Source: Chrysophaeum taylorii
Lineage: Eukaryota > Sar > Pelagophyceae > Pelagomonadales > Pelagomonadaceae
Assembly: GCA_029834535.1 (NCBI GenBank)
Contig: JAQMWT010000344.1
Location: forward strand, 434,001-498,000
Direction: 5' to 3'
Length of the DNA stretch: 64,000 nt
The translations under genes were made by a program, and so were the position numbers. The notes beneath the pieces were generated by a model that ran no database searches, was not told the origin of the DNA, and saw nothing but the letters and a program-made list of their open reading frames with translations. Below are positions 1-64,000 of the stretch, in pieces (within the stretch, counting starts at the first letter, position 1; the number at the start of each line of letters is the position of its first letter).

Positions 1-117
1 CCAACGGGCTGATCAACAGGGGAGGGGGGAGTTTTGTTTTAATAGCCACACAGTGTGTCTGTCTGTCTGTCCGATGTCCTCCGACTCGGAGCAGGGAAAG
101 TGTCCGACTCGGAGGAG

Positions 118-1728
118 CTAGGTGTCGGTCCAGAGAGTGCCGCAGAAGACGCACTGGTTCTTCCTGGCGAGCCAGGTGCGCATGCAGGCGGCGTGGACGG
201 CGCGGCCGCAGCCGTAGCGGCAGTAGGTGAGGGTGGTCGGGGGGGGCGCGTCGAGGGGGCCGAGGCAGATGGCGCAGGAATCGTCGGGCTCGGGGGGCCT
301 TTTTTTGACGGGGGCGTCGACGAGGCGGCGCTTGAGCTGGACGAAAAGGTGGTCGAGGGCGTGCTTGGCGGCGCGGCGGGCGTCGGCGTTGGCGAGCGGG
401 GCGAGGGTGGATGCGACGAGGACGGCGTTCATGGCAAAGACGGATCGGCGGGTGGGCCGGTCGTCGGCGGCGAGGAGCTCGAGGAGGCGTTCCCAGTGAG
501 TGTGTTGCTTTTTATTCTTGGCGGTTGATTCGTCGAAGCTCGCGGCAAAGCCGACGGCCCAGAGGAGAGGCGCGACGCAGATCGTGCCGAGGGCGAGGGC
601 GGCGGTGGCGACGAGGAAGGGCGCGAGGAGTTCGGCGAGAAGGGGCATGATGGCCACCGCGTCGGCGCGCCAGTGGGGTCTCGCGACGCGGAGGATGCGT
701 CGTCCGAGCGCGGCGGCGACGTCGAACGCGTCGCCGAGCCAGCGGAGGAGCCAGGCGGCGAAGGCAACCTGTTGGGCGCGGCGCACGAGTTCGAGGGCGT
801 CGCCGAGCGCGAGCCAGGAGGCCGAGGCGAGGACAGCAAAGACAGCGACGCGGACCTCGTGGCGTCCGAGCGAGTCTGCCGTCGCGTCGAAAGCGAGGAC
901 CGCGCGTCGGAGCCACGAGAAGCGGGCGGAAGCGCGGCGCGCGGCCGCGAGGACGAGGGCGGCCACGTAGACGGCGAGCGCCGTCGAGTTGAGAAACTCG
1001 GCGCGCAACACGTAGGCGAGGACCTCGAGGATCCAGACGCGCTGGAGTCGATCGGTCGCTCGCGCGACGGCCTCGGGCAGCCAAGGCGGGGGCCACGCGC
1101 GGCGCGAGCCGAGGGCCTCGGCGGCCGCCGCGCACACCTCGGCCGCGCGGGGGTCGAGGGTTTCGTTGTGGCGCGCCTGCCAGAACCGCGCGAGGTCCTT
1201 GCCGGCGGTCCCGACGCGGCGCGCGAGCCACGGCGGAAGCCCGTCGACGTCGAGGCCTCGCGCGAGAGCCGCGCCGAGGGCATCGGGCGTCCGAAACAGG
1301 GAGCGCAGCATCCCGAGCGCGAGCGGGTGCCGCACAGCCCGTCCGAAGTCGTTGCCGCAGGCGTCGGAGCTCAGCGCGCACCGCCGCCATCGCCAAAACT
1401 CGTCGGGGTCCCACCTGAGCGGGTCGTCGCGCGCGCCGTTGTACGCAGCCGCGCGATCTAGGAAAGCCTCGCGCCGCGAGCGTCGACGCCACCACGCGAC
1501 CTTGGAGGGGTGGCTCTCGACGCACGCGGTCACAAACGCGAGCCGCCTGCGGCGTCGTCGTCGTCGTCGTCGATGCGACGAACGTACACAGAATTCTTAC
1601 AGATCCTTGTCGGATGCCCGCGGCCCGACGTCGAGCAGATCGCGGAAGGATTCGAGGTCGTGCTGGGAGGTGGGCCACTCGCGCTCGGCGCGTCGAGGGG
1701 TCGCCGGGGGCACCACCAAACTCGCCAT
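118..1728 (-). CDS. RING-finger multi-pass membrane protein (probable E3 ubiquitin ligase), one 54-nt intron
   Basis: Two-exon model. Exon 1 is 1601-1728, starting at the ATG at 1728; intron 1547-1600 begins GTAAGA and ends GCAG; exon 2 is 118-1546. The exons sum to 1557 nt, an exact 518-codon frame plus stop. Exon 2 alone has no in-frame ATG before an upstream stop, which supports the splice. The C-terminus carries a RING-type zinc-binding pattern: CAIC, then CRYGC, then H-x2-C, then C-x2-C, in the last ~55 residues. Upstream are several hydrophobic Ala/Leu/Val-rich stretches that look like membrane spans. By family knowledge a RING of this kind recruits an E2 and transfers ubiquitin; substrate and membrane are unknown. 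It lies 125 bp downstream of the BT1 transporter on the same strand. The RING is clear; the E3 role is inferred. Confidence 0.75.
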
Positions 1729-1853
1729 GACGAGCCCGAACCGCAAGAAAAACATCGTCAGAGTAGTAGTAGTACGACCGCGCTCAACACACCCCAGTAT
1801 TAAGTTTTTTGCCGTTGTTCGTGTGCACAAACGGTTCTCTCGTTCGTTTATTA

Positions 1854-3578
1854 TTAACAGGCGGCGGGGTAGAAGACGACGTAGAGGGACTGGCCGAGGG
1901 AGGCGAGGATCGAGCCGAAGAAGAGGAAGAAGAAAATCGAGGCGGCAAGCGTACTTCGCTGCGGGGGCTCGCACTGGCGCTTGGTTTCGACGATGTTGTT
2001 CGGGAGGAGGCGGATGCCGCCCGGGGTCTTGAGGTAGAGGAAGAAAACGGGGACAACCTGGATCGCGCTGCAGATGATGGTGAGCTTGAGGACGCCGTTC
2101 CAGTTTTTGTTTTCGATGGCCGAGTTCGAGACGTTCGCGCCGCAGGCGAGGGCCGTGCCGAGGTCGTAGCCAACCTGGGAAGCCACGTTCTGCCAGGTGG
2201 AGAGGAGCGCGTAGCTCGTGCCTTCCGTGCCCGGGGGAATCATGGTGAAGAACATGATGCAGGTCGGGAGAAAGGGTATTATCTGGACGAAATCGGCGAG
2301 GGAGGTGTCGCCGATGGCGAAGATGATCTTCGGGAGGCCGAAGGTGTAGCCGGTGACGAGGAGGACTTGGAGGCCAGAGAAGGCGGCGCCGACGAGGGTC
2401 GTCCAGGCATAGAGGGGCCGCCAGGCCGACTTGAAGAAGTACTTTTCGTAGACGACGAGGCCGGCGACCGCGAAGAGGGAGCCGATGGTCCCGAGCATGC
2501 CGACCTCAAAGTCGGAAAAGCCGAGGCCGTCGTAGAGAAAGTTGTACCACGCGGGGTTCTGGACGAAAGAGACGTTGTAGAGGTAGAGGTAGAAGAGCGG
2601 GATGGCGACGCCGATGTTGGAGACGAAGTCGACCATGTCGCGCCAGAGCTGGCGCCACGCGTCATCGTCCTTGCCGCGGCGGACGGGGAGCTCGTACATG
2701 AAGGGAACGAGGGGAAATATCGACGCTCCGACCAAGAGCGCCTGAAGCCAGAAGCACTGGGCGATCGAGAGGCCCCACGTCCAGGTGCCGCCATCGCGGC
2801 GTCCGTTGTAGAGGATGGCACCCAAGACCGCCCCGAGAGTCGCGCCGACCTGGCGGGCGAGGTAGCCGTGCGTCCGCATCTTGCCGGTGGAGGCGCCGTG
2901 CTCGCCCGCTTTCGTGCACTCGAGAATGACCGCGTCGGCGACCGTATCCGAGAAGAGCGCGCCCATCACCATCGCGAACGACAGCAGGAGAGTCGCGACC
3001 ACGCCCGGCCTCGCGAGGACGGCGAGCCAGACGTTGCAGCCCAAGAACGTGAGCCAGCCCGCGGCGTAATAAGACCGTCGATGCATGCCCAGCCACGGGA
3101 CGAGGTCCGACTGCAAACCAAAAAATAACTTGAAGCACCACGGCAAGAAGGTAAGCGCGGTGTAGGTGTTCACGACGGCGGCCGAGGCGTCGAGGCTCTC
3201 GACGAGGTAGTACGTCACGGGCGTCGACAAAAAGTTCACGGCGATTCCGATGTTTACGTAGTGCGAAGCGAGCGACCAATTCGGGAAGGCCCAGAGGTCG
3301 GCGAGCCAAGGTGCGGCCGCCGCCGACGCGGGCATCTCACCGTCCTTCGATATCGGTCCTGAACGGTACCACCACGTCGGCCCGTCGATCGTTGGCTCGA
3401 ACGGCTCGGTGTACCGCGACGTCACCCACTCCCACCACAGCACAAAGCTCACGCGGCCCCGCCGTTCGCGTTGATGTTTAATATCGTCGTCGGCGAGGCT
3501 TTTAAGGAGAAGAGGGGCTTCGTCGTCGTCTTCGGCCACCGCGGCGACCACCACCTTTGGTGGTCGGTCGGTCGACAT
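1854..3578 (-). CDS. BT1-family (folate-biopterin type) membrane transporter
   Basis: Single 574-residue frame starting with ATG at 3578. After a charged ~100-residue N-terminal cytosolic region it has about twelve hydrophobic spans. The central section has the features of the BT1 family (major facilitator superfamily): a Lys/Phe-rich segment with 'FFGLQSDLVPWLGMHRRSY', a 'SDTVADA' stretch, and the late 'PPGTEGTSYALLSTWQN' motif. Family members move folates, pteridines or related anions in kinetoplastids, plants and stramenopile algae; the substrate here cannot be read from the sequence. Length is normal for the family. The C-terminus has one further strongly hydrophobic stretch ending at FYPAAC. 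No intron is needed. Confidence 0.88.
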   Translation of the reverse strand: MSTDRPPKVVVAAVAEDDDEAPLLLKSLADDDIKHQRERRGRVSFVLWWEWVTSRYTEPFEPTIDGPTWWYRSGPISKDGEMPASAAAAPWLADLWAFPNWSLASHYVNIGIAVNFLSTPVTYYLVESLDASAAVVNTYTALTFLPWCFKLFFGLQSDLVPWLGMHRRSYYAAGWLTFLGCNVWLAVLARPGVVATLLLSFAMVMGALFSDTVADAVILECTKAGEHGASTGKMRTHGYLARQVGATLGAVLGAILYNGRRDGGTWTWGLSIAQCFWLQALLVGASIFPLVPFMYELPVRRGKDDDAWRQLWRDMVDFVSNIGVAIPLFYLYLYNVSFVQNPAWYNFLYDGLGFSDFEVGMLGTIGSLFAVAGLVVYEKYFFKSAWRPLYAWTTLVGAAFSGLQVLLVTGYTFGLPKIIFAIGDTSLADFVQIIPFLPTCIMFFTMIPPGTEGTSYALLSTWQNVASQVGYDLGTALACGANVSNSAIENKNWNGVLKLTIICSAIQVVPVFFLYLKTPGGIRLLPNNIVETKRQCEPPQRSTLAASIFFFLFFGSILASLGQSLYVVFYPAAC

Positions 3579-3792
3579 GACGGTGACGAACCCGGATTTT
3601 CGGCAGGGTAAGTCAGTCAGTCAGTCACATTGTGGAGGTAAGAGATGCATCACCAACAACCAAGTTCTCAAACCGTTTCGTAGAAAACATGACGTCACCA
3701 CAGGTGGCAAATCAAACGGAAAATCCTGCCTTTAAGAGACTTCTGTATACTTCATGCTCCCCACACACACCCCCCCTCTTAGCAGTCGACAT

Positions 3793-5033
3793 TTAAAGAC
3801 TTTCGTATACTACGAAACCGCCCAACATGCTAACTAAGTTAGACCTCTCCCGAGCATGGGAGCCAAGCCGGACCGACAGGAGCCAGCCCGGAATCACGGG
3901 CCTGTAGACGAGGAGCGCCGAAAGGTCGGTCGGCGGAGAGTGACCATCAAGCTTGTCGCCATGCGACGAGGAGACCGCGATGTGACTGACAACCAACTCG
4001 TCGATAACCTTCCGTATTCGCCCCCCGGCCATACCCCGTCCCAAACAAAGATCTTTTTTTGGCCGCTTCATCCTGGAACATCGTCATCAAGGCCGAACAC
4101 TCTCGCGCCGGGAATCTCAATGCGAAGTCGGCAAGGAGGTCGTGTCGCCGATGTCGTCCTCGCCGAAGATTTTCGCCCGCAGCCTTAAGTGGCCGGAGAA
4201 GTTCTAATCGACGATGATGGGAAGTCAGCTCCGCCGCATCATCATCATCTTCTCCAGCATCGCTGCGTTGGTACGCGAGTCGAACAGCATCAAGCTCGGC
4301 CCATACGCGACGCATTTCCTCTTGCTGGGCAGTGATCCTGTCCTCTTTCGCGTCCAGCGCGCAATGCAGGCGGTTGACGGTCATACGTGCTCCAGAGCTT
4401 CATTATCACGGAGCCGCTTCAGCAGCTCCTCCAAATTCAACTCCGCGTCCATCTCGTTGTGCCGTTGCGGTTCTCGCCGTCATCCTCCGGGCCATGCACT
4501 CGACCCTTCTGGCGAGGCGACGTGGCTTGGCTTCGGCGGCCATGTTGGACACGTTGCTTGCTCCCGGACGATTGCGTGGACGACGGGCTTCGAGCTCGGC
4601 CGGTGTCGGTGCCCTGTACGACAGAGGCTGCCGGAGCGGGCGCCGGGGCGGGCGTCAGAGCCGGCAGAATACCAAGCGCAGGCTCAGGCGAAGGGTTGCG
4701 GGTTCGTTTTCGCCCGTGGTCCATAACGCCTCGCCATTGGCCGCGGGAAACGGAATTCGGCCGGTTGGCCACGGCAAGCTCTTGCCCGGCAATAAGACAA
4801 CATAAGCGCAGCGCAAGACACCGTCTTTTTCGTAGCTGACCGGTAGATCCCATTCGCAGTGTGGGAATAGCCGCCTGGTGCTCGTAGGGTTTCAAGCGCC
4901 AATTCAGCGAGTCGAGGGTCGCACCTCGGAGATTCTTCGACCGGTCGCGCGCAAAGAGAGCGTTCAGTAGGCGCCAGTCGGACCAGACCTGTCGGCAGAT
5001 GTCGATGGTCAGGACAACCTTGAGAAGTGGCAC
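3793..5033 (-). pseudogene. Broken unidentified coding relic with coiled-coil segment
   Basis: The minus strand holds several short, mutually out-of-frame stretches with coding character. One piece (about 3947-4470) is rich in Glu/Arg/Leu heptads ('EDRITAQQEEMRRVWAELD'), suggesting a coiled coil. Another (about 4437-5033) is Ser/Pro/Arg-rich. No domain is recognised. It could be a decayed host gene or a decayed retroelement gag; I cannot decide. No intact start-to-stop gene of convincing composition is present. Confidence 0.25.
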
Positions 5034-5108
5034 GTCGACATTTGTGAGCTGGAACGTTCGCGGTATGCGCCTCGCGCGTTCGATCGAGTGTAGTGGGTCG
5101 CGATCGAT

Positions 5109-5185
5109 GGCCTTTAGTTACCCGAGCTGTCTCCAGGCCAGGAACAAGGTCATGACGGCGCGGTTTAGCGGGGTAACTAAAGGCC
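5109..5185. repeat. Perfect 15-bp inverted repeat with 47-nt loop
   Basis: Positions 5109-5123 (GGCCTTTAGTTACCC) are exactly complementary to 5171-5185. The stem does not extend in either direction. It lies in the intergenic region upstream of the gene starting at 5593. Function unknown; it could be a stem-loop, a protein-binding site or a tiny mobile relic. Confidence 0.7.
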
Positions 5186-5592
5186 CTCGGCGCTCGAGCG
5201 GGGCGGCCTCAAATGTATGTCCCAAGGAATTGGAAGGTTTTCGCGACGGTTATCAAACGAGTGCCGCTGGTCTCGATGCGCCCCGGCGCGCGTCGTAGCC
5301 CGAGGCGAGTGTGTCGGCGACGTGTTCCCACCTCGCACGACCGCGCACGGTGCAGCAGTCCTCCGGTTAAGAAGCCGAGCAGAAGACGAAAGGACGCCAA
5401 TCCTGAATTCGAAATCTATGTTGCAACGTCAGAATCTCTCTCCACGCCTGATGACGTCAAGCTGACTCACTTTTTCTACAAATCTGGATGTATGCGTGCC
5501 ACTTGAGCCCACAATAATGCGTTATTATCCCAATTGTACCACAGTAGGTTTCCCGGTTTAAGAAAAGACCGGTCACGGGCTGTTCCAGAACG

Positions 5593-6305
5593 ATGGATGA
5601 TGATGATGAGACAGCTCCGGTTGTTGTTGTTGTTGCTTCGCAAGAAACGCCCACCATCAAGACTGAGGCCGAGGAAGATTTTCGTCCTTCTCCTCCGAAA
5701 GCGACCGACCACGCCGCAGCTCCGTCTGAGATTGTTGTTGTGCCCACCACCACCACCACCACCACCACCAAAGGTGTCGCTGTCGTCGTCGATAATGACG
5801 ACGTGGAAGGCACCGCAGGTTCAGCTACGAAAGACGAGGAGGCGACGAGACGATGGGAAGAGGATGTCAAACAGGGGGAGGCGACGCCTCATCAGCCGGA
5901 GGCGCCTCATCAGCCGGAGGAGGTCGTCGAAGAGGACGAGGAAAAACCAAGCAGCAACGCGAAGCGCGTGCGGTTCATCGTCGAATGCCCGACACTCTCG
6001 CAAGCGCTTCTCATTCCGGCAACGCGCGCCACGGCGATCGGGAGCCTTCGGGAGACGGTCCAGGCGCGTATGGCCGCGCAGCACGGCGAGTCGGGCTCTC
6101 GATGTCCCTCCGTGCTGTCGCTCAGCCTGGAGGACGCCGACGGGCGGCGCGTGCTTTTGTCGGACGACGATAGGGTCGCCGACGTCGTCTACTCGGACGA
6201 TGCGTATGCCTCCGTCAAGCTCATCGCCAACGCTCGGCCGCTCGTGGTGCGCCGCGACGATCAGTCGACCGCCGCCGCGCTCGGGCTTCTCGGCTCGACC
6301 GGTGC

Positions 6306-6336
<31 letters not shown>

Positions 6337-7176
6337 GAGGAGTTTGGCATCGAAGCAGACTCGTTTCCAATCATCGAGAGCGCGACGCCGCCCGTCGAGA
6401 GCGCGGCGCTGGGCGAGCTGCCGAGCGGCAACGCGCTCGTCGGGTGCTACGTCGCGGTCAAGGCCGACCCGACTGTCCGCGGCCGCGTCGCGAAAATGGG
6501 ACACAGCTGGTGCTACGTGCGCCGCGCGACGGCCGAGCCGCTCTGGGTGAAGCTCCGCCGCACCGAACTCGAGCCGGCCAACCTCAACGCCGACGAGAGG
6601 AGGATGACGCTTGCCGACCACGACGGACCCCCGACGCCCAAGCTCGAGCCCCGGGCGACGCGTTCGACCGAGCACCCCTACGACGACCAGGAACAGGATA
6701 GACCACGAAGAGCCTCGCGTCGCCTGCACCGCGAAGTAGAGGTCGACCTCGAACGCGACGTCAAGCGCCGCCGCCGCTCTTCCGACACCGCCGATGGACC
6801 GCGAGCCGCGGCTACCTTGGCCGCGCGCAAGCTCGCCCAAATTTCCCGCGGGCGCGCCAGACACTCGGAGCCCCTTGGTCTTGAGGAGAAAGGAGCCGAC
6901 GCCGAGCTCGATACGAACGATGACGTCAACCACCCGAGGCGCTCGGCGGGTCGCAAGAAGAGAAGACCGACGTCGCGCCGCGGCGCCATCAGCGACGCGC
7001 AGTGGCAAATCGAGCGCGCCAAACGCGGCGGTCGCAAGCTCCCGGAGGTGTGTCCGCGCGGCCTCTGCTGGCATCGCCGCTGCAAGCACTGGGAAGCCAA
7101 GATTCCCGGCGGGGTCAAAATCATCAAGTCCGTCAAAGCCCTTATCCTTCATTGCAAGACCGGCCGAGGCTACTGA
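5593..7176 (+). CDS. Acidic/basic nuclear-type protein of unknown function
   Basis: A 527-residue frame from an ATG at 5593. I do not recognise the family. Order of features: an N-terminal disordered region with poly-Val, poly-Thr and acidic runs (residues 1-120); a segment about 125-215 that reads like a beta-grasp/ubiquitin-like or PB1-like fold ('RVRFIVECPTL' through 'LEDADGRRVLLSDDDRVADVVY'); an Asp tract around 240-250; a compact ~60-residue segment with 'VGCYVAVKADPTVRGRVAKMG' that resembles a small beta-barrel reader (Tudor/KOW-like, weak guess); several Lys/Arg clusters typical of nuclear localisation signals (for example KRRRRS, RKKRRP); and a conserved-looking C-terminus with CPRGLCWHRRCKHW that could bind zinc. 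Composition matches neighbouring genes, so it looks native. A nuclear role is inferred only. Confidence 0.7.
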
Positions 7177-8184
7177 CTCGATACGCGCCGATCTTTTTTT
7201 TAGATACGCTGCCTTTTAACAGCCCCCGTTCGCTCGTTTTATGATGTTTCGACGCCTGGCATGCGCCTACGGCCTGCCGAATCCCAGGCTTTCCCCATTG
7301 ATGACACCACAGCCTTGTCCTTTACCGCTGGTGTCCTTTTTCTTCGTGGCGTTGCGGAGCGATCGCAACGCTGCGTGTCGACGGGCGTCGCTTTCTGTAT
7401 TCACGACACCCTGCGGCCTCTCAGTCCTTCCTTTCGGGAACAGCTTATCTCGTTCGAAGTATTCCCATCCCGGCTTCCGCGCGGCGGCATCTATCGATCT
7501 ATCTATCTATTGCCGACTCCTGCTTTCTTGTTCTCCTCGAGACACAAGTTTGGAACCGCCCCGGCCAACCCAGACTCTCTCTAGTTGTATTATTTTCCGG
7601 GCTACGTGCATACTCACCTGCTTGACGACGAATGCACAAATATCATGGCATGTCTCGTCGCCCGCTCGCTCGTTCGAGATGGGGCACACGTCGTCTCGTG
7701 AGATGCCAATATAAACACACAAACAAACAAACCTCTGTTGGAGGTAGTAGTCGAGGCTTCGGATACTGTGTGTTTACGACGCATCGAGGAAAGTAGTGAC
7801 GAAGGGCGCAGGGAAGAAGCTGAGAGCTTCTTGTGCAATAACGCGAACTACGCTCGAGTAAGTGGCGCGATATTTTTTTTCTCTGCGCCGACATGCCCAC
7901 CATCTCGAGAGCCACTCGTATCGCATGTATTAAGAGACCACACACCCGGACTTCCTCACTCCAGTACGTGCCAGCGGGACAGTGTAGTCCAACAATTGGG
8001 GAAAACTCGCATTTGCGACAGTCTATTGCGCTGGTTTTGTGGGTGTTGTACACTTCAGACAACTTCATACTACTTAGGGGACCGTAATTTTCAGTCTTGT
8101 CTTTATGCGCACATTTATCTCGCTCGCGGGTCGATCGAGTAGATGTTGCGCTGTCGATGACAACGCGCGACGACGCGAAGATTA
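7177..8184. other. Intergenic stretch with no supported gene
   Basis: Lower GC than the flanking genes. It holds a short (ATCT)n run near 7490-7510 and several open frames without coding character. No tRNA, rRNA or terminator was identified. Confidence 0.5.
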
Positions 8185-9117
8185 TCACGTAGACGACACA
8201 CAACAGACGGCACAGGCTGTGTCGACCGAGTAGAGCGTGTTGCCGCTCGATTCCGCGCGAAAGAGCCTCTCCTCCTCCGAAATCGAGCTCCAGGATGAGG
8301 CGTCGTCGTCGACGCAGAGGGTCTTCGCGGCGATGCCGGCGCCAGTTTCGTCGATCTCGCGGTTCCAAATCTCGACGCCTCCAGCGTGGCCGGTGTACGT
8401 AGCTTCGTAGCCGTCGGCACAGTCCGAACTACCGAACGCGACGTAGCACCCGCCGCTGCGCGCGCATTATCGCGAGTCGCGAGGACGTACGCACTCGCAG
8501 CATATCGCACACGTCGTGCTTACCTTTTCTCCGCCCCCCGCCTGGAGAAAAGTCAAGGTCCCGAACACCAAGGGCACTGAAATCATCGTACTTCGTCCGC
8601 CCGCGTCAGTCGGTAGACTTGACCGCTAAGTGCGTCGTTGAACTCGTCGTCTTCATCGTCGATGTCGTAGGTCGAAGCATCGCCTGACCTCGGTTGTAAA
8701 AATGCACGAGCAAAACCTCGCCCGAAATGCACTCGGCGTTCGCGGCCGCATGGCTGTCATAGACGTAGTGCGAGTAGTACCTATAGATTCAACAATTATT
8801 ATTTGGCCCAAGACGAGAGATGTGTACCAGGCTTCCATCCCTCCCAAGTATCCCGTGATAACTTGGGTGAACGCGGATGGGCAGCTGTCTGTTCCCCGGG
8901 TCGTGAAGCCTGGGGAGCGCTCCACTCAGACGACGAGTTGCGGTTTGCGCTCACAGCCAGGACTCGGCGAAGACGTCAGCCGACGACGCACGACCACTGA
9001 TTCGATTTCCTGCTGTCGCGCTTCGAGTTTCGATAGTCGTTCGCTTAGTTGCGCGAGCGTCACGTGCAGCTCATCTTGAGAAGCTCGCGCTCCGCACGAC
9101 AGAAGAATGACCAGCAT
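8185..9117 (-). CDS. Secreted protein of unknown function, multi-exon with 45- and 47-nt introns (3' model incomplete)
   Basis: Start ATG at 9117 gives a signal peptide (MLVILLSCGARA) followed by a short coiled coil ('LHVTLAQLSERLSKLEARQQ'). Exon 1 is 8955-9117; intron 8910-8954 starts GTGAGC and ends CCAG; exon 2 is 8828-8909; intron 8781-8827 starts GTACAC and ends ATAG; exon 3 runs down from 8780. The phases fit exactly, giving a smooth reading '...SPGCFTTRGTDSC...' and then '...GGMEAWYYSHYVYDSHA...'. A last exon ending with TGA at 8185 reads 'GGCYVAFGSSDCADGYEAT' and ends CAVCCVSST. The junctions between about 8480 and 8720 could not be settled; one 18-nt micro-exon behind a good pyrimidine tract near 8520 is possible. 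Cys-containing, likely extracellular; no family recognised. Confidence 0.5.
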
Positions 9118-9928
9118 AAGGAGTCCGTCGTGCTTGTTTCTCGCCACAGCAGGTGATCAACACTAATTACGAACTAATAGAATGCGTTGTGTATCGATCG
9201 ACAACGCAAGATTTTTCAAAAAAAGAGAATAAATAGGGAGCGCGTCTATGGCGGCAAGCCAATGCCCGTTCGTGTTCCCTATTCCGGGACGTGTTGGTTT
9301 ATGACCAGAGATACCTAGGGAACCCGCGCGGTATATTACCGAGCGCTGCCCTACGCCAACGGGGATCCAATGGGAACCGACGGGCTCCCGATATGGGCCC
9401 TGGCCTGCGTAGCTCGCAACCTGCTCGACGCCCTACGGCGACATCTTTTTTTTAGTACGTAGTCAAAATGTCTGCCCGGGTCGCTTCTAAGGTGGGTCCG
9501 GGCCGAATTCGACGCGTGTTTGACCCCCCTAGATGGCCCAACATTGACTTTAAGAGGAAACGCTCCCGAAGATTCAAGTCATGATCCACAGGCTAATAGT
9601 CGAATCTGCTTGTACGCTTTGACACCTTTCACCTCGAGCCGACTGCGATGCGCGGCGACGACCTCTGCCACCTCGTTGATCTCAGTCTTCTTCGATAGCG
9701 TAGCGAGGAGCGCATCGAACTCAACTCACTGATGGCGTCGCGGCGCTCGAGCATCACCCGCAGATATCGGCAGACAACCTTCTTCTTCTTGAGCTCAACT
9801 GCTTACATGCCGGGAAGCAACGCGTGCTAACCATCGGTAACCGTGCGCAACGTCTGAGCCTCGCCTACCACTTCGGCCTCGTTCGCTCCTCGAGCAGGAA
9901 CCGCTGTGACGGTTGAGACTGCCATTCA
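9118..9928. other. Intergenic stretch with no supported gene
   Basis: No frame with coding character, no RNA gene and no repeat longer than a few bases was seen. It separates the secreted-protein gene from the receptor relic. Confidence 0.5.
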
Positions 9929-10217
9929 TCAGCTTCGAGTGGCCTCTTCTTCTTTTCCTGCTTCGTGTGAATCGTGTGACGACGCTAAGCGATGGTTGCA
10001 GCATGATGCCAGACCTCCCAAACAGGCCGCCATAATTTGGTCCGGGCGAGGCGGCCAAATGTTGCGAGAAGACGAGTAAATATGCCTCTCGTTGTTGCAC
10101 GTGGTGGTGGTGGTGGTGGTGGCCAAGTTGCTGTTGTGCCACAGATAAATAAATCCGAATATGAGCACGCAACCGCCGCCGCCGTGGCAAAAGCTGCGTC
10201 TCTCAAACATGCACGCA

Positions 10218-13200
10218 CTAATGAGATTGACCGCTCGGCTTTTGTTTCGATTTGATGAAATATGCCACCTCCTCGTGCTCTGGGTGATCATCGTCGTCGT
10301 CATCAGGGTGCGTGGAGTAGCCATTGATTTGAACGTTATCGGTGTCCGATCTCGGAGTGTTGTTGCTGCTTGATCCCAGATCGTCGTCGTCGTCGCTTTC
10401 AGTTTTGGATTCAACTCCGCCGGGAGACGACGATTCTGTATTGGCGCGGGCAGGACACCCACTGCTGCAGTGGACCATGCATCGCTCGATATCCTGGTAA
10501 CTCCGCCGTGAACGCCAGCGCTTTTGAAGCACAAGCGCCATTTCATATTGACGGCCGCGTCTCGAAGGCAGCGAACGCTTGGCTGGGCGTCGACGAGTCT
10601 CGTGGCAAAATCGCAGAACTGCGAACGCGCGCGCGAGCTGCAATGCGTCAGAAAGAAGAGGATGGAGCTGCGGTCGATATTTTCAACGATGATCGAATCC
10701 TGGTAGTCACCAACGGCATACATGAGCGAGGTGTACCGCTCGATGATGCCGATGGTCTCGCTGAGAATGGCGCGCCGTTTATCCGAGCTGTGCATGAGGA
10801 GGTCGATCAGGAAGGGGAAGCTGGTGTCGAGATGTCGGTAGAAGGAAGCTTTAGGCGAATTGGAATAGTTGCTCGTCAGCGCGCTGTCGCTCACATATGA
10901 TGCGAGGACGCCTTCGAGTTCCACGATCTCGTGAAGAGCGTGGCGCCAGAAGCGCATGCTAGCGAAGAACGCTTTGAGCAGTGCGCCTCGAAACGTCTTG
11001 AAAAATTCCATGTTACGAAGAGATTCGGTGGAGAGCAAGGGCACAACGACGTTATTCTCCATCGCAAAATCAATGCGACTCAGCTTGATGTTCGCAGCCG
11101 CCGACGACAACGAGCATCTCGACCCAGGCTGTAGAAACGACGACGCCACGGAGTCTCTCACAGCGCTGACCATTCTTAGCGCTCGCCCGCTGAGGTGACC
11201 TAAGTCCCCGCTCGAAATAGTTGTTCTCAGTGATAAAAGACTGCGATTTCCTCTCATCAACGCATCATCCGTACCATCAAGGTCGCGAGCGGCGCTGACG
11301 AGAGCTTTCTGGGCGGTGAGACGATGGGCGTTTCGACGGGTATTGCGCACTGTCTCGACAATGGCGTAGAGGAAGTAGACAACTTGAACGAATATACAGA
11401 GGAAAATGAAAGTGGTGCGCTCGCCCGGCTGGAATGTCTCCGTGGCCGAAACCTCGAACGCCGCGAAACACATGCCAAGGACAAGCGCAAGCACGGACAC
11501 AAAAATACCGAATTCTTCGAATCTATTTTCTTGGTGCGAGATGAATGGACGAACGTGACTGTGCTCCATGGCTAGGGCGAGAAGCACGGCGAGGCCTGCG
11601 AGGCTCAGAAAAAACGGACTTTTCCAGAGAACTTGACTGACGACAGATAGGGCGGCCTGCTTTGCGAGGCGTACCGAGCTCCAGTAGAGAGCGTGGGACC
11701 TGTAAGGCTTATACAAAAAGACGTACGCGCGGAGGACCTTGGGATTGTGGAGCTCGTTGCGGTGCACCCGCACGGTTACGCGATACGTGCAGATGCCGCA
11801 GACCATCAAAGCGTATGCGAAATAAACCGACGCCACCACACGCATCGCGGTTGCCATGGAACTGTCGCACGAGTCTAAGGGCGACACGGCGAATACCAGC
11901 TGTTCACGCCCGACAAACCGGCGGCACAAGAACGGGCTCATGCATTACATTAGGAGGACGGGCATCGAGGTCTCGACCAAAGAGGCGTGAGAGCCGATCG
12001 TGCTGTGCCAGGCGTTGAGCCCGCCGGACGTTGCAACAGCCGCGTGAGCGCATCGTATAACGAGATGGACGAACGGCATGGCGAGCATGAGGAAGAAAGT
12101 GTGTGCGTGCCACCACTTGGGGAACGCGCACGTCGGCTCGAGGACGTCGACGTCGAAGAGCGCGATGCGGTAAAGCACGATAATATACTGGAGTTGTTTT
12201 GGCCAATAGAGGCGGAAAGAAGTAAGAATGCCTAGATCCTGGAAGACGGCGAGGACGAGGTTCAACACGTTATAGCCTGGCCGAATGAAGTCGTTGATGA
12301 CGGCGAAGAGTGCGAACAACACGGCGTAGCACAAAATCGTGAATAAGATATGGTTGACGCGCGCCGGACACTTGGGCGCGAGAGTTGCTACCGCAAAGCG
12401 ACTGTCGTCGGGCTCCTCGCAGAGCGGCTCTTCGAAGTGGTGACCAGCCGTTCGGTCGACCAAGCTTCACGCGTTCACCCGACGCCCTCAGGCAGCTGCC
12501 GTTGTGCGCCTCGGCGTAGCCCTTGGCTCAGGCCGTCGGTCGCATGCCACCCACACAGAGAAATGCGTGACGGCAACGATACGCGCGACGCTTTGTGGTC
12601 GCCGAGTTGCTGAGGTCGAGCCAGTAGGCATCGCGTGGGTATGGGAGCGTAAACCCGCCTTCGCACACCACCTTGTTCTGAAGGCTCGGCCGGTCGCAAC
12701 TGCGGCACTCTGACAAAGGCCACGTCGGCGTGTAATAACCCGCGACGCACGGGCAATCTTTGGCACTCGGGCTTTCCTCCCACCCGACCGCGGCGTTCTC
12801 GCCGCAAAGCTTGCACCCCTGCTGTTCCGTCAAGGCCTGGTACGACTACGAGAGACATTCAGTGCAGGTCCTCGCACCAGAGTTCGGTTGGAACTTGCCG
12901 GCTGGGCACTCCCTGCATTGACCGCTCTCGTCGAGGTAAGCCCCCGTAGACAGACCACGTCATCTACCGGAGCCGTCGAAGAGCCGTCGCGAAAAGTGTA
13001 TTGCTGCCCGTCCAATACTTCCCACTTGTCTTTGCTCCATGTTGCGACACGGATCGCAGTGAGACCTGCGGTGCCGTCGCCGAGAAACTTTATGATGTTA
13101 TGAGGAATGGAGTCGACGTTGCGATTTCCGTTTTCTCCGAACTCGATGACGTTCGAAACGCCAACGAATGACGCGCCCTTCATCGCAGCGAGCAGCTGCT

Positions 13201-14310
13201 CGCTTCGCGGCGTCGCGTTACAGGCGGCAATGCCAATCGTGGCGGCGGCGTCGAATACGAAGAAGATATCATTGAATACGAAGGCGCGATTAAAAAAGTC
13301 GGCATCGAGCGCCCCCAATGGCTGTACTGCGTCCAGCAGCTAGGTAAAATCTTCGACCTTGTGCTGCTTCAACGCTGCTCGAAGCTTCATGTGCCTACCA
13401 TACGTGGTGTCAGGCGACATCTTGAAACCACCTTGAACCAGCTCCGCCACATCACCGGTAGCCCGGATCAACACGTCGTCGTTCATCGTATCCATGAATA
13501 CAAAAGCGTGTTCGTTCGTGGTCACCTCGTTAGCGACCAGCCGCTCGGACACAAGCGCGAGGTTGGCGTCCCAAATCGCCAAGTAAATAATTCTAAATTT
13601 GACCAGGTTGCTGATGGCGATATCGAGCGACGCTGAGCTTCCACTCTCGAAAAACGCCCACTTGCAAATAAAATCAAGTTTGACGCACGTCGGCATTAGA
13701 AAATCTCTGTAGCTCCCTGAAATAAAAAATTTATATGGCAATAGCAAATCACTGTAGCTCAGTGACTCGCCTTCCGAGTGCAGCACTCCTATCGAGTTCC
13801 AGATGTTCTCCATAGCGAACGCCATTTCACGGTCTGCACTTCCCGGGCAGTCGGGATCGTCGGCATAAACCACTCATACTATTCTAACGCAGGTGCCCCC
13901 GATGCGAGCGAAATTTGTGGCCTCTTGTCGACATCGCAGTACAAAGCCAGAGCCTTAGAAACATCATTGTGCGCGGCACCGACGATCGTGTCGAGGCGCT
14001 CGTAGCTCTTCCGATACGCCACCACTGTGTCGGAGGAGCGCCCGAACGTGTTGAACAACAACACTTCGAGCTGCCGATCGCAAGACCCCAGCGACCCAAA
14101 TTCCTTGATGATTGACGCGTTGCGCTCGTTGAATTGCGTCGCAGCCATGGCGGCCGCCACGGCGACTTGTTTGTAAACCCCACCGAAGGTCTCTGTCGAC
14201 ACCCCCCCGTCGTACGTAGCGAACGGCATGAAGGCCCCGATGCGCACCACGGTGTGGTTGTCTCTCCTCCTCGCGCGACAGACGACTGAGGCGGTGAGCG
14301 CACAGAACAT
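10218..14310 (-). pseudogene. Decayed receptor gene: ligand-binding (ANF-receptor-like) domain, Cys-rich repeats, multi-pass membrane region
   Basis: Reads on the minus strand from an ATG at 14310 (signal-like start). First comes a periplasmic-binding/ANF-receptor-type domain (14300-12950), with 'RIGAFMPFATYDGG', 'PQISLASGAPALE' and 'VVYADDPDCPGSADREMAFAM'. Next is a GCC2/GCC3-like Cys-rich region (12930-12500) with repeated CxxC spacing, then several membrane spans (12400-11300), and an acidic C-terminal tail ending near 10218. This order is familiar from large receptor-like membrane proteins of stramenopiles. The host gene appears broken: in-frame TAG codons near 13340 and 12855, a TGA near 12526 and a TAA at 11942-11944 sit inside otherwise continuous reading, frame changes occur near 12950 and 12470, and about 25 residues seem lost near 13875. 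A frame change is also likely around 10500-10640. Introns cannot be excluded for one or two of these, but not for all. Confidence 0.65.
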
Positions 14311-15888
14311 TTTTTTCAAAGACGGAGTGCGGAACGAGCTTTAAAAGAGGGAGAACCCTCGTCGCAAGCTATCGTCTACAGCTGTCGGTTGTTTCAATCC
14401 GTCGATGACCGTCGCGGTCAACTTGTTTTACGGTTGGAATAAAATGCGGGGATTTCGCGACGTATTGTGGCAAATTGTTTCTTGTTGAGGAGATGAATAG
14501 CCGTCGTCGCCGCGCCTGCCGCCCCCGTCGTCATCGCCATGGGCGGTACGAGCGTGCTGCTCGACTCCGTTTTATACGTGGCTTCATGCCGTTCCGCGGC
14601 GGTTCACCGTAACTTGGTGTGCGGCCTTAGTACTGCCCGGTGCTTCGGTACTGTGCATGCCTTCAGCTATTTCGTCGCGCGCACGGATGATGCCTTCACA
14701 TTGCTTGAATCTGACGTTGCCGACAAGGCACCGCCTCCTGAATCCGTCGGATCTACTCCTTCCCCAATCCCTGCTGCGCGGCCCTTCATTTCAGTATTTT
14801 GATGCGCCCGCATTCGCGTCTCTTCATGCATCTCTGTCGCCCTTTGCCTCGCAATCGAGAATCTCTGACGTACGAATCAACAACATCATGATCATACTTT
14901 CGCTGGTGAGGGGGCCACCGCCCCGCTCCTTTCGAGCGCCTGTTTTGCCCCCGCCTCGATGATCAAACCACCTCGTGCCGTGCTTGCAACCTGCCCTCTC
15001 CGCCCGACGCAGGGCCGGGTCGCGTCATTGCAGCCGGTGCCGTTACAGGCCACCCCGCCACCCGGCGCCTGGACAGGCGTCGCTCGCCCTCCTGAGCCTG
15101 TGGAGTTTGAGCCACGGCCAAGGAGCCGCGGCTGTGCTGCGCCTTACTGTCGATCATTCTTCGTCCCCTCGCGCCCTCGCAGCTCGCCGACGACGCCACG
15201 AACTTTGCTGCTGACCGCCGTTCGTCGTCCACTATCGCACTGCGCCCTCGATGCCCTTTCCCAGCCCGCCATCCGCTTTCCCACCTCCCATTACGCAACG
15301 GTGGATGCGACAAGAGTAATGCCTTTAAAGAGCTCAAGCGGCGGATTGTCTTGGACAAGCTTGCGCAAAGCTTGCCGACTACGCTAAAGCCAAGTTGCAT
15401 GCCTTTGGTAACTTCGTTTTCAAGCAACTTCAGCCGACGCGTGGGTTGAGGTGCATGGTCCTGTGCCTCGCACGTGCCCCATTCGACTATTAGAAAGGTG
15501 GCCAGCAGGGCGACCACATCTTAACACCTGCTTATTGCTTGGTTGTTCATGATGGCATGTGGGCTCCCGATGACCGCTTGCGTGAGTGTGGCGTGTACGC
15601 GCATCGTGGCATGGACGATGGCTCCGGTTTGAGTTGTGAAGTATCGAGTTAGGCCCCGCTACTGCATCGCTCCGATCATAGACATCGCGCAGCACTTCTA
15701 CCCCTCTATTTCCGAGGCGGAGCTCCGCCGCTTTGACTATGCCTTTCCCGGTTTTGTCGCCACCGCGCTCGGAGCCCAGGCACGTCAAGTCTTTGACGCC
15801 CACGTTACGGTCCTCCAGCACCTCCGTCTTCCCGAGAGAACCGGCACTGGCGGTATTTACTCTCGTGCTGACCTCATCCCTGCTGTCT
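14311..15888. other. No intact gene; scattered coding-like remnants of unknown origin
   Basis: On the plus strand around 15290-15890 there are short stretches with coding character in different frames (for example 'ADYAKAKLHAFGNFVFKQL' and 'PSISEAELRRFDYAF'). They end at the gypsy LTR. They may belong to an older element or a dead gene. Nothing is recognised and no intact gene is supported. Confidence 0.4.
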
Positions 15889-16544
15889 TTTGGCAGTAAC
15901 GCCCATTCCCTCCCCACTTGCCTGCCTGCCACCTGATTTACCCTGATTGTTGCCCTGGTACTGACCTTGCAATTATTGGTGGGGTGTCATCTTGACACCC
16001 TCACCTCCGCTTCCACTGAACTGTAGTGGTTTTCTCAGATACCCGCCCCTCCTGGCCGGACCGGGGGGCCTCAACAACCCTTTCTCCCTACCCGAACCGC
16101 GGGTGAAACCACCACACGCCCGATCTCAGCGTAATACCTCACGCCATCACGAAATCGGACAATCAAGAAGACAGCAAGAAAGCAATACAAATGCCCGGTA
16201 CATTGGGTCCAGTAGAAGCGCAGGTGAAGGTGTCGAGATGACACCCCCCCCCATAAATGCAAGGTCAATACCAGGGCAACAATCAGGGTAAGTCAGGTGG
16301 CAGGCAGGCAAGTGGGAGGAAATGGGCATTACTGCCACAGAACCCAATGTTCCAGGCATTTTTATTGCTTTCTTGCTGTCTTCTTGCTATTACCCTCATT
16401 TTGATTGTCCGATTTTCGTGATGGCGTGAGTGTTACGCTGAGATCGGGCGTGTGGTGGTTTCACCCGCGGTTCGGGTTGGGAGAAAGGGTTGTTGAGGCC
16501 CCTGGTCCGGCCAAGAGGGGCGGGTGTCTGAGAAAACCACTACA
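15889..16544 (+). repeat. 5' LTR of the gypsy element, split by an inverted solo LTR
   Basis: 15889-16021 plus 16340-16544 together match the 3' LTR at 25612-25943 (332 bp) along its length. The terminal sequences are TGTGGCAG-like and CCACTACA. The missing middle is the inverted LTR at 16022-16339. Confidence 0.9.
16022..16339 (-). repeat. Inverted solo LTR of the same gypsy family, nested in the 5' LTR
   Basis: 318 bp starting TGTAGTGG and ending TGCCACA. Read on the minus strand, it matches the gypsy LTR from end to end. It is flanked on both sides by GAAC (16018-16021 and 16340-16343), a 4-bp target duplication, and the uninterrupted 3' LTR reads CTGAACCC across the same point. A later insertion of a family member followed by LTR-LTR recombination explains it. 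Confidence 0.9.
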
Positions 16545-16591
16545 GTGGTCTCAGAAACGGGAATCGATAGTCCAACTCCCGGACTATCGAT
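16545..16591 (+). promoter_or_regulatory. Gypsy primer-binding region with perfect 11-bp hairpin
   Basis: One base after the LTR end, TGGTCTCAGAAACGG (from 16546) has the TGG start expected of a primer-binding site for a tRNA 3' end; the tRNA is not identified. Immediately after it, 16563-16573 (ATCGATAGTCC) pairs perfectly with 16581-16591 around a 7-nt loop. Confidence 0.6.
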
Positions 16592-17013
16592 CTCCTGTTT
16601 TTCGGCGGCGAGTCGGTTCGTAACGGTCGAGTGAGTGCGAAGCCGACGCATTTGTGGGTGAAGATCCAGGGGATCACGGGTACCGCCGCGGGGTTCATTT
16701 TACGTGATTCGGATCGAACGGGGAGCGGAGTCACTACGACTCATTTGGGCAAACATCGTAAGACCTAACGAGGCTACGAAAGAGTAAGCCCTAACCTAGC
16801 TCGCGCGAGGCAGACCACCTCCCTGACGGCGAGCGACAGCACCGGGAAGGCCGTCCATAGTCTTCACGCGCAAGGAAAAAATTTCCGTAAGTCCAGGGCA
16901 CCGGTACAGCGCGCAGTCAGACGGCTGCCGGCAATTGTCGTCTGACGAAAAAGAATACAACATGCGAGTTGTGAGCGTCCGGATTAATCCTATTATCCGG
17001 GCAAAGCGCGGTC

Positions 17014-19302
17014 ATGGCAGAGAGGCCAATGACAGAACGACCGCAGTGGTTTCGGGACGCACAGGAGCGTCTGCAACGATTCAGTGCAGCGACTCCGTTC
17101 TCGTCTATTGGAAGAACACCGTTGAGTACGCCCTTTCCACGGCCGGAAGCCGAGGAAAGCGGCATCAGAAGAGAGGCAAGGTCATCGGACAGCCTCGACA
17201 ACCCCCCAAGCGTGATCATCCTTCCGGATCCACGCGCTGGCGAAGGGGGAGCTACGGTTGCGCCAGACGCAACTTCAAGACCGGGTGAGCCGACGTTCCC
17301 GTACGCACGACCCTACGAACGTGCGATGAATACTACGGAGCCATCTCGAGCGGAACCCGGACCGTTTACGGCGATGCGTGGACCAGAGGAGAGTGCACCT
17401 CCCAGGCCACCATCCGCGAATACGAGAGCGACAGATTTTCGCGTGGATGCCGACCCCGAGATTCTGCAGACCATCAACGAACGATTCGAGATGTACCAGT
17501 CGCAGATCGAGCAAGTCCTACGTGAACTTGAGCGCACCCGCCGCGACGCGCAACAACAACGCTCAGAAGTGGAGCGGCAGCGGATCGACAACGATCGACT
17601 TCGACGAATGGTGGAGGAATCCACGCGGGCGCATGCTCGAGAGGCACGGCCAACCTCTCCGGATGCTACGCGTGTTACGCCCGAAGAAGATGACGCTGTA
17701 TCGGCACTGACCGACGATCAGCCACCGCGAAGTCGACCGGAGCCTACCCCGCAGCATCATACTGACCCCGGTTCAGCACATCCTCGTAACGAAGAAGATA
17801 TGCTTCGGGTCAAGAAGGGAGCTGCTGGTATGACTCGTATCACGTTTTCGAATCTCAGTGGGCAAATTACGAAGGACCGAGAGGAGGTGAATGCGTGGTG
17901 GATGCAATTGCGGCGTATGATGGAAGGCAGGATTGACAAACCCTCAATAGCGATGAACGTGATCGGAGGCGAGTATCAACTCGCCCCTATGGAAGCTTAT
18001 CGCAAATGGGAAGCCGAACGGCCGCAGATGTGGAAACAATATAAGGAAGGAATCATCACATTAAAAGAGTTGCGCCAGCATGATGAGGACTGTCTGGATG
18101 CTATGCAAGAGGCGACGAAGCTTCCTTGTCCACCTCGGGCTACGGTTGAAGAGCTTGAACGTGAATGGTTCAATTTACGGCAAGGGAATTTGTCATTGAA
18201 TAAGTATATTGCGCGATGGGTGCAGAAATTCGGCCAGTGGCGAGCAATGTCAGGTCGCGATACTGATCCTGCTGCGTTCCGTTCGCACTTCATTGCTGGG
18301 CTCAATTCTGAGCGCTTGCGGACGAGCGTCGAACTTGCTCAGGCCTCACCTCATATGAAAGCATCTACTCTCACCCTCAACGATGTCATTCAATTGACCA
18401 TCCAGATTTCCAAGATTTTGGAAGCCAACCCTACTGCCAACATCGAAGAGGCGATTAAGAAGGAGAAGGGAAAGGAGCGCGCACCACGGATGAGGAGAGA
18501 GCAGCAGCAGCAGATGCAGCAGTGGCAGCCAGTACAACGGGTTGGTTATGTTACCGACTCGGGATTTGGAACCTGGCTACCACAGGGGATAGATACCAAT
18601 ACGCGTCAAGCAATTACGACGTGCCTCAGTTGCGGCCGGCATGGTAGTTTTAACCACGACAACGGTGTGTGTCCTGTGCCGGACAATCCCTCGAGGAAGA
18701 GGCGTGCTGCTCAGACGTTGACGAATGCGGGTTTTCCAGCAACGCCAGAGGGACAGGAGCAATACCGACGGGCGCTTTTAGCTGCAGCAGGACAGGCTTC
18801 GGTGACTCAGCTAGCGCCGCGCGTTGTACAACAGCCGCAGGTGGTCTACACAGCAGCACAGGTTCCAGGTGCAGGTCAACAGCAGTTGGTTGCAGGCACT
18901 CAACAGCGTTTGGTTGCAGGCACCCAACAGCAGGTGGTCCGAAGGCAGCCCGCAGTGCAGCGGACCGCTCAGACTTCGGTGCGCCTGGAGGATCTGACTA
19001 CGGCTCTCAACATGATGAATTTGCTTCGTCAAGCACAGCAGACGGCTCCAACGGTTAGAGGGCAACAGCCGCAGAGAGCAAACCCTAGCCAGCGCAATGA
19101 TGGTGTCGCCGCTCAGTGGCTTGAAGTGCTTGGCGAAGATCAGGATGACGCTAAGCGAGCGGACTACTGCACTGTGCAGTATTCTGAGCTCATGGAGGGC
19201 AACGTGTATGACGGTGACGATGACGATGTTGGAGGCGATGACGATAGCTTCTCTGCAGAAAGCTATTCCCCTGGTGACCCCATGGAACCTCCTTTTTTTT
19301 AG
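17014..19302 (+). CDS. Gag of the gypsy element
   Basis: 762-residue frame from an ATG at 17014. The N-terminal part is charged and includes a coiled coil around residues 155-205 ('QSQIEQVLRELERTRRDAQQ'). The central part (~270-480) has the 'EREWFNLRQGNLSLNKYIARW' type segment typical of retrotransposon gag/capsid. A zinc-knuckle-like Cys/His cluster follows ('CLSCGRHGSFNHDNGVC'). The C-terminus is Gln-rich and then acidic. As structural protein of the element it would form the particle and bind its RNA. No repair is needed for this frame; the element as a whole is dead. Confidence 0.8.
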   Translation: MAERPMTERPQWFRDAQERLQRFSAATPFSSIGRTPLSTPFPRPEAEESGIRREARSSDSLDNPPSVIILPDPRAGEGGATVAPDATSRPGEPTFPYARPYERAMNTTEPSRAEPGPFTAMRGPEESAPPRPPSANTRATDFRVDADPEILQTINERFEMYQSQIEQVLRELERTRRDAQQQRSEVERQRIDNDRLRRMVEESTRAHAREARPTSPDATRVTPEEDDAVSALTDDQPPRSRPEPTPQHHTDPGSAHPRNEEDMLRVKKGAAGMTRITFSNLSGQITKDREEVNAWWMQLRRMMEGRIDKPSIAMNVIGGEYQLAPMEAYRKWEAERPQMWKQYKEGIITLKELRQHDEDCLDAMQEATKLPCPPRATVEELEREWFNLRQGNLSLNKYIARWVQKFGQWRAMSGRDTDPAAFRSHFIAGLNSERLRTSVELAQASPHMKASTLTLNDVIQLTIQISKILEANPTANIEEAIKKEKGKERAPRMRREQQQQMQQWQPVQRVGYVTDSGFGTWLPQGIDTNTRQAITTCLSCGRHGSFNHDNGVCPVPDNPSRKRRAAQTLTNAGFPATPEGQEQYRRALLAAAGQASVTQLAPRVVQQPQVVYTAAQVPGAGQQQLVAGTQQRLVAGTQQQVVRRQPAVQRTAQTSVRLEDLTTALNMMNLLRQAQQTAPTVRGQQPQRANPSQRNDGVAAQWLEVLGEDQDDAKRADYCTVQYSELMEGNVYDGDDDDVGGDDDSFSAESYSPGDPMEPPFF

Positions 19303-19629
19303 TCATCACTGAAGATGCGTGGGTGGAGGAGCAGGAGCAAAGTACCGAAGTGACCGGAGTTGCATCTAGAGTTCCCTCGGAAGACGAAGATAATCGTGAC
19401 GGATTGGGATATACGATTGTTCGTGTGGGACAAGATACCTTGGTTGCTATGGATATAGTGCCACCGAGGGACGACTGCGCCGAGCGTTATGCCGCTCACC
19501 CTTCCATCTCTTCGGATTTCGATAGTTTCTACCCTCAGACTGCGTTGAATACCACTCAGGATCCCGACCATCGTGAAAATAAAGCCGTGAGGTACGATGG
19601 CACGAGATCCGCCTCTTTGACGTATGTGC

Positions 19630-20000
19630 CTGTGGCTGTCTCTTCGCTAGATGGTTCGAAATATTCCATCATCGCTGCCGGTTTGGATGGCATGGCTGAT
19701 TCCCCCTACATCGATCACCGCTTTTATCGCAAACTTGATCGTGACGGCAAAATCATCTATCATCAGCCACTCCCTACGATTCGTACTCTGAATGGGTCAG
19801 GAGGTTCGGGAGCTGCTATTCGAGAATGGGTTATTCTCCGGATCTCCTTGGTGCCATCGACATCCATGCTGCTCATGTTCTTCGTTGGTCAAACTAATGG
19901 GCAGTTACTATTGGGAGCACGAGAATTACGACTCTTGGGTGCGATTTTGGATTATGCGACAGAGAGAGCTATTTTCCGGCGTTCGGAAGTGACCATCGGA
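19630..20000 (+). other. Retropepsin-like region of the gypsy element
   Basis: In the frame after gag, 'AAGLDGMADSPYIDHRF' and, further on, 'QLLLGARELRLLGAILDY' have the layout of a retrotransposon aspartic protease (active-site loop, then the ILG-type motif). The active-site loop is divergent, so the call rests on position and layout. Confidence 0.55.
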
Positions 20001-20794
20001 GTTCTCAAGAATCGGACTTCCGCCTCGCCACAAGACCAGCATGGAACTGTCCTTTACAATGATGCATTCGATGCGACTCCGCAGGTAGTGCAGATGTTCC
20101 CGACAGCTAAGCTTGCTGTGCAATACGGAAATATCCAAACTTGGACGCCAGTTCGTAAACCGTGGAGTTATGACAGTCTGCTGCGCTCTATTCGTATCAG
20201 AGCGAGCCACCATCACGCTCATCCCGGTGCTCAGACTGCTGAAAAGGCGGAAGACCAACTTAAATGCCCTGCAGGCGAGGAAGATATCATCTTTCATTTC
20301 GCCTACGTGACGAGTACTCGATTTCTTCTTCCAAGCCAACCGTACTTCTTGGAGATGGAGTGCGATGTGCCGCTGGAAAAGGGTCAAGTATTCCGACCTC
20401 ATCGGTCACTCCTCCCAGATCTCCGCCTCGTACCTGGCTCCTATTCATCGTATTGCTCCGACGAGCCCAACGAAGTTCATGTGGCTGTGGAGCACATTGG
20501 TGACGAACCCATTGGTATCGACCCCGAAGTCCCGGTGGTCGAAGGCGAGATCATGCCGCATGAAGGATGTGTCAACATGCAGCTAGAAACCTCTGATGAC
20601 GTGTGTCATGCAACTCTTACGGCTGCTGTTGACGAGGATGAAGTCAAGGAGGATGTCTTGAGTGACAGACCTCCTCCTGAGCCACCTCCAGATGAAGAAG
20701 TGAAAAAAACACCAGAAATGAAGATGGAGGCGACCGCTAAGGAGCTGCTATCTAAGAACGCCTCCTTGGTTTGGATACCATCACCTACACCTTT

Positions 20795-21640
20795 GTCGTC
20801 GTCTACTTTGCTGGCGCTGGAGGATCAACGTTGGGTATCCGACGATGCAGTGAGCTATATGGCAGTTCGTTTCGCATTGTCCTGGCTTTGGATGCTTGTC
20901 CTCAGGCCCGAGCCACCTTTGAGCTCAATTTTCCGAAGATTCCACATGTTTCGCATGAGTTAGGGAAATCTCATCGTCGTACATACGACTTGGTGTTGCC
21001 GTATTTACATTCAGATTTTTGGAAGCATTCTTATTTTCACGCAAGTCCGCCGTGTATCTATGGGTCGACTGCCAATTTGCACTACAGGGACGCACGCAAG
21101 GGCGCTACTATTACTTCCTGGGTCCTGCGTCATTTCCGCAACGCACCTTATGTAATTGGACGATGGACGCTCGAGCAGGAACCATCAGTGATCCCTTTTG
21201 TGCATCACCAATTTTATGTGCCGCGCATTGTCGACTTCTATAGTATCACACCAGAATTGCTGTGCTCGCGCACGCGCCTACTTGCTTGCAATGTTCGCTT
21301 GGAACTGCCATTATTATCGCGTGTACCATCGAATTTACGGGACCGTTTTGGGCCAGCGTTGGGATTTACAGGTGGTCACCCGCTCATTATAGTGAACAGT
21401 TTCTCATCAACGCGCCCGGCTATCGGCCCTGCCTTCACAGTGGCGCGCAATAAGCTCCACCTAGGACCTCATTTCTCGAACACCCGTCCACTCACGTTGC
21501 AGATGCACCAGGAAATTATGACCGTTCCTGCTACGTGGCAATGGGGTGAGAAAGTTTCAGAGACAGCAGCTATGAAGATGCTTGGCAGTATAGTGCCACC
21601 CGCGACTATGACGCGGATCGCGCTAGCAGTGCACAATTCG
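20795..21640 (+). other. Cytosine-C5 DNA methyltransferase domain inside the gypsy pol region
   Basis: Within one open frame (20771-22678) that continues into the reverse transcriptase, about 280 residues show the ordered motifs of the C5-methyltransferase family (PF00145 type). Motif I is 'YFAGAGGSTLGI' and motif II 'LALDACPQARATFELNFP'. Motif IV is 'ASPPCIYGS', with the catalytic Cys codon at 21053-21055. A motif VI-like 'WTLEQEPSV' and motif VIII-like 'CSRTRLLACN' follow. Motifs IX/X come last: 'LTLQMHQEIMTVPATW' and 'MLGSIVPPATMTRIALAV'. The glutamine/asparagine that usually precedes 'VPP' is not obvious, and the target-recognition region is short. Its place between protease and reverse transcriptase means it would have been made as part of the pol polyprotein. 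Retrotransposon-borne cytosine methyltransferases are known from Symbiodinium and Klebsormidium. Confidence 0.85.
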
Positions 21641-22119
21641 TTTGACCCTTCGCTTCGAAATTTGGGTAAGTTGCGGAATATTGCGACGACTACGATAGCC
21701 CAACCCGATCACCATTTTCTACGGTTCTCACCTTTTGCTGTAGAGTCGCGCATTCCAACGCTCGACCCTGCCACTCGAAGAGTATCATGGATTTCGCCCG
21801 ATGAACTCTATTCTCCTGCGAGTCCTGCACCATCAGCTGCTGCCTCCACCACCCCGCCACCACCTTCGGTTAAATCGCCTGGGACGGCTCAATCTTTTGC
21901 AGGGGGCACCGTCGCCACTGCTGTTATGCAGAGCAACCAAGCCGGCAACCAGCCCTCCGCAACTGCTGATGAAGAAGGCACCGCGAAGGAGAGACCTGCG
22001 TATTTCAATAAGTACGACGTTCCGTGGGCGGACGCGCCTCACGACGAACATGGTCAACCTTTACCGGTGATGCCTCCTCATTTAGCGGATCAAGAGAGCA
22101 TGCAGGTCATCCCTCCGAC

Positions 22120-23600
22120 CGTCGCGCAGGTCGAAGAGGTGATGACTGAATTGGGTATTACAGAGCATCCTGCTTTAGATGATGACGAGAGGCTGATGAT
22201 GAAGCATTTAATCTCGTATTCGTGGGCATTTTTTGATGACGTGATGAGACCTGTTGATTCACCTGAAGTGACGCTCCGGTTCAAAGAAGAGAACCCGACT
22301 CCCGTCAAACTCTCGCCATATCGGTTGTCGAAAGAAAAGATTGAATGCTTGCGGGTGCAGATTGAAGCATGGACCCGAGACGGAGTTATTCGTCCCGCGA
22401 ATTCTCCATGGGGTTTCCCTATTTTGATGTTGCCCAAGAAAGGTGCTGAGCCTGGCTCTTTCAATGCTTACAGAGCAGCTGTCGACCTACGGCGCCTCAA
22501 TGCATTGCTCAAGGATGATAGCTGGCCGAATGTGAGCATGGCTGTCGCGTTGATGTTTCTCATCGACAAGTTCTGTCGTTCCAGTTTGGATATTCGTTGG
22601 GGCTATCACAATTTACGATTGTCGCTAGATGCACAAGATGTGGTCACCTTCACTAGTCGTCTGGGAGCGTACAGCTAAATGCGTCTACCATTGGAAGTCA
22701 GAACAGCCGGAAGTTTGTTTTGCTAGCATTTGAACACTGACTTGTCGAAATGGCTATATCGTGATCTCGTGGCATATATCGACGATATTCTCGCTGGTCA
22801 CGCAGATACAAAGAATCACTTGCAGTGCCTTGTGCAAGTTATTCCCCAGCTCGCCTTGAAAGGGTACAGCGCCGAGATCAAGAAGATTCATTTTATGCAA
22901 GAAGCCATTGAGTTTTTGGGTCATTTATGTACCCCGAACGGACTTCTTCCATCACCAAGGTCTTTAGAAGCCATCAGACACATGCCAATTCCTGGCACTT
23001 TGTCGGATGCTGACCCTAAGAAGCAAGTGCGATCTTTCCTTGGAATGGGGAGTTTTTGCCGGCGTTATGTAAGGAATTTTGCAAAAGTTGCAGAGCCATT
23101 AAGACAACTGACGTTGCCGGACGCGAAATTCAAGTGGACGAAAGAGTGTCAGGAAGCTTGGGATGCCATCATCGAGGCTATTGTCACTTCGAAGGGCGTC
23201 TACCATCCTGATTACTCGTTGCCTTTTTACATTCGAACTGATGCTTCCGCGCGTGGGTTGGGTGCTTACCTATTTCGAAAGGTACCACTCGTTGATGACG
23301 ATGGAAGAGAAAGAATCGAAGAGAGAGTTATCGAGTACTGGAGCCAAACCGTGCCTAAGTCGATGAGGAAGTATGATCCTCGGCGCTTGAAACTCCTCGC
23401 AGTACTCTCCGCTCTTGAAAATTTCCGATTTTATATCGAAGGTCATCAGACGAAATTAGAGACGGATCATCGTAATTTAACGTTTCTTCGGGATTCGAAT
23501 CATACGTCTGGACATTTGGCACGATGGGCTTTGCGGCTTGCTGCGTTCGACCGGGAGCTCGGATACAAGCCTGGAAGCTCCCCTGGCATGCGTATCCCGG
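22120..23600 (+). other. Reverse transcriptase and RNase H of the gypsy element
   Basis: RT signature blocks: 'DGVIRPANSPWGFPILMLPKK', 'AAVDLRRLNALLKDD', 'YIDDILAGHADTKNH' and 'FLGHLCTPNGLLPSP', followed by the connection domain and the RNase H start 'FYIRTDASARGLGAYL' and 'LETDHRNLTFL'. The region is interrupted. Confidence 0.9.
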
Positions 23601-24079
23601 ATTGTCTGTCGCGCAGCACTATCGACAAATTGATCGAGAATGACGAAGACGGGGAACCGATCAATGAAGCTTTTTTGATTTTCCAAGAAATCCCCACCGA
23701 TGTGCCTGGCACAGCTTGCTTCACCTTCTCTTCGGTGACGATGCCTATGCTGACGGACAGCGGACCCACCGCAGCTATGGTAGCAGTTAGTACGCGACAG
23801 AACGTACAACCGCCTCAATTCTCGTACGAGTCTGAGCCAGTTGACTCCGTCGAAAGTCTCCCTTTTGCGGATAAAGCGGAGGATGAGATCACTCTCGATG
23901 AGATAGCGAAAGAACAAGCTGAGGATGACACATGCAAGCGCATCAGACGAAATCTCGACTCTGAACAGAAAGATCAAGACGAGCAGTCATCCGTACCATA
24001 TGAGGTTGATGACAACGTGTTGTATGAGGTCGATGATTCAGATTCTTAACGTCTTATTGTGGTCCCTCAGTCTATGCGA

Positions 24080-25576
24080 AAGCGTGTAATCGCCATGCAT
24101 CACGGAGGATTATTCGGAGGCCATGTAGGACGAGACTCCACAGCGAATCAAATCTTGGAACGGTATTGGTGGCCAAACGTCTCATCATCAGTTAATGAAT
24201 TCGTCAATGCCTGCATTGTTCGCCAGAATATTCGATCCACCGCCTAGACGTCATGGCTTGCTCTGTCAACCGAATCGCGTCGGAGATTGCTATGTCCTAG
24301 GTATGGATCTGATTGGACCTCTGCGAGGCGCTGACCTGTACACGTACATACTCGCAATGTACAATGCAGCGTCGCATTTATTGAAATTGGCTCTGATCAA
24401 CACCAAGCATGATTTTCAATTTTGAACGCGCTTGTGGACAACATTTTACTTGAGGGATGTCTCCCACGGTGCATAGTCACAGATAATGGAAATGAGTTCG
24501 CGATTAGGTTATTTCGCACGTTTGTTCGTCAATTCAACGTACGTTATCGTGCTACCCTTCCGTATCACCTTCAGAGTAATCACACTGAACATATCAACCG
24601 GTTTATCAAAGCCTTCTTGCGAGCTGCGATCGATGAACAGCGTCAGCCAGAGTGGTTGAATTTCATCCCATATGTGGCATTCATGTACAATAGGATGTAC
24701 ATTCCGGGAACGAAGATTTCACCTTTCATGATGCGTACTGGCAAGCAGCCCCTGTTACCACCCGATTACAATCTCTTGAGTGAACAGCGTGATCTACCGC
24801 AATCACGTCATCAGATTTTGGTGGACTTTAAGAACAAGTTTGAATTTTATAGTCAACTCGTTACACGCGCTCACCAGAAAGCACAGGAGAGTCAAAAACT
24901 CAACTATGATGCCCACCAAATTGACATCCAGGTTTTCCCAGGTGATTATGTTCTGCGTTTCGTACCTAAGACACGCCACAAGCTACGGCCCATTTGGCGC
25001 GGACCTTACATAGTTACCAAAAAGATCTCTCCCGTCGTTTACGAAACTCAGGACGTCAATGACGATGATGCTGAATCGGCTGTAGTATCTGTACAACAGA
25101 TTGTGGCTTTGAAAGTGCCAACCATAGACACTTCTTCAGCCCCTCTGCATTTACCTTCAGACCGCGACCGTTTCAAGCATGGTAAGTTCGTGATTTTCAG
25201 GGTGAAAGGACGATCCAACGCGTGGAAGAAGCGTATCTATGTTGCCGAAGTCTACGAAGAATATGACCACGACAATGATACAGTTGCGCTTCACTACTAT
25301 ACCGATTTGGGACGGCGCGATGATCCTCGTGTTTTTGATCCTACTCAGCCTCTGGCTGATCGACGATTAAGACCCGAATACAAAGACCCGGACGGAGGTA
25401 GCTTCACACGCTTACGACCAAACATGGAGGGCTGTCAACCCTGTGTGACTGATTTTCGCCCGGATGAAATCGATGTCCTCGTCAGTAACTTCGGCCTCCA
25501 CAGCAACAAAGATCCTGCTGATGTAGCTGACCGAGCTTATCGTACCATTCGTGAGCGGGACCTTCGTCACCCTTGA
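24080..25576 (+). other. Integrase and C-terminal extension of the gypsy element
   Basis: An HHCC zinc-binding segment ('HHGGLFGGHVGRDSTANQIL') is followed by catalytic-core blocks ('VTDNGNEFAIRLFRTFVRQF', 'HLQSNHTEHINRFIKAFL'). A GPY-type segment ('KLRPIWRGPYIVTKK') comes next, then an unusual C-terminal domain of about 150 residues that is not an obvious chromodomain. The region is interrupted. Confidence 0.88.
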
Positions 25577-25611
25577 AGTCGAGGACGACTTCATCTCAAG
25601 TAGGGGGCTCC

Positions 25612-25943
25612 TGTGGCAGTAACGCCCATTCCTCCCACTTGCCTGCCTGCCACCTGACTTACCCTGATTGTTGCTCTGGTACCGACCTTGCAATTATGGG
25701 GGGGGTGTCACCTTGACATCCTCACCTGTACTTCACTGAACCCAATGTACCAGGCATTTGTATTGCTTTCTTGCTGTCTTCTTGCTATTACCCTCATTTG
25801 AATATCCGAAGTTCGTGATGGCGTGAGTGTTCACGCTGATATCGGGCGTGTGGTGGTTTCACCCGCAGTTCGGGTTGGGAGAAGGGGGTGTTGAGGTCTC
25901 TGGCCTGGCCAAGAGGGGCGGGTGTCTGAGAAAAACCACTACA
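25612..25943 (+). repeat. 3' LTR of the gypsy element
   Basis: 332 bp, TGTGGCAG...CCACTACA, preceded by a short G-rich tract (AGTAGGGGGCTCC) that may be the polypurine tract. It matches the two parts of the 5' LTR and the inverted solo LTR. Confidence 0.9.
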
Positions 25944-27093
25944 GGGGCTGTGCCTCGCGAACCCCCCCCCCCGGATCGGGGGTGTCGCGGCAACTCCCGC
26001 CTCCTAAGGCTTACCCCTCTTCTAGGGCCCCCCTTATCAGGGGCACCCTACTCCGTTCTGATGATGTCAGTTTTCTATATGACATCATTTTCCCTGATTT
26101 CTTTTATTCAAGTGTTCTTAGTCATAAAGCAAGAGCCGATCCTCAAGTTGTGAGGACCCGGCACGGAAGTTGTTTGTGGTTGTGTGGCGGGAGAACGGCC
26201 ATCCTCGTCCAGTGACTCCACCAAGGGCACGGACGCGAGCGGCGAGCCAGGATTCGAAGGCACGCCAGGTAGCCCCTAAAATCCCCCTTACGCCACAGGG
26301 GGCTACCCTCCCTCCGAACCCCACATCGGGGTGGCGCGGCAACGCCCACCACAGGCTTTGGGTGGCTCTGCCTCCGAACCCCCTCGGACGGGGCGGGCTC
26401 CGAACCCCAAGCCCCCCGTGCGACCTTCGGCCACTTTTGTTTTGGTGGGGCGCTCCCCCCAAAAAAAGCATTCCCCATTTTTTTGTATTCTTAGTGCGTC
26501 CTTGTTTCCTTGCGCTCATCCATTCTGGCTCTTTGTGCCTGGGAGTGCAAACAAAAAAAAAAGAAAGTAGCGCAGGTTTTTGTGAGGGTTTAGAGTAAAG
26601 TTCGTTGTTCGGCCATCTAGGAGGTTTAAAGTCGCTACGATCGGCGACCCAGCCTTAGCAGGATGCGTCGATAGCACGCATCTAGACTAGGACTAAAATA
26701 TACTTTTGTCCGTAGATTATATTCAGCGTCGCTTTTGCCGAAGACTAGGATACCGATCGGCGCGCTCTCGACCTCTCTTTGACGTCCGACATCAATTTTA
26801 GCCCCAAACCCTCCCAAGAATGTGCTAGGTCGGGTCAGGTTGAGTTGGTGAGCACACGAGGAGTTCAGTGGCAAGGAGCAAAATTAAAGGGTAAGGGAGA
26901 TAACTTAGGTGGTAAGGAAAAAAAATCAGTGGTAAGGGAAAAAATAAAAGGGTTAGGGAGTAAACTCAAAGGGTAAGGGTGTGCTGTGTTTCTTGGTTTT
27001 CGCGGAGCGCTTGGTTGCGCGTTGCCGAGGAGCCGAAGAGCGCGATAACAGGTCGATACTGGAAGTGGTTCTGGACACTCCTGCGATTGTTGA
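25944..27093. other. Intergenic DNA with GC-rich hairpin repeats and a GGTAAGG-type degenerate array
   Basis: Similar GC-rich units at 25951-26003 and 26309-26350 share the pattern CGAACCCC, then ATCGGGG, then GCGGCAAC. Further CCGAACCCC copies occur up to about 26425. A 9-bp hairpin (ATGATGTCA) is at 26061-26088. Around 26886-26980 there are irregular units such as GGGTAAGGG and GGGTTAGGG. No gene is supported. Confidence 0.6.
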
Positions 27094-27635
27094 TTGCCTC
27101 CACGGACGAAACGCGTGGCTCCACGGTTTTACAACTCAGGTGAAGAGCATGACAAGCTTCGCCAAGTAGCGACCAACGTGCCAGATTCCGACGTTTGCTA
27201 CGAAGACGACGACGACGGCGACAACGATGTCGACCTCACGATCGATCCGACAATCAAGCGCCGCGGCGTCAAGTGGTTCCAGTCTTTGGCTCTCCAGACG
27301 CTCAAGATTGGCAAGCAGCACCAAGGCTTCTGGGACTCGGACAATTTTCTTCTTCGGGTCGAGGGCGTCAGAAAGTGAGATGGCGCGCCGACGACGTGAG
27401 CGCGTCTTCGACATCATTGGCCCCAAAAACCTTCCGGCTCGTGCGGTTCTCTCGCGTCGCCCGCGAGTACAAACTCGTCTACCGCTCCGAGGACGTGGGC
27501 ACCGCCGAATTCGAACACGCCAAAATCGAGCGACAAAGAGAGGCTGCGCGTCTCAAGCGCAAACACTCCTTCCATCGCGCGATCGACGCGCCGCTTCTAT
27601 CCGCACTGACTCTGGAGGATAATGTCGCTGACTAG
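27094..27635 (+). pseudogene. Small unidentified gene, apparently frameshifted
   Basis: The first part (27094-27378, ATG at 27094) reads as an acidic then basic protein: 'DSDVCYEDDDDGDNDVDLT', 'RRGVKWFQSLALQTLKIG', 'GFWDSDNFLLRVEG'. From about 27360 the coding character moves to the next frame ('KTFRLVRFSRVAREYKLVYR', 'AEFEHAKIERQREAARLKRK'), ending with TAG at 27635. I see no convincing GT-AG intron at the change, so a one-base frameshift in a host gene, or an assembly error, is more likely. No family is recognised. Its end lies about 450 bp from the 3' end of the S28 peptidase, which runs convergently. Confidence 0.4.
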
Positions 27636-28089
27636 CTATGTGCATGATTCTGGTGATGACTTCGGCACACGAAAAGCGTGGCGAGAGGACAAGGAGCAGT
27701 CCCCTCGCGTATCGGGGCAGCTCTGCGGTCCGACTTGAGTCGCTTCCGACCGCTGGCGGCACGTAGGGCGCCGAAATTGGACTCGTCATACGGTCGCCAA
27801 CTTCAGACATAGTGTATATAGGTCATACGGGCTCGCCCGGAGTCACTCGCACCTTCACGGACAGCCCAAGAGGACCCCCTCGGAGGCTCGAACGAAATAC
27901 TTGTCCAAATCGACCGACTTCCCCCTCAATAATCCCGCGGACCCAGGATGGGTTTGCGGTCGAATGAGCTCTTGAAATATGTAGTGCAGTCCTCGGGCGC
28001 GGTATGCGGGCGTTGTGTTGTTCGTCGTGGCGTTATAAGAAGATTCTTTAAGAGTGTACGCACGAGAATTTTCGAATGAGTCCGAATCG
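27636..28089. other. Intergenic stretch, nothing recognised
   Basis: Lies between a small plus-strand gene relic and the 3' end of the S28 peptidase. No coding, RNA or repeat feature is supported. Confidence 0.5.
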
Positions 28090-29505
28090 TCAGTCTTCGG
28101 CGAGCCAACGAAGGACCTGGTCTTGGATGTAGGCCTTGGCCGCCGCGACTGAGGCCTGGACGATGGTGTCGGCAGGATGGGTCCACGCATGATGCGAGGC
28201 TCCTTCGACGGAGAGGACGATCTCCGAAACGTTGCCGTCGGGGCTCTTGAGAACGCCGAGTCCAGACCAGGGATCACAGTTGCCGTTGGCGAAGTATGTC
28301 CTCAAGGTTGCCGGGGTGTCGCCGCCGAAGAGTTGGTTAGTGAAGTTGACGTTGCCGGCGATATTGGCGGCCGACATGTTGAAAAGCGTCTCGCAGAAGC
28401 CGAGCTCGTCTTCGAGCGTGACGTAGCCTTTGGCGAAGGGGCAGTTCGAGTCGAGCTCGCAGGTCTGGTAGAAGCCATACTCCGAGCACGTTTGGTAAGG
28501 CCAGGAGAGCGCGTCGGTAAACGCGTCGGGGCCTTTGAGCGCGTCGTAGGAGTAGTCGACGCAGGCACCCTGGTTCTGGAGGCGCGAGACGTTGGCGAGG
28601 GCGGTGACGGGGTCGGCGACAGAATTTCCGGCAAGAACGCCACATATCTGCTGGATGTTCCCCGCAGGCCCCGCGGCAGCCGGGTCGTTGTCTTGAGCGG
28701 GAACGTCGATGACGCCGTAGCCCGCCCACTCCTTTTGAACGGAACGGAGCTCGAGGGCGGTCGGGTCGCAGAAGTTGAAGAGGTCCGCAAGCGCAGCGAT
28801 AGCTGTTGCGTTTCCCGCGTCCAAGACCGACTTGATGGCGGCGTGGCCGGCGACGACCGTCTCGAGGCACTCGTCGCTTCCGCCGACGGATTTAAGCGTG
28901 AGTGCTCGGCCGACCAAGTCGTTGTACTCCACCATGTCTACTTTGGCGCGCCACGGCGCCGACGACGAGACGGCCGCGTGGATGAGATGCGGGAGCTTGA
29001 GGCGCGCGAAGCCCGCGACCATTCCCGGGTAAGACCCGCCCCAGGAGACCCACTTACTGGCAGCCGTGAGCCCGTACGCGGACGTGATCATCGCGTGGAA
29101 CGTGGCGATGTCGCCTATGGCTTCTTCCGTCGAGAGGTACTTAAAACTTGCGCGCGGGATCGAGCTCCCGTAGAACCGGTGCTCGAGCGCCAGCATGAGA
29201 GCCCCGGCGCGCGGCGCGAGCTCGACCATGTCGTTGCAGTGGACCGAACTCGTGAGCACCGTCGCGTCCAACGCGGGGCCTTCGCCGCCGACGCACAAGA
29301 ACACCGGTCCGCTCCCGTTGAAGAAAGTCGAGTTGGCGAAGTACCGCTGTTCAAATCTTTCGTCGTTCGTCCGGTCGAAGTGTGAAAGCCGCTGGCTAAA
29401 GTAGAGCCCGTCCGTGACCGTCACAGCCTGGTGCTCACGCAGAGCCTTGCGAATGCCGCCGCGCGGAAGACCCCACGCGCTTTGGAGCACCACCAACAGG
29501 AACAT
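28090..29505 (-). CDS. Serine carboxypeptidase S28 family (prolyl carboxypeptidase / DPP-II type)
   Basis: The frame is open to 29562, but the ATG at 29505 is preferred because it starts directly with a signal peptide (MFLLVVLQSAWG). The mature part has the S28 alpha/beta-hydrolase layout: 'QRLSHFDRTNDERFEQRYF', 'PVFLCVGGEGP', 'ALEHRFYGSSIP', then the nucleophile motif 'WGGSYPGM' with Ser near residue 158. The acid 'NGNCDPWSGLG' has Asp near residue 411, and the His motif 'GASHHAWTHP' follows. Several NxS/T sites fit a secreted or vacuolar enzyme. Family members remove residues next to proline from peptide ends. The protein is 471 residues, normal for the family. Its gene follows CCZ1 on the same strand after 134 bp that contain a perfect palindrome. 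Confidence 0.93.
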   Translation of the reverse strand: MFLLVVLQSAWGLPRGGIRKALREHQAVTVTDGLYFSQRLSHFDRTNDERFEQRYFANSTFFNGSGPVFLCVGGEGPALDATVLTSSVHCNDMVELAPRAGALMLALEHRFYGSSIPRASFKYLSTEEAIGDIATFHAMITSAYGLTAASKWVSWGGSYPGMVAGFARLKLPHLIHAAVSSSAPWRAKVDMVEYNDLVGRALTLKSVGGSDECLETVVAGHAAIKSVLDAGNATAIAALADLFNFCDPTALELRSVQKEWAGYGVIDVPAQDNDPAAAGPAGNIQQICGVLAGNSVADPVTALANVSRLQNQGACVDYSYDALKGPDAFTDALSWPYQTCSEYGFYQTCELDSNCPFAKGYVTLEDELGFCETLFNMSAANIAGNVNFTNQLFGGDTPATLRTYFANGNCDPWSGLGVLKSPDGNVSEIVLSVEGASHHAWTHPADTIVQASVAAAKAYIQDQVLRWLAED

Positions 29506-29612
29506 GTCTTCTTCGGATGATCTGCGACACGAGGACGTGGACCAATAGGCACGACGAGACACTGTGTCGTGTCGTTCTTGTCACTTACCCTAAAGTTGTA
29601 CGACGATGCTAG

Positions 29613-29636
29613 CAAGGGGATATATATATCCCCTTG
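29613..29636. repeat. Perfect 24-bp palindrome between CCZ1 and S28 genes
   Basis: Each 12-bp half reads CAAGGGGATATA on its own strand; the palindrome has no loop. It is flanked on both sides by ATGCTAG. It sits 3 bp beyond the CCZ1 stop and about 110 bp before the S28 start, so it may mark a transcript end or the S28 core promoter (AT-rich centre). Confidence 0.8.
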
Positions 29637-29639
29637 ATG

Positions 29640-31022
29640 CTAGGGGAGGACCGCAATGTTGCTGAGCAGGCCGGCCTTGAGACCTCGTAGGACGTCGACC
29701 GCATCCCGAAAATCAGCGTACCTCGCGTCGAGGAGAAGAAAGATGAGGCGCTTGTGGTAGTGCTTGGCGATGAGCCAGCCGGAGCGGGCGGGAAGGGGGA
29801 TGGCGACTTCCTGGATATTATTATTCGTGGGTCCGTCGACCGACATGAAGGCGCGATGCGCGTCGTCGAGGGAGCGGAGCGCGGGAGGGGGGAGGGCTTC
29901 TTCGAAGCCGAGCTTGAGAGAGACGTTGCCGCGGTTGAAGTAGACGAAGTCACAGCCTTCGACGGGGGAGCCGCGAGGTCTCGGGGCGCGGTGCTTGAGG
30001 GCGGCGACGAGCGGGGTGAGGGACGCATCGAGTCTGTGCTGGAGGTCGGAGAGGTCGAGGGTGTCGCGGTGAAAAAAGAGGATCGCGGTGAGGTCGGCGA
30101 GGCGATAGACGGCCGCTCGAGTCTCGAGAGGGCTGAGGTCGGGGCCGTCTCGCGTGGCGAGAACCCAATTCGAGTGGTCGAGGGGATGCGGGAGTTTTGC
30201 CGCGCCGAGGCGGACGCGCCAGATCGGGCGGTCGTCCACAGGCGAGGGCGCGAAGCCGCGCTGCTGGGGGGTCGTGCGGAGGACGCGCTGGTACAGCGGG
30301 AGCGTCTCGGCGACGTCGAGGCCCGTCCAGAGGATGGACGATCGGTAGAACAGCGTCGACTGGACGATGGGCAAAAAGTTTGCGAGCTCCCGCTGGGCTC
30401 GGTGCGCGGCGAGGAAGGTCATGGGCTCGGCACCGCAGTGCTCGAACCCGACCATATCGTCGAGGCTGTTTGCGGCGCTCGCGTCTCGCGGAACGCGAGC
30501 GAATCGACGAGCGAGTGCCTCGCGCGTCCGCGTCGTCGGCGACGCGGCGACCGCGTCCTCGACCCGCGCCTCGTCGACGGTCTCGCCGCGCTCCCGCGCC
30601 TTTCGCGCAGCTTTCCGCGCCGCGGCGAGCTCGCCGACAGCATCGAGCGGAAAGCTCTCCAGAATCCTGCCCTCGAACAGCGCCCAAGCGTCGTACGCTT
30701 GGACCATCAGAGACTGCACGGCGGCCGGTTCGGCTTCGACGCTCACCGCCCACACCAACCACACCTCGGCCTCCACCTCCACGAACACGTACCGGCTCGT
30801 CGACAGCAGCACCGTGTCGACACGTTCCCCCTTGCTGCTGAACGCCGACCCGAACGCCAACAAGGACTCCACGAGCCGCAGCCGCTCGAGACGCCGTCCC
30901 GCGTCGTCCCCGGCCGGAACGTACCACAATACGTGTTCCAGCAGCTCCTCGACGTCGCCGTTCTCATCGGTACACATGATCCCCCGGTGCATGAGAACGC
31001 CATGCTCGAGCCCGAGGATCAT
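29640..31022 (-). CDS. CCZ1: CCZ1-like subunit of the Mon1-Ccz1 Rab7 exchange factor
   Basis: The frame is open to 31091 from a non-ATG codon; the ATG at 31022 (MILGLEHG) is the first usable start, giving 460 residues. The N-terminal part has the first longin domain of CCZ1: '...ELLEHVLWYVPAGDD', then 'RLRLVESLLAFGSAFSSKG', then 'YVFVEVEAEVWLVWAV'. A Glu/Lys/Arg-rich linker follows, then two further longin-like parts ('LPIVQSTLFYRSSILWTG', 'ALKHRAPRPRGSPVEGCDFVYF', 'RSGWLIAKHYHKRLIFLLLD'). In the family, CCZ1 pairs with MON1 to activate Rab7 on late endosomes and vacuoles. The very N-terminus may be incomplete, and an upstream exon is possible. A weaker alternative is another three-longin-type protein (HPS1/HPS4 class). 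Confidence 0.72.
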   Translation of the reverse strand: MILGLEHGVLMHRGIMCTDENGDVEELLEHVLWYVPAGDDAGRRLERLRLVESLLAFGSAFSSKGERVDTVLLSTSRYVFVEVEAEVWLVWAVSVEAEPAAVQSLMVQAYDAWALFEGRILESFPLDAVGELAAARKAARKARERGETVDEARVEDAVAASPTTRTREALARRFARVPRDASAANSLDDMVGFEHCGAEPMTFLAAHRAQRELANFLPIVQSTLFYRSSILWTGLDVAETLPLYQRVLRTTPQQRGFAPSPVDDRPIWRVRLGAAKLPHPLDHSNWVLATRDGPDLSPLETRAAVYRLADLTAILFFHRDTLDLSDLQHRLDASLTPLVAALKHRAPRPRGSPVEGCDFVYFNRGNVSLKLGFEEALPPPALRSLDDAHRAFMSVDGPTNNNIQEVAIPLPARSGWLIAKHYHKRLIFLLLDARYADFRDAVDVLRGLKAGLLSNIAVLP

Positions 31023-31455
31023 CGACGACGACAACACGACTTCCGAAACCCTACCTATGGGGTGGGTCCCGCCATCAAAACCCCACCGCAAGGAGGGAGG
31101 GACGACCGGGGTATATGTAAGCCGACTAGATGTGGCGTCTTAGCAGCAGACACGTCAGCGCCTTTCTCTGCAGCAACAGCAGCAGTGCCAGTGCTAAAAA
31201 GGAGGCCGAAGACGAATGTGCTTTACGAACGATCGAGGTTGGGCCCTTCGAGCGAGCGCACCGTGCACCGTGTGCTGCTGTGAGACGGTGTCGCACTGCC
31301 ACGGCACAGGCGAGGAGCTTTTGCGCCTCTCATTCATTCATTCATTCATTCATTCATTCATTCATTCATGTAACAACGAGGAGCGCAACAGAAGGAACTT
31401 ATCGACCGACAAAACAACGCCGCGGGCTGTACATCGAGCTTGTGGTTGGTCGAAT
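31023..31455. other. Intergenic stretch with (ATTC)n tract
   Basis: Lies between ubiquilin and CCZ1, which both run on the minus strand. Its only feature is a tetranucleotide run at 31331-31369. Confidence 0.6.
31331..31369. repeat. (CATT)n microsatellite
   Basis: About ten uninterrupted CATT units, just beyond the 3' end of the ubiquilin gene. Confidence 0.95.
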
Positions 31456-32780
31456 CTATCGGTTTGACAGCAGCCAGTTGATGGCGGCGGAAATGTCGCC
31501 TCCGGCGAGTATCTGCGCACGCAAACTAGGGTGAGCAACGCTTCTTGTTCCACAACGAAAAAAAAACATACGAGGGCTTGCTCGTTGGCCTCACGATCGA
31601 CGAAACCCATCTCCTGGAGCTTGGCGAGCTGGGCTTGGTTGTTCGAAGCGCCCTCGCCTGGCGGCGGGGGGGCGGGAGCGGGCACGTCACCGGAGGCAGG
31701 GGCTTCGGCAACAGGGTCGTCGTCAACAACAATGATGGGGACGTTGCCGGCGAGGTGGGCCCACGGATTGGGCGGGAGAACAAACGGCACGGACGGCGCA
31801 GCCGCGGGCGCCTGCGCAAAGGGACGAGAGCCCGCGGCCGGATCGAGACGCGATAGGAGTTGAGCCAGCATCGCTGGATCGAGGGCGGGCGACGCCAGGT
31901 CGCGCGGCAAGCCACCACCCGGAAATCCGGGCGGCAGCCCGGGTAAGCCAGCCCCCCCGTTTGAAGCGCCGGGCGTGGGGCGAGCCCAGGGATTGGGGAG
32001 GGCACCCGAAGGAGCGTCGCCCGAGGGGCGGCGGTGTTGCGGCGCGTCGGGCGGAGTGGCCATTTCGTCGATACCATCGAGGAGAGGCTCGTGGACGTCC
32101 TCGTACATGCGACGGAGGGCGTTGAATCCCTCGGGGTGGTTCTCGAGCTGCGAGAGCGCAAGGTCCTGGTGGCGCATAGCCTCGCGGAGGCGCGCGGGGG
32201 ACCGCGCAACTTCCATTGCCTCGCGCAGCAAGTTGGGGTCGCTCAGCGCGTGTCGGAGCTGAGGGTTGGCCTCTAGCACGCGACGCACCCTCGGGTTGGC
32301 TTCGACGATCGACCGCATCGCGTCAGGATTGTTGAGGATCGACTGCGTGAGCGGTGAGTTGAGGAGTGACATTGCAGCCTCGGGATCCGCCATCAGCCGC
32401 CGCTGCATCTCCATCATCGGATCGTCGCCGGCACCGCCGGCACCGCCGAACCCGCCGAGCCCGCCAAGTCCGCCCAGACCAGCCAACGGGTCGGCGGGCT
32501 GCGCGGGTGCCGCGGAGGTGGTCGGAGGCGCCGAGCTGTTCGCCCGCACATTGCGCACCAGGTGCACCGTGTTCTGGGCCTCGACGTTGTAGTGCGACAG
32601 CGGTAATTCGTCCTTAAGCGCGCGCCCGCGGTAAATAAGTCGCTGGTCGTCCGCTGAGACCTCGGCCAACGGCGCGATCTGCTCCTTGAACTCCCGCACC
32701 GTCGCCGACGGCCGCACCGTCGTGCTAAACGTCTTGCCAGTCGACGTTCGAATCCGCAGCTCGATTTCTTCATCGGCCAT
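31456..32780 (-). CDS. Ubiquilin (UBL-STI1-UBA shuttle protein), one 59-nt intron inside the UBA domain
   Basis: Start ATG at 32780 (MADEEIELRIRT). Exon 1 is 31572-32780, intron 31513-31571 (GTATGT...GCGCAG), exon 2 31456-31512, giving 421 residues. Domains: ubiquitin-like residues ~5-76; STI1-like repeats with the NPxx pattern ('LLNSPLTQSILNNPDAMRS', 'NPQLRHALSDPNLLREAM') ~118-235; Pro/Gly-rich linker with 'LPPGFPGGGLPRDLASP'; UBA ~380-421. Reading through the intron destroys the second half of the UBA. Splicing gives 'NEQAL' followed by 'ILAGGDISAAINWLLSNR' and a stop, the expected UBA ending, which confirms the intron. Ubiquilins bind ubiquitylated clients with the UBA and the proteasome with the UBL. 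Length is a little short for the family; only one STI1 block is evident. Confidence 0.95.
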
Positions 32781-33153
32781 CTCGCTGTCGTCCCAGGCTA
32801 CAGCCACTCAAACACTCAAACCCTAAATATTCGTTCTTCGGCGTGCGTGTTCGTTCGAGCGCCACCGAATTCGAACGGGGTAGAAAAAGTGAACACAGTG
32901 TACTAGTTTCGAACGGGAATGCAATATTGCCGACCTGTGTTTCAACAGGCTGCTGATGCACGCGCTTGACGCGGTGGCGGCGGCGGCGCGCACTTTGTTT
33001 TCCTACAACAGCGCCGCCGAGCACCGCCGCTGCCGCCGCCAAAAGCCCACAAGATGGAAAGGTTCGGTTTGGTACTATTATTGGTGGGGACTCGGAGCTC
33101 CTATGAAAAGGAAGGCCGAGTCTTGAGCACGGTATCCTCGGCGTCACCCGGAG
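32781..33153. other. Intergenic region upstream of ubiquilin
   Basis: Holds presumably the ubiquilin promoter and the 3' end of the MFSD5-like gene. No distinct motif or gene was seen. Confidence 0.5.
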
Positions 33154-34494
33154 TCACGGCGCGAGGAGCAGACGGAGCGAGGCCAGGAGGGCGGCGAGCA
33201 TGAGGGTGGCGCAGATGGCGAAGGTGAGCTGGGTGTCGGCGGGGATGAGGAGGATGAGGGCGATGACGACGACGCCGTGGAGGGCGGTTGAGACGCGCGC
33301 GAGGGGGCGCCGGAGATCGCTGGGAACGTGCTTGCCGCGGACAGTGGCGAAGACCGGGACGGACCAGCCGGCGCAGAGCTGGAAGAGGAAGAGGGGGAGG
33401 AGGACGCTGGGTATCGGGACGCCTGTTTTGGCTTCCACGAGGGCGAGAATAGCAAAGGCGAGGCCGGCGAGGACGGAGAGGAAGGTCGCGACCTTCTCGA
33501 CCCCGGCGCGGGAGGCCGTGAGCTGGAACAGGTGGGTACCCGAGACGGCGCAGGACATAAGAAGCGCGAATACAAAGCCGTAGGGCGAGCGGCCGGCGTG
33601 TTCGACGCGCGCGAGCGCGGTGGCCCAGGTCGCGTTGGTCACGTAGGCGGTGGCCTCGAAGACGCACGCGGCGAGGCCGGCGGCGAATGCCTTGGTCGTC
33701 TTTCCGGTGCACGAAATCAGAGTCGAGAAGCGATTTTCGCCGTCGCACGCGAGGCAGTACGAGGTCTTTTGTTGCCTCGCGACCTTGGGCCATCGCAGCA
33801 GGATGATGCCGCACCCTATGGCGGCAAAAACGAAGCTGAGCTCGAACGGGCGACGGTCGCTCTCGGTCGCCCTCCGGACGCCCTCGGCCAGGGCGCCCGA
33901 CCCGATCGAGACAAACGTCGTGCCGGCCCCCGCGAGCTCGTAGGTCGACCGTCGCCACGCGGCAGGAAAGCCAAGGTCGGCGTGGGCCGCGCGCATCCAA
34001 GCGTCGAAGGCCGACTGAAGCAGCGTTTGAGCGATTCCCGCGACGACGCGACTGCCGGCCATCGCGCGCGGGCCTTCGGCCTTGGCGGCCATGATGGCTG
34101 CCGCCCCATACGACACCAAACACCCCACGCACGCGCCTCCGGTCTGCTCTGACGAGAAGCATGCCGACGTCGCCCACGACGCGGCGAACCCGAGCGCGTA
34201 GACCTGGGCAATTTTCGTAAAGCTCCACGCGTGTTCGTGCCGCATCAGCGCAAACGCCATCGCCGCCTGGACGTACTCGCACCCCAGTCCCAACAAAAAC
34301 ACGGCGACGTAGTCGCGCTGGAACCGAACGAATTCGGGGGTATGCTCCGACCCGGCCGCCTTGCCATCTTCCAGCTGCTGTTTGTGCGCGCGTCGCTGGC
34401 TCCACCGGAGCAGCCCCGACGTCGCCACGTACAAAGTCCCCACGAGCCCGCCCATCACAGCGTACTCCATCATCACGAACCCCCCCGTCGACAT
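33154..34494 (-). CDS. MFSD5-like major facilitator (molybdate-anion transporter type)
   Basis: The frame opens at a non-ATG codon further upstream; the ATG at 34494 (MSTGGFVMMEYAVMGG) puts a first membrane span at the N-terminus and gives 446 residues. About twelve hydrophobic spans are visible. MFSD5 family features: 'FQRDYVAVFLLGLGCEYVQ' after the first span, 'GSRVVAGIAQTLLQSAFDAWM' with an acidic residue in the conserved GR...FE/DAW region, and 'WSVPVFATVRGKHVPSDLRR' late in the protein. Family members (MOT2) take up molybdate in green algae and animals; the substrate here is inferred from family only. Confidence 0.82.
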   Translation of the reverse strand: MSTGGFVMMEYAVMGGLVGTLYVATSGLLRWSQRRAHKQQLEDGKAAGSEHTPEFVRFQRDYVAVFLLGLGCEYVQAAMAFALMRHEHAWSFTKIAQVYALGFAASWATSACFSSEQTGGACVGCLVSYGAAAIMAAKAEGPRAMAGSRVVAGIAQTLLQSAFDAWMRAAHADLGFPAAWRRSTYELAGAGTTFVSIGSGALAEGVRRATESDRRPFELSFVFAAIGCGIILLRWPKVARQQKTSYCLACDGENRFSTLISCTGKTTKAFAAGLAACVFEATAYVTNATWATALARVEHAGRSPYGFVFALLMSCAVSGTHLFQLTASRAGVEKVATFLSVLAGLAFAILALVEAKTGVPIPSVLLPLFLFQLCAGWSVPVFATVRGKHVPSDLRRPLARVSTALHGVVVIALILLIPADTQLTFAICATLMLAALLASLRLLLAP

Positions 34495-35166
34495 CTCTCT
34501 CTTCGAGCGTTTTAGTAGTATTGCTGAAGGCCCATCGTTTCTTCTTTCTTGCCCGCTTTCCACCTTTGAGCAAAGCCGAAATAATAAACGGAATTATCAT
34601 CCGTGGTTGAAAAACTAACCCCCTCATTTAACCTTTGAGTTGTTTACTCCTAACAAACCCTCTCGAAGAGAAGAAAGGCTTGCCAACTTCTCGGCCACTA
34701 CACTGTCTAACGACGACGTCACGTGTGACGCCTGTTGCAATTATTATTAACCAGCCTGTTTTATGAAGAACCAGCCTTTATTTATTTTCGTCGTTCGAGT
34801 CGTCGTTATCGTCGTTCGTCTCTTCGACGGTATTCTCGTCGTCTCTAGGAGCTAACTAGATAATTAACAAACTAACTAATTAGAGGCCAGCCCGATGCAT
34901 GGGGCGTAGGCTAGAAGTCTCGGTCAATAATACCGAATTCTTCATTGAGCCAAGAAAGAACCATCAGTTAACGTCGGACGGGGCGATTTTAGTTGTTGTT
35001 CACTAGAAACTCTTACACATCGTCGTCGAATTGGATCTTCGCGATTGAGCCGCACTGTAATAAAGCGGCCCAAGACGCGTCGCTCGTGCACAAAAACGCC
35101 TCTCGTACCCACACACCCCGAAGTTTTACTTCGAGAGCTTAGCTGGTTCTTAATTCCGGGCTCACT
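34495..35166. other. AT-richer intergenic stretch
   Basis: Lies between the MFSD5-like gene start and the TIM22 3' end. It contains CAGCCTnTTT-type short repeats near 34751-34782 and (CGT)n-like runs near 34790-34840. No gene or RNA is supported. Confidence 0.5.
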
Positions 35167-35699
35167 CTACTCACTAGAGTTCATGAGGGCGTCAATTGCG
35201 ATCGAAAAAGCCGCGAAGCCCGCGCAGCCAATGGTCGCTGCCTGAGGACCTTGTTTGACGGCGAGGAGCGCGCCGCTCGCGCACCCCGAGAGGCCACCAT
35301 TGAGGACGTCATGCTTCCCCCGCGCCTTCTCGAAGAGGCAATCGAAGCCCGAGAACAAAGCTGCGCGAGAGTGATGAGGAGGCAACCACACCACGCACCA
35401 GTGATGACAGCGAAGCTCTTCATATACCAGACCGCCTTCTCGCCGAGACCACGCCACGCTGTCGCCATCTGCTCGCTCAATGGGGCCGGCGGTACGGTGC
35501 GACCGCCGGGCCCAACTAGCGATGAGGGATCGGAGCTCAGGACGCCGAAGAATATGCCCATGGCCGCGCCCACGCCGCCGCCGAGAAGCACGCCACTGGC
35601 TGCCTTGAAGGCGCACGATTCTTGCCACAGCCACATGCCGTTGGGGGGCGGCGCCACGGGCGATGACGGCACTTGGAAGTAGCTGAAGAACGGCAGCAT
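35167..35699 (-). CDS. TIM22: TIM22-type mitochondrial inner-membrane translocase, one 38-nt intron
   Basis: ATG at 35699 ([10 protein letters not shown]). Exon 1 is 35399-35699, intron 35361-35398 (GTGCGT...GCGCAG, 38 nt), exon 2 35167-35360; the phase fits exactly and gives 164 residues. The Tim17/22/23 fold is evident: '[21 protein letters not shown]', '[14 protein letters not shown]', then across the splice '[18 protein letters not shown]', '[19 protein letters not shown]' and '[15 protein letters not shown]'. The match to TIM22, including the paired Cys positions around the loops, is better than to TIM17 or TIM23. TIM22 forms the carrier translocase that inserts metabolite carriers. The start is 102 bp from the divergent ZSWIM7 gene. 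Confidence 0.9.
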
Positions 35700-35801
35700 C
35701 AGTTTGACGCGCCTATCGCTCGTCGGACTGCTGTACGGATCCTCCGACGCGTTCATCAGCAGGCACACAAGGAGGGTAAAGGTCACAACAAACGAAATGT
35801 T
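35700..35801. promoter_or_regulatory. Shared 102-bp divergent promoter of TIM22 and ZSWIM7
   Basis: The start codons face away from each other with 102 bp between them, so any promoter must lie here or in the coding ends. No TATA-like motif stands out. Confidence 0.5.
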
Positions 35802-36308
35802 ATGGGCGCTTCTTTCGATCAAATCGGAGCTCTCGACGCCCTCCTCGAGCTCATCCTCGAGACGACAAGCGACGCCGATGGCGCGAACCCCAACGAGAAG
35901 GAGGACGGCGAGACGCTCGCGAGCCGCGAGGCTGTCGTTCGCCGGCGCGCGCTGCGTGTCGTGAACGATTTGTTCGACGGCGACGCCCAGGGCCGCGCCC
36001 TTGTCGACGGCGCCATCAACGTCCTCGACACGCGCCGCCTTTATCGCGTTGTCACGCAGCCGAGTGCGCGCTCTTTCGTCGCCGTCGACCCCGGATTCGC
36101 CGCCGCGGCCAAGCGCTACGTCTGCTTCGATGATTTTTGCTCGTGCCCGGGATTTGCTCAAGTGGCCGCTGACGCCGACGGGCCTATTTTGTGCAAGCAC
36201 ATGCTGGCAGCGCGTCTCGCGCCCCTTGTCCTTAACACCTTCGAAACGAAATATATTTCGGACGCGCAGTACCACGAAGCAATCTCGTGTCGCTACGACC
36301 CGCTCTAG
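35802..36308 (+). CDS. ZSWIM7: ZSWIM7/SWS1-like SWIM zinc-finger recombination protein
   Basis: The open frame extends upstream over the TIM22 gene; the ATG at 35802 (MGASFDQIGALDALLELIL) is the natural start and gives 168 residues, close to ZSWIM7 length. An N-terminal helix precedes 'ALRVVNDLFDGDAQGRALVD' and 'RRLYRVVTQPSARSFVAVD'. The SWIM finger C-x-C...C-x-H is complete: 'FCSCPGF' and 'ILCKHMLAARLAP'. In animals and yeast (Shu2) this protein partners a RAD51 paralogue (SWSAP1/Psy3-Csm2) to promote homologous recombination. No partner gene is in the window. The gene ends 79 bp before the copia LTR, which inserted just downstream. Confidence 0.88.
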   Translation: MGASFDQIGALDALLELILETTSDADGANPNEKEDGETLASREAVVRRRALRVVNDLFDGDAQGRALVDGAINVLDTRRLYRVVTQPSARSFVAVDPGFAAAAKRYVCFDDFCSCPGFAQVAADADGPILCKHMLAARLAPLVLNTFETKYISDAQYHEAISCRYDPL

Positions 36309-36387
36309 CTAGTAAACGCACCCCATCAATGGGATGGGGATTCCCAGCCGGAAACAGCCGTGACCAACGATAGTTCTGGCTGAGGGT

Positions 36388-36701
36388 TGCAGAGCATTTA
36401 GCATACAGTGGTAAGTCACCTGGGAAACCACCCCGTCTCATCAAGAACGTCTGGAAGTTTTTAATTCGGGGAATGAAAGGTATGTTCCCTATATCCTCAG
36501 AACACGACATGCGGGATCTAGAACTACACGAGAAAGGTTAAGTGTGTAGTGCTACATACCTCGGGGCGCGCTAGACCATGATGATGAGCTTGAGCACAAA
36601 TCACAGGACTAATTGAATGTGTAGAAAGGAAGAAGAAGGGTAAGGAAGAGATCATGTTCTCAACGGATGGATAAGGGTAAGAAGCATCAGATTTCTCTGC
36701 A
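36388..36701 (-). repeat. Copia LTR (3' LTR in element orientation)
   Basis: 314 bp, TGCAGAGC...TCTCTGCA, the same length as the other LTR. Adjacent inside bases read as a G-rich purine tract on the element strand (CTCGAGGGGG). Confidence 0.95.
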
Positions 36702-37287
36702 CCCCCTCGAGAAGTCTTAAGCGCAAGGTGCGACTATAGAACATCTCTTGAGAAAGATGATGATGAAGGAAAGAAAAAAAGGAGTATACAGTCTTGATGG
36801 TCGCAGAGATCACATACGAAGCATCAAGAGTATCGAAGGAGTGTCTTTAAGGCTTAAGTTTTGTGGGGCTGAGAGTCGATTTGACGCTTTTGAACAGAAC
36901 ATTACGAAACACAGGTACAACAGACAGTGTGTTAGGATTATCTGAGGTGAGGTGGTAGATGTCGTTGCCGATTCGAGAGTGTTGGGATCGTCGTCAGCTT
37001 CTGCTGTGAGGTGGTGAACACCAATAGCTGAATGATGTGGTGCCATGTGAAATGTGAGTGCAAGTAGAGCATTCAGTATGGATGACAAAAGAGAATCTAG
37101 TTGTAAGGTGTCCAGTTGGTTTTCCAAGAAGTTGGACCTGGCGAACGGATCCGTGAAGATAGAAGAGTTTTCTGGAGCAGTTCGAATTGTTGACGCAAGG
37201 CGTCGAAATCAGCAAGCGAAGCAGAAGACGTAGGATGTGACGATGGCGAAGATATCTCCAGAGTAGGGTCTGGCGTGGAGTGTAAGT

Positions 37288-37308
37288 AGTTTAACGACGC
37301 TTCGGTCA
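37288..37308 (-). repeat. Copia internal 21-bp motif, copy E (after the extra open frame)
   Basis: Core TAGTTTAACGAC with GCTTCGGTC; encodes TEASLNY on the element strand. Confidence 0.85.
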
Positions 37309-37341
37309 ACACATGCTGTGTAAGTGAAGGGATTTCGCGTT

Positions 37342-38079
37342 TTAAAAGCGCAGAAAGTCTTGATGTTCTGCCTGAGCATAAGTGGGGCCGAACATTACAT
37401 CCAGGAGTGACGGCGGTTTTGTATCATCTGAAGATGATACGTAGTCGTCAAGATGTTGTACCCACGATTGAGCAACAGTAGTAACCACATGCTGGAATTT
37501 GGATGGCTTGAACATAGCCTGAGCTTTGCGACTCTGTGTTCGAACAAGAGTCACAAGGAAATTAAGATGCTCAAGGTGCATCTGTGTTATAAGCCGAAGA
37601 TCCAGTGCGAATGGCAATTGTGTGGTGGGATCTGTTGTGGCTAGAGCGGATACGGATAAGACCAAGTTAACAAGTGACGGGTGTTGAGCTAGCATACTTG
37701 TCAAAAGAGTATATAACTCCCTTGGCAAATGATAGATGCGTATGAGGGTAGCGCGTATATGACCAGCTGAGCGCGCATCACAAGGGAATTGGAAAGAAGT
37801 ATCATTGCGAGCATATACGGTAGGTTGTCCTCGCTCATACACAGTATAGTCCATGCTGAGGCCGCCCTGGAACGTCAGCGACTGAGGTGAGATATGCCCG
37901 GCTGGTGTCGGTGCAACCGCAGCAGCCAGTGTGGTAGCAGTAGCAGCAGTCATGGTTTGTCGCTTTTGCGACAACCTGGGGGAAGGTTCGGCCGTGGAGA
38001 GCGAGCGTGGGACTGTCCTTCGAACGACTGGGGAGAAGCCGCGGCCACGGGAGTGCGAAGAAAAGGACTTAGGCGACAC
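37342..38079 (-). other. Extra 3' open frame of the copia element, unknown function
   Basis: An open frame of 245 residues lies between RNase H and the 3' LTR, where copia elements normally have nothing. The N-terminus is Ser/Arg-rich; the rest looks globular and helical ('HIRATLIRIYHLPRELYTLL', 'LITQMHLEHLNFLVTLVR'). No membrane span or signal peptide suggests an envelope. It is flanked by copies of the element's repeated 21-bp motif at 38123 and 37288. Confidence 0.55.
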
Positions 38080-38122
38080 TCACACGCACACAAAAATTTG
38101 TGGCGAAAGAAGGTGAGGCGGC

Positions 38123-38143
38123 TAGTTTAACGACGTTGCGGTC
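38123..38143 (-). repeat. Copia internal 21-bp motif, copy D (after RNase H)
   Basis: Core TAGTTTAACGAC with GTTGCGGTC; encodes a TATSLN-type peptide. Confidence 0.8.
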
Positions 38144-38160
38144 ACTGGGGTTAGACATCT

Positions 38161-39900
38161 TCAATCATGTAGAGACTTGTCATCAGAGGCATGGTGCATA
38201 CCGAGTAGAGAACGAAAAGTGGAGAACTCAGCAGCAAGTGGCTTTGTAAAACCATCAGCCACGTTTAGCTTGCCGGGAACATGATGGACTCGAATTTTCT
38301 GTGTGTGGTGAGATGTACTCACGGATCTTAAACCATCTGGTCGACAGTGCTTTGGAGCGAGAGGATCCATCTGGGTTATTAGAGGTGTGAACAGCAGCAG
38401 CATTGTCAGACAAGAGAGGTAGGCTTCTGATGAAGCGCATATCTTCAGCAATTGGGTTGTCATTGTCATCGAAGTCAACAGGATCAGCGGTGTTCTCACC
38501 ATTAACATTGTTGACGTAGAAGGTGGGGTTGACGACAACGGAGAGTTCCAACAGCAGCTTGCGTAGCCAAACAGCTTCATCAGCACAAATACTGAGGGCA
38601 ATCAACTCAGCTTCGTGAGTTGAGCAGGAGACAATCGGTTGAAGCTTGCTTTTCCAACAAATAAGGCAGTTGAAAAGATAGAAGACAAACCCGGTGGTAG
38701 ATTTCCTATCTTCCTGTGCTAAGGAAGGGGCATTGTCAGCGTCGACCATGGCTATTAAGGGATCAAACTGTCCAGTGGATACATCCTGCGGTTGGTAGTC
38801 GACCACAGTAGAGAGATCGATTCTATTAGCGGAAACAGTGCGAAGGTGAGCTTCAATAGCATTACCTATAGGATGGAACCAGATGCGAAGTGAGCGGTTT
38901 TCCGGCTTCCTCACGTAGCGGAGCAGGTGTTCTAGCATTTGGACATGAACGTACGTGGGTGCATGCATACCACGCGAACATCTGCCCAAGGCCTGCGAGA
39001 AGTCAGGTCTGCAGGCCACTTGCACGAACACCAGCCTGCCAAGGAGGGTGGCAAAGTGCGGGTTGATGTACAACTCTGTTTCAGAGCTGGGAGTGCCATC
39101 TTTATACTTGAAGGACGAGGACATAGGATTTTTAAGCGGAGTTAGTTGCTGCAAGACAAGATGATCAGCGAAGAGTTCATCAAGCTTGGCTTGCACATCC
39201 AGAGAAATGGATCCATCAGATGTGCGACACACGCGCATGCCTAGAAGAGTATGGACAAGTTCAAACTGCTCTACAGCATACCGTTTGTGGAGGGCATCCT
39301 GTAACTCAGTACGAAAAGTGTCATCATTGGACACAATAACAATGTCGTCTACAGACAGACTGCATACGACGAACTTAGGATGTGCAGATACTCGAGCATA
39401 TAGGCAAGAGTCCGAATGCAGGCGCTTGTAGCCAAGGCTACGGAAGAAGCCTTCTATCTCTTTGTTCCAAAGAGATGGTGATTGCCGAAGTCCATAAAGT
39501 GACTTCAGCAGTTTCGGTATGCGTCGGCCCTTGTAGTTAGCGTCATCGGGGTCGATAAGCTTGATGCCGTCTGGTAACTGAGCGTAGACGTTGGCATCAA
39601 TGTCAGACTGAACGAAGGCGTTCGGGGCGTCTGCGTGGTAGAGAGGCAATTGCTTGTATGCTGCAATCGCCAGTAGTACCCGGATTGCGGTCATTGTGGC
39701 CATTGGGCTGAAGGTGCCAAAGAAATCGGCGCCAAGGGAGGCTAGGAAGCCACGTAGCACGATGCGAGCCTTGTGCTTAACGTATTTGCCTGCAGAGTCC
39801 GTTTTAATCTTCAGCACCATCCTGCTGTCAATAGGACGAGAAACACCGTCGGGAAATGAAAGCTTGAAGCAGCCGAAGCGGACAATGTCGTGGAGTTCCT
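38161..39900 (-). other. Reverse transcriptase and RNase H of the copia element
   Basis: Copia RT blocks: 'FSPMATMTAIRVLLAIAAYK', 'DAPNAFVQSDIDANVY', 'LLKSLYGLRQSPSLWNKEI', 'SLSVDDIVIVSND'. RNase H: 'KSTTGFVFYLFNCLICWKSK' and 'STHEAELIALSICADEAVWL'. The upstream RT part continues toward 40000. Confidence 0.93.
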
Positions 39901-40034
39901 TGGCGGTGGCCTAGAGGTAGGCGTGCCTGTCTTCAGGCAACATACCGTGGAGCCATTTGAGTTTATATTTATCGATGGAAACGTCCGCTTCTTGGACCTT
40001 ATATTCGTCAGGACCAACAGTGGCTGGTGAACTA

Positions 40035-40055
40035 TAGTCTAGCGACGTTGCGGTC
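40035..40055 (-). repeat. Copia internal 21-bp motif, copy C (between integrase and RT)
   Basis: Diverged core TAGTCTAGCGAC with the same CGGTC end; encodes TATSLDY on the element strand. Confidence 0.8.
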
Positions 40056-40460
40056 GAGGCAGTGTGCGCGACTTCGGGATAAGCGGAAACAGCGTCAGTA
40101 GGAGGGGTAAATGAAGCAGATTCCAGTTGAATATGGATAGTAGGGTCGGCATGTAAGATCTGAGTGATATACTCTGTAGAGACCAGAAGGTATTCCTCCA
40201 AGTCAGACAGAGATGCAGAATTAGCGCCAAACTCGGAAGAGTTGTGATCGATAGAGCTGGTCGGCGCCAGATAGGTAAGTGCATACTGTAATGAAGAGAT
40301 GCCAAAGGCAGCAGCGTTCTCAGTTAACGCAGCTAAAAGAGGCTGAGGAATGGGGCGCGTAGGTGAACCATCAGCAGTTAGAAAGGTTGCGGCTGGGATG
40401 CTGGATGCGCACTTAGCGTGGGCGAAGTAACCATCGACGTGAGGGTAACGGGCTAGTAAG

Positions 40461-42200
40461 TCAGTGCGCAACGGGAGAAGAAGACGAGCTAACAACGCAT
40501 GTTCCCCCTCTGAGCAGATAGCAGACCAGAGGATACCTACCACCATTGATATGTAGGGCGGAGAGGGCGGGAGACTTGAACGTAAGAAAGTGGTGGCGAA
40601 GATCCCAGCGGAAATCGGCGAGTTTGCCACCAGCGGCTTTGTAAGCACCTATAGTAGACGCTTGCAGCCGGTCTAGGATATTTTTCATGGACGTTGCCTT
40701 GCGGTTGTTAGGTTGTTTGGAACCTGGGACAAGAATGAGGTCATCTTGTGTAAAAAGGTCTTTGTAAGAAGGAAGCAAGGGCGGCGGTGGCATAGAGCCA
40801 GAATCGTCGACGGGAGCGTCGGAAGGGGGAGGAGAAGCAGGAGCAGGGGACGAAGAAGGAGCGGAGGGAGGTGGAGAGTGCCCCCTCTGAGGATGAGGTG
40901 TCCGTGTCCCCCTCTGAATGAAATGGTCTTGGATAGCAGCGTGGGGATAGAGCGAGAAAGGCGCGGGAGGAGCGTGAGGCGGAGGAGCAAGTTCAGGATC
41001 AGGAGTAGGATGCTGGAGCATGTAGAGGAATTGCAGCTTGGACGAAACACGGATTTGTCCGATTTCAGGGTTGAGGACGACGTCGGCAATATGGTCAACA
41101 CGTGGGGAGACGAGCGGGTTTCGCGCGTTGGCGCAACATAAATATAAGTATTTGCGGCGGCACGGTTCCCATTTGTGGTGCTCGTGGGGTTCCAATAGAA
41201 GGTAGCATTCAGCCCCGAAGATCTTGAGCATGTCGTGCTAGGGAGTGCTCAGTTGATTGTAGAGTAGCTGTTGCGGACTCAGGATAGCATGGTGAATGCG
41301 CTCGAGCGTGGCGTTCGGGAGAAGGTTGTAGCTTTGGATGGTGTGCGTCACCGCCCAGGGAAACATGATGGCTGGTTCCACGATCTTGGAGCCACGATAA
41401 TGAGCATTAAGGAGAGAGCGAAGGCGAGTTGAGGAGGCGGAGGCGATGAAGCCGATGGCTGACTCAACTTCAAAGTTAACGTGGTGCATGTACGGCGGGA
41501 AAGCGATGAGGTGAATGCCCTTATCGACGCGGTACGGGGAGGTAATATGCTGGCTAAAGTAGGGCTTGAAGGCATCGGAGTAAAGGGTGCGCAGGTGCAC
41601 GTTGAGTTGTGTACGACAAAAGTCATACACAAAGTCCAGAGCTTGAGTGAACTCCGTGGCGTTGGTGGTGCGTGTAAAGTACACCAAGAGAAACTTCGAG
41701 ATAAGTTCTTTGAACACAATGATATGAGTGAAGCCTCCCCATTCTGACGGAATTGTCACATAGCCGCCGTCGCACGCCCAGACTTCGCCGGCTTTGTGAG
41801 TTTGCTCAAAAGAGTGCTTGGTCGGATTGAAGTGCTTGTGCGGATGGCGTTTGTTGTGCACGATGCAGTCGGTGCATAAGTCGCGATACGGTAGATCTGA
41901 GGCAGAGAAGCCAGGGCGAGCCAGTACGTTGGGGGCCTTGGCTGCAACGTTGTCGGGGCAGTGGTGCACCCGGTGGAAGCGATTGGCACGTTCTTTGGCG
42001 TTGAGGTATTCAGCAGATCCGTGTGCGAAGGATTTGCGAGGAATGGGATGAGCGGGGATATGACGTTTGCGCCGAACATCGAACTTGAGTTCGGTGTCCA
42101 AGGCAGGAGGAGGCGGTGCGTCGTCATCCTGGTGCGCAGCAGGGTCACTTGGAGGTGCATCCTCATCATCACGAGTAACGAGAATATCTTCGTAGGACGA
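40461..42200 (-). other. Integrase of the copia element
   Basis: Zinc-binding HHCC segment ('FHRVHHCPDN', 'LCTDCIVHNKRHPHKHF'), catalytic core with the three acidic positions ('VWACDGGYV', 'TLYSDAFKPYF', 'HHVNFEVESAIGF'), then the copia-type C-terminal 'LKIFGAECYLLLEPHEHHKW' segment and a Pro-rich linker toward RT. Confidence 0.88.
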
Positions 42201-42207
42201 AGACATA

Positions 42208-42228
42208 TAGTTTAACGACATTTCGGTC
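42208..42228 (-). repeat. Copia internal 21-bp motif, copy B (before integrase)
   Basis: Same core TAGTTTAACGAC and CGGTC end; encodes TEMSLNY on the element strand. Confidence 0.85.
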
Positions 42229-42229
42229 A

Positions 42230-44150
42230 AGCAGTTGCTGGAGATAGAAGTCATGAAGGCTTGTGCCAAAGACAAGGTATCTGTGCTGCACGTGGTGGAG
42301 GCCGGATCAAAGGTCATGAAGGTGGATACATAGGATTTCTTCATCACGGCAGCAGCATGTTGGAAGGTAGGGTCCAACATAAGAGATTTAATATCGGCAA
42401 CGAGGAGCGAAAGGTGCTTGTACAGTGTGCTGTACGTACCGGCAGGCAGAGCATTGCTGAGCATGTCGCAGCAAAGGTCGTGGCGAAGAGACAAGAGGAA
42501 AGATTCCTGTTGTTTGGTGTGGTTGTTAGCACGAATCAACTCCGGTCGAGTGGGATAGCGTAGTTTCCCGTTGCGAGGGTCGAGTAAGATAATGTTTGCA
42601 TATCCTCGGACGGTGGGCAATGGAGCAAGCATGGAGTGGATTTTAGAGCCGAGTTTGCGGTCACTTCCACGAAGATACCCTATATAGCGACTATGGGATA
42701 AGTGGTGATCTTCCAGAGCAAAATGAGAATCCTTGTAGTCGAAAGAATTGTCGGTGGCCTTGTAGGTAAGGCAGCCAGGCATCACAAGAGAGCATCTGGA
42801 CAAGAGCTTTTGTATGGCAGTGCCATAGGCGGCAGCGGAGCCAACTTGAGGAAGGGCTTGGATGATCCACAAGTAACCCATAAACGGCTCCAAATATATA
42901 GATCTGTCTCTGTCGCGGGGGACGTTGGAGGCAGTAAACGTATACGTGCTTCCAAAAGCGTCAATGGAAGCATGATATTTGGTGGCGGCGTTTTCTATGG
43001 TGAGGTTGCCGTCAGTGTGGTGACCGCCGGTTAGGAAGTAGGTGTTTTGCGATGTTGATGAGGCTGTAAGTAGTAACCTATGTGACGGTTGGTCAGTTTC
43101 GAAAACGGTTATGTAATAGGACACAGGAGTGGGTGAGTTAGTGTGCAATCTGGCAAACACGTTATAGAGGATAGTGAAGGCCTTGACACGCAATGGATTA
43201 GTTGCATGAGGCAGTGGTTGCATGGAGGAGCGTTTGAAACACAGCTGATGATAAGTACACTCGGATTGAACAGAGTGCGTGCGTTGCTCGTCAGCCTGTT
43301 GTGAGTGAAGGCGAAGAAATAACAAATTGAGTGTTTCAAGGTCAGTCATAGTAAGCTGAACAGAACCTGTGCGAGAGTAAGGTGCAAAAGTTTTAGGAAC
43401 GGGGACATATGGAGGATCGGGGAACACGCAGATCCAACCTTTGGTGATATCTTTGGATAGCCAAAGTCGTTTAGGAATGGCTTGTATGTCATCCACGATC
43501 TTAAAGAAGGGGCGTGGGTGCTGGATAGGCCATGAAAGTATGTTGATTGGTCCAGTAGAATACATGCGTGCGATGCAGATCCATCTTTCCCTAGATTGGT
43601 AGTCGCCACATAGGTAGGTCGGGAACCTGTCAACAACATCAACACAGTAATCGAGTGTGGAATAGATGAGATTGGCCACAGTTATGTGGTCTTGATGACG
43701 GTACTTGTGGGGTGGTGTCATCTCAGCCAGTAGTACCAAGGGTTGGAGAAGTTTGATGACAGACAGCATGCTGTCGAACAGAGAGTCGTCGAGCAGGCTG
43801 TGTAAGTCTTCGGTCTTATGCTGCTTTAGTAGATTCCTGTTAGTGCAAGGAGGAGTTATCTCAATAATATCGCAATAAAATTTGCGCCTTTCCTCTGGTG
43901 AGATTTGGTGAAGGTGGTTGATAAAGGCGGGTAAAGATTCAAATAACAATACTGTAGGAAAACGGTGGCGTAACATGCGCACAAGCGTATCATCAGACTC
44001 AACAACAACTTTACATTGATATTTAAGCCTAGGTCATTAGTGGCTTGAGACAGGAACGCTGGGGTTGACAAACCAGAACAAAGTAACATGACAGAGGGTT
44101 TGCGAAGATTGGGCTCTTGTGAGAGAAACACTGGGCGAGAAAGCATTCAT
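42230..44150 (-). other. Unrecognised ~600-residue region between protease and integrase of the copia element
   Basis: Long coding-like sequence with globular composition ('TEDLHSLLDDSLFDSMLSVI', 'DLETLNLLFLRLHSQQADEQ', 'ADIKSLMLDPTFQHAAAVMK'). I recognise no domain. Standard copia elements go from protease directly to integrase. It ends at a copy of the repeated 21-bp motif (42208-42228), just before the integrase. Confidence 0.6.
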
Positions 44151-44499
44151 GTTAATGGTGGAGTGTTTTGCTGGACGAATTTGTTCTGTTTCCGAAGATT
44201 AAGAACCAAAGGGCGAATCCACGGGCGATCTGGTAAAACTCTCTTGAGGAGATAGTTATAATATGCCAGTAGATCCCTGTTTTCGTGGTATCGCTTGAGC
44301 GGAAATGCGAGGGAGCGCAGTTCAAGTTGCTTGTCGCGAGCGATGTTGTAGGTGAGACAGGGGAGAGCAGGCAAGTTAGATGTTACGTAATGTATGGGAA
44401 TACGAACATCTTTGTCTATGCGGCTCGTGACAGCGCTGAGCTTTGGCTCAGATTCGTCTGGTTCCACTCGAGCTTGCTCAGTATAGCGAGATGTCGGAT

Positions 44500-44800
44500 G
44501 TGCACTGGCCTTAGACGTAGAGCGAAGTCAATCTTCACGTAACCGATTTGTGGATGATCTGGTAGTGGGACAACTATGTTACGTGTTAACATCATATGGG
44601 AGGCACGTTGTTGTCCAGTGGCAGTTTGTATAATGATCGGCGCGTATTTGGGATCCAGTGGAATAATATGATTTGGAATCGCATAGTCGTAGCTGGACAT
44701 TAACGATATGGTAGCACAAGAGTCAAAATATAAAAAGGAACAATGTTGGGGAACACTGTTTACCTTCATGTATTTCGTTAGAAGTGCATTTTCCGAATGC
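44500..44800 (-). other. Aspartic-protease-like region of the copia element
   Basis: 'FLYFDSCATISLMSSYDYAI' has the layout of the retropepsin active-site loop (hydrophobic-D-S-x-A-T), followed about 20 residues on by an 'IIIQTATGQQ' strand as in copia proteases. Confidence 0.65.
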
Positions 44801-45181
44801 GGGCGATTAGTGGAGAGACTAGCCGTGAAGAAGTTACCCAGAAATAATAGATTAGTTGGAATGATAATCGGTTGAACAGGTGGTGATGGTTCGTCAGCTT
44901 CATCAGCCATGCCGTACTTCTCATCAAATGATGATAGCGAGGTCTTATCGACGTCCCTTGTGGTTTCGGCTTGTTGTGGTTGGTTAATGGCTGATTGGAC
45001 CTGTGAAGATAACGAGGACAGTAACGCTGGTGGTAACGTCGAGATGGCGGAAGCAGTAAAGAAGTTAGGCACTATATCAGAGGGGTTACCCTGTGTGTTG
45101 GAGACATTCTTGGTATCTGTAGTAGGAGGAGTTGCCTTTGGGGTGGGAGCAGTAGCAACAGTATGATGTTGTGGCTCCACG

Positions 45182-45202
45182 TAGTTTAACGACTTTTCGG
45201 TC
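45182..45202 (-). repeat. Copia internal 21-bp motif, copy A (gag/protease side)
   Basis: TAGTTTAACGAC followed by TTTTCGGTC on the plus strand; on the element strand it encodes TEKSLNY. Confidence 0.85.
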
Positions 45203-47004
45203 GAGGATAGATGAACGTCTACATCATAAATGATGTCTTCTGCGAACATGAGTTGATCGTTTAGACGAAGTAAGTCACCATTGTCCTCAGTAGATGTGGT
45301 TGATAGAATATCGGCGGATTGCAACAGAGTCTCAAATAACTTGGTGATGTTCTGTTGTAGCTGAGCCGTGATATCATTATCTGTCACATGCTTCGTAAGT
45401 TCACTACACTGCTCTTGCAGTGTATTTATGGTGTGCTTCGTTCGGTCCAATAATTTCATATTAGATCGAGAGGACCTGTCGAAAGTGCGAGGGTAAATTG
45501 GACGGTCATGGGACTGTCCAGCAGTTTTCTTGGTGACATAAGAATCACCAGAACGATAATACGATAAGTCGCTGCGAGAGAAAGGCTGGCGAGCATCGTT
45601 AGAGTTACGCAAGCGTCTAGCGTTAAACGTGGAGGATGTTCCAGGTTGAGAAGAAGTAATGGACGCAAGAGCGTTTGCAGTTTGAGTCAGACTTTTGTCT
45701 GATAGATCCAGCGTGTTTGTCAGTAGTAATTTCGGTTTTGGTTGTGGTGTCAATCCTTCAACGTAAGGTTGCCAAGAAACAGGGCGTTCTAAGCGTCTTT
45801 TGTTCGACCCATTTGATACTACATTATATAAGTCTAATGCGTATTCTAAGATATAGCTAGGGTTGGTAGGGTGACACAATCGTTCAGCGTCTGGCACAGG
45901 CCGAGATGAAGATCGAGTTTCATACATATAACACCAATCTACCCAACCACGATCGTAACGATTGTTGCTGGTATTATCGGCATAATGCCGATGTATCTCT
46001 TCATAAATTTTTCTACAAAGAGTACCAAAGTCGAATTGAAGGTCAGTCTCTTCCTGGTTAAGTTGGTAAGAGATTTGCCTAAATGCTAGGACAGCTTCAA
46101 TAAAGACATGGACATACCAGTTAGGATTATAAACAACAGAGTTAAACTGCTGTTTCAGGTAGGACACATCAGTAGTCGTAACAGACTCGTAGTGACTAAA
46201 GGCAATGAGCATAATGGCGCGAGCCTTGTTGGGTAAATAACTTTTGTTATACACCTCATTGATGGCGGGCCAGGCCGCAAGTGCTGGTTTTCCAACACTT
46301 TCAAGATTGAAGTAAGTATGCAAGAATGTAGCATACGTGTTCTGATAAGTGTGCCAGTCAGCAGCAGTTAACGAAAACATGGTAACAGGGGCACGAACAC
46401 GGGTGTCAAAAGCTAATGCTTTCGGGTGCGCGCGATTTAAGATTCGTTCCTCTTCTAAGAAACGAGCATTGATTTCAGGGCGTAATGCCTTGACTTCATT
46501 GTCGTAACAGACAGTAGCTAGCTGAGCTACTTCTGCGTCAGGTAAGTTGGGGAAAGCTTCATTGGTGAAGTGCCATTCCTGATACTCAGGGGGCAATTCA
46601 TCAACAGCTAAATGGAGATCAGCAGCCCTATCGGTCTTCCATTCCAGGAAAACGCGATCGAGAATTTGATTCCGGAGGATCTCGTAGTCCTTGCATGACC
46701 GAGTGTATGCTTCGTACGAGTCGTACTCGAGGAAGGCATCGGCATGACTGGACCGTAATAATTGTTTAATATGTTTGATTTGCAAGGATACCTTGCGGGT
46801 TTGAAGCTGAAATCGATTTCCTTCGTTGAGAAACTCAACTACAGGAGCTTCGAGCTTCAGTATGTCCGCACCTGTGATCGCCTTGGGTGCGGCTCGTGCT
46901 GCGTGTTCTGCCATAGCAGTTGACGGGGAACCTGTGGGTTCAGTCACGCAGTTGACACTGTCTAGACATTCTAAGGGGGTCTGTCTATCGGTGTCTATGT
47001 ACAC
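45190..47004 (-). other. Gag region of the copia element
   Basis: A ~600-residue N-terminal region of the polyprotein rich in aromatic and charged residues ('FLEYDSYEAYTRSCKDYEIL', 'MFSLTAADWHTYQNTYATFL'). It has the capsid-like helical character of copia gag, followed by a Ser/Thr-rich linker. No CCHC zinc knuckle was found by eye. Confidence 0.7.
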
Positions 47005-47422
47005 TCATGCGTTATCGATGGAAAAATGTCTATTTGACAACTGTGCAAGCTGTGAGTCCAGAGTAGTGCCGCTAAGCGTAGTCACTCATGGCAGCTGGTT
47101 ATTTTGGTGCTCTCAAGGAGCTTGGTAAGTGCATTGCCATGGAATGTACGAGTGGACGTACCCAAAATATTCCATAACATGTGTGCAAGAGTACAGGTTA
47201 GCCAACTTACACACACATCAACATTAACATGACAACACGATACTATGAACAGGTGCACACAAGGTTACACGATCACGTGTGCAAAATATGCTATATACAG
47301 CCCAATGGTAATGGCGTTGTATAAACAAGCGTGTTTGCGTGGCGAGGCTGGACTGGCGCGGTAACAGTCCAAAACCCATAGGTTACGTGCACGCGTTAAC
47401 ACATGGTTTCTCAGGGACCCGC

Positions 47423-47436
47423 CTGGGCCCATAACC
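47423..47436 (-). promoter_or_regulatory. Copia primer-binding site matching the initiator-tRNA anticodon arm (half-tRNA priming)
   Basis: Directly next to the 5' LTR, the plus strand reads CTGGGCCCATAACC, identical over 14 nt to the anticodon stem-loop of eukaryotic initiator tRNA-Met. On the element strand it is GGTTATGGGCCCAG, the type of site used by Drosophila copia, which primes from an internal fragment of that tRNA. Confidence 0.88.
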
Positions 47437-47750
47437 TGCAGAGCATTTAGCATGCAGTGGTAAGTCACCTGGGAAACCATCCCGTCTCATCATGAACGTC
47501 TGGAAGTTTTTAATTCGGGGAATGAAAGGTATGTTCCCTATATCCTCAGAACACGACAGGCGGCATCTAGAACTACACGAGAAAGGTTAAGTGTATAGTG
47601 CTACATACCTCGGGACGCGCTAGACCATGATGATGAGCTTGAGCACAAATCAGAGGACTAATTGACTGAGAAGAAAGGAAGAAGAAGGGTAAGGAAGAGA
47701 TCACGTTCTCAACGGAGGGAAAAGGGTAAGAAGCATCAGATTTCTTTGCA
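47437..47750 (-). repeat. Copia LTR (5' LTR in element orientation)
   Basis: 314 bp, TGCAGAGC...TCTTTGCA, followed by the target duplication AGGGT. Confidence 0.95.
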
Positions 47751-47755
47751 AGGGT

Positions 47756-48142
47756 TTTAGAATATAAACAATCCGGCGAAAACTCATTTTGCGGAGAAAA
47801 AGCCGATTCTGTGTTTTTGGGCAGAATTTTCAATCGCCCTCAGGAGCGACGACTCGAAGCGATGCTTGCATCTTTTTGAATACAAGTTTCTACGTGCTGA
47901 CGTGGCGTAAGGAAGCTGCCCAAAGATCCTAAGCCCCTCAATATTAGGCCATGAATCCTTCTCGAGGGCGTTTCTCGGCGCCATCGGCTAGGTTTAATTA
48001 AGACCGTCCCACCGCGGGAAGGTCGGTGTTGATGTTGGCCACGTACCCACCCAATAATCTCGAAACCCGAGTTATTAATAATAACTTATTATTACGCGGG
48101 ACCGAAAGAAATAGGGTAAGGAAGTGATTCGTGTATCAAGGG
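47756..48142. other. Intergenic stretch after the copia element
   Basis: AT-richer DNA with no supported gene, leading into the (TTTA)n tract. Confidence 0.5.
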
Positions 48143-48270
<128 letters not shown>

Positions 48271-48281
48271 GTTTCGTGGTG

Positions 48282-49100
48282 ATGAAAGTATTGTCGCTCG
48301 AGTTGTGCGAAGCCGAGGGGCTCGCCGAGGTGCTGGGACGCGAGATTGGGTGCGATGTGGAGGCGTACGAGCTGTCAATGTCCGAACTCGGACGAAATCG
48401 AGAAGCACGGAGTCGGCGGTTTGACGAGCTTACAATATTGCTCCATTACTGCGAAGGGCGGACACTGCTCGTAGATCGGGACGGCCTCTACAACAGCTGG
48501 TTGTGCGAGCACTGGGGTAACATCGCTCTCGCGCTGAGACGCGTGGCGACGCCCGAAAGCCGGGTCGCAAGCGACGAGGCCATCGCCGAACTCGTTGATT
48601 CGGGGCAGGCGTCGATATGGTCGATACATCGATTGGGACGATTTCTCACCTGGGACGACCAGCCCTCTCAGACGCACCTCGGGCACCTCAAGGCGCTCCG
48701 AGACGACTACTTCCCGCCGTTCGAGCCGACCCCCGACATGCTCGAGTGTCACGGCCAATTTCCCCCCCCGACGGTCTCCTTCAGGCCCAAGCTCGCGCGC
48801 GCCATCGCGCGGAACTTGGCCGTTCCTGTGCTTGCCAACATCACCACCGCGCTCAGAGCTCTGAGCGCAGCGCCCTCGACGACGACGGCGACGCCCGTCG
48901 CACGAATGCTCGACGCGGCCGTCGAGTTTGACCTCGGGGAGGACTACATTGACGTGGGCGCGTTGACGCCCGTCGCCGCCGGCGATGATATCACCGAACG
49001 ACAACAACAACTTATCGACGAGCCTTGCTCTGGCGGCGATGATGCCGTTGTTGTTTTGGCGGCCAATCTCGAGGAGGATGAGGAGGACCACCCTCCGTAA
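48282..49100 (+). CDS. Unknown protein
   Basis: 272 residues from the ATG at 48282 (MKVLSLELCEAEGLAEVLG). No recognised family. The N-terminal half looks globular ('LLHYCEGRTLLVDRDGLYNS', 'SDEAIAELVDSGQASIWSIH'). The C-terminus is Ala/Thr-rich and then acidic, ending EEDEEDHPP. Codon use and GC match the neighbours. The gene begins directly after a long microsatellite, so its promoter region is unusual, and the true N-terminus could lie elsewhere. Confidence 0.6.
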   Translation: MKVLSLELCEAEGLAEVLGREIGCDVEAYELSMSELGRNREARSRRFDELTILLHYCEGRTLLVDRDGLYNSWLCEHWGNIALALRRVATPESRVASDEAIAELVDSGQASIWSIHRLGRFLTWDDQPSQTHLGHLKALRDDYFPPFEPTPDMLECHGQFPPPTVSFRPKLARAIARNLAVPVLANITTALRALSAAPSTTTATPVARMLDAAVEFDLGEDYIDVGALTPVAAGDDITERQQQLIDEPCSGGDDAVVVLAANLEEDEEDHPP

Positions 49101-49226
49101 TGTGTCTGTCCTTCTTCTAACGGAAAATACGGAAATTTAGAGTTTTTGAATGAAAAAAGTGGACTTCTAATGTATGTCATTATTGGACAAGGGAAGTAAG
49201 CGCGAACGCGGACATTGGTGGTTGTT

Positions 49227-50360
49227 ATGGGCTGGGCGTGCTTGAAGTGTACGTTTTTGAACGAGCGCGATGAGTTTCTGTGCTGCGAGATGTGTTCGGC
49301 GGAGAAGCAGGGAGTCGAGGAGGCGCCAGCTCCGAAACGGCAGAAAGTTGTAGGTCCGAAAAAATCGTTGGTCCCGAGCCGCCAGCCGGCGATGGAGGAG
49401 CTGCCCGTGTGCCGCGTCGGGGAGGAAGCGCGGTGTCGCGAGCTGCTCGGCGAGCACGGGGTCGTCGTGATCCGCGGCGCCGTGTCGCGGCGCGACGTCG
49501 AGGAGGCGGAATCGCTCTTCTGGAAGTGGCTGGAAACGCACACGAGCGCCCGGCGCGACGCGCCCGGCTCGCTGACGGCCGAAGTGTGCCGGAACCTGGG
49601 CTACGCCAACACGGGCGTCGTCAACGCGTACTCGATCGGTCATTCGGAGTTTTTGTGGCGGTGTCGCGCTCTGGTCGAGGCGGCGTGGCACACGGTCTGG
49701 GGCAACGTCCCTCTCATCACGTCGTTCGACGGCTGCGGCTTGTGGCCAAATCCCTACATCCGAGGCAAGCCCGGCCCCTTCACCGACGGACGGTGGTACC
49801 ATTTGGATCAAAATTTCAGGAACGACCCTGGCTTCCTCGGGTACCAGGGTCTCCTCAACCTGCTGCCGCAAACGCGCGAAACCGGGTCCACCGTCGTCGT
49901 CCCCGCGAGCCATCGCGATTTCGAGGAGAACTGCCGCCGCGGCAACAAGCCGTTGGACAGAGGCTCCTTCGTTCGGATGCAGTCGGCCGACGACCTCAAG
50001 TACTGCGACGCCCGCGCGCGCCAGGTCGCGCCGCTCGACCCGGGGGACGTCGTCGTCTGGGACGCGCGCGTCGTCCACTGCTCCGCGGGAGTCTCGAAGA
50101 ATTTGCCCCCGACCCATCCGCTCCGCGTCGACAGAAAAAATCGGCCCCTCGCGCGTCTCGTGGCATACATCGCGATGATGCCCCGCGATCGACTCGCGAC
50201 CAAGCCGCGCGCCGCGGCCGAGCGCAAGGCTGCCGTCGCCAAGGGCGCGTCCTCCGGCTGGAACGCGCTCGTCATGCGCACCAGAGGCGACAACAAAAAG
50301 AAAGCTGCGAACTACACCCCGCCGCCCAAGGATGATGATCCTATTTGGCGTCTCGTATAG
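49227..50360 (+). CDS. PhyH-type 2-oxoglutarate/Fe(II) dioxygenase with N-terminal RanBP2 zinc finger
   Basis: ATG at 49227 gives 377 residues. Residues 3-23 form a RanBP2-type finger: W3, C5, C8, N12, C19/C20 and C23. After a basic linker comes a phytanoyl-CoA dioxygenase-like jelly-roll fold ('LLGEHGVVVIRGAVSRRDVE', 'RWYHLDQNF', 'GSTVVVPASHRDFEE', 'DPGDVVVWDARVVHCSAG'). Iron ligands are seen at H192, D194 and H284, with a following Arg (RLVAYIAM) for 2-oxoglutarate. Family members hydroxylate small molecules, lipids or proteins; the substrate is unknown. The RanBP2 finger, known to bind ubiquitin or RNA, suggests a macromolecular partner (inference). The gene is convergent with the next gene, with only 14 bp between stops. 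Confidence 0.85.
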   Translation: MGWACLKCTFLNERDEFLCCEMCSAEKQGVEEAPAPKRQKVVGPKKSLVPSRQPAMEELPVCRVGEEARCRELLGEHGVVVIRGAVSRRDVEEAESLFWKWLETHTSARRDAPGSLTAEVCRNLGYANTGVVNAYSIGHSEFLWRCRALVEAAWHTVWGNVPLITSFDGCGLWPNPYIRGKPGPFTDGRWYHLDQNFRNDPGFLGYQGLLNLLPQTRETGSTVVVPASHRDFEENCRRGNKPLDRGSFVRMQSADDLKYCDARARQVAPLDPGDVVVWDARVVHCSAGVSKNLPPTHPLRVDRKNRPLARLVAYIAMMPRDRLATKPRAAAERKAAVAKGASSGWNALVMRTRGDNKKKAANYTPPPKDDDPIWRLV

Positions 50361-50374
50361 TAGAAGTATTGTTT

Positions 50375-51388
50375 TTAGAGGCGAAGGCGAAGGCGACCGC
50401 GACCGACCGCCGCCACTTGGTAGAAGGCGGCGACGGCGAGGACGTACAAGACGAGGGTGGCGAAGAGAAGGATTCTCGCGATCCTGGGGGCGGTGGCGGG
50501 TACCTCGTTCCACACGAAGATGCCGAAGGCCGCGGTGACGAGCGGGGCGCAGCGCGCGATAGCGAGGGAGACGGCGGTGCCGAGGTCGCGGCCGGCCTCG
50601 AGCGAGAGGAAGATGCCGGCGGCCCAGCACCCCCCCGCAACGAGGCCGCACACGACGGCGTCGCAGCTCGGATTTTCCAAGTCGTCGCAGCACATGGCGG
50701 TCGCGGCGAGGACGCCCGCGGCAAAGGCAAAAACGAATTCTCGAACGTTCGTGGACTCGTCGACGGCGACCGCCTCGTAAAAGAGCGGCCAGACGCTGAA
50801 CAAAAGGCCCGCCGCGACGGCGCTGCGGACACCGCGGAACACGGCACGATCTTCGTCGCCGCCGCCGCCGACGAGAGGCGCGTGTTCGTCGTCCGGCGCC
50901 AACTTGGCGAGGGCGACGTCCAACGCGCGCTTCGAGACCGGGTCGAGCCGCGACTTTGCCGCGGCGTTGCACCAGACGGCGCAGAGCGCGGCGGCAACCC
51001 CCGTCGCGAGCCAGAGGGCGCCGGCGCGCGAATAGTTGTGTTCGACGGCGTAGAGCGCGGGCGTGCCGAGGGCCATCTCGATGCCGAGCGCGACGGGCGC
51101 CGCGACGGCCATCCCGACGTCCTCGAGCGCTCGCAACAGCAGGATCAGGCCCAAGCTCGCGACGAACCCCGCGCACGCGCACAGCGCGGCCCGCGGCGAC
51201 GCGAAAATAAGAGCAGCGTCCAGACCCCCGCACAACGCGAGCCCGGCAAGTCCCAGGCTCGCCCCCGCGAAGAAGGCTGCGAGAAAGACCTTCCAACACG
51301 CCGCCGCGCACAGCTTCCGGAGGTTCGGCCACACCCCCCACACCAACATGCTCGCGAAGCACAGGGACACCGCAATCTCGTGGTCCAT
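50375..51388 (-). CDS. Drug/metabolite-superfamily transporter, ureide-permease-like
   Basis: 337 residues from an ATG at 51388 with about ten hydrophobic spans. The start 'SLCFASMLVWGVWPNLRKLC' and the mid-region 'LLLRALEDVGMAVAAPVALG', followed by 'LGTPALYAVE', resemble ureide permeases and related sugar/nucleobase carriers. A charged loop ('APDDEHAPLVGGGGDED') separates two five-span halves, as in this superfamily. The substrate cannot be inferred. The start lies 118 bp from the UBA3 stop on the same strand. Confidence 0.7.
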   Translation of the reverse strand: MDHEIAVSLCFASMLVWGVWPNLRKLCAAACWKVFLAAFFAGASLGLAGLALCGGLDAALIFASPRAALCACAGFVASLGLILLLRALEDVGMAVAAPVALGIEMALGTPALYAVEHNYSRAGALWLATGVAAALCAVWCNAAAKSRLDPVSKRALDVALAKLAPDDEHAPLVGGGGDEDRAVFRGVRSAVAAGLLFSVWPLFYEAVAVDESTNVREFVFAFAAGVLAATAMCCDDLENPSCDAVVCGLVAGGCWAAGIFLSLEAGRDLGTAVSLAIARCAPLVTAAFGIFVWNEVPATAPRIARILLFATLVLYVLAVAAFYQVAAVGRGRLRLRL

Positions 51389-51506
51389 TTTCGCCGCCTC
51401 AAGAAGAAACGGCGGCGTCGGAAAGTCTCGGTTCCTTCACCACATCGGTCTCGAAAAAGAAGTAAAGAAATCCGAAACGACGTCACGCGATCACTGTACC
51501 ACCATT

Positions 51507-52886
51507 TTAGGGTGCGTTTTTTTTGCCTCCGACTTCGTCGTCGTCGTCGTCGTCATCACCAAATACGGTGGGCTGGTCGAGCGAAAAGTTGAGCTTGAGG
51601 GAGAGGGCGACGTCGCCCGAGAAGACAGGGTCGGTGACAGTGATCTCGTCGTCGTCGTCGACGAGCTCGGATAGGGTTTTGGTGAGGTTTGGGCGCGTGG
51701 CGAGCTCGAGGGCCTTGGGCTTTTGCATGTAGAGGGTGGAGTCGGCCTTGGCGAGGGAGGGGGCCTTGAGGCGGAGGTCGGAGGCCTTGAGAGATTTGAT
51801 GAGGTCGGCGAGCGTGAGATTGGGGTTGACCGCGAGGTCGCGGGTCGCGCCCGAGCAGACGGGGCAGTCGGGCTTCTTCTCGTACCTGAAGGTGTGAGTG
51901 TAGACGCCCTCGGAGCCCATGTACATCATGTAGGTGTCGAGGTTCTGGGAGCACATGGTCGCGATCTTGAAGCACTCGGTCGCGCATACGCCGGAGATGA
52001 TGGCGTTGGTAGAGGCGACGGCGGGGATAATATTTTTGACGACGCCGAGCGTCTTCATATAGGTGACGCCGGAAATGTTGTAGGCCTCGGCGCGCTCCTT
52101 CGCCTGGTCGAAGATCCACTGCATATCCTCGGGAGAGTCGGTGTCGATCTTTCGGTCCGGAAAGCTCTTCGGCCAAAGAATGATTTGAGCGTACGAGATG
52201 CAGTGCTCGGGAAGGCGGGGCGTCTCGGCGATCGTACATAGCGGGTAGGTGCGCTGGGGCGGGAACGAGTCGAGCGAGCACTCGAAGCACGATGTGAAGC
52301 GCGGCACGATGACGCGGGCCTGGCCCTTGAACCCCTCGGTGCCGCCGTCGATCATCGGAATAACTGTCGAGGGGTCGACGTCGCCGTCGTCGTCGACCTC
52401 CGCGAGCGACACGAGCATAGAGTTTAGCCAACGCCGGGCCTCGATGTTGTCGAGCCCGCTCACGACCATGTTGAATTGGCGGTAAAAGTCGGCGTCGCGG
52501 TCTTGGACCCTTCCGACATACGGCATCACCTTAGCGCCCGCGACCCTCGCGTTGATAAACTTTGCCGCGACGCTCGCCTTTGGCTGGCCGACGTCCGACG
52601 CGCGGAACAGGAACTGCCTGTTGAGGTTCGACACGTCAATCGTGTCCATGTCGATCACGTGGATGTCGCCGAAACCCATCAAAGAAAGATCCTTGAGAAC
52701 TTCGCACCCGAGCCCGCCCGCACCCACGACGAGCACTTTGCACTCGTTCGTCAGAAACTCTTTGACCTCGTCCCCAGGCGAGAATTCCCCCACGGGAAGC
52801 GTCCCGCTCTCCGACCCGAAAGCCGTCGGGGTCAGCAGCAAGCAATCGATCGGATTCGCCTTGGTCGCACCCGCGACGGCCGACAT
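51507..52886 (-). CDS. UBA3: NEDD8-activating enzyme E1 catalytic subunit
   Basis: The ATG at 52886 (MSAVAGATKANP) gives 459 residues; the frame before it opens with a non-ATG codon. The ThiF/E1 adenylation fold has 'VLVVGAGGLGCEVLKDLSLMG' and 'IDMDTIDVSNLNRQFLFRA'. The catalytic Cys is in 'TYPLCTIAETPRLPEHCISY' at about residue 217. Zinc-binding Cys pairs are present ('SCFEC' and 'CPVC'), and a C-terminal ubiquitin-fold domain follows. With APPBP1 (NAE1) it adenylates NEDD8 and passes it to UBE2M for cullin neddylation. An acidic C-terminal tail (poly-Asp) follows the usual end. Confidence 0.96.
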   Translation of the reverse strand: MSAVAGATKANPIDCLLLTPTAFGSESGTLPVGEFSPGDEVKEFLTNECKVLVVGAGGLGCEVLKDLSLMGFGDIHVIDMDTIDVSNLNRQFLFRASDVGQPKASVAAKFINARVAGAKVMPYVGRVQDRDADFYRQFNMVVSGLDNIEARRWLNSMLVSLAEVDDDGDVDPSTVIPMIDGGTEGFKGQARVIVPRFTSCFECSLDSFPPQRTYPLCTIAETPRLPEHCISYAQIILWPKSFPDRKIDTDSPEDMQWIFDQAKERAEAYNISGVTYMKTLGVVKNIIPAVASTNAIISGVCATECFKIATMCSQNLDTYMMYMGSEGVYTHTFRYEKKPDCPVCSGATRDLAVNPNLTLADLIKSLKASDLRLKAPSLAKADSTLYMQKPKALELATRPNLTKTLSELVDDDDEITVTDPVFSGDVALSLKLNFSLDQPTVFGDDDDDDDEVGGKKNAP

Positions 52887-54165
52887 GGTCGAGAGAGCGC
52901 AGAGCAACCACGTCGTATACTCAGGCTAACCCGCCATCACCCGAAGTTTTGTTTGACGTAGTACAAAAAGCGTGCGCGCACATATCGACGAGCCGCGCGA
53001 CACTATTCGTCGGAGTGAATCCCGCAGGGTTCCCCTGCAAATTGAGTTCATGGTGGTGGGCCAAGTTCGAGCGCGACGTTGGACGTGTGCAGCTCGCGGC
53101 GAACCCGCGTCACGAGACTTACGCAACCAACTCACCCCGAGGAAATATATGAACGATGTTTTATTATTTCGGCTTTCCGTGAATCTGGGTCGAAGCTGTG
53201 CGTCTTCTGCATGACAAAACAAAGCCAAAAAACCAGCTCGCTCTTCGATTTCGTCTTCGCGCGTAGGTGTGACGTTAGGCATAGCGCTCCTGGCGAGAAA
53301 GCGCACTCCGCCGCCTCCCGATGGAGGAGGCCTTGGCGAATCTATCCGAGCCCCTCTGGCACTCGAGGGTTACTTACTTTCATGTCGACGAGACCCCTGC
53401 TTCCGCCACCACGTCCGCATCTCCCAACCAAGTCCTCCTTCCGACTCGTGGATACCGAACTACCAAAAAGCCGGAACCCGCGGAGGTTGCCGCGGCCAAA
53501 ATCGCGCGTGACTCTGGATGCCAAAGCACGAGTGAGTACCTAGTTTCACGACAAAGGGAAATAAAACGCGACGTTTTTTTTTAGTGTACTAGACTCTACT
53601 CCCCGGAGGGAGGGGTCGCGCGGTGGTTCCGCGCGGACGGACGGACTACAACAGTGTGCACGAGCAACAACAAACGATCAAGATAACGAGCCTCGTTGTA
53701 GTAAAAAAATCTATCGCACTTTATCGCATTCGCATCAAGGTGGGGGTCCGTATAATGGTCCAATCGAGACGCGCATAATGGTAGACAGATAGATATGGGA
53801 ACGGGCGAAGGCCTAGCGGCTCGGAGCAACAGAGCGCTCGGACAAGCGGCGGCGGGGAGCGGCGGTCGCATTTGTCTTTTGTTTTTGGAGAGGAAGGCGC
53901 CGAGATAAGATTCAGATCCAGATCACGGCAAGGTCGGCGAGAGCGGACCGACGGACGGTTCCCCGCGAGCCGGGTGCGGCGCATGGGAGGACAGCGGAGT
54001 AGGTTCCCTGACAAGGAGGAGGAGGAGGAGGAGGAGGATAGTACGAGAGAGGGAGCGCGAGACACGTTCTCGCTCGTAGCGCCAGAAGTTGGCGGCGGAC
54101 GGACGACGCAAGGAAGACAGAAAGGGCGGAAGAGCGCGCGCGCGTTGGGCGCCTCGGGAAAAAAT

Positions 54166-54168
<3 letters not shown>
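52887..54168. other. Long stretch without a supported gene
   Basis: The best candidate is a small plus-strand frame of 87 residues from the ATG at 53321 ('ANLSEPLWHSRVTYFHVDE'). It has moderate coding character but no family and no context. A (GGA)n run occurs at 54019-54041. Nothing else was recognised. Confidence 0.35.

Positions 54169-54201
<33 letters not shown>
54169..54201. repeat. (GA)n microsatellite
   Basis: About 16 GA units, 4 bp beyond the stop of the RhoGEF gene. Confidence 0.97.
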
Positions 54202-54203
<2 letters not shown>

Positions 54204-54205
54204 CT

Positions 54206-56581
54206 TCACATGAGGAGCTCTGGAGGTCTTTGGGGTTTCATGAGCTCGACGAGGAGGTCTTTGTCCTCCGAGGCGACGACGAGGGTTTTCTCGACGCAGA
54301 CGATGCGGAAGACGTCGCGAGGATCCGTGAGACATCGCTTCCGAAGGCGATCGCCCCTGAGCGTGTGGAGCGGAACTTCCGAGGCGTCGAGGGCCTCGAC
54401 GCGGAGACTCTCGTACCAGGCGAGCTTTCCGGATCTCGCGGTGCCGGTGGTGGCTCGGACGATCATGCCGCCGAATCTGCCGGAAAAGAACCACATGAAG
54501 GAGTCCTTTAGGGAGGCGTCCTTAACTTCGGCGCAGGGGTATGAGGCGAAACCCTCGCCGAGGACGGAAATGTCGCCCTTGAAGCGCAGCTTCCACTCGG
54601 CGGTGTTCTTGCCGAGGGCCTTGGTGATCTTGGACTTCCACTCGACGATGTTGTCGCGGTCGCCGGCGAGCGAGTATACGTGACCCTTCTTGGGGTCGGA
54701 CGGGTAGGACGCGACGATGCGGAGGAGAAGAGTCGAGTCGCAAGGCGCGGAATGCGCGCCGTCGTAGGGACCGCCGCCCGCGGTCGCGCGGGACGAGGTC
54801 GAGACTCCGAGCTTCCCGGCGGCGAGGTAGAGGGAATTGCGCTTGACGGCGCCCGTGGTCGCGTCGCAGTTTCCGGAAGCGAGCTCGACGTCCTCGACGT
54901 GGAGGACGCGGAGGAAGCGCTTGTATGCGAAGCGGCCGTTGGTGTCGGGCGCGCTCGTGTGAAGCAGCTCGGTCGCCGAGAGGGTTTCGAAGAGAAAAAA
55001 GTAGTCGGGCCGGACGGTCGTGCTGCCAATTTTCGTCAGCGAGCCCTCGTGCGTCAAAAAGCGGCCGGGCGCCGTCACGACCACCGAGGGCGGCGCGCCG
55101 TCGAGGACGCGCTCGAGGGCCTCGGCCCGCCGCTGCATGGCGTGGTTTCCCGCGACCTTGTTGCACGCCTCGAGGATCTCTTTCCACAATTTGTGGGCCT
55201 TTCGGAGATTCGGCGCGTCCGCGTGATGATCGGGCGTCGTCTTCTCGAGGCGCTCGAGAAAGAGCATCTGGCGCACGAGCCGCTGCGTCGGCGCGATGAG
55301 GAGCGACGAGACCTGGTGGTCGATGCACCGCGGGTCGCGCGCCGCGTCGTCGACGAACGCTCGAACGCCGTCCGACTTTTCCTTGAGTCTTCGAAGCTCG
55401 GAATCGGCGCGCTCGTGCCAGTCGTACCACGAGCACATGGCGTCGTGCACCTTGGGCGCGAGCTGCTCGAAGACGTCGCCGATCATCACGATCGCGTCGT
55501 TGTAGGGATTCGTGCGCCGGTCCAACGCCTTGACGAGGTTGTCGGAGATCTCCAGGAGCGCCTCGGCCGGGAGCGGCGAGAACGCCGTGCACAGCGCCTG
55601 CACGTCTTCGAGCGGCGGCTGTCCGCCGTTCGGCAGCGTGGCCCCGCCCCGCAACTCGCAGTACTGCTTGAGGGGCCGCTGGAGCGTCTCGACGAAGGCG
55701 GACAGCTGTTCGCGGTACGTCTGCTCGGTTTGCGCGAGCTCGTCGAGCGAATGCTTCTTCTCGCGTCGACGCTTGGCCGCGTCGGCTTCGAGGTCCGTCA
55801 GCGTCGCCGTCATCGCCGTCAGCGTCGCCGCCGACGACCGGGCGACGAAGGAGCTACGACGGTCGGGGAACGGATTAGCCGCCGTCGCGAAGCTCGGCGC
55901 CGGAATTCGAGTCGGTACGTCCGCGACGGCGTCTTCGACCCGCGGCGACGACGACGACGCCGACGACCCCTGGCTCTCTCTGATGCGGACCAAGTGTCCG
56001 AAATCGTCCATGTCCGGCCGCGCTGCCGGAGGAGGAGGAGGAGGAGGAGGAACTTTGAGTCTCGGGGGGGCCGAGAAAGAGTCTGGCGCCCCGAGCGCCT
56101 CGCCGAACGACGACGCGGTCGCGCGCGCGCGCGTCGGCGCCTTGGCCCGCGCGCTCGTCTCGAACAGCTCGATCTGTCGTGCGAAGATGTCGTCGACGTT
56201 CGGCGCGACATTTGGGGTCACCACCGGCCTGGGCGGAGGGGGAGGCGGAGCGCGATGCTCGACGGGCGGTGCCGGGCTCGCCGAGCCTCCGGGGCTCCCC
56301 GAACCCCCCGGGCTCGATTTGCCCGACGGGTACTGCTGCTCGAAGGCGCTGGTCCCCCAAATGATGATGTCGCCGCCCCCCCCGGAGATTCGTCTCGGCG
56401 ACGGTGGTCTTGGGGGGGGCGAGGCGCGTTTTCCCGACGGGGGCGGAATTTTCCCCTTTGGAGGCGAACGCTCGAGCGGGGGGGGCAGGTCCGCGCCGTA
56501 GGAATGTCGCGGCTGCGGCGGCGCTGGGAACAGCGCAAAGGCGTTGATGGTCGCCGGCTCCCACATCGTCCCGTCCGACAT
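54206..56581 (-). CDS. DH-PH domain RhoGEF-like protein
   Basis: The frame is open to 56800, but the ATG at 56581 (MSDGTMWEPATINAF) is a better start than the Cys/Phe-rich upstream reading; it gives 791 residues. Residues 1-270 are Pro/Ser-rich and disordered. A DH domain spans about 280-495: 'SLDELAQTEQTYREQLSAFV', 'PYNDAIVMIGDVFEQLAPK', then the conserved helix 'IDHQVSSLLIAPTQRLVRQM' (CR3-like). A PH domain follows at about 500-660 ('LTHEGSLTKIG' ... 'DNIVEWKSKITKAL'). A second PH-like fold (about 663-791) starts 'WKLRFKGDISVLGEGF'. By family it would catalyse GDP release from Rho-type GTPases at membranes. It is head-to-head with a TBC RabGAP gene. Confidence 0.85.
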   Translation of the reverse strand: MSDGTMWEPATINAFALFPAPPQPRHSYGADLPPPLERSPPKGKIPPPSGKRASPPPRPPSPRRISGGGGDIIIWGTSAFEQQYPSGKSSPGGSGSPGGSASPAPPVEHRAPPPPPPRPVVTPNVAPNVDDIFARQIELFETSARAKAPTRARATASSFGEALGAPDSFSAPPRLKVPPPPPPPPAARPDMDDFGHLVRIRESQGSSASSSSPRVEDAVADVPTRIPAPSFATAANPFPDRRSSFVARSSAATLTAMTATLTDLEADAAKRRREKKHSLDELAQTEQTYREQLSAFVETLQRPLKQYCELRGGATLPNGGQPPLEDVQALCTAFSPLPAEALLEISDNLVKALDRRTNPYNDAIVMIGDVFEQLAPKVHDAMCSWYDWHERADSELRRLKEKSDGVRAFVDDAARDPRCIDHQVSSLLIAPTQRLVRQMLFLERLEKTTPDHHADAPNLRKAHKLWKEILEACNKVAGNHAMQRRAEALERVLDGAPPSVVVTAPGRFLTHEGSLTKIGSTTVRPDYFFLFETLSATELLHTSAPDTNGRFAYKRFLRVLHVEDVELASGNCDATTGAVKRNSLYLAAGKLGVSTSSRATAGGGPYDGAHSAPCDSTLLLRIVASYPSDPKKGHVYSLAGDRDNIVEWKSKITKALGKNTAEWKLRFKGDISVLGEGFASYPCAEVKDASLKDSFMWFFSGRFGGMIVRATTGTARSGKLAWYESLRVEALDASEVPLHTLRGDRLRKRCLTDPRDVFRIVCVEKTLVVASEDKDLLVELMKPQRPPELLM

Positions 56582-56934
56582 GAGGCGGCTGCGCGAGAGA
56601 GGGAGAAAGAAAGAACCCGGCCGGCTCTTTCTATTCCGCTTTTTGCTTGTTTTGTTTGTAAAAAAGTTGGGACACCTCGTCGTATCCGTACAGCGGGGAG
56701 GGTGGAAGTTCCGTTCCGTTCCGTTTCCGTTCGTTGCCCCCCCCGACAAACAACAACAACAACTTAAAGCAAAACACCAAACAAACAAACAAACAAACAA
56801 ACAAACGGGGAAGAATCCAACAAAATTGGCCAGGCACGATGATGATGATCGTTTGGTCCTCTTGTGGTGGTGCGCGGCGGCCTCGCCCCCACCTCGACGA
56901 CGAGGCGCCCCGTTGAATCGTTCATTCTCTCTTC
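56582..56934. promoter_or_regulatory. 353-bp divergent upstream region of the RhoGEF and TBC genes
   Basis: Both genes start outward from here. It includes an (AAAC)n run at 56779-56806. No specific promoter element could be identified. Confidence 0.5.
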
Positions 56935-59643
56935 ATGGGACCGACCTTGGATCAGCCATGTGTGGTCGGGGGGGACGACGCGAAGACGAGCGAATGGCAA
57001 CCCTCGACGCCGCCGACGCGGCGCGATTCCGCCGGCGATCAAGAGGACCCATCGCGCGACCGGAGACACACGCCGCAGCGACCCTTCGGGCTGCAATTCC
57101 TGATGTCGTCGCCCGACCAGCGCGTGACGCGCGACAAGAGCGCGGCCTGGCCGAGGACGGACGGCTCGGCGGCGGCGGCCGTCGCGCGCTGGGAGGCGCT
57201 CCTTCGGTCGTGGCCCTCCTCGTGCAGCAGTCTGACGGCGCTCCGGTCGCGGCGGACGTGGCGGAAGAAGGCCCTCGAACTCGTCGCGGAGCACTCGGGA
57301 ATACCCAAGGAGATGCGACGCAAGGTCTGGCAGACGGTGCTCGAGGCCGCGGTCGAGGCTTCGGCGGATTATTCGTCGGGCGCCGGCCAGCCGCCCGCGG
57401 CCGAGGTCGCGCCCGCGTTCCGCCCGATCAGCGAGCCGATCATTCCCGTGTCGAAGACGCCGCCGCGCGACGCTTTAATAACGTGCGGCGCCGCCGCCGC
57501 CGACGACGACGACGACCCGCCGAAGCCGCGCCAAAATAATAATAATTTGCCGCCCCTGCCCGACGAGTTGGACGAGCCCGATCTCGTCGGCACGCTCGCC
57601 AGTAACACCGCCCAATCGCGAAGCGCCCGTCCCGCGAGCGGCAAGGACGTGCCGCGGTGGGCGCGGCCGCGGCGCGCCGACGACGGTCGCGTGTCGCCGC
57701 GACTCCTGCCGCGCGAGATCGCGCTCGACGTTCCGCGGACGTTCGGAGGCCGCGATCTCGTGGACGAGGCCGCCGCCTTTCATACGCTGGCCCCCGACAC
57801 GACGCAGCGCGCCCAGTACATCGAGCAGACGAGGCTCCGAAGACTCCTCGTCCATTTCGCCCGGACGACCCCGGGCGTGCAGTACTACCAGGGCATGAAT
57901 TTTCTCGGCGGGACGTTGCTTCGCGTCTTCGAGGAAAGCGACGACAAGGGAATCGACCGCCCGCCTCCGCTACCTCCCGAAGAGGAGATGTGTTCGCCCG
58001 AAAAAACGACCAAGCTTTCGCGGTCGCGCCGGATGGCGCGCAGCACGACGATCGACGCCGCGACCGCCATGGCCTTCCGAGGACTCATGGCCCTCGTGAC
58101 CTCCCTTTACGTGCCCGACTTTTCGGGCCTCCGCGAGCTCGTCGCCGTCGCCGGCTCCTTGCTCCCGCGCTTCGCGCCCAAGCTCGCCTCGGTCCTCGAG
58201 GCCGAGGGACTCGACCTCATGCCCATCACGGCGGCTTGGTGCCTCACCTTTTTCGCCTCGTCCGCCATGGATTTCGAGTGCGTCGTCTGCTGTTGGGACT
58301 TCCTCATCCTCGGCACGCCCTCGCGCCGCGAGGAGCTCATGCTCCCGGACGAGACGGACGACGACGACAACGACGACTGCGAGGTACGCACGCCGCTCCA
58401 CGACGACTTTGCGTCGCCCCGCGACAACAACGTCAAATCTGCGGCCGATGCCCTGCCGGACGACGACGACGACGGCGGCCGCGGCGGCGGCGGCGGCGGC
58501 GGCGCTCCGTGGAAAAATAAGTTGCATCCTCCTTCCAAGCGACCCAACGGCGCCCGCCGTCGCCACGCCTTCTGGAGCACCTCCTCCTCCTCCAAGATGA
58601 ACCAAAAGTCAGCGGCTAAAAGCACCTCGCCTCCGGGTGCGCCCGACGACGCCTCGGACGCGCTCTCGCCGCGAGACCGTCTCGGACGAGACGACGACAA
58701 CGCCGCCTGCTACACGCCCTCCGAGGCCTCCTCCGAGGCGACCTCGCACGACAACAAGCGCACGCCGCCGCAGTTGCCGCCGTCCTCCTCGTCAAAACAC
58801 ACATCCTACAAGATGCCTTTCTTCTCGTCGTCTCGACAACAACAACGACGACGACGAAGAAGACCGGCGCCGGCCGCCGAGACGACGCTCGAGCTGCCCA
58901 AGACCGCGAACGGTCCCCCTCGCAACATCAACAACAGCCAAAAAAAGGTCGACGACGAAACCAACCTCGAGAAAAAAAAAGCGACCAACGGCGGAGCCGT
59001 CGAACAGCAGCAACCGGTACTCGCGCGGACCAAATCGCAGCGGCGACGAGACAAAGCGCTGAAGAATCAGTCGACGACCGCGGAGAGACACTCGATGCTG
59101 CTCAGACTGTGTCTCGTCATGCTCCGCCTCGGCGAGCGGGCGACCTGGGGGAGGCGCGAAGAGTGCGGCGAGGTCGACGACCTCCAGTCCCTCTCGGAAC
59201 TCCTCGAGGCGGCCCAGCCTTCGCCCGTCGCCGACGCCGACGTCTCGCCCGGCGCGGCGTCCGTGCTCGCCCGCCAGCGCTCGGGCTGCTGCTTCCCCTC
59301 CTCGACCGACGTCCTCTGTTCCCTCATCGCCAAAACCAAAGTCGATCCCCGCACCATTCGCGCTTACGCCAAGCGCTATCGCAAGCTCCAAGAATCCCCG
59401 GACACGACGCCCACCGCGCTGCAGCCCCCGGGATCCACGTCGCTGCGACCGCCCGCGACGCCGCCGCACCAGCAGTACGCGTCGAAGAATAAATCGTCCA
59501 GTCTCACGAGCTTCTTTCGCTCCATCAGCCGGAAACCCGCGCACAAAGTCACGCGATGGCGCCTCGGCAAGCACGCGCGACGACCCTCGACCCCCGACCG
59601 ACCCTCGACCGACCGACGCGATCTGGCGGCCAAGACCGTCTGA
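56935..59643 (+). CDS. TBC-domain RabGAP protein
   Basis: 902 residues from an ATG at 56935. The TBC domain is split by an insert. Motif A-like 'GIPKEMRRKVWQTVLEAA' is near residue 122. After about 120 low-complexity residues comes 'IALDVPRTF', with the Arg finger at residue 268, then 'VQYYQGMNFLGGTLL', with the Gln finger at residue 319. 'LDLMPITAAWCLTFFASSAM' and 'VVCCWDFLILGTPS' complete the fold to about residue 465. Both catalytic residues are present, so GAP activity on a Rab is expected. The C-terminal half is Asp-, Ser- and Arg-rich with poly-Gly and poly-Asp runs and is probably disordered. Confidence 0.88.
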   Translation: MGPTLDQPCVVGGDDAKTSEWQPSTPPTRRDSAGDQEDPSRDRRHTPQRPFGLQFLMSSPDQRVTRDKSAAWPRTDGSAAAAVARWEALLRSWPSSCSSLTALRSRRTWRKKALELVAEHSGIPKEMRRKVWQTVLEAAVEASADYSSGAGQPPAAEVAPAFRPISEPIIPVSKTPPRDALITCGAAAADDDDDPPKPRQNNNNLPPLPDELDEPDLVGTLASNTAQSRSARPASGKDVPRWARPRRADDGRVSPRLLPREIALDVPRTFGGRDLVDEAAAFHTLAPDTTQRAQYIEQTRLRRLLVHFARTTPGVQYYQGMNFLGGTLLRVFEESDDKGIDRPPPLPPEEEMCSPEKTTKLSRSRRMARSTTIDAATAMAFRGLMALVTSLYVPDFSGLRELVAVAGSLLPRFAPKLASVLEAEGLDLMPITAAWCLTFFASSAMDFECVVCCWDFLILGTPSRREELMLPDETDDDDNDDCEVRTPLHDDFASPRDNNVKSAADALPDDDDDGGRGGGGGGGAPWKNKLHPPSKRPNGARRRHAFWSTSSSSKMNQKSAAKSTSPPGAPDDASDALSPRDRLGRDDDNAACYTPSEASSEATSHDNKRTPPQLPPSSSSKHTSYKMPFFSSSRQQQRRRRRRPAPAAETTLELPKTANGPPRNINNSQKKVDDETNLEKKKATNGGAVEQQQPVLARTKSQRRRDKALKNQSTTAERHSMLLRLCLVMLRLGERATWGRREECGEVDDLQSLSELLEAAQPSPVADADVSPGAASVLARQRSGCCFPSSTDVLCSLIAKTKVDPRTIRAYAKRYRKLQESPDTTPTALQPPGSTSLRPPATPPHQQYASKNKSSSLTSFFRSISRKPAHKVTRWRLGKHARRPSTPDRPSTDRRDLAAKTV

Positions 59644-60266
59644 TCCAAGTTGACCGCGCGCGCACACATTCTCGCTTTTTACGCCACGACTCGAGCCTTT
59701 TTTTGCCGACTCGTGCCAACGACGAGTTTTGACGCCGACCAAAGCGGCGACGAGCGTGCATCTTGATCGTTGCCTCGTGTGCGTGTGGAACCGACGACCC
59801 CAGTTTCGCGTTGCACCACCAAACGGCCGCCATCCTTCGACCTGTCCCCTTGGACCCCGCTTGTCCCCGCTTCCTCTGGGGATTTCTCCAATATTCGCGC
59901 AAGCGACACTCAGATGATGCACTTGCGGGAACGGGGTCTTTTCTCGCACCCGGAGCGTGCGTTGCGCGACTCCGTCCTGCTTTCTTGGACCCCCGGACGA
60001 CGACGAGGACGACGAGGACGACGACGAAGACGATGATGATGATGATGATGATGATGCCAGTAATAAATTATAATCTCGCGATGCTGCCTGAGAGGAGGGA
60101 GGAATGAAATATAGAAGTTGTTGTCTCCTTCCTGGATGGAATGGACTTGGACCCCAGCTCCAGCAACACACACCGTGTAGCCTGCCAGCTGGCTGATGAT
60201 ACCCTCGTTGATAGCCCCTCTATCCGCCGTCGGCGTTGGGTGGCGAAACTATTAATAATACCTATT
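59644..60266. other. Intergenic stretch with (GAT)n tract
   Basis: It has a trinucleotide run at 60030-60056 and otherwise no gene or RNA. Its 3' part probably holds the promoter of the methyltransferase gene. Confidence 0.5.
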
Positions 60267-61628
60267 ATGCGTGGGGTTGTTGTTTCGTTGCTGCTCGGCG
60301 CGGTAAGCTCGTCGTCAAGACTGACCGAGCTCCGGGTTGACGCTGATGCCAGCGCAGTCGAGAAGTCGCTGATCCTACCCGTGCTGCTGCTCGACACGTT
60401 CGGAGGGCACCACGCAGTGTCGGAATCGAAACACGTTGTTTAACTAGTTTATCAGCGTAGGCACCATGGTCGCCCGCAGTTGCGTTTTCGTGTCGAGCGA
60501 GTCGAACATTTGCAGGAGGCCTTCGCCGGCGTGATGTCGCCCTCCGAGCTCGAGTGGTGCGCCGAGGCATCGTCAGAGGTCGGAGACATCGAGTGGCGAG
60601 TTTGCGAGAGTATCCCCGAGGTTCTCGATCCGGCGCTACGCTCCGGATTGAACGCGAGCATGGCGCTGGATATCAGGTTCGAACCCGGGTGCTACTTTCT
60701 CTCGATGCAGCTTTTTCGAAACCTGGCGCGCGACGATGGGACGACGGCGCGGTTCGCGATCTCGAATCGGGCGGTGAAGCAGAGCTACGTCGGCCGGGCT
60801 GACGCGTGCGGGACGACCGGCGCGGGACCGCTGCGCGATGACGAGCGTTTGATTGTGGAAACGGCTCGCCGCGCCGTGGCCGTCGCACACGCGCACTCCT
60901 CCGAGCTGCGAGACGACGTCGCCTCGACGCCCGGCAGGTCGGGGACCGCCCTACGACATCTGTTGTGTGAGCTTGGCGGCTCCCGCGATGTCCGGTACCT
61001 GGAAGTTGGAGTTCTGCGCGGTGCCACCTTGTTTGCCGCGACAAACGGCCGACATGTGAAGGCGGTCGGCATCGACAACTGGAGTCAGTTCCGCGAGGAC
61101 GACGGCCGTCGCTACGCCGCCGAGCGCCTTCCACTCTATGCGCCAGGGGCTACGCTGCTCGATCGAGACTCCTGGCATCCCGACACTCCCGCGGAGGCCC
61201 TCGCTAATGGCGGTGGCGCCCCCTTTAACGTGTTCTTCTACGATGGTGGCCACTCTCTCGCAGACCACTACCGCGCGTTGCCGCACTTCCTCGACACTCT
61301 CGACGACGTCTTCATTTTCATCGTCGACGATTTCGAAGTCCCTCACGTCGCATCCTCGACTTTTGCCTCGATACAACACGCGGGACTGCGGATCGTGTGG
61401 CATCACGCGATTTTTGCCCCGCTTCCCTTCCCGTGCAGCGACGACCCCGATTACGCCCGGGCGCCGATCGCGGCCTTCCACGACCAGTGGAAATTCGGCC
61501 TCGGGATGTTTGTTTTGAGCAAGAAGACCAACAGCAGTAGTCTGCTGCCGCGACGACAAAACGTAGGAATCTGCCGCGCTCCACCGTGCCAGGTGCCAGG
61601 AGGTCATGCTCTTTCTAGAATTTTGTAA
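60267..61628 (+). CDS. Secreted-type class I SAM-dependent methyltransferase, one 177-nt intron
   Basis: The long frame from 60480 begins with a non-ATG codon. A short first exon (60267-60302, MRGVVVSLLLGA) joined across intron 60303-60479 (GTAAGC...CGCAG, phase 0) supplies an ATG and a signal-peptide-like start; the spliced protein is 394 residues. The N-terminal ~130 residues are unrecognised. The SAM-binding region follows: 'VRYLEVGVLRGATLFAATNG' (motif I), 'VKAVGIDNWSQF', and 'NVFFYDGGHSLADHYRAL', with an Asp/His pair like the Methyltransf_24 family, then 'FIVDDFEVPHV'. Such enzymes often modify sugars or secondary metabolites; the substrate is unknown. The ER or secreted location is inferred from the leader. 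Confidence 0.72.
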
Positions 61629-61929
61629 CCAACCTACCAACAACCGTGTTCTTCTCCCCCTCCCTCACCGTTGCTCGTGCGTGCGGAAAATACGACGAAT
61701 TCGATTTCCATGGAACGCAGCCGCCCCCCGAAGCGGCGTGGTGGTGTGCTAGAGGATGGTCGACCTCGACGCACACCTACGACGCGGCGGTTAACTATTA
61801 TTATTATTAATGTCGTCGGGCACTCACTCCAAAACGTTTAAAGTACTCCCCCCAGAGGAGGGCGGACCGCTGGTTTCCGATTTCCGTTCTTGCTCTCGGG
61901 TGACGTCTAGGAAAGCAGACACGATAGTA

Positions 61930-62899
61930 ATGGCCGCCGTGGCAAGTGCCTTTGTTTGCTCCTCTAGTCCACATCGCAGAAGATGTCCGCAGGCCGAAAC
62001 GAAGAAAACGTTGCAGCTGTACGATGCGTCCGGCAAACCGAAGATGGCCGGAGACAAGCCGCTCGGCATCGGTTACGACGAAGACGGGGTGTGTAGTTTG
62101 GTGGCCAGTGTAAACCATCCGGTAGGTGCCACACCCTGACTGGGAGATCGTTCTTGATGAGGGTGTGCCCGACGCAAACGGGCGACGGCGCGCGGCGCGC
62201 ATCGAGGGAGCGATCGACCTCAAGGACTACGCGTCGCTCCTCAAACGGATGCCTCCGACGTGGGGGAAGCGCTTTGGGTGCGTGCGCAAGGAGCGTGTCG
62301 GGATGTTCGGGAGCTATACGGTCGACGAGGCCAAGCTGTGCCTGACGACGGAAGACTTTGGGTGGAAGCTGGGGGAGGACGCCAAGCTCGCGCCCTACCC
62401 GCCCTACGTGCGACTGTGCTACGGCGAGCTTCACGGCGAGCAGGAGTCGATTCGAATATTCACGGGGTTGTCCGAGATCCACCTTTTGAAGGACCTCGAC
62501 CTTCGCGAGGTGCACTACATGCTCCAAGGCCTGGGGTACGTCTGTTACAACACTCCTACGTACGACGATGGCGATCGATGGTGGGGCGAGGGCATCGACT
62601 GCTTCCCGCAGCAAGTCAGCGCCGGGTTGCCAGGCGGCAAGGGGCCCATGTTCTACTCGTGGTACTACCGCCTTCCACCCTGGATGCCGGGCCTCGCCCT
62701 CGAGGGCGAAGACGGCGACTACCTCAACGGGCCGATCGCGCTCAAGATCAAGGCACAGAAGGAACACCGCCTCATGCAGGCGCAGAAAGACGCCGAGGAT
62801 CACCTCGCTGACCTCAAGTACAAAACCCTCGAACAGCGCGAGGATTGGCAGGCTGCCGCGAACTTGACCGCTGCTGACTACGACGAAGAAAAGGAGTGA
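61930..62899 (+). CDS. Unknown protein, possibly plastid-targeted, one 37-nt intron
   Basis: Exon 1 is 61930-62088, intron 62089-62125 (GTGTGT...GGTAG, 37 nt), exon 2 62126-62899, giving 310 residues with '...IGYDEDG' joined to 'VPHPDWEIVLDEGV'. Exon 2 alone starts at a non-ATG codon. The start MAAVASAFVCSSS includes an ASAF-like sequence as in stramenopile plastid leaders, but the hydrophobic part is too short, so an upstream exon or the in-frame ATG at 61810 is possible. The body is well folded-looking ('PYPPYVRLCYGELHGEQESI', 'LREVHYMLQGLGYVCYNTPT', 'KGPMFYSWYYRLPPWMPGLA'). I do not recognise the family. The C-terminus is a charged helix. Confidence 0.68.
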
Positions 62900-63116
62900 C
62901 CAGATATATCTCGGCAGGACACATCAATCAGACACTCCTTTCGCTTCTTGGCGCTCGACGAGACACTTGCCATGTGTGGTGCGGACCAACGTCGTCCAAA
63001 GGACATTCACGACGCCTCGGTGAGTGAGCGCGCGCTCAAGGGAAATGGCCACTCGGCGGCGACCCCGCCGCCGCCGCAATCGCCGAAGACAGAGTAGCTT
63101 GGTTAGCTTTATAAAC

Positions 63117-64000
63117 ATGGTGAGGTTACCCCCAAGAGGGAGTCGCGGGGCAGCGACGAGCACGGTCGAGGAGAACGATGGGCTGAATGCGAAAGAACGC
63201 CGACGCCTGCGGCGCCAGGCCGAGCGCGAGGCGCAGCCAAGTCTAGCGAACTCAGGAGACGACGACCTAACACGAGGTCGTGGTGAGGTAGTTCGGAAGA
63301 CCGGACTGACGGCAAAAGAACGGCGGCGACCGCGGCGCGGCGAGGAGCGGGCCGAAGCGGAGCGGCGACGACTCGAGACTCGAGTTGAGCCGCAAACAAC
63401 ACAACCGATCGAGCCGCGACCGGAGCCGGACGCTAAAGCTCTCGCAGGATCAAAGAGGAAACGCAGGGTGCCGTTGGTAGCGTTCGTGGGTCAGCTGTCG
63501 TTTGGGACGACGGCCGAGCAGCTCGAGACGTTTTTGCGCGACGGCGGCGTACCCGGAGCTCTCTCGGTACGGCTGCTGACGTCCAAGGACACGCGCAAGT
63601 CGAGAGGCATGGCGTTCGTCGAATGCGAGACACCCGAGGCGCTTCACGCGTGCGTTTCGCTTCACCATGCGAGCCTCGACGGCCGTCGGATCAACGTCGA
63701 GAAGTCGGCGGGGGGTGGCAAGGAGACGAAGAAGGCGCGAGTCAGCGAGAAGCGCAAGAAGCAACAACAAACGGTGGAGGAGACCGTCGATCGCGTCGTT
63801 TCCGACTTTGAAAAAGACGGGAGGCTCAGGGAGGGCGAGGTCGACGACGGCGTCAGACGGCTCCTGGCCCGGCGATCGGGCAGGGTCGCCGAGGCCGCGC
63901 TCTCCGAATATTGCTCCCTCGAGGGCCGCGAAAAATTCCATAATCCGGCTGCCTACCTCACAAAAATCGTCACGCGAATGACCGACGAGGACGCGATCGC
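63117..64000 (+). CDS. RRM-domain RNA-binding protein, cut off by the window end
   Basis: Open from the ATG at 63117 (MVRLPPRGSRG) to the last base, 294 residues so far. Two related basic segments ('LNAKERRRLRRQAER', 'LTAKERRRPRRGEER') occupy the first third, followed by a nuclear-type KRKRR cluster. One RRM lies at about residues 121-195, with RNP2 'VAFVGQLSF' and RNP1 'KSRGMAFVE'. The tail ('LARRSGRVAEAALSEYCSLE', 'KFHNPAAYLTKIVTRM') resembles the acidic domain found at the ends of hnRNP Q/R-like proteins; that is a weak guess. A nuclear RNA-processing role is inferred. Confidence 0.85.
   Translation, partial: MVRLPPRGSRGAATSTVEENDGLNAKERRRLRRQAEREAQPSLANSGDDDLTRGRGEVVRKTGLTAKERRRPRRGEERAEAERRRLETRVEPQTTQPIEPRPEPDAKALAGSKRKRRVPLVAFVGQLSFGTTAEQLETFLRDGGVPGALSVRLLTSKDTRKSRGMAFVECETPEALHACVSLHHASLDGRRINVEKSAGGGKETKKARVSEKRKKQQQTVEETVDRVVSDFEKDGRLREGEVDDGVRRLLARRSGRVAEAALSEYCSLEGREKFHNPAAYLTKIVTRMTDEDAI

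Follow-up and report, generated by a model that had tools for sequence, protein, structure and literature searches.

We find that the genome of Chrysophaeum taylorii carries a large family of Ty3/Gypsy LTR retrotransposons in which a cytosine-C5 DNA methyltransferase (DNMT) domain lies between protease (PR) and reverse transcriptase (RT) and is held under purifying selection. The window, by which we mean the whole 64,000-nucleotide stretch of DNA analysed, contains one decayed copy of this family (approximately 15889–25943), ordered gag–PR–DNMT–RT–RNase H–integrase (IN). Sequence comparison suggests that LTR retrotransposons, represented by hundreds of matched stretches, may mark DNA chemically during their own copying.

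A methyltransferase domain within Gypsy Pol

The window element is assigned to Ty3/Gypsy by its PR–RT–RNase H–IN order and its direct terminal LTRs (Table 1). As the initial annotation had proposed, the DNMT sits between protease and RT; its frame continues into Gypsy RT, with RNase H (PF17917) next. The broken state of this copy, a sister Gypsy family and two Copia families (one within the window) were absent from that annotation. Setting aside the nested insert, the 5′ and 3′ LTRs show 25 differences over 326 aligned bases, and the 5′ LTR starts with TT, not TG. The nested solo LTR has a 4-bp target duplication (GAAC), and the outer ends of the element show no such match.

Table 1. Coordinates of retrotransposon features in the window
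Feature	Position	Strand	Evidence
5′ LTR, split by inverted solo LTR	15889..16544	+	BLAST of 3′ LTR against window
Nested solo LTR, same family, 318 bp, TG..CA ends	16022..16339	-	BLAST; inverted repeats
gag frame with zinc-knuckle-like CX2CX7HX4C (read by eye)	16975..19302	+	
Protease-like region, LLLGARELRLLG	19572..20084	+	tblastn of L040 segment
C5 cytosine methyltransferase domain, motifs I–X in canonical order	20780..21712	+	PF00145 E 2.2e-9; alignments A1, A4
Reverse transcriptase, broken (stop 22676-22678 and frame change)	22115..23179	+	tblastn segments rtA, rtB
RNase H, in the frame after the DNMT–RT frame	23210..23548	+	PF17917 1.6e-23
Integrase part and C-terminal extension	24413..25576	+	rve 0.095 in window copy
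Purine-rich tract preceding 3′ LTR, AAGTAGGGGGCTCC	25598..25611	+	sequence; inference
3′ LTR, 332 bp, TG..CA ends	25612..25943	+	BLAST
Copia element, family C (second DNMT-like-bearing group)	38255..47004	-	RVT_2 3.6e-39
Family C Copia: gag/PR	47004-44416	-	
Family C Copia: DNMT-like part and integrase	44033-41238	-	rve 0.0047, under cut-off
Family C Copia: RT/RNase H	39910-38255	-	

Several parts of the window copy score below curated thresholds: the gag frame with Retrotrans_gag (16.6 bits, cut-off 24.1) and the second RT piece with RVT_1 (1.9e-5, 24.9 bits, cut-off 29.6). The protease-like region has no Pfam match and is assigned from position and motif reading, its active-site triad read by eye as DGM in place of DTG/DSG. 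Another copy, L040, has integrase matches to rve downstream of RT (1.1e-7, 32.5 bits, cut-off 32.6) and to Integrase_p58_C (27.8 bits, cut-off 27), and an LTR match at each end, of which the second is truncated where the locus stops. In the window the copy is dead: shortly before the DNMT its PR-side frame and its DNMT frame fall out of step (overlap 20756–20963), and a stop cuts its RT.

The DNMT-bearing frame spans 20756–22678 from stop to stop (+ strand, 640 aa) and matches PF00145 significantly over two stretches (E 2.2e-9, 37.6 bits, curated cut-off 22), as does each of the 12 sequences in alignment A1, which include the window copy (best 1.5e-10). Every motif named in the initial annotation is present in the frame: FAGAGG (I), LALDACPQARATFE (II), ASPPC (IV), SRTR (VIII) and SIVPPATM (X). 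We assume here the C5 numbering and consensus FxGxGG for I, PC for IV, Glu for VI and RxR for VIII, followed by IX–X; FxGAGG is presumably the cofactor-binding motif. LEQE occupies the place of motif VI, and the domain deviates from the canonical pattern in having EQE rather than ENV there and in lacking the usual Gln after the Cys of motif IV. Matches to the NCBIfam dcm model fall far under its cut-off, and AlphaFold2 run on the single window sequence alone returns a pLDDT of 32.

Conservation across Gypsy and Copia families

We label the window's main Gypsy family A, its sister Gypsy family D, the Copia family with PF00145 B and the window's Copia family C. Matched stretches in the genome number 146 for A, 135 for D in each of two overlapping lists, 151 for B and 97 for C. 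The domain recurs at the same place in other copies, with RT following DNMT in all 30 fetched main-family copies (window copy included). The stretch that is broken in the window copy is open in one frame in two other copies (L039, 2129 aa; L040, 1815 aa), and single frames hold both DNMT and RT in C345 (1812 aa), C311 (2115 aa) and C225 (2129 aa); the longest, at 3067 aa, belongs to family D copy C5. Family D has its DNMT at the same place as family A (PF00145 5e-5, 23.3 bits, cut-off 22, in the one copy scanned), and the two domains share 41% identity with catalytic motifs retained. Four Gypsy RT matches (C681, C169, C58 and C95) lie at 61–62% identity.

Of 42 aligned rows, 41 keep the catalytic Cys and 39 the motif VI Glu; two rows duplicate others, which leaves 40 copies. 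Comparing the main family with an 83% subfamily gives a dN/dS of 0.069 for DNMT, against 0.051 and 0.041 for RT, 0.106 for PR and 0.32 for gag, placing constraint on the DNMT near that on RT and above that on PR or gag. Family D yields DNMT values of 0.055 and 0.052 (two deep pairs) and 0.13 (close pair); synonymous sites approach saturation in deep comparisons, so such small values are approximate. Inside the main family the figures are 0.217 for DNMT, 0.331 and 0.424 for RT and 0.36 for PR, and pairs with degraded 69–76% copies give a DNMT value of 0.309. The initial annotation is upheld as to structure and occurrence across the family, and selection agrees with it. Neither outcome that would have counted against it was observed, since PF00145 is matched significantly and the other fetched copies have the domain in the same place.

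In two Copia families, too, a DNMT domain (PF00145) or one resembling it lies downstream of protease. Family B combines Copia RT and PF00145 in one element (46.3 bits in L003, 38.6 in L004 and 34 in L051); its RT, at L050:997–2742 in the same copy as L004, shares 32% identity with the RVT_2-positive Copia RT of the window across 532 alignment columns, and its protease and integrase are assigned by reading of sequence only. The DNMT-like part of family C has no PF00145 match; one copy, L054, matches a PHROG DNA methyltransferase (E 0.015). Profile comparisons built on shallow alignments find the C and B parts collinear at non-significant scores (P 0.093, HH probability 0.6%) and give P 0.4 for A against B. 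Against host DNMT2 the same shallow profiles give P 0.05 (A), 0.13 (B) and 0.33 (C), so that at this alignment depth such comparisons carry little information on whether the Gypsy and Copia domains were captured separately.

Neither the window frame nor A1 found a relative in protein searches that scored 8000 candidates each, and scans of viral contigs gave none either. Searching with A4 (an A and D alignment) identified one metagenomic relative, P0001 (E 2.3e-29), which has a similar junction and is 33% identical across 66% of the query. Against solved structures, A4 gives weak matches up to E 1 to two chains only, 8yf3 (0.0048) and 3g7u (0.67), both named 'Cytosine-specific methyltransferase' and both, we presume, bacterial; no chain named DNMT3 appears among these weak matches.

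Host methylation genes and the proposed role of the domain

The 57 PF00145 matches listed for the host genome (123 of 474 candidates scored) comprise 55 from a Copia family plus the host genes DNMT2 and DNMT5, with no family A or D copy among them. DNMT2 is a tRNA enzyme, and DNMT5 acts in Cryptococcus as a maintenance enzyme. Neither DNMT1, DNMT3 nor DNMT6 appears among the matches listed from those scored candidates; the available text of PMC9998398 reports DNMT6 in pelagophytes. Five MBD matches were found in the host. A light-harvesting protein adjoins the DNMT2 gene (best solved matches named VCPI, plastid light-harvesting, peridinin-complex and FCP), and the genome has 84 chlorophyll-binding matches; both are in keeping with an alga whose plastid is complex and of the red type.

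CpG observed/expected is 1.03–1.08 in the Gypsy element versus 1.30–1.39 in neighbouring stretches; this mild lowering is not specific to the DNMT, because the Copia elements are alike (0.93–1.04), all elements compared bearing a DNMT or DNMT-like domain. Among copies, transitions at CpG exceed other C-to-T changes only a little (5.7% against 4.7%, from non-independent pairs). CpG mutation is a weak sign of methylation here.

Cytosine methylation usually silences retrotransposons, and their capture of a DNMT consequently looks paradoxical. We think it probable that the Gypsy Gag–Pol DNMT, which is kept by selection, is packaged with RT and methylates element cDNA. The element protease would free the domain, or it would stay joined to RT; packaged with RT in the particle, it would methylate double-stranded cDNA before or at integration. 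The de novo mark from the element could then be copied on by host DNMT5, and the benefit may be that incoming DNA is disguised, or that the insertion site is tolerated and quiet.

The domain might instead be conserved for something other than DNA methylation: it could methylate RNA, whether genomic or the tRNA primer, or act within Pol by binding nucleic acid or as a structural element. The altered motifs VI and IV and the small C-to-T excess at CpG are consistent with this, and RNA methylation was raised for SymbioLINE-Dnmt by the 2018 authors (PMC5890265). We nevertheless judge it unlikely given that the catalytic Cys, the motif VI Glu and FxGAGG are near-invariant and kept between families only 41% identical; a purely structural role is disfavoured, since these residues would be superfluous for structure. 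Rather improbable, too, is a main target in the host genome, where global or regional methylation would slow the element or alter the epigenome of the host, an idea put forward speculatively for Symbiodinium (PMC5890265). The very high copy number of all four families and the lack of host DNMT1 or DNMT3 among the scored PF00145 candidates would fit such a target, but the CpG observed/expected of neighbouring stretches is unlike that of a genome losing CpG to methylation.

That a host or bacterial gene fragment was inserted by chance in one element copy would fit the window copy being broken; it is refuted, and its probability made negligible, by the DNMT–RT order in 30 of 30 copies, the same site in the sister family and purifying selection. 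Whether the capture was independent is a separate matter. An old Gypsy–DNMT lineage, or one moved between distant algae, could share descent with KnitGypsy-Dnmt3, with which it has superfamily and Pol location in common (PMC5890265), and P0001 has a similar junction. We find common descent doubtful: the KnitGypsy DNMT is of DNMT3 class and its repeats are DIRS-like (PMC5890265), whereas A4 matches, albeit weakly, no chain named DNMT3 and the LTRs here are ordinary and terminal.

Methylation of element cDNA by its own packaged DNMT, our preferred reading, may extend further. It is conceivable, though we lean against it, that in this host de novo cytosine methyltransferase comes from retrotransposons alone, with DNMT5 copying, MBD proteins reading, and Gypsy and Copia elements writing through at least two separate captures; if true, the host would be maintaining a methylome that its elements write. 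What a retrotransposon gains by methylating DNA becomes a testable question here, given the long open frames, the hundreds of matched stretches and the strong selection: elements of different age and family can be set against one another, and DNMT5 maintenance offers a specific route for a once-written mark to persist.

Comparison with known DNMT-bearing elements

Retrotransposons bearing a DNMT are already known, and the precedents cited earlier from Symbiodinium and Klebsormidium are correct (PMC5890265). KnitGypsy-Dnmt3 of Klebsormidium nitens is likewise a multicopy LTR Gypsy whose Pol ORF contains a C5 DNMT, and this DNMT too is under purifying selection (Ka/Ks < 0.2; PMC5890265). Against its DNMT3-class enzyme and DIRS-like repeats, the Chrysophaeum Gypsy has ordinary terminal LTRs, no DNMT3 likeness recognizable from weak structure matches and more than 100 matched stretches. 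SymbioDIRS-Dnmt3 and SymbioLINE-Dnmt similarly bring the DNMT copies on retrotransposons of a single alga into the hundreds, and that host has DNMT2 and DNMT5 without DNMT1, as in the matches listed here; SymbioDIRS enzymes perform de novo CG methylation in yeast (PMC5890265). Those elements are DIRS and LINE rather than LTR with integrase, their DNMTs belong to other classes (DNMT3 and orphan), and the Symbiodinium host has DNMT6 as well (PMC5890265).

The available part of PMC12344493 mentions DNMT3 in 'LTR Copia and DIRS' elements, citing the 2018 paper, which describes Gypsy; it names Copia, as here, and in that part describes no Copia element. Another published statement, in its available portion, lumps adenine and cytosine enzymes and both clades; it would cover a stramenopile Gypsy–C5 combination and names none. 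The Ectocarpus ParB-methyltransferase transposon Sola1-1_Ec32 is also an algal transposon with a DNA methyltransferase, but, from the accessible text, is a DNA transposon in which a separate gene encodes the methyltransferase, predicted to be an N4C/N6A enzyme (PMC12477816). Diatoms and pelagophytes show that DNMT5 occurs in photosynthetic stramenopiles, as here, and loss of DNMT5 in Phaeodactylum raises Copia element expression; the sections available describe no DNMT-bearing retrotransposon in these hosts (PMC9998398). The Chrysophaeum genome extends such systems to LTR elements, Gypsy as well as Copia, in a host whose other PF00145 genes found are DNMT2 and DNMT5. What looks new is the lineage, the ordinary LTRs, the lack of a recognizable DNMT3 likeness and the Copia elements.

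Methyltransferase-bearing Gypsy families

The initial annotation placed a C5 cytosine methyltransferase domain (DNMT) between the protease (PR) and reverse transcriptase (RT) of a Gypsy element, and a Pfam profile search of the frame bears this out: PF00145 matches in two stretches (E = 2.2e-9) and scores 37.6 bits where the cut-off is 22 bits. Every motif that the annotation had named is present, and LEQE occupies the expected place of motif VI. Pfam returns no match for the protease-like stretch, which reads LDGMA where DTGA or DSGA is usual; the same letters recur in two other copies (L039 and L040). Divergence between the LTRs, nested insert excluded, amounts to 25 of 326 aligned bases (7.7%), so the insertion is not recent, and the outer flanks carry no matching target duplication. 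None of the gag, PR and DNMT frames is in register with its neighbour (19278–19302; 20756–20963), and RT and integrase (IN) are broken; this copy is dead.

Retroelement features of the window
Feature	Position	Strand	Remarks
5' LTR, interrupted by solo LTR	15889-16544		
Inverted solo LTR, 318 bp, inside 5' LTR	16022-16339	-	same Gypsy family; 4-bp target duplication
gag frame	upstream of DNMT	+	Retrotrans_gag 0.0092, below own cut-off
Protease-like stretch	19572-20084		upstream of DNMT
DNMT-RT frame, 640 aa	20756-22678	+	open reading stretch
Remaining RT	downstream frames	+	RVT_1 1.9e-5, below own cut-off
RNase H	downstream frames	+	PF17917 1.6e-23
Integrase pieces	downstream frames	+	Pfam profile search
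3' LTR, 332 bp	25612-25943		
Copia element, family C, frame-broken	38255-47004	-	related by RT to family B

The host genome (70.8 Mb, 697 contigs; repeat counts are lower bounds) holds at least 146 matches to the DNMT segment of this family (family A), some of them pieces of one copy. RT follows DNMT in all 30 best-matching copies, the window's included, so the domain order first noted here recurs across the family. A protease-like part lies inside 1.5 kb upstream of DNMT in 23 of these 30, and a gag segment takes its place in the other seven; four of the seven (L016, L022, L023 and L029) have gag fused in frame to the pre-DNMT stretch at an identical junction, indicating that a protease-less derivative multiplied with its DNMT segment. 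Single open frames span DNMT and RT on contigs C345 (1812 aa), C311 (2115 aa) and C225 (2129 aa); the last copy (L039) carries gag, PR, DNMT and RT in one frame, and in L040 a single frame extends from gag through PR and DNMT into the beginning of RT. After its integrase C-terminal domain (Integrase_p58_C), L040 has a long extension (L040:9069-9656), with no further Pfam match and no significant match among solved structures, that could be a reader-type module.

Querying with the family A RT reveals a second Gypsy group at 58–60% identity, family D, in which a copy on C5 (L074, 3067-aa frame) has DNMT at the same place (PF00145 5e-5, 23.3 bits, one copy). The two DNMTs are 41% identical and keep FxGAGG, ASPPC, EQE, RxRLL and VPPxTM. 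Searches with two different members each gave at least 135 matches at 80% identity or more, in overlapping lists. Among the matches listed, family D DNMT lies upstream of 28 of 48 RT matches at 58–62% identity (median gap 856 bases), or 29 by our own reading once the second search adds contig C452; the remaining 19 are without it among the matches listed (best candidates scored). Four of these 19 (C681, C169, C58 and C95) have Gypsy RT at 61–62% identity and no nearby DNMT among the matches listed; these may form a further group, DNMT-free or a more divergent sister. The sole metagenomic protein found, P0001, has the pre-motif-I junction WLPxTY in common with the element (33% identical residues across 66% of the query; E = 2.3e-29), which implies that this lineage also occurs elsewhere. 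P0001 itself has no Pfam match; its residues 1–95 form an upstream stretch, likewise unmatched, followed by a similar junction into DNMT.

Nei–Gojobori dN/dS (medians of pairs) between the main family and an 83% subfamily is 0.069 for DNMT (155 pairs), 0.051 and 0.041 for two RT segments, 0.106 for PR and 0.32 for gag (9 pairs, median 70 codons). Pairs inside the main family are affected more by decay after insertion and give 0.217 for DNMT, 0.331 and 0.424 for RT, 0.36 for PR and 0.361 for gag. Comparisons with degraded 69–76% copies are higher and scattered (DNMT 0.309, RT 0.153 and 0.535), as expected of decaying copies. Family D DNMT gives 0.055 and 0.052 in two deep pairs, ratios that are approximate because synonymous differences approach saturation (proportions 0.66–0.72, against 0.09–0.11 nonsynonymous), and 0.13 in a close pair. 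The catalytic cysteine is kept in 41 of 42 aligned Gypsy DNMT rows and the motif VI glutamate in 39 (two rows are duplicates). Together, these ratios and residues indicate that DNMT is constrained roughly as tightly as RT.

Copia families with DNMT or DNMT-like domains

Searching the host genome with PF00145 gave 57 matches (best 123 of 474 candidates scored), 55 of which belong to a Copia family, B, as do six of eight fetched loci (L003–L008; 46.3 bits for L003, 38.6 for L004). By our own reading, L050 and L051 run from a DGGAS protease motif through DNMT and integrase to Copia RT, that of L050 being 32% identical to the window's RVT_2-positive Copia RT over a 532-column alignment. Profiles did not confirm protease or integrase, the L051 scan listing PF00145 only. 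Family B has at least 151 matches in the genome; its DNMT (20 rows, 16 copies) keeps the motif IV cysteine in 20/20 and VENV in 18/20, with dN/dS of 0.15 and 0.14 in deeper pairs and 0.25 in closer ones.

Family C (at least 97 matches) carries, downstream of the protease region, a domain in which PPC, AEM and RERW occupy the equivalent positions. All six copies scanned lack PF00145 (one has a UPF0259 match, 0.078), and profile comparison with family B is collinear and not significant (P = 0.093, HH probability 0.6%). A phage DNA-methyltransferase profile matches family C at E = 0.015 and families A, B and D at 1.6e-11, 4.5e-12 and 1.4e-6; we call the family C domain DNMT-like. For this domain, pairs whose dS exceeds 0.05 have dN/dS of 0.21 and 0.14, and two closer pairs 0.49. 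In the window from 48120, a frame opens with a short-repeat run that encodes (LFIY)n.

Host methylation, a possible role and known systems

The 84 chlorophyll-binding matches mark the host as photosynthetic, and it encodes a light-harvesting protein of complex-plastid type. Its two PF00145 matches outside family B are DNMT2 and DNMT5, which match solved structures 1g55 (3.9e-39) and 7r76 (3.5e-130), respectively; the 7r76 chain, named 'DNA repair protein Rad8', is Cryptococcus DNMT5. DNMT1, DNMT3 and DNMT6 are absent from the best 123 of 474 PF00145 candidates, a search that intron-split genes could escape. Five methyl-CpG-binding-domain (MBD) matches occur (C93, C36, two on C498, C145); PMC5890265 describes such domains as unusual outside plants and animals.

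In the simplest account, the element's DNMT would travel with RT and methylate the cDNA, as was suggested in 2018 for SymbioDIRS-Dnmt3 (PMC5890265). With DNMT5 present in the host and DNMT1 and DNMT3 unrecognised, a mark written by the element could be maintained. CpG observed/expected is 1.03–1.08 in the Gypsy element, 1.30–1.39 in neighbouring stretches and 0.93–1.04 in Copia elements, and CpG transitions among copies stand at 5.7% against 4.7% for other C-to-T changes; the element's ratio and the small excess count against a heavy mark. So weak a trace would fit methylation limited to the life cycle, or non-CpG methylation, and would also fit the absence of any DNA methylation.

Our survey of the open-licence literature turned up neither a Copia element carrying a C5 DNMT nor the Gypsy–DNMT lineage of families A and D. 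According to a statement in PMC6338049, stramenopiles and other algae contain Ty3/Gypsy and DIRS elements that encode DAM and DCM; it does not distinguish between these enzymes, and this weakens any claim that C5 enzymes are missing from stramenopile Gypsy elements. The phrase 'LTR Copia and DIRS' in PMC12344493 cites the 2018 work, which describes Gypsy. As a kind, DNMT-bearing retrotransposons are already known: PMC5890265 describes them in Symbiodinium (LINE, DIRS) and Klebsormidium (Gypsy), the precedents invoked by the initial annotation, and refers to two earlier studies with rare instances of DNMTs joined to RT domains. The same source reports a yeast test in which neither the KnitGypsy nor the SymbioLINE enzyme produced methylation, an outcome its authors call inconclusive, and in which the SymbioDIRS-Dnmt3 enzyme carried out de novo CG methylation.
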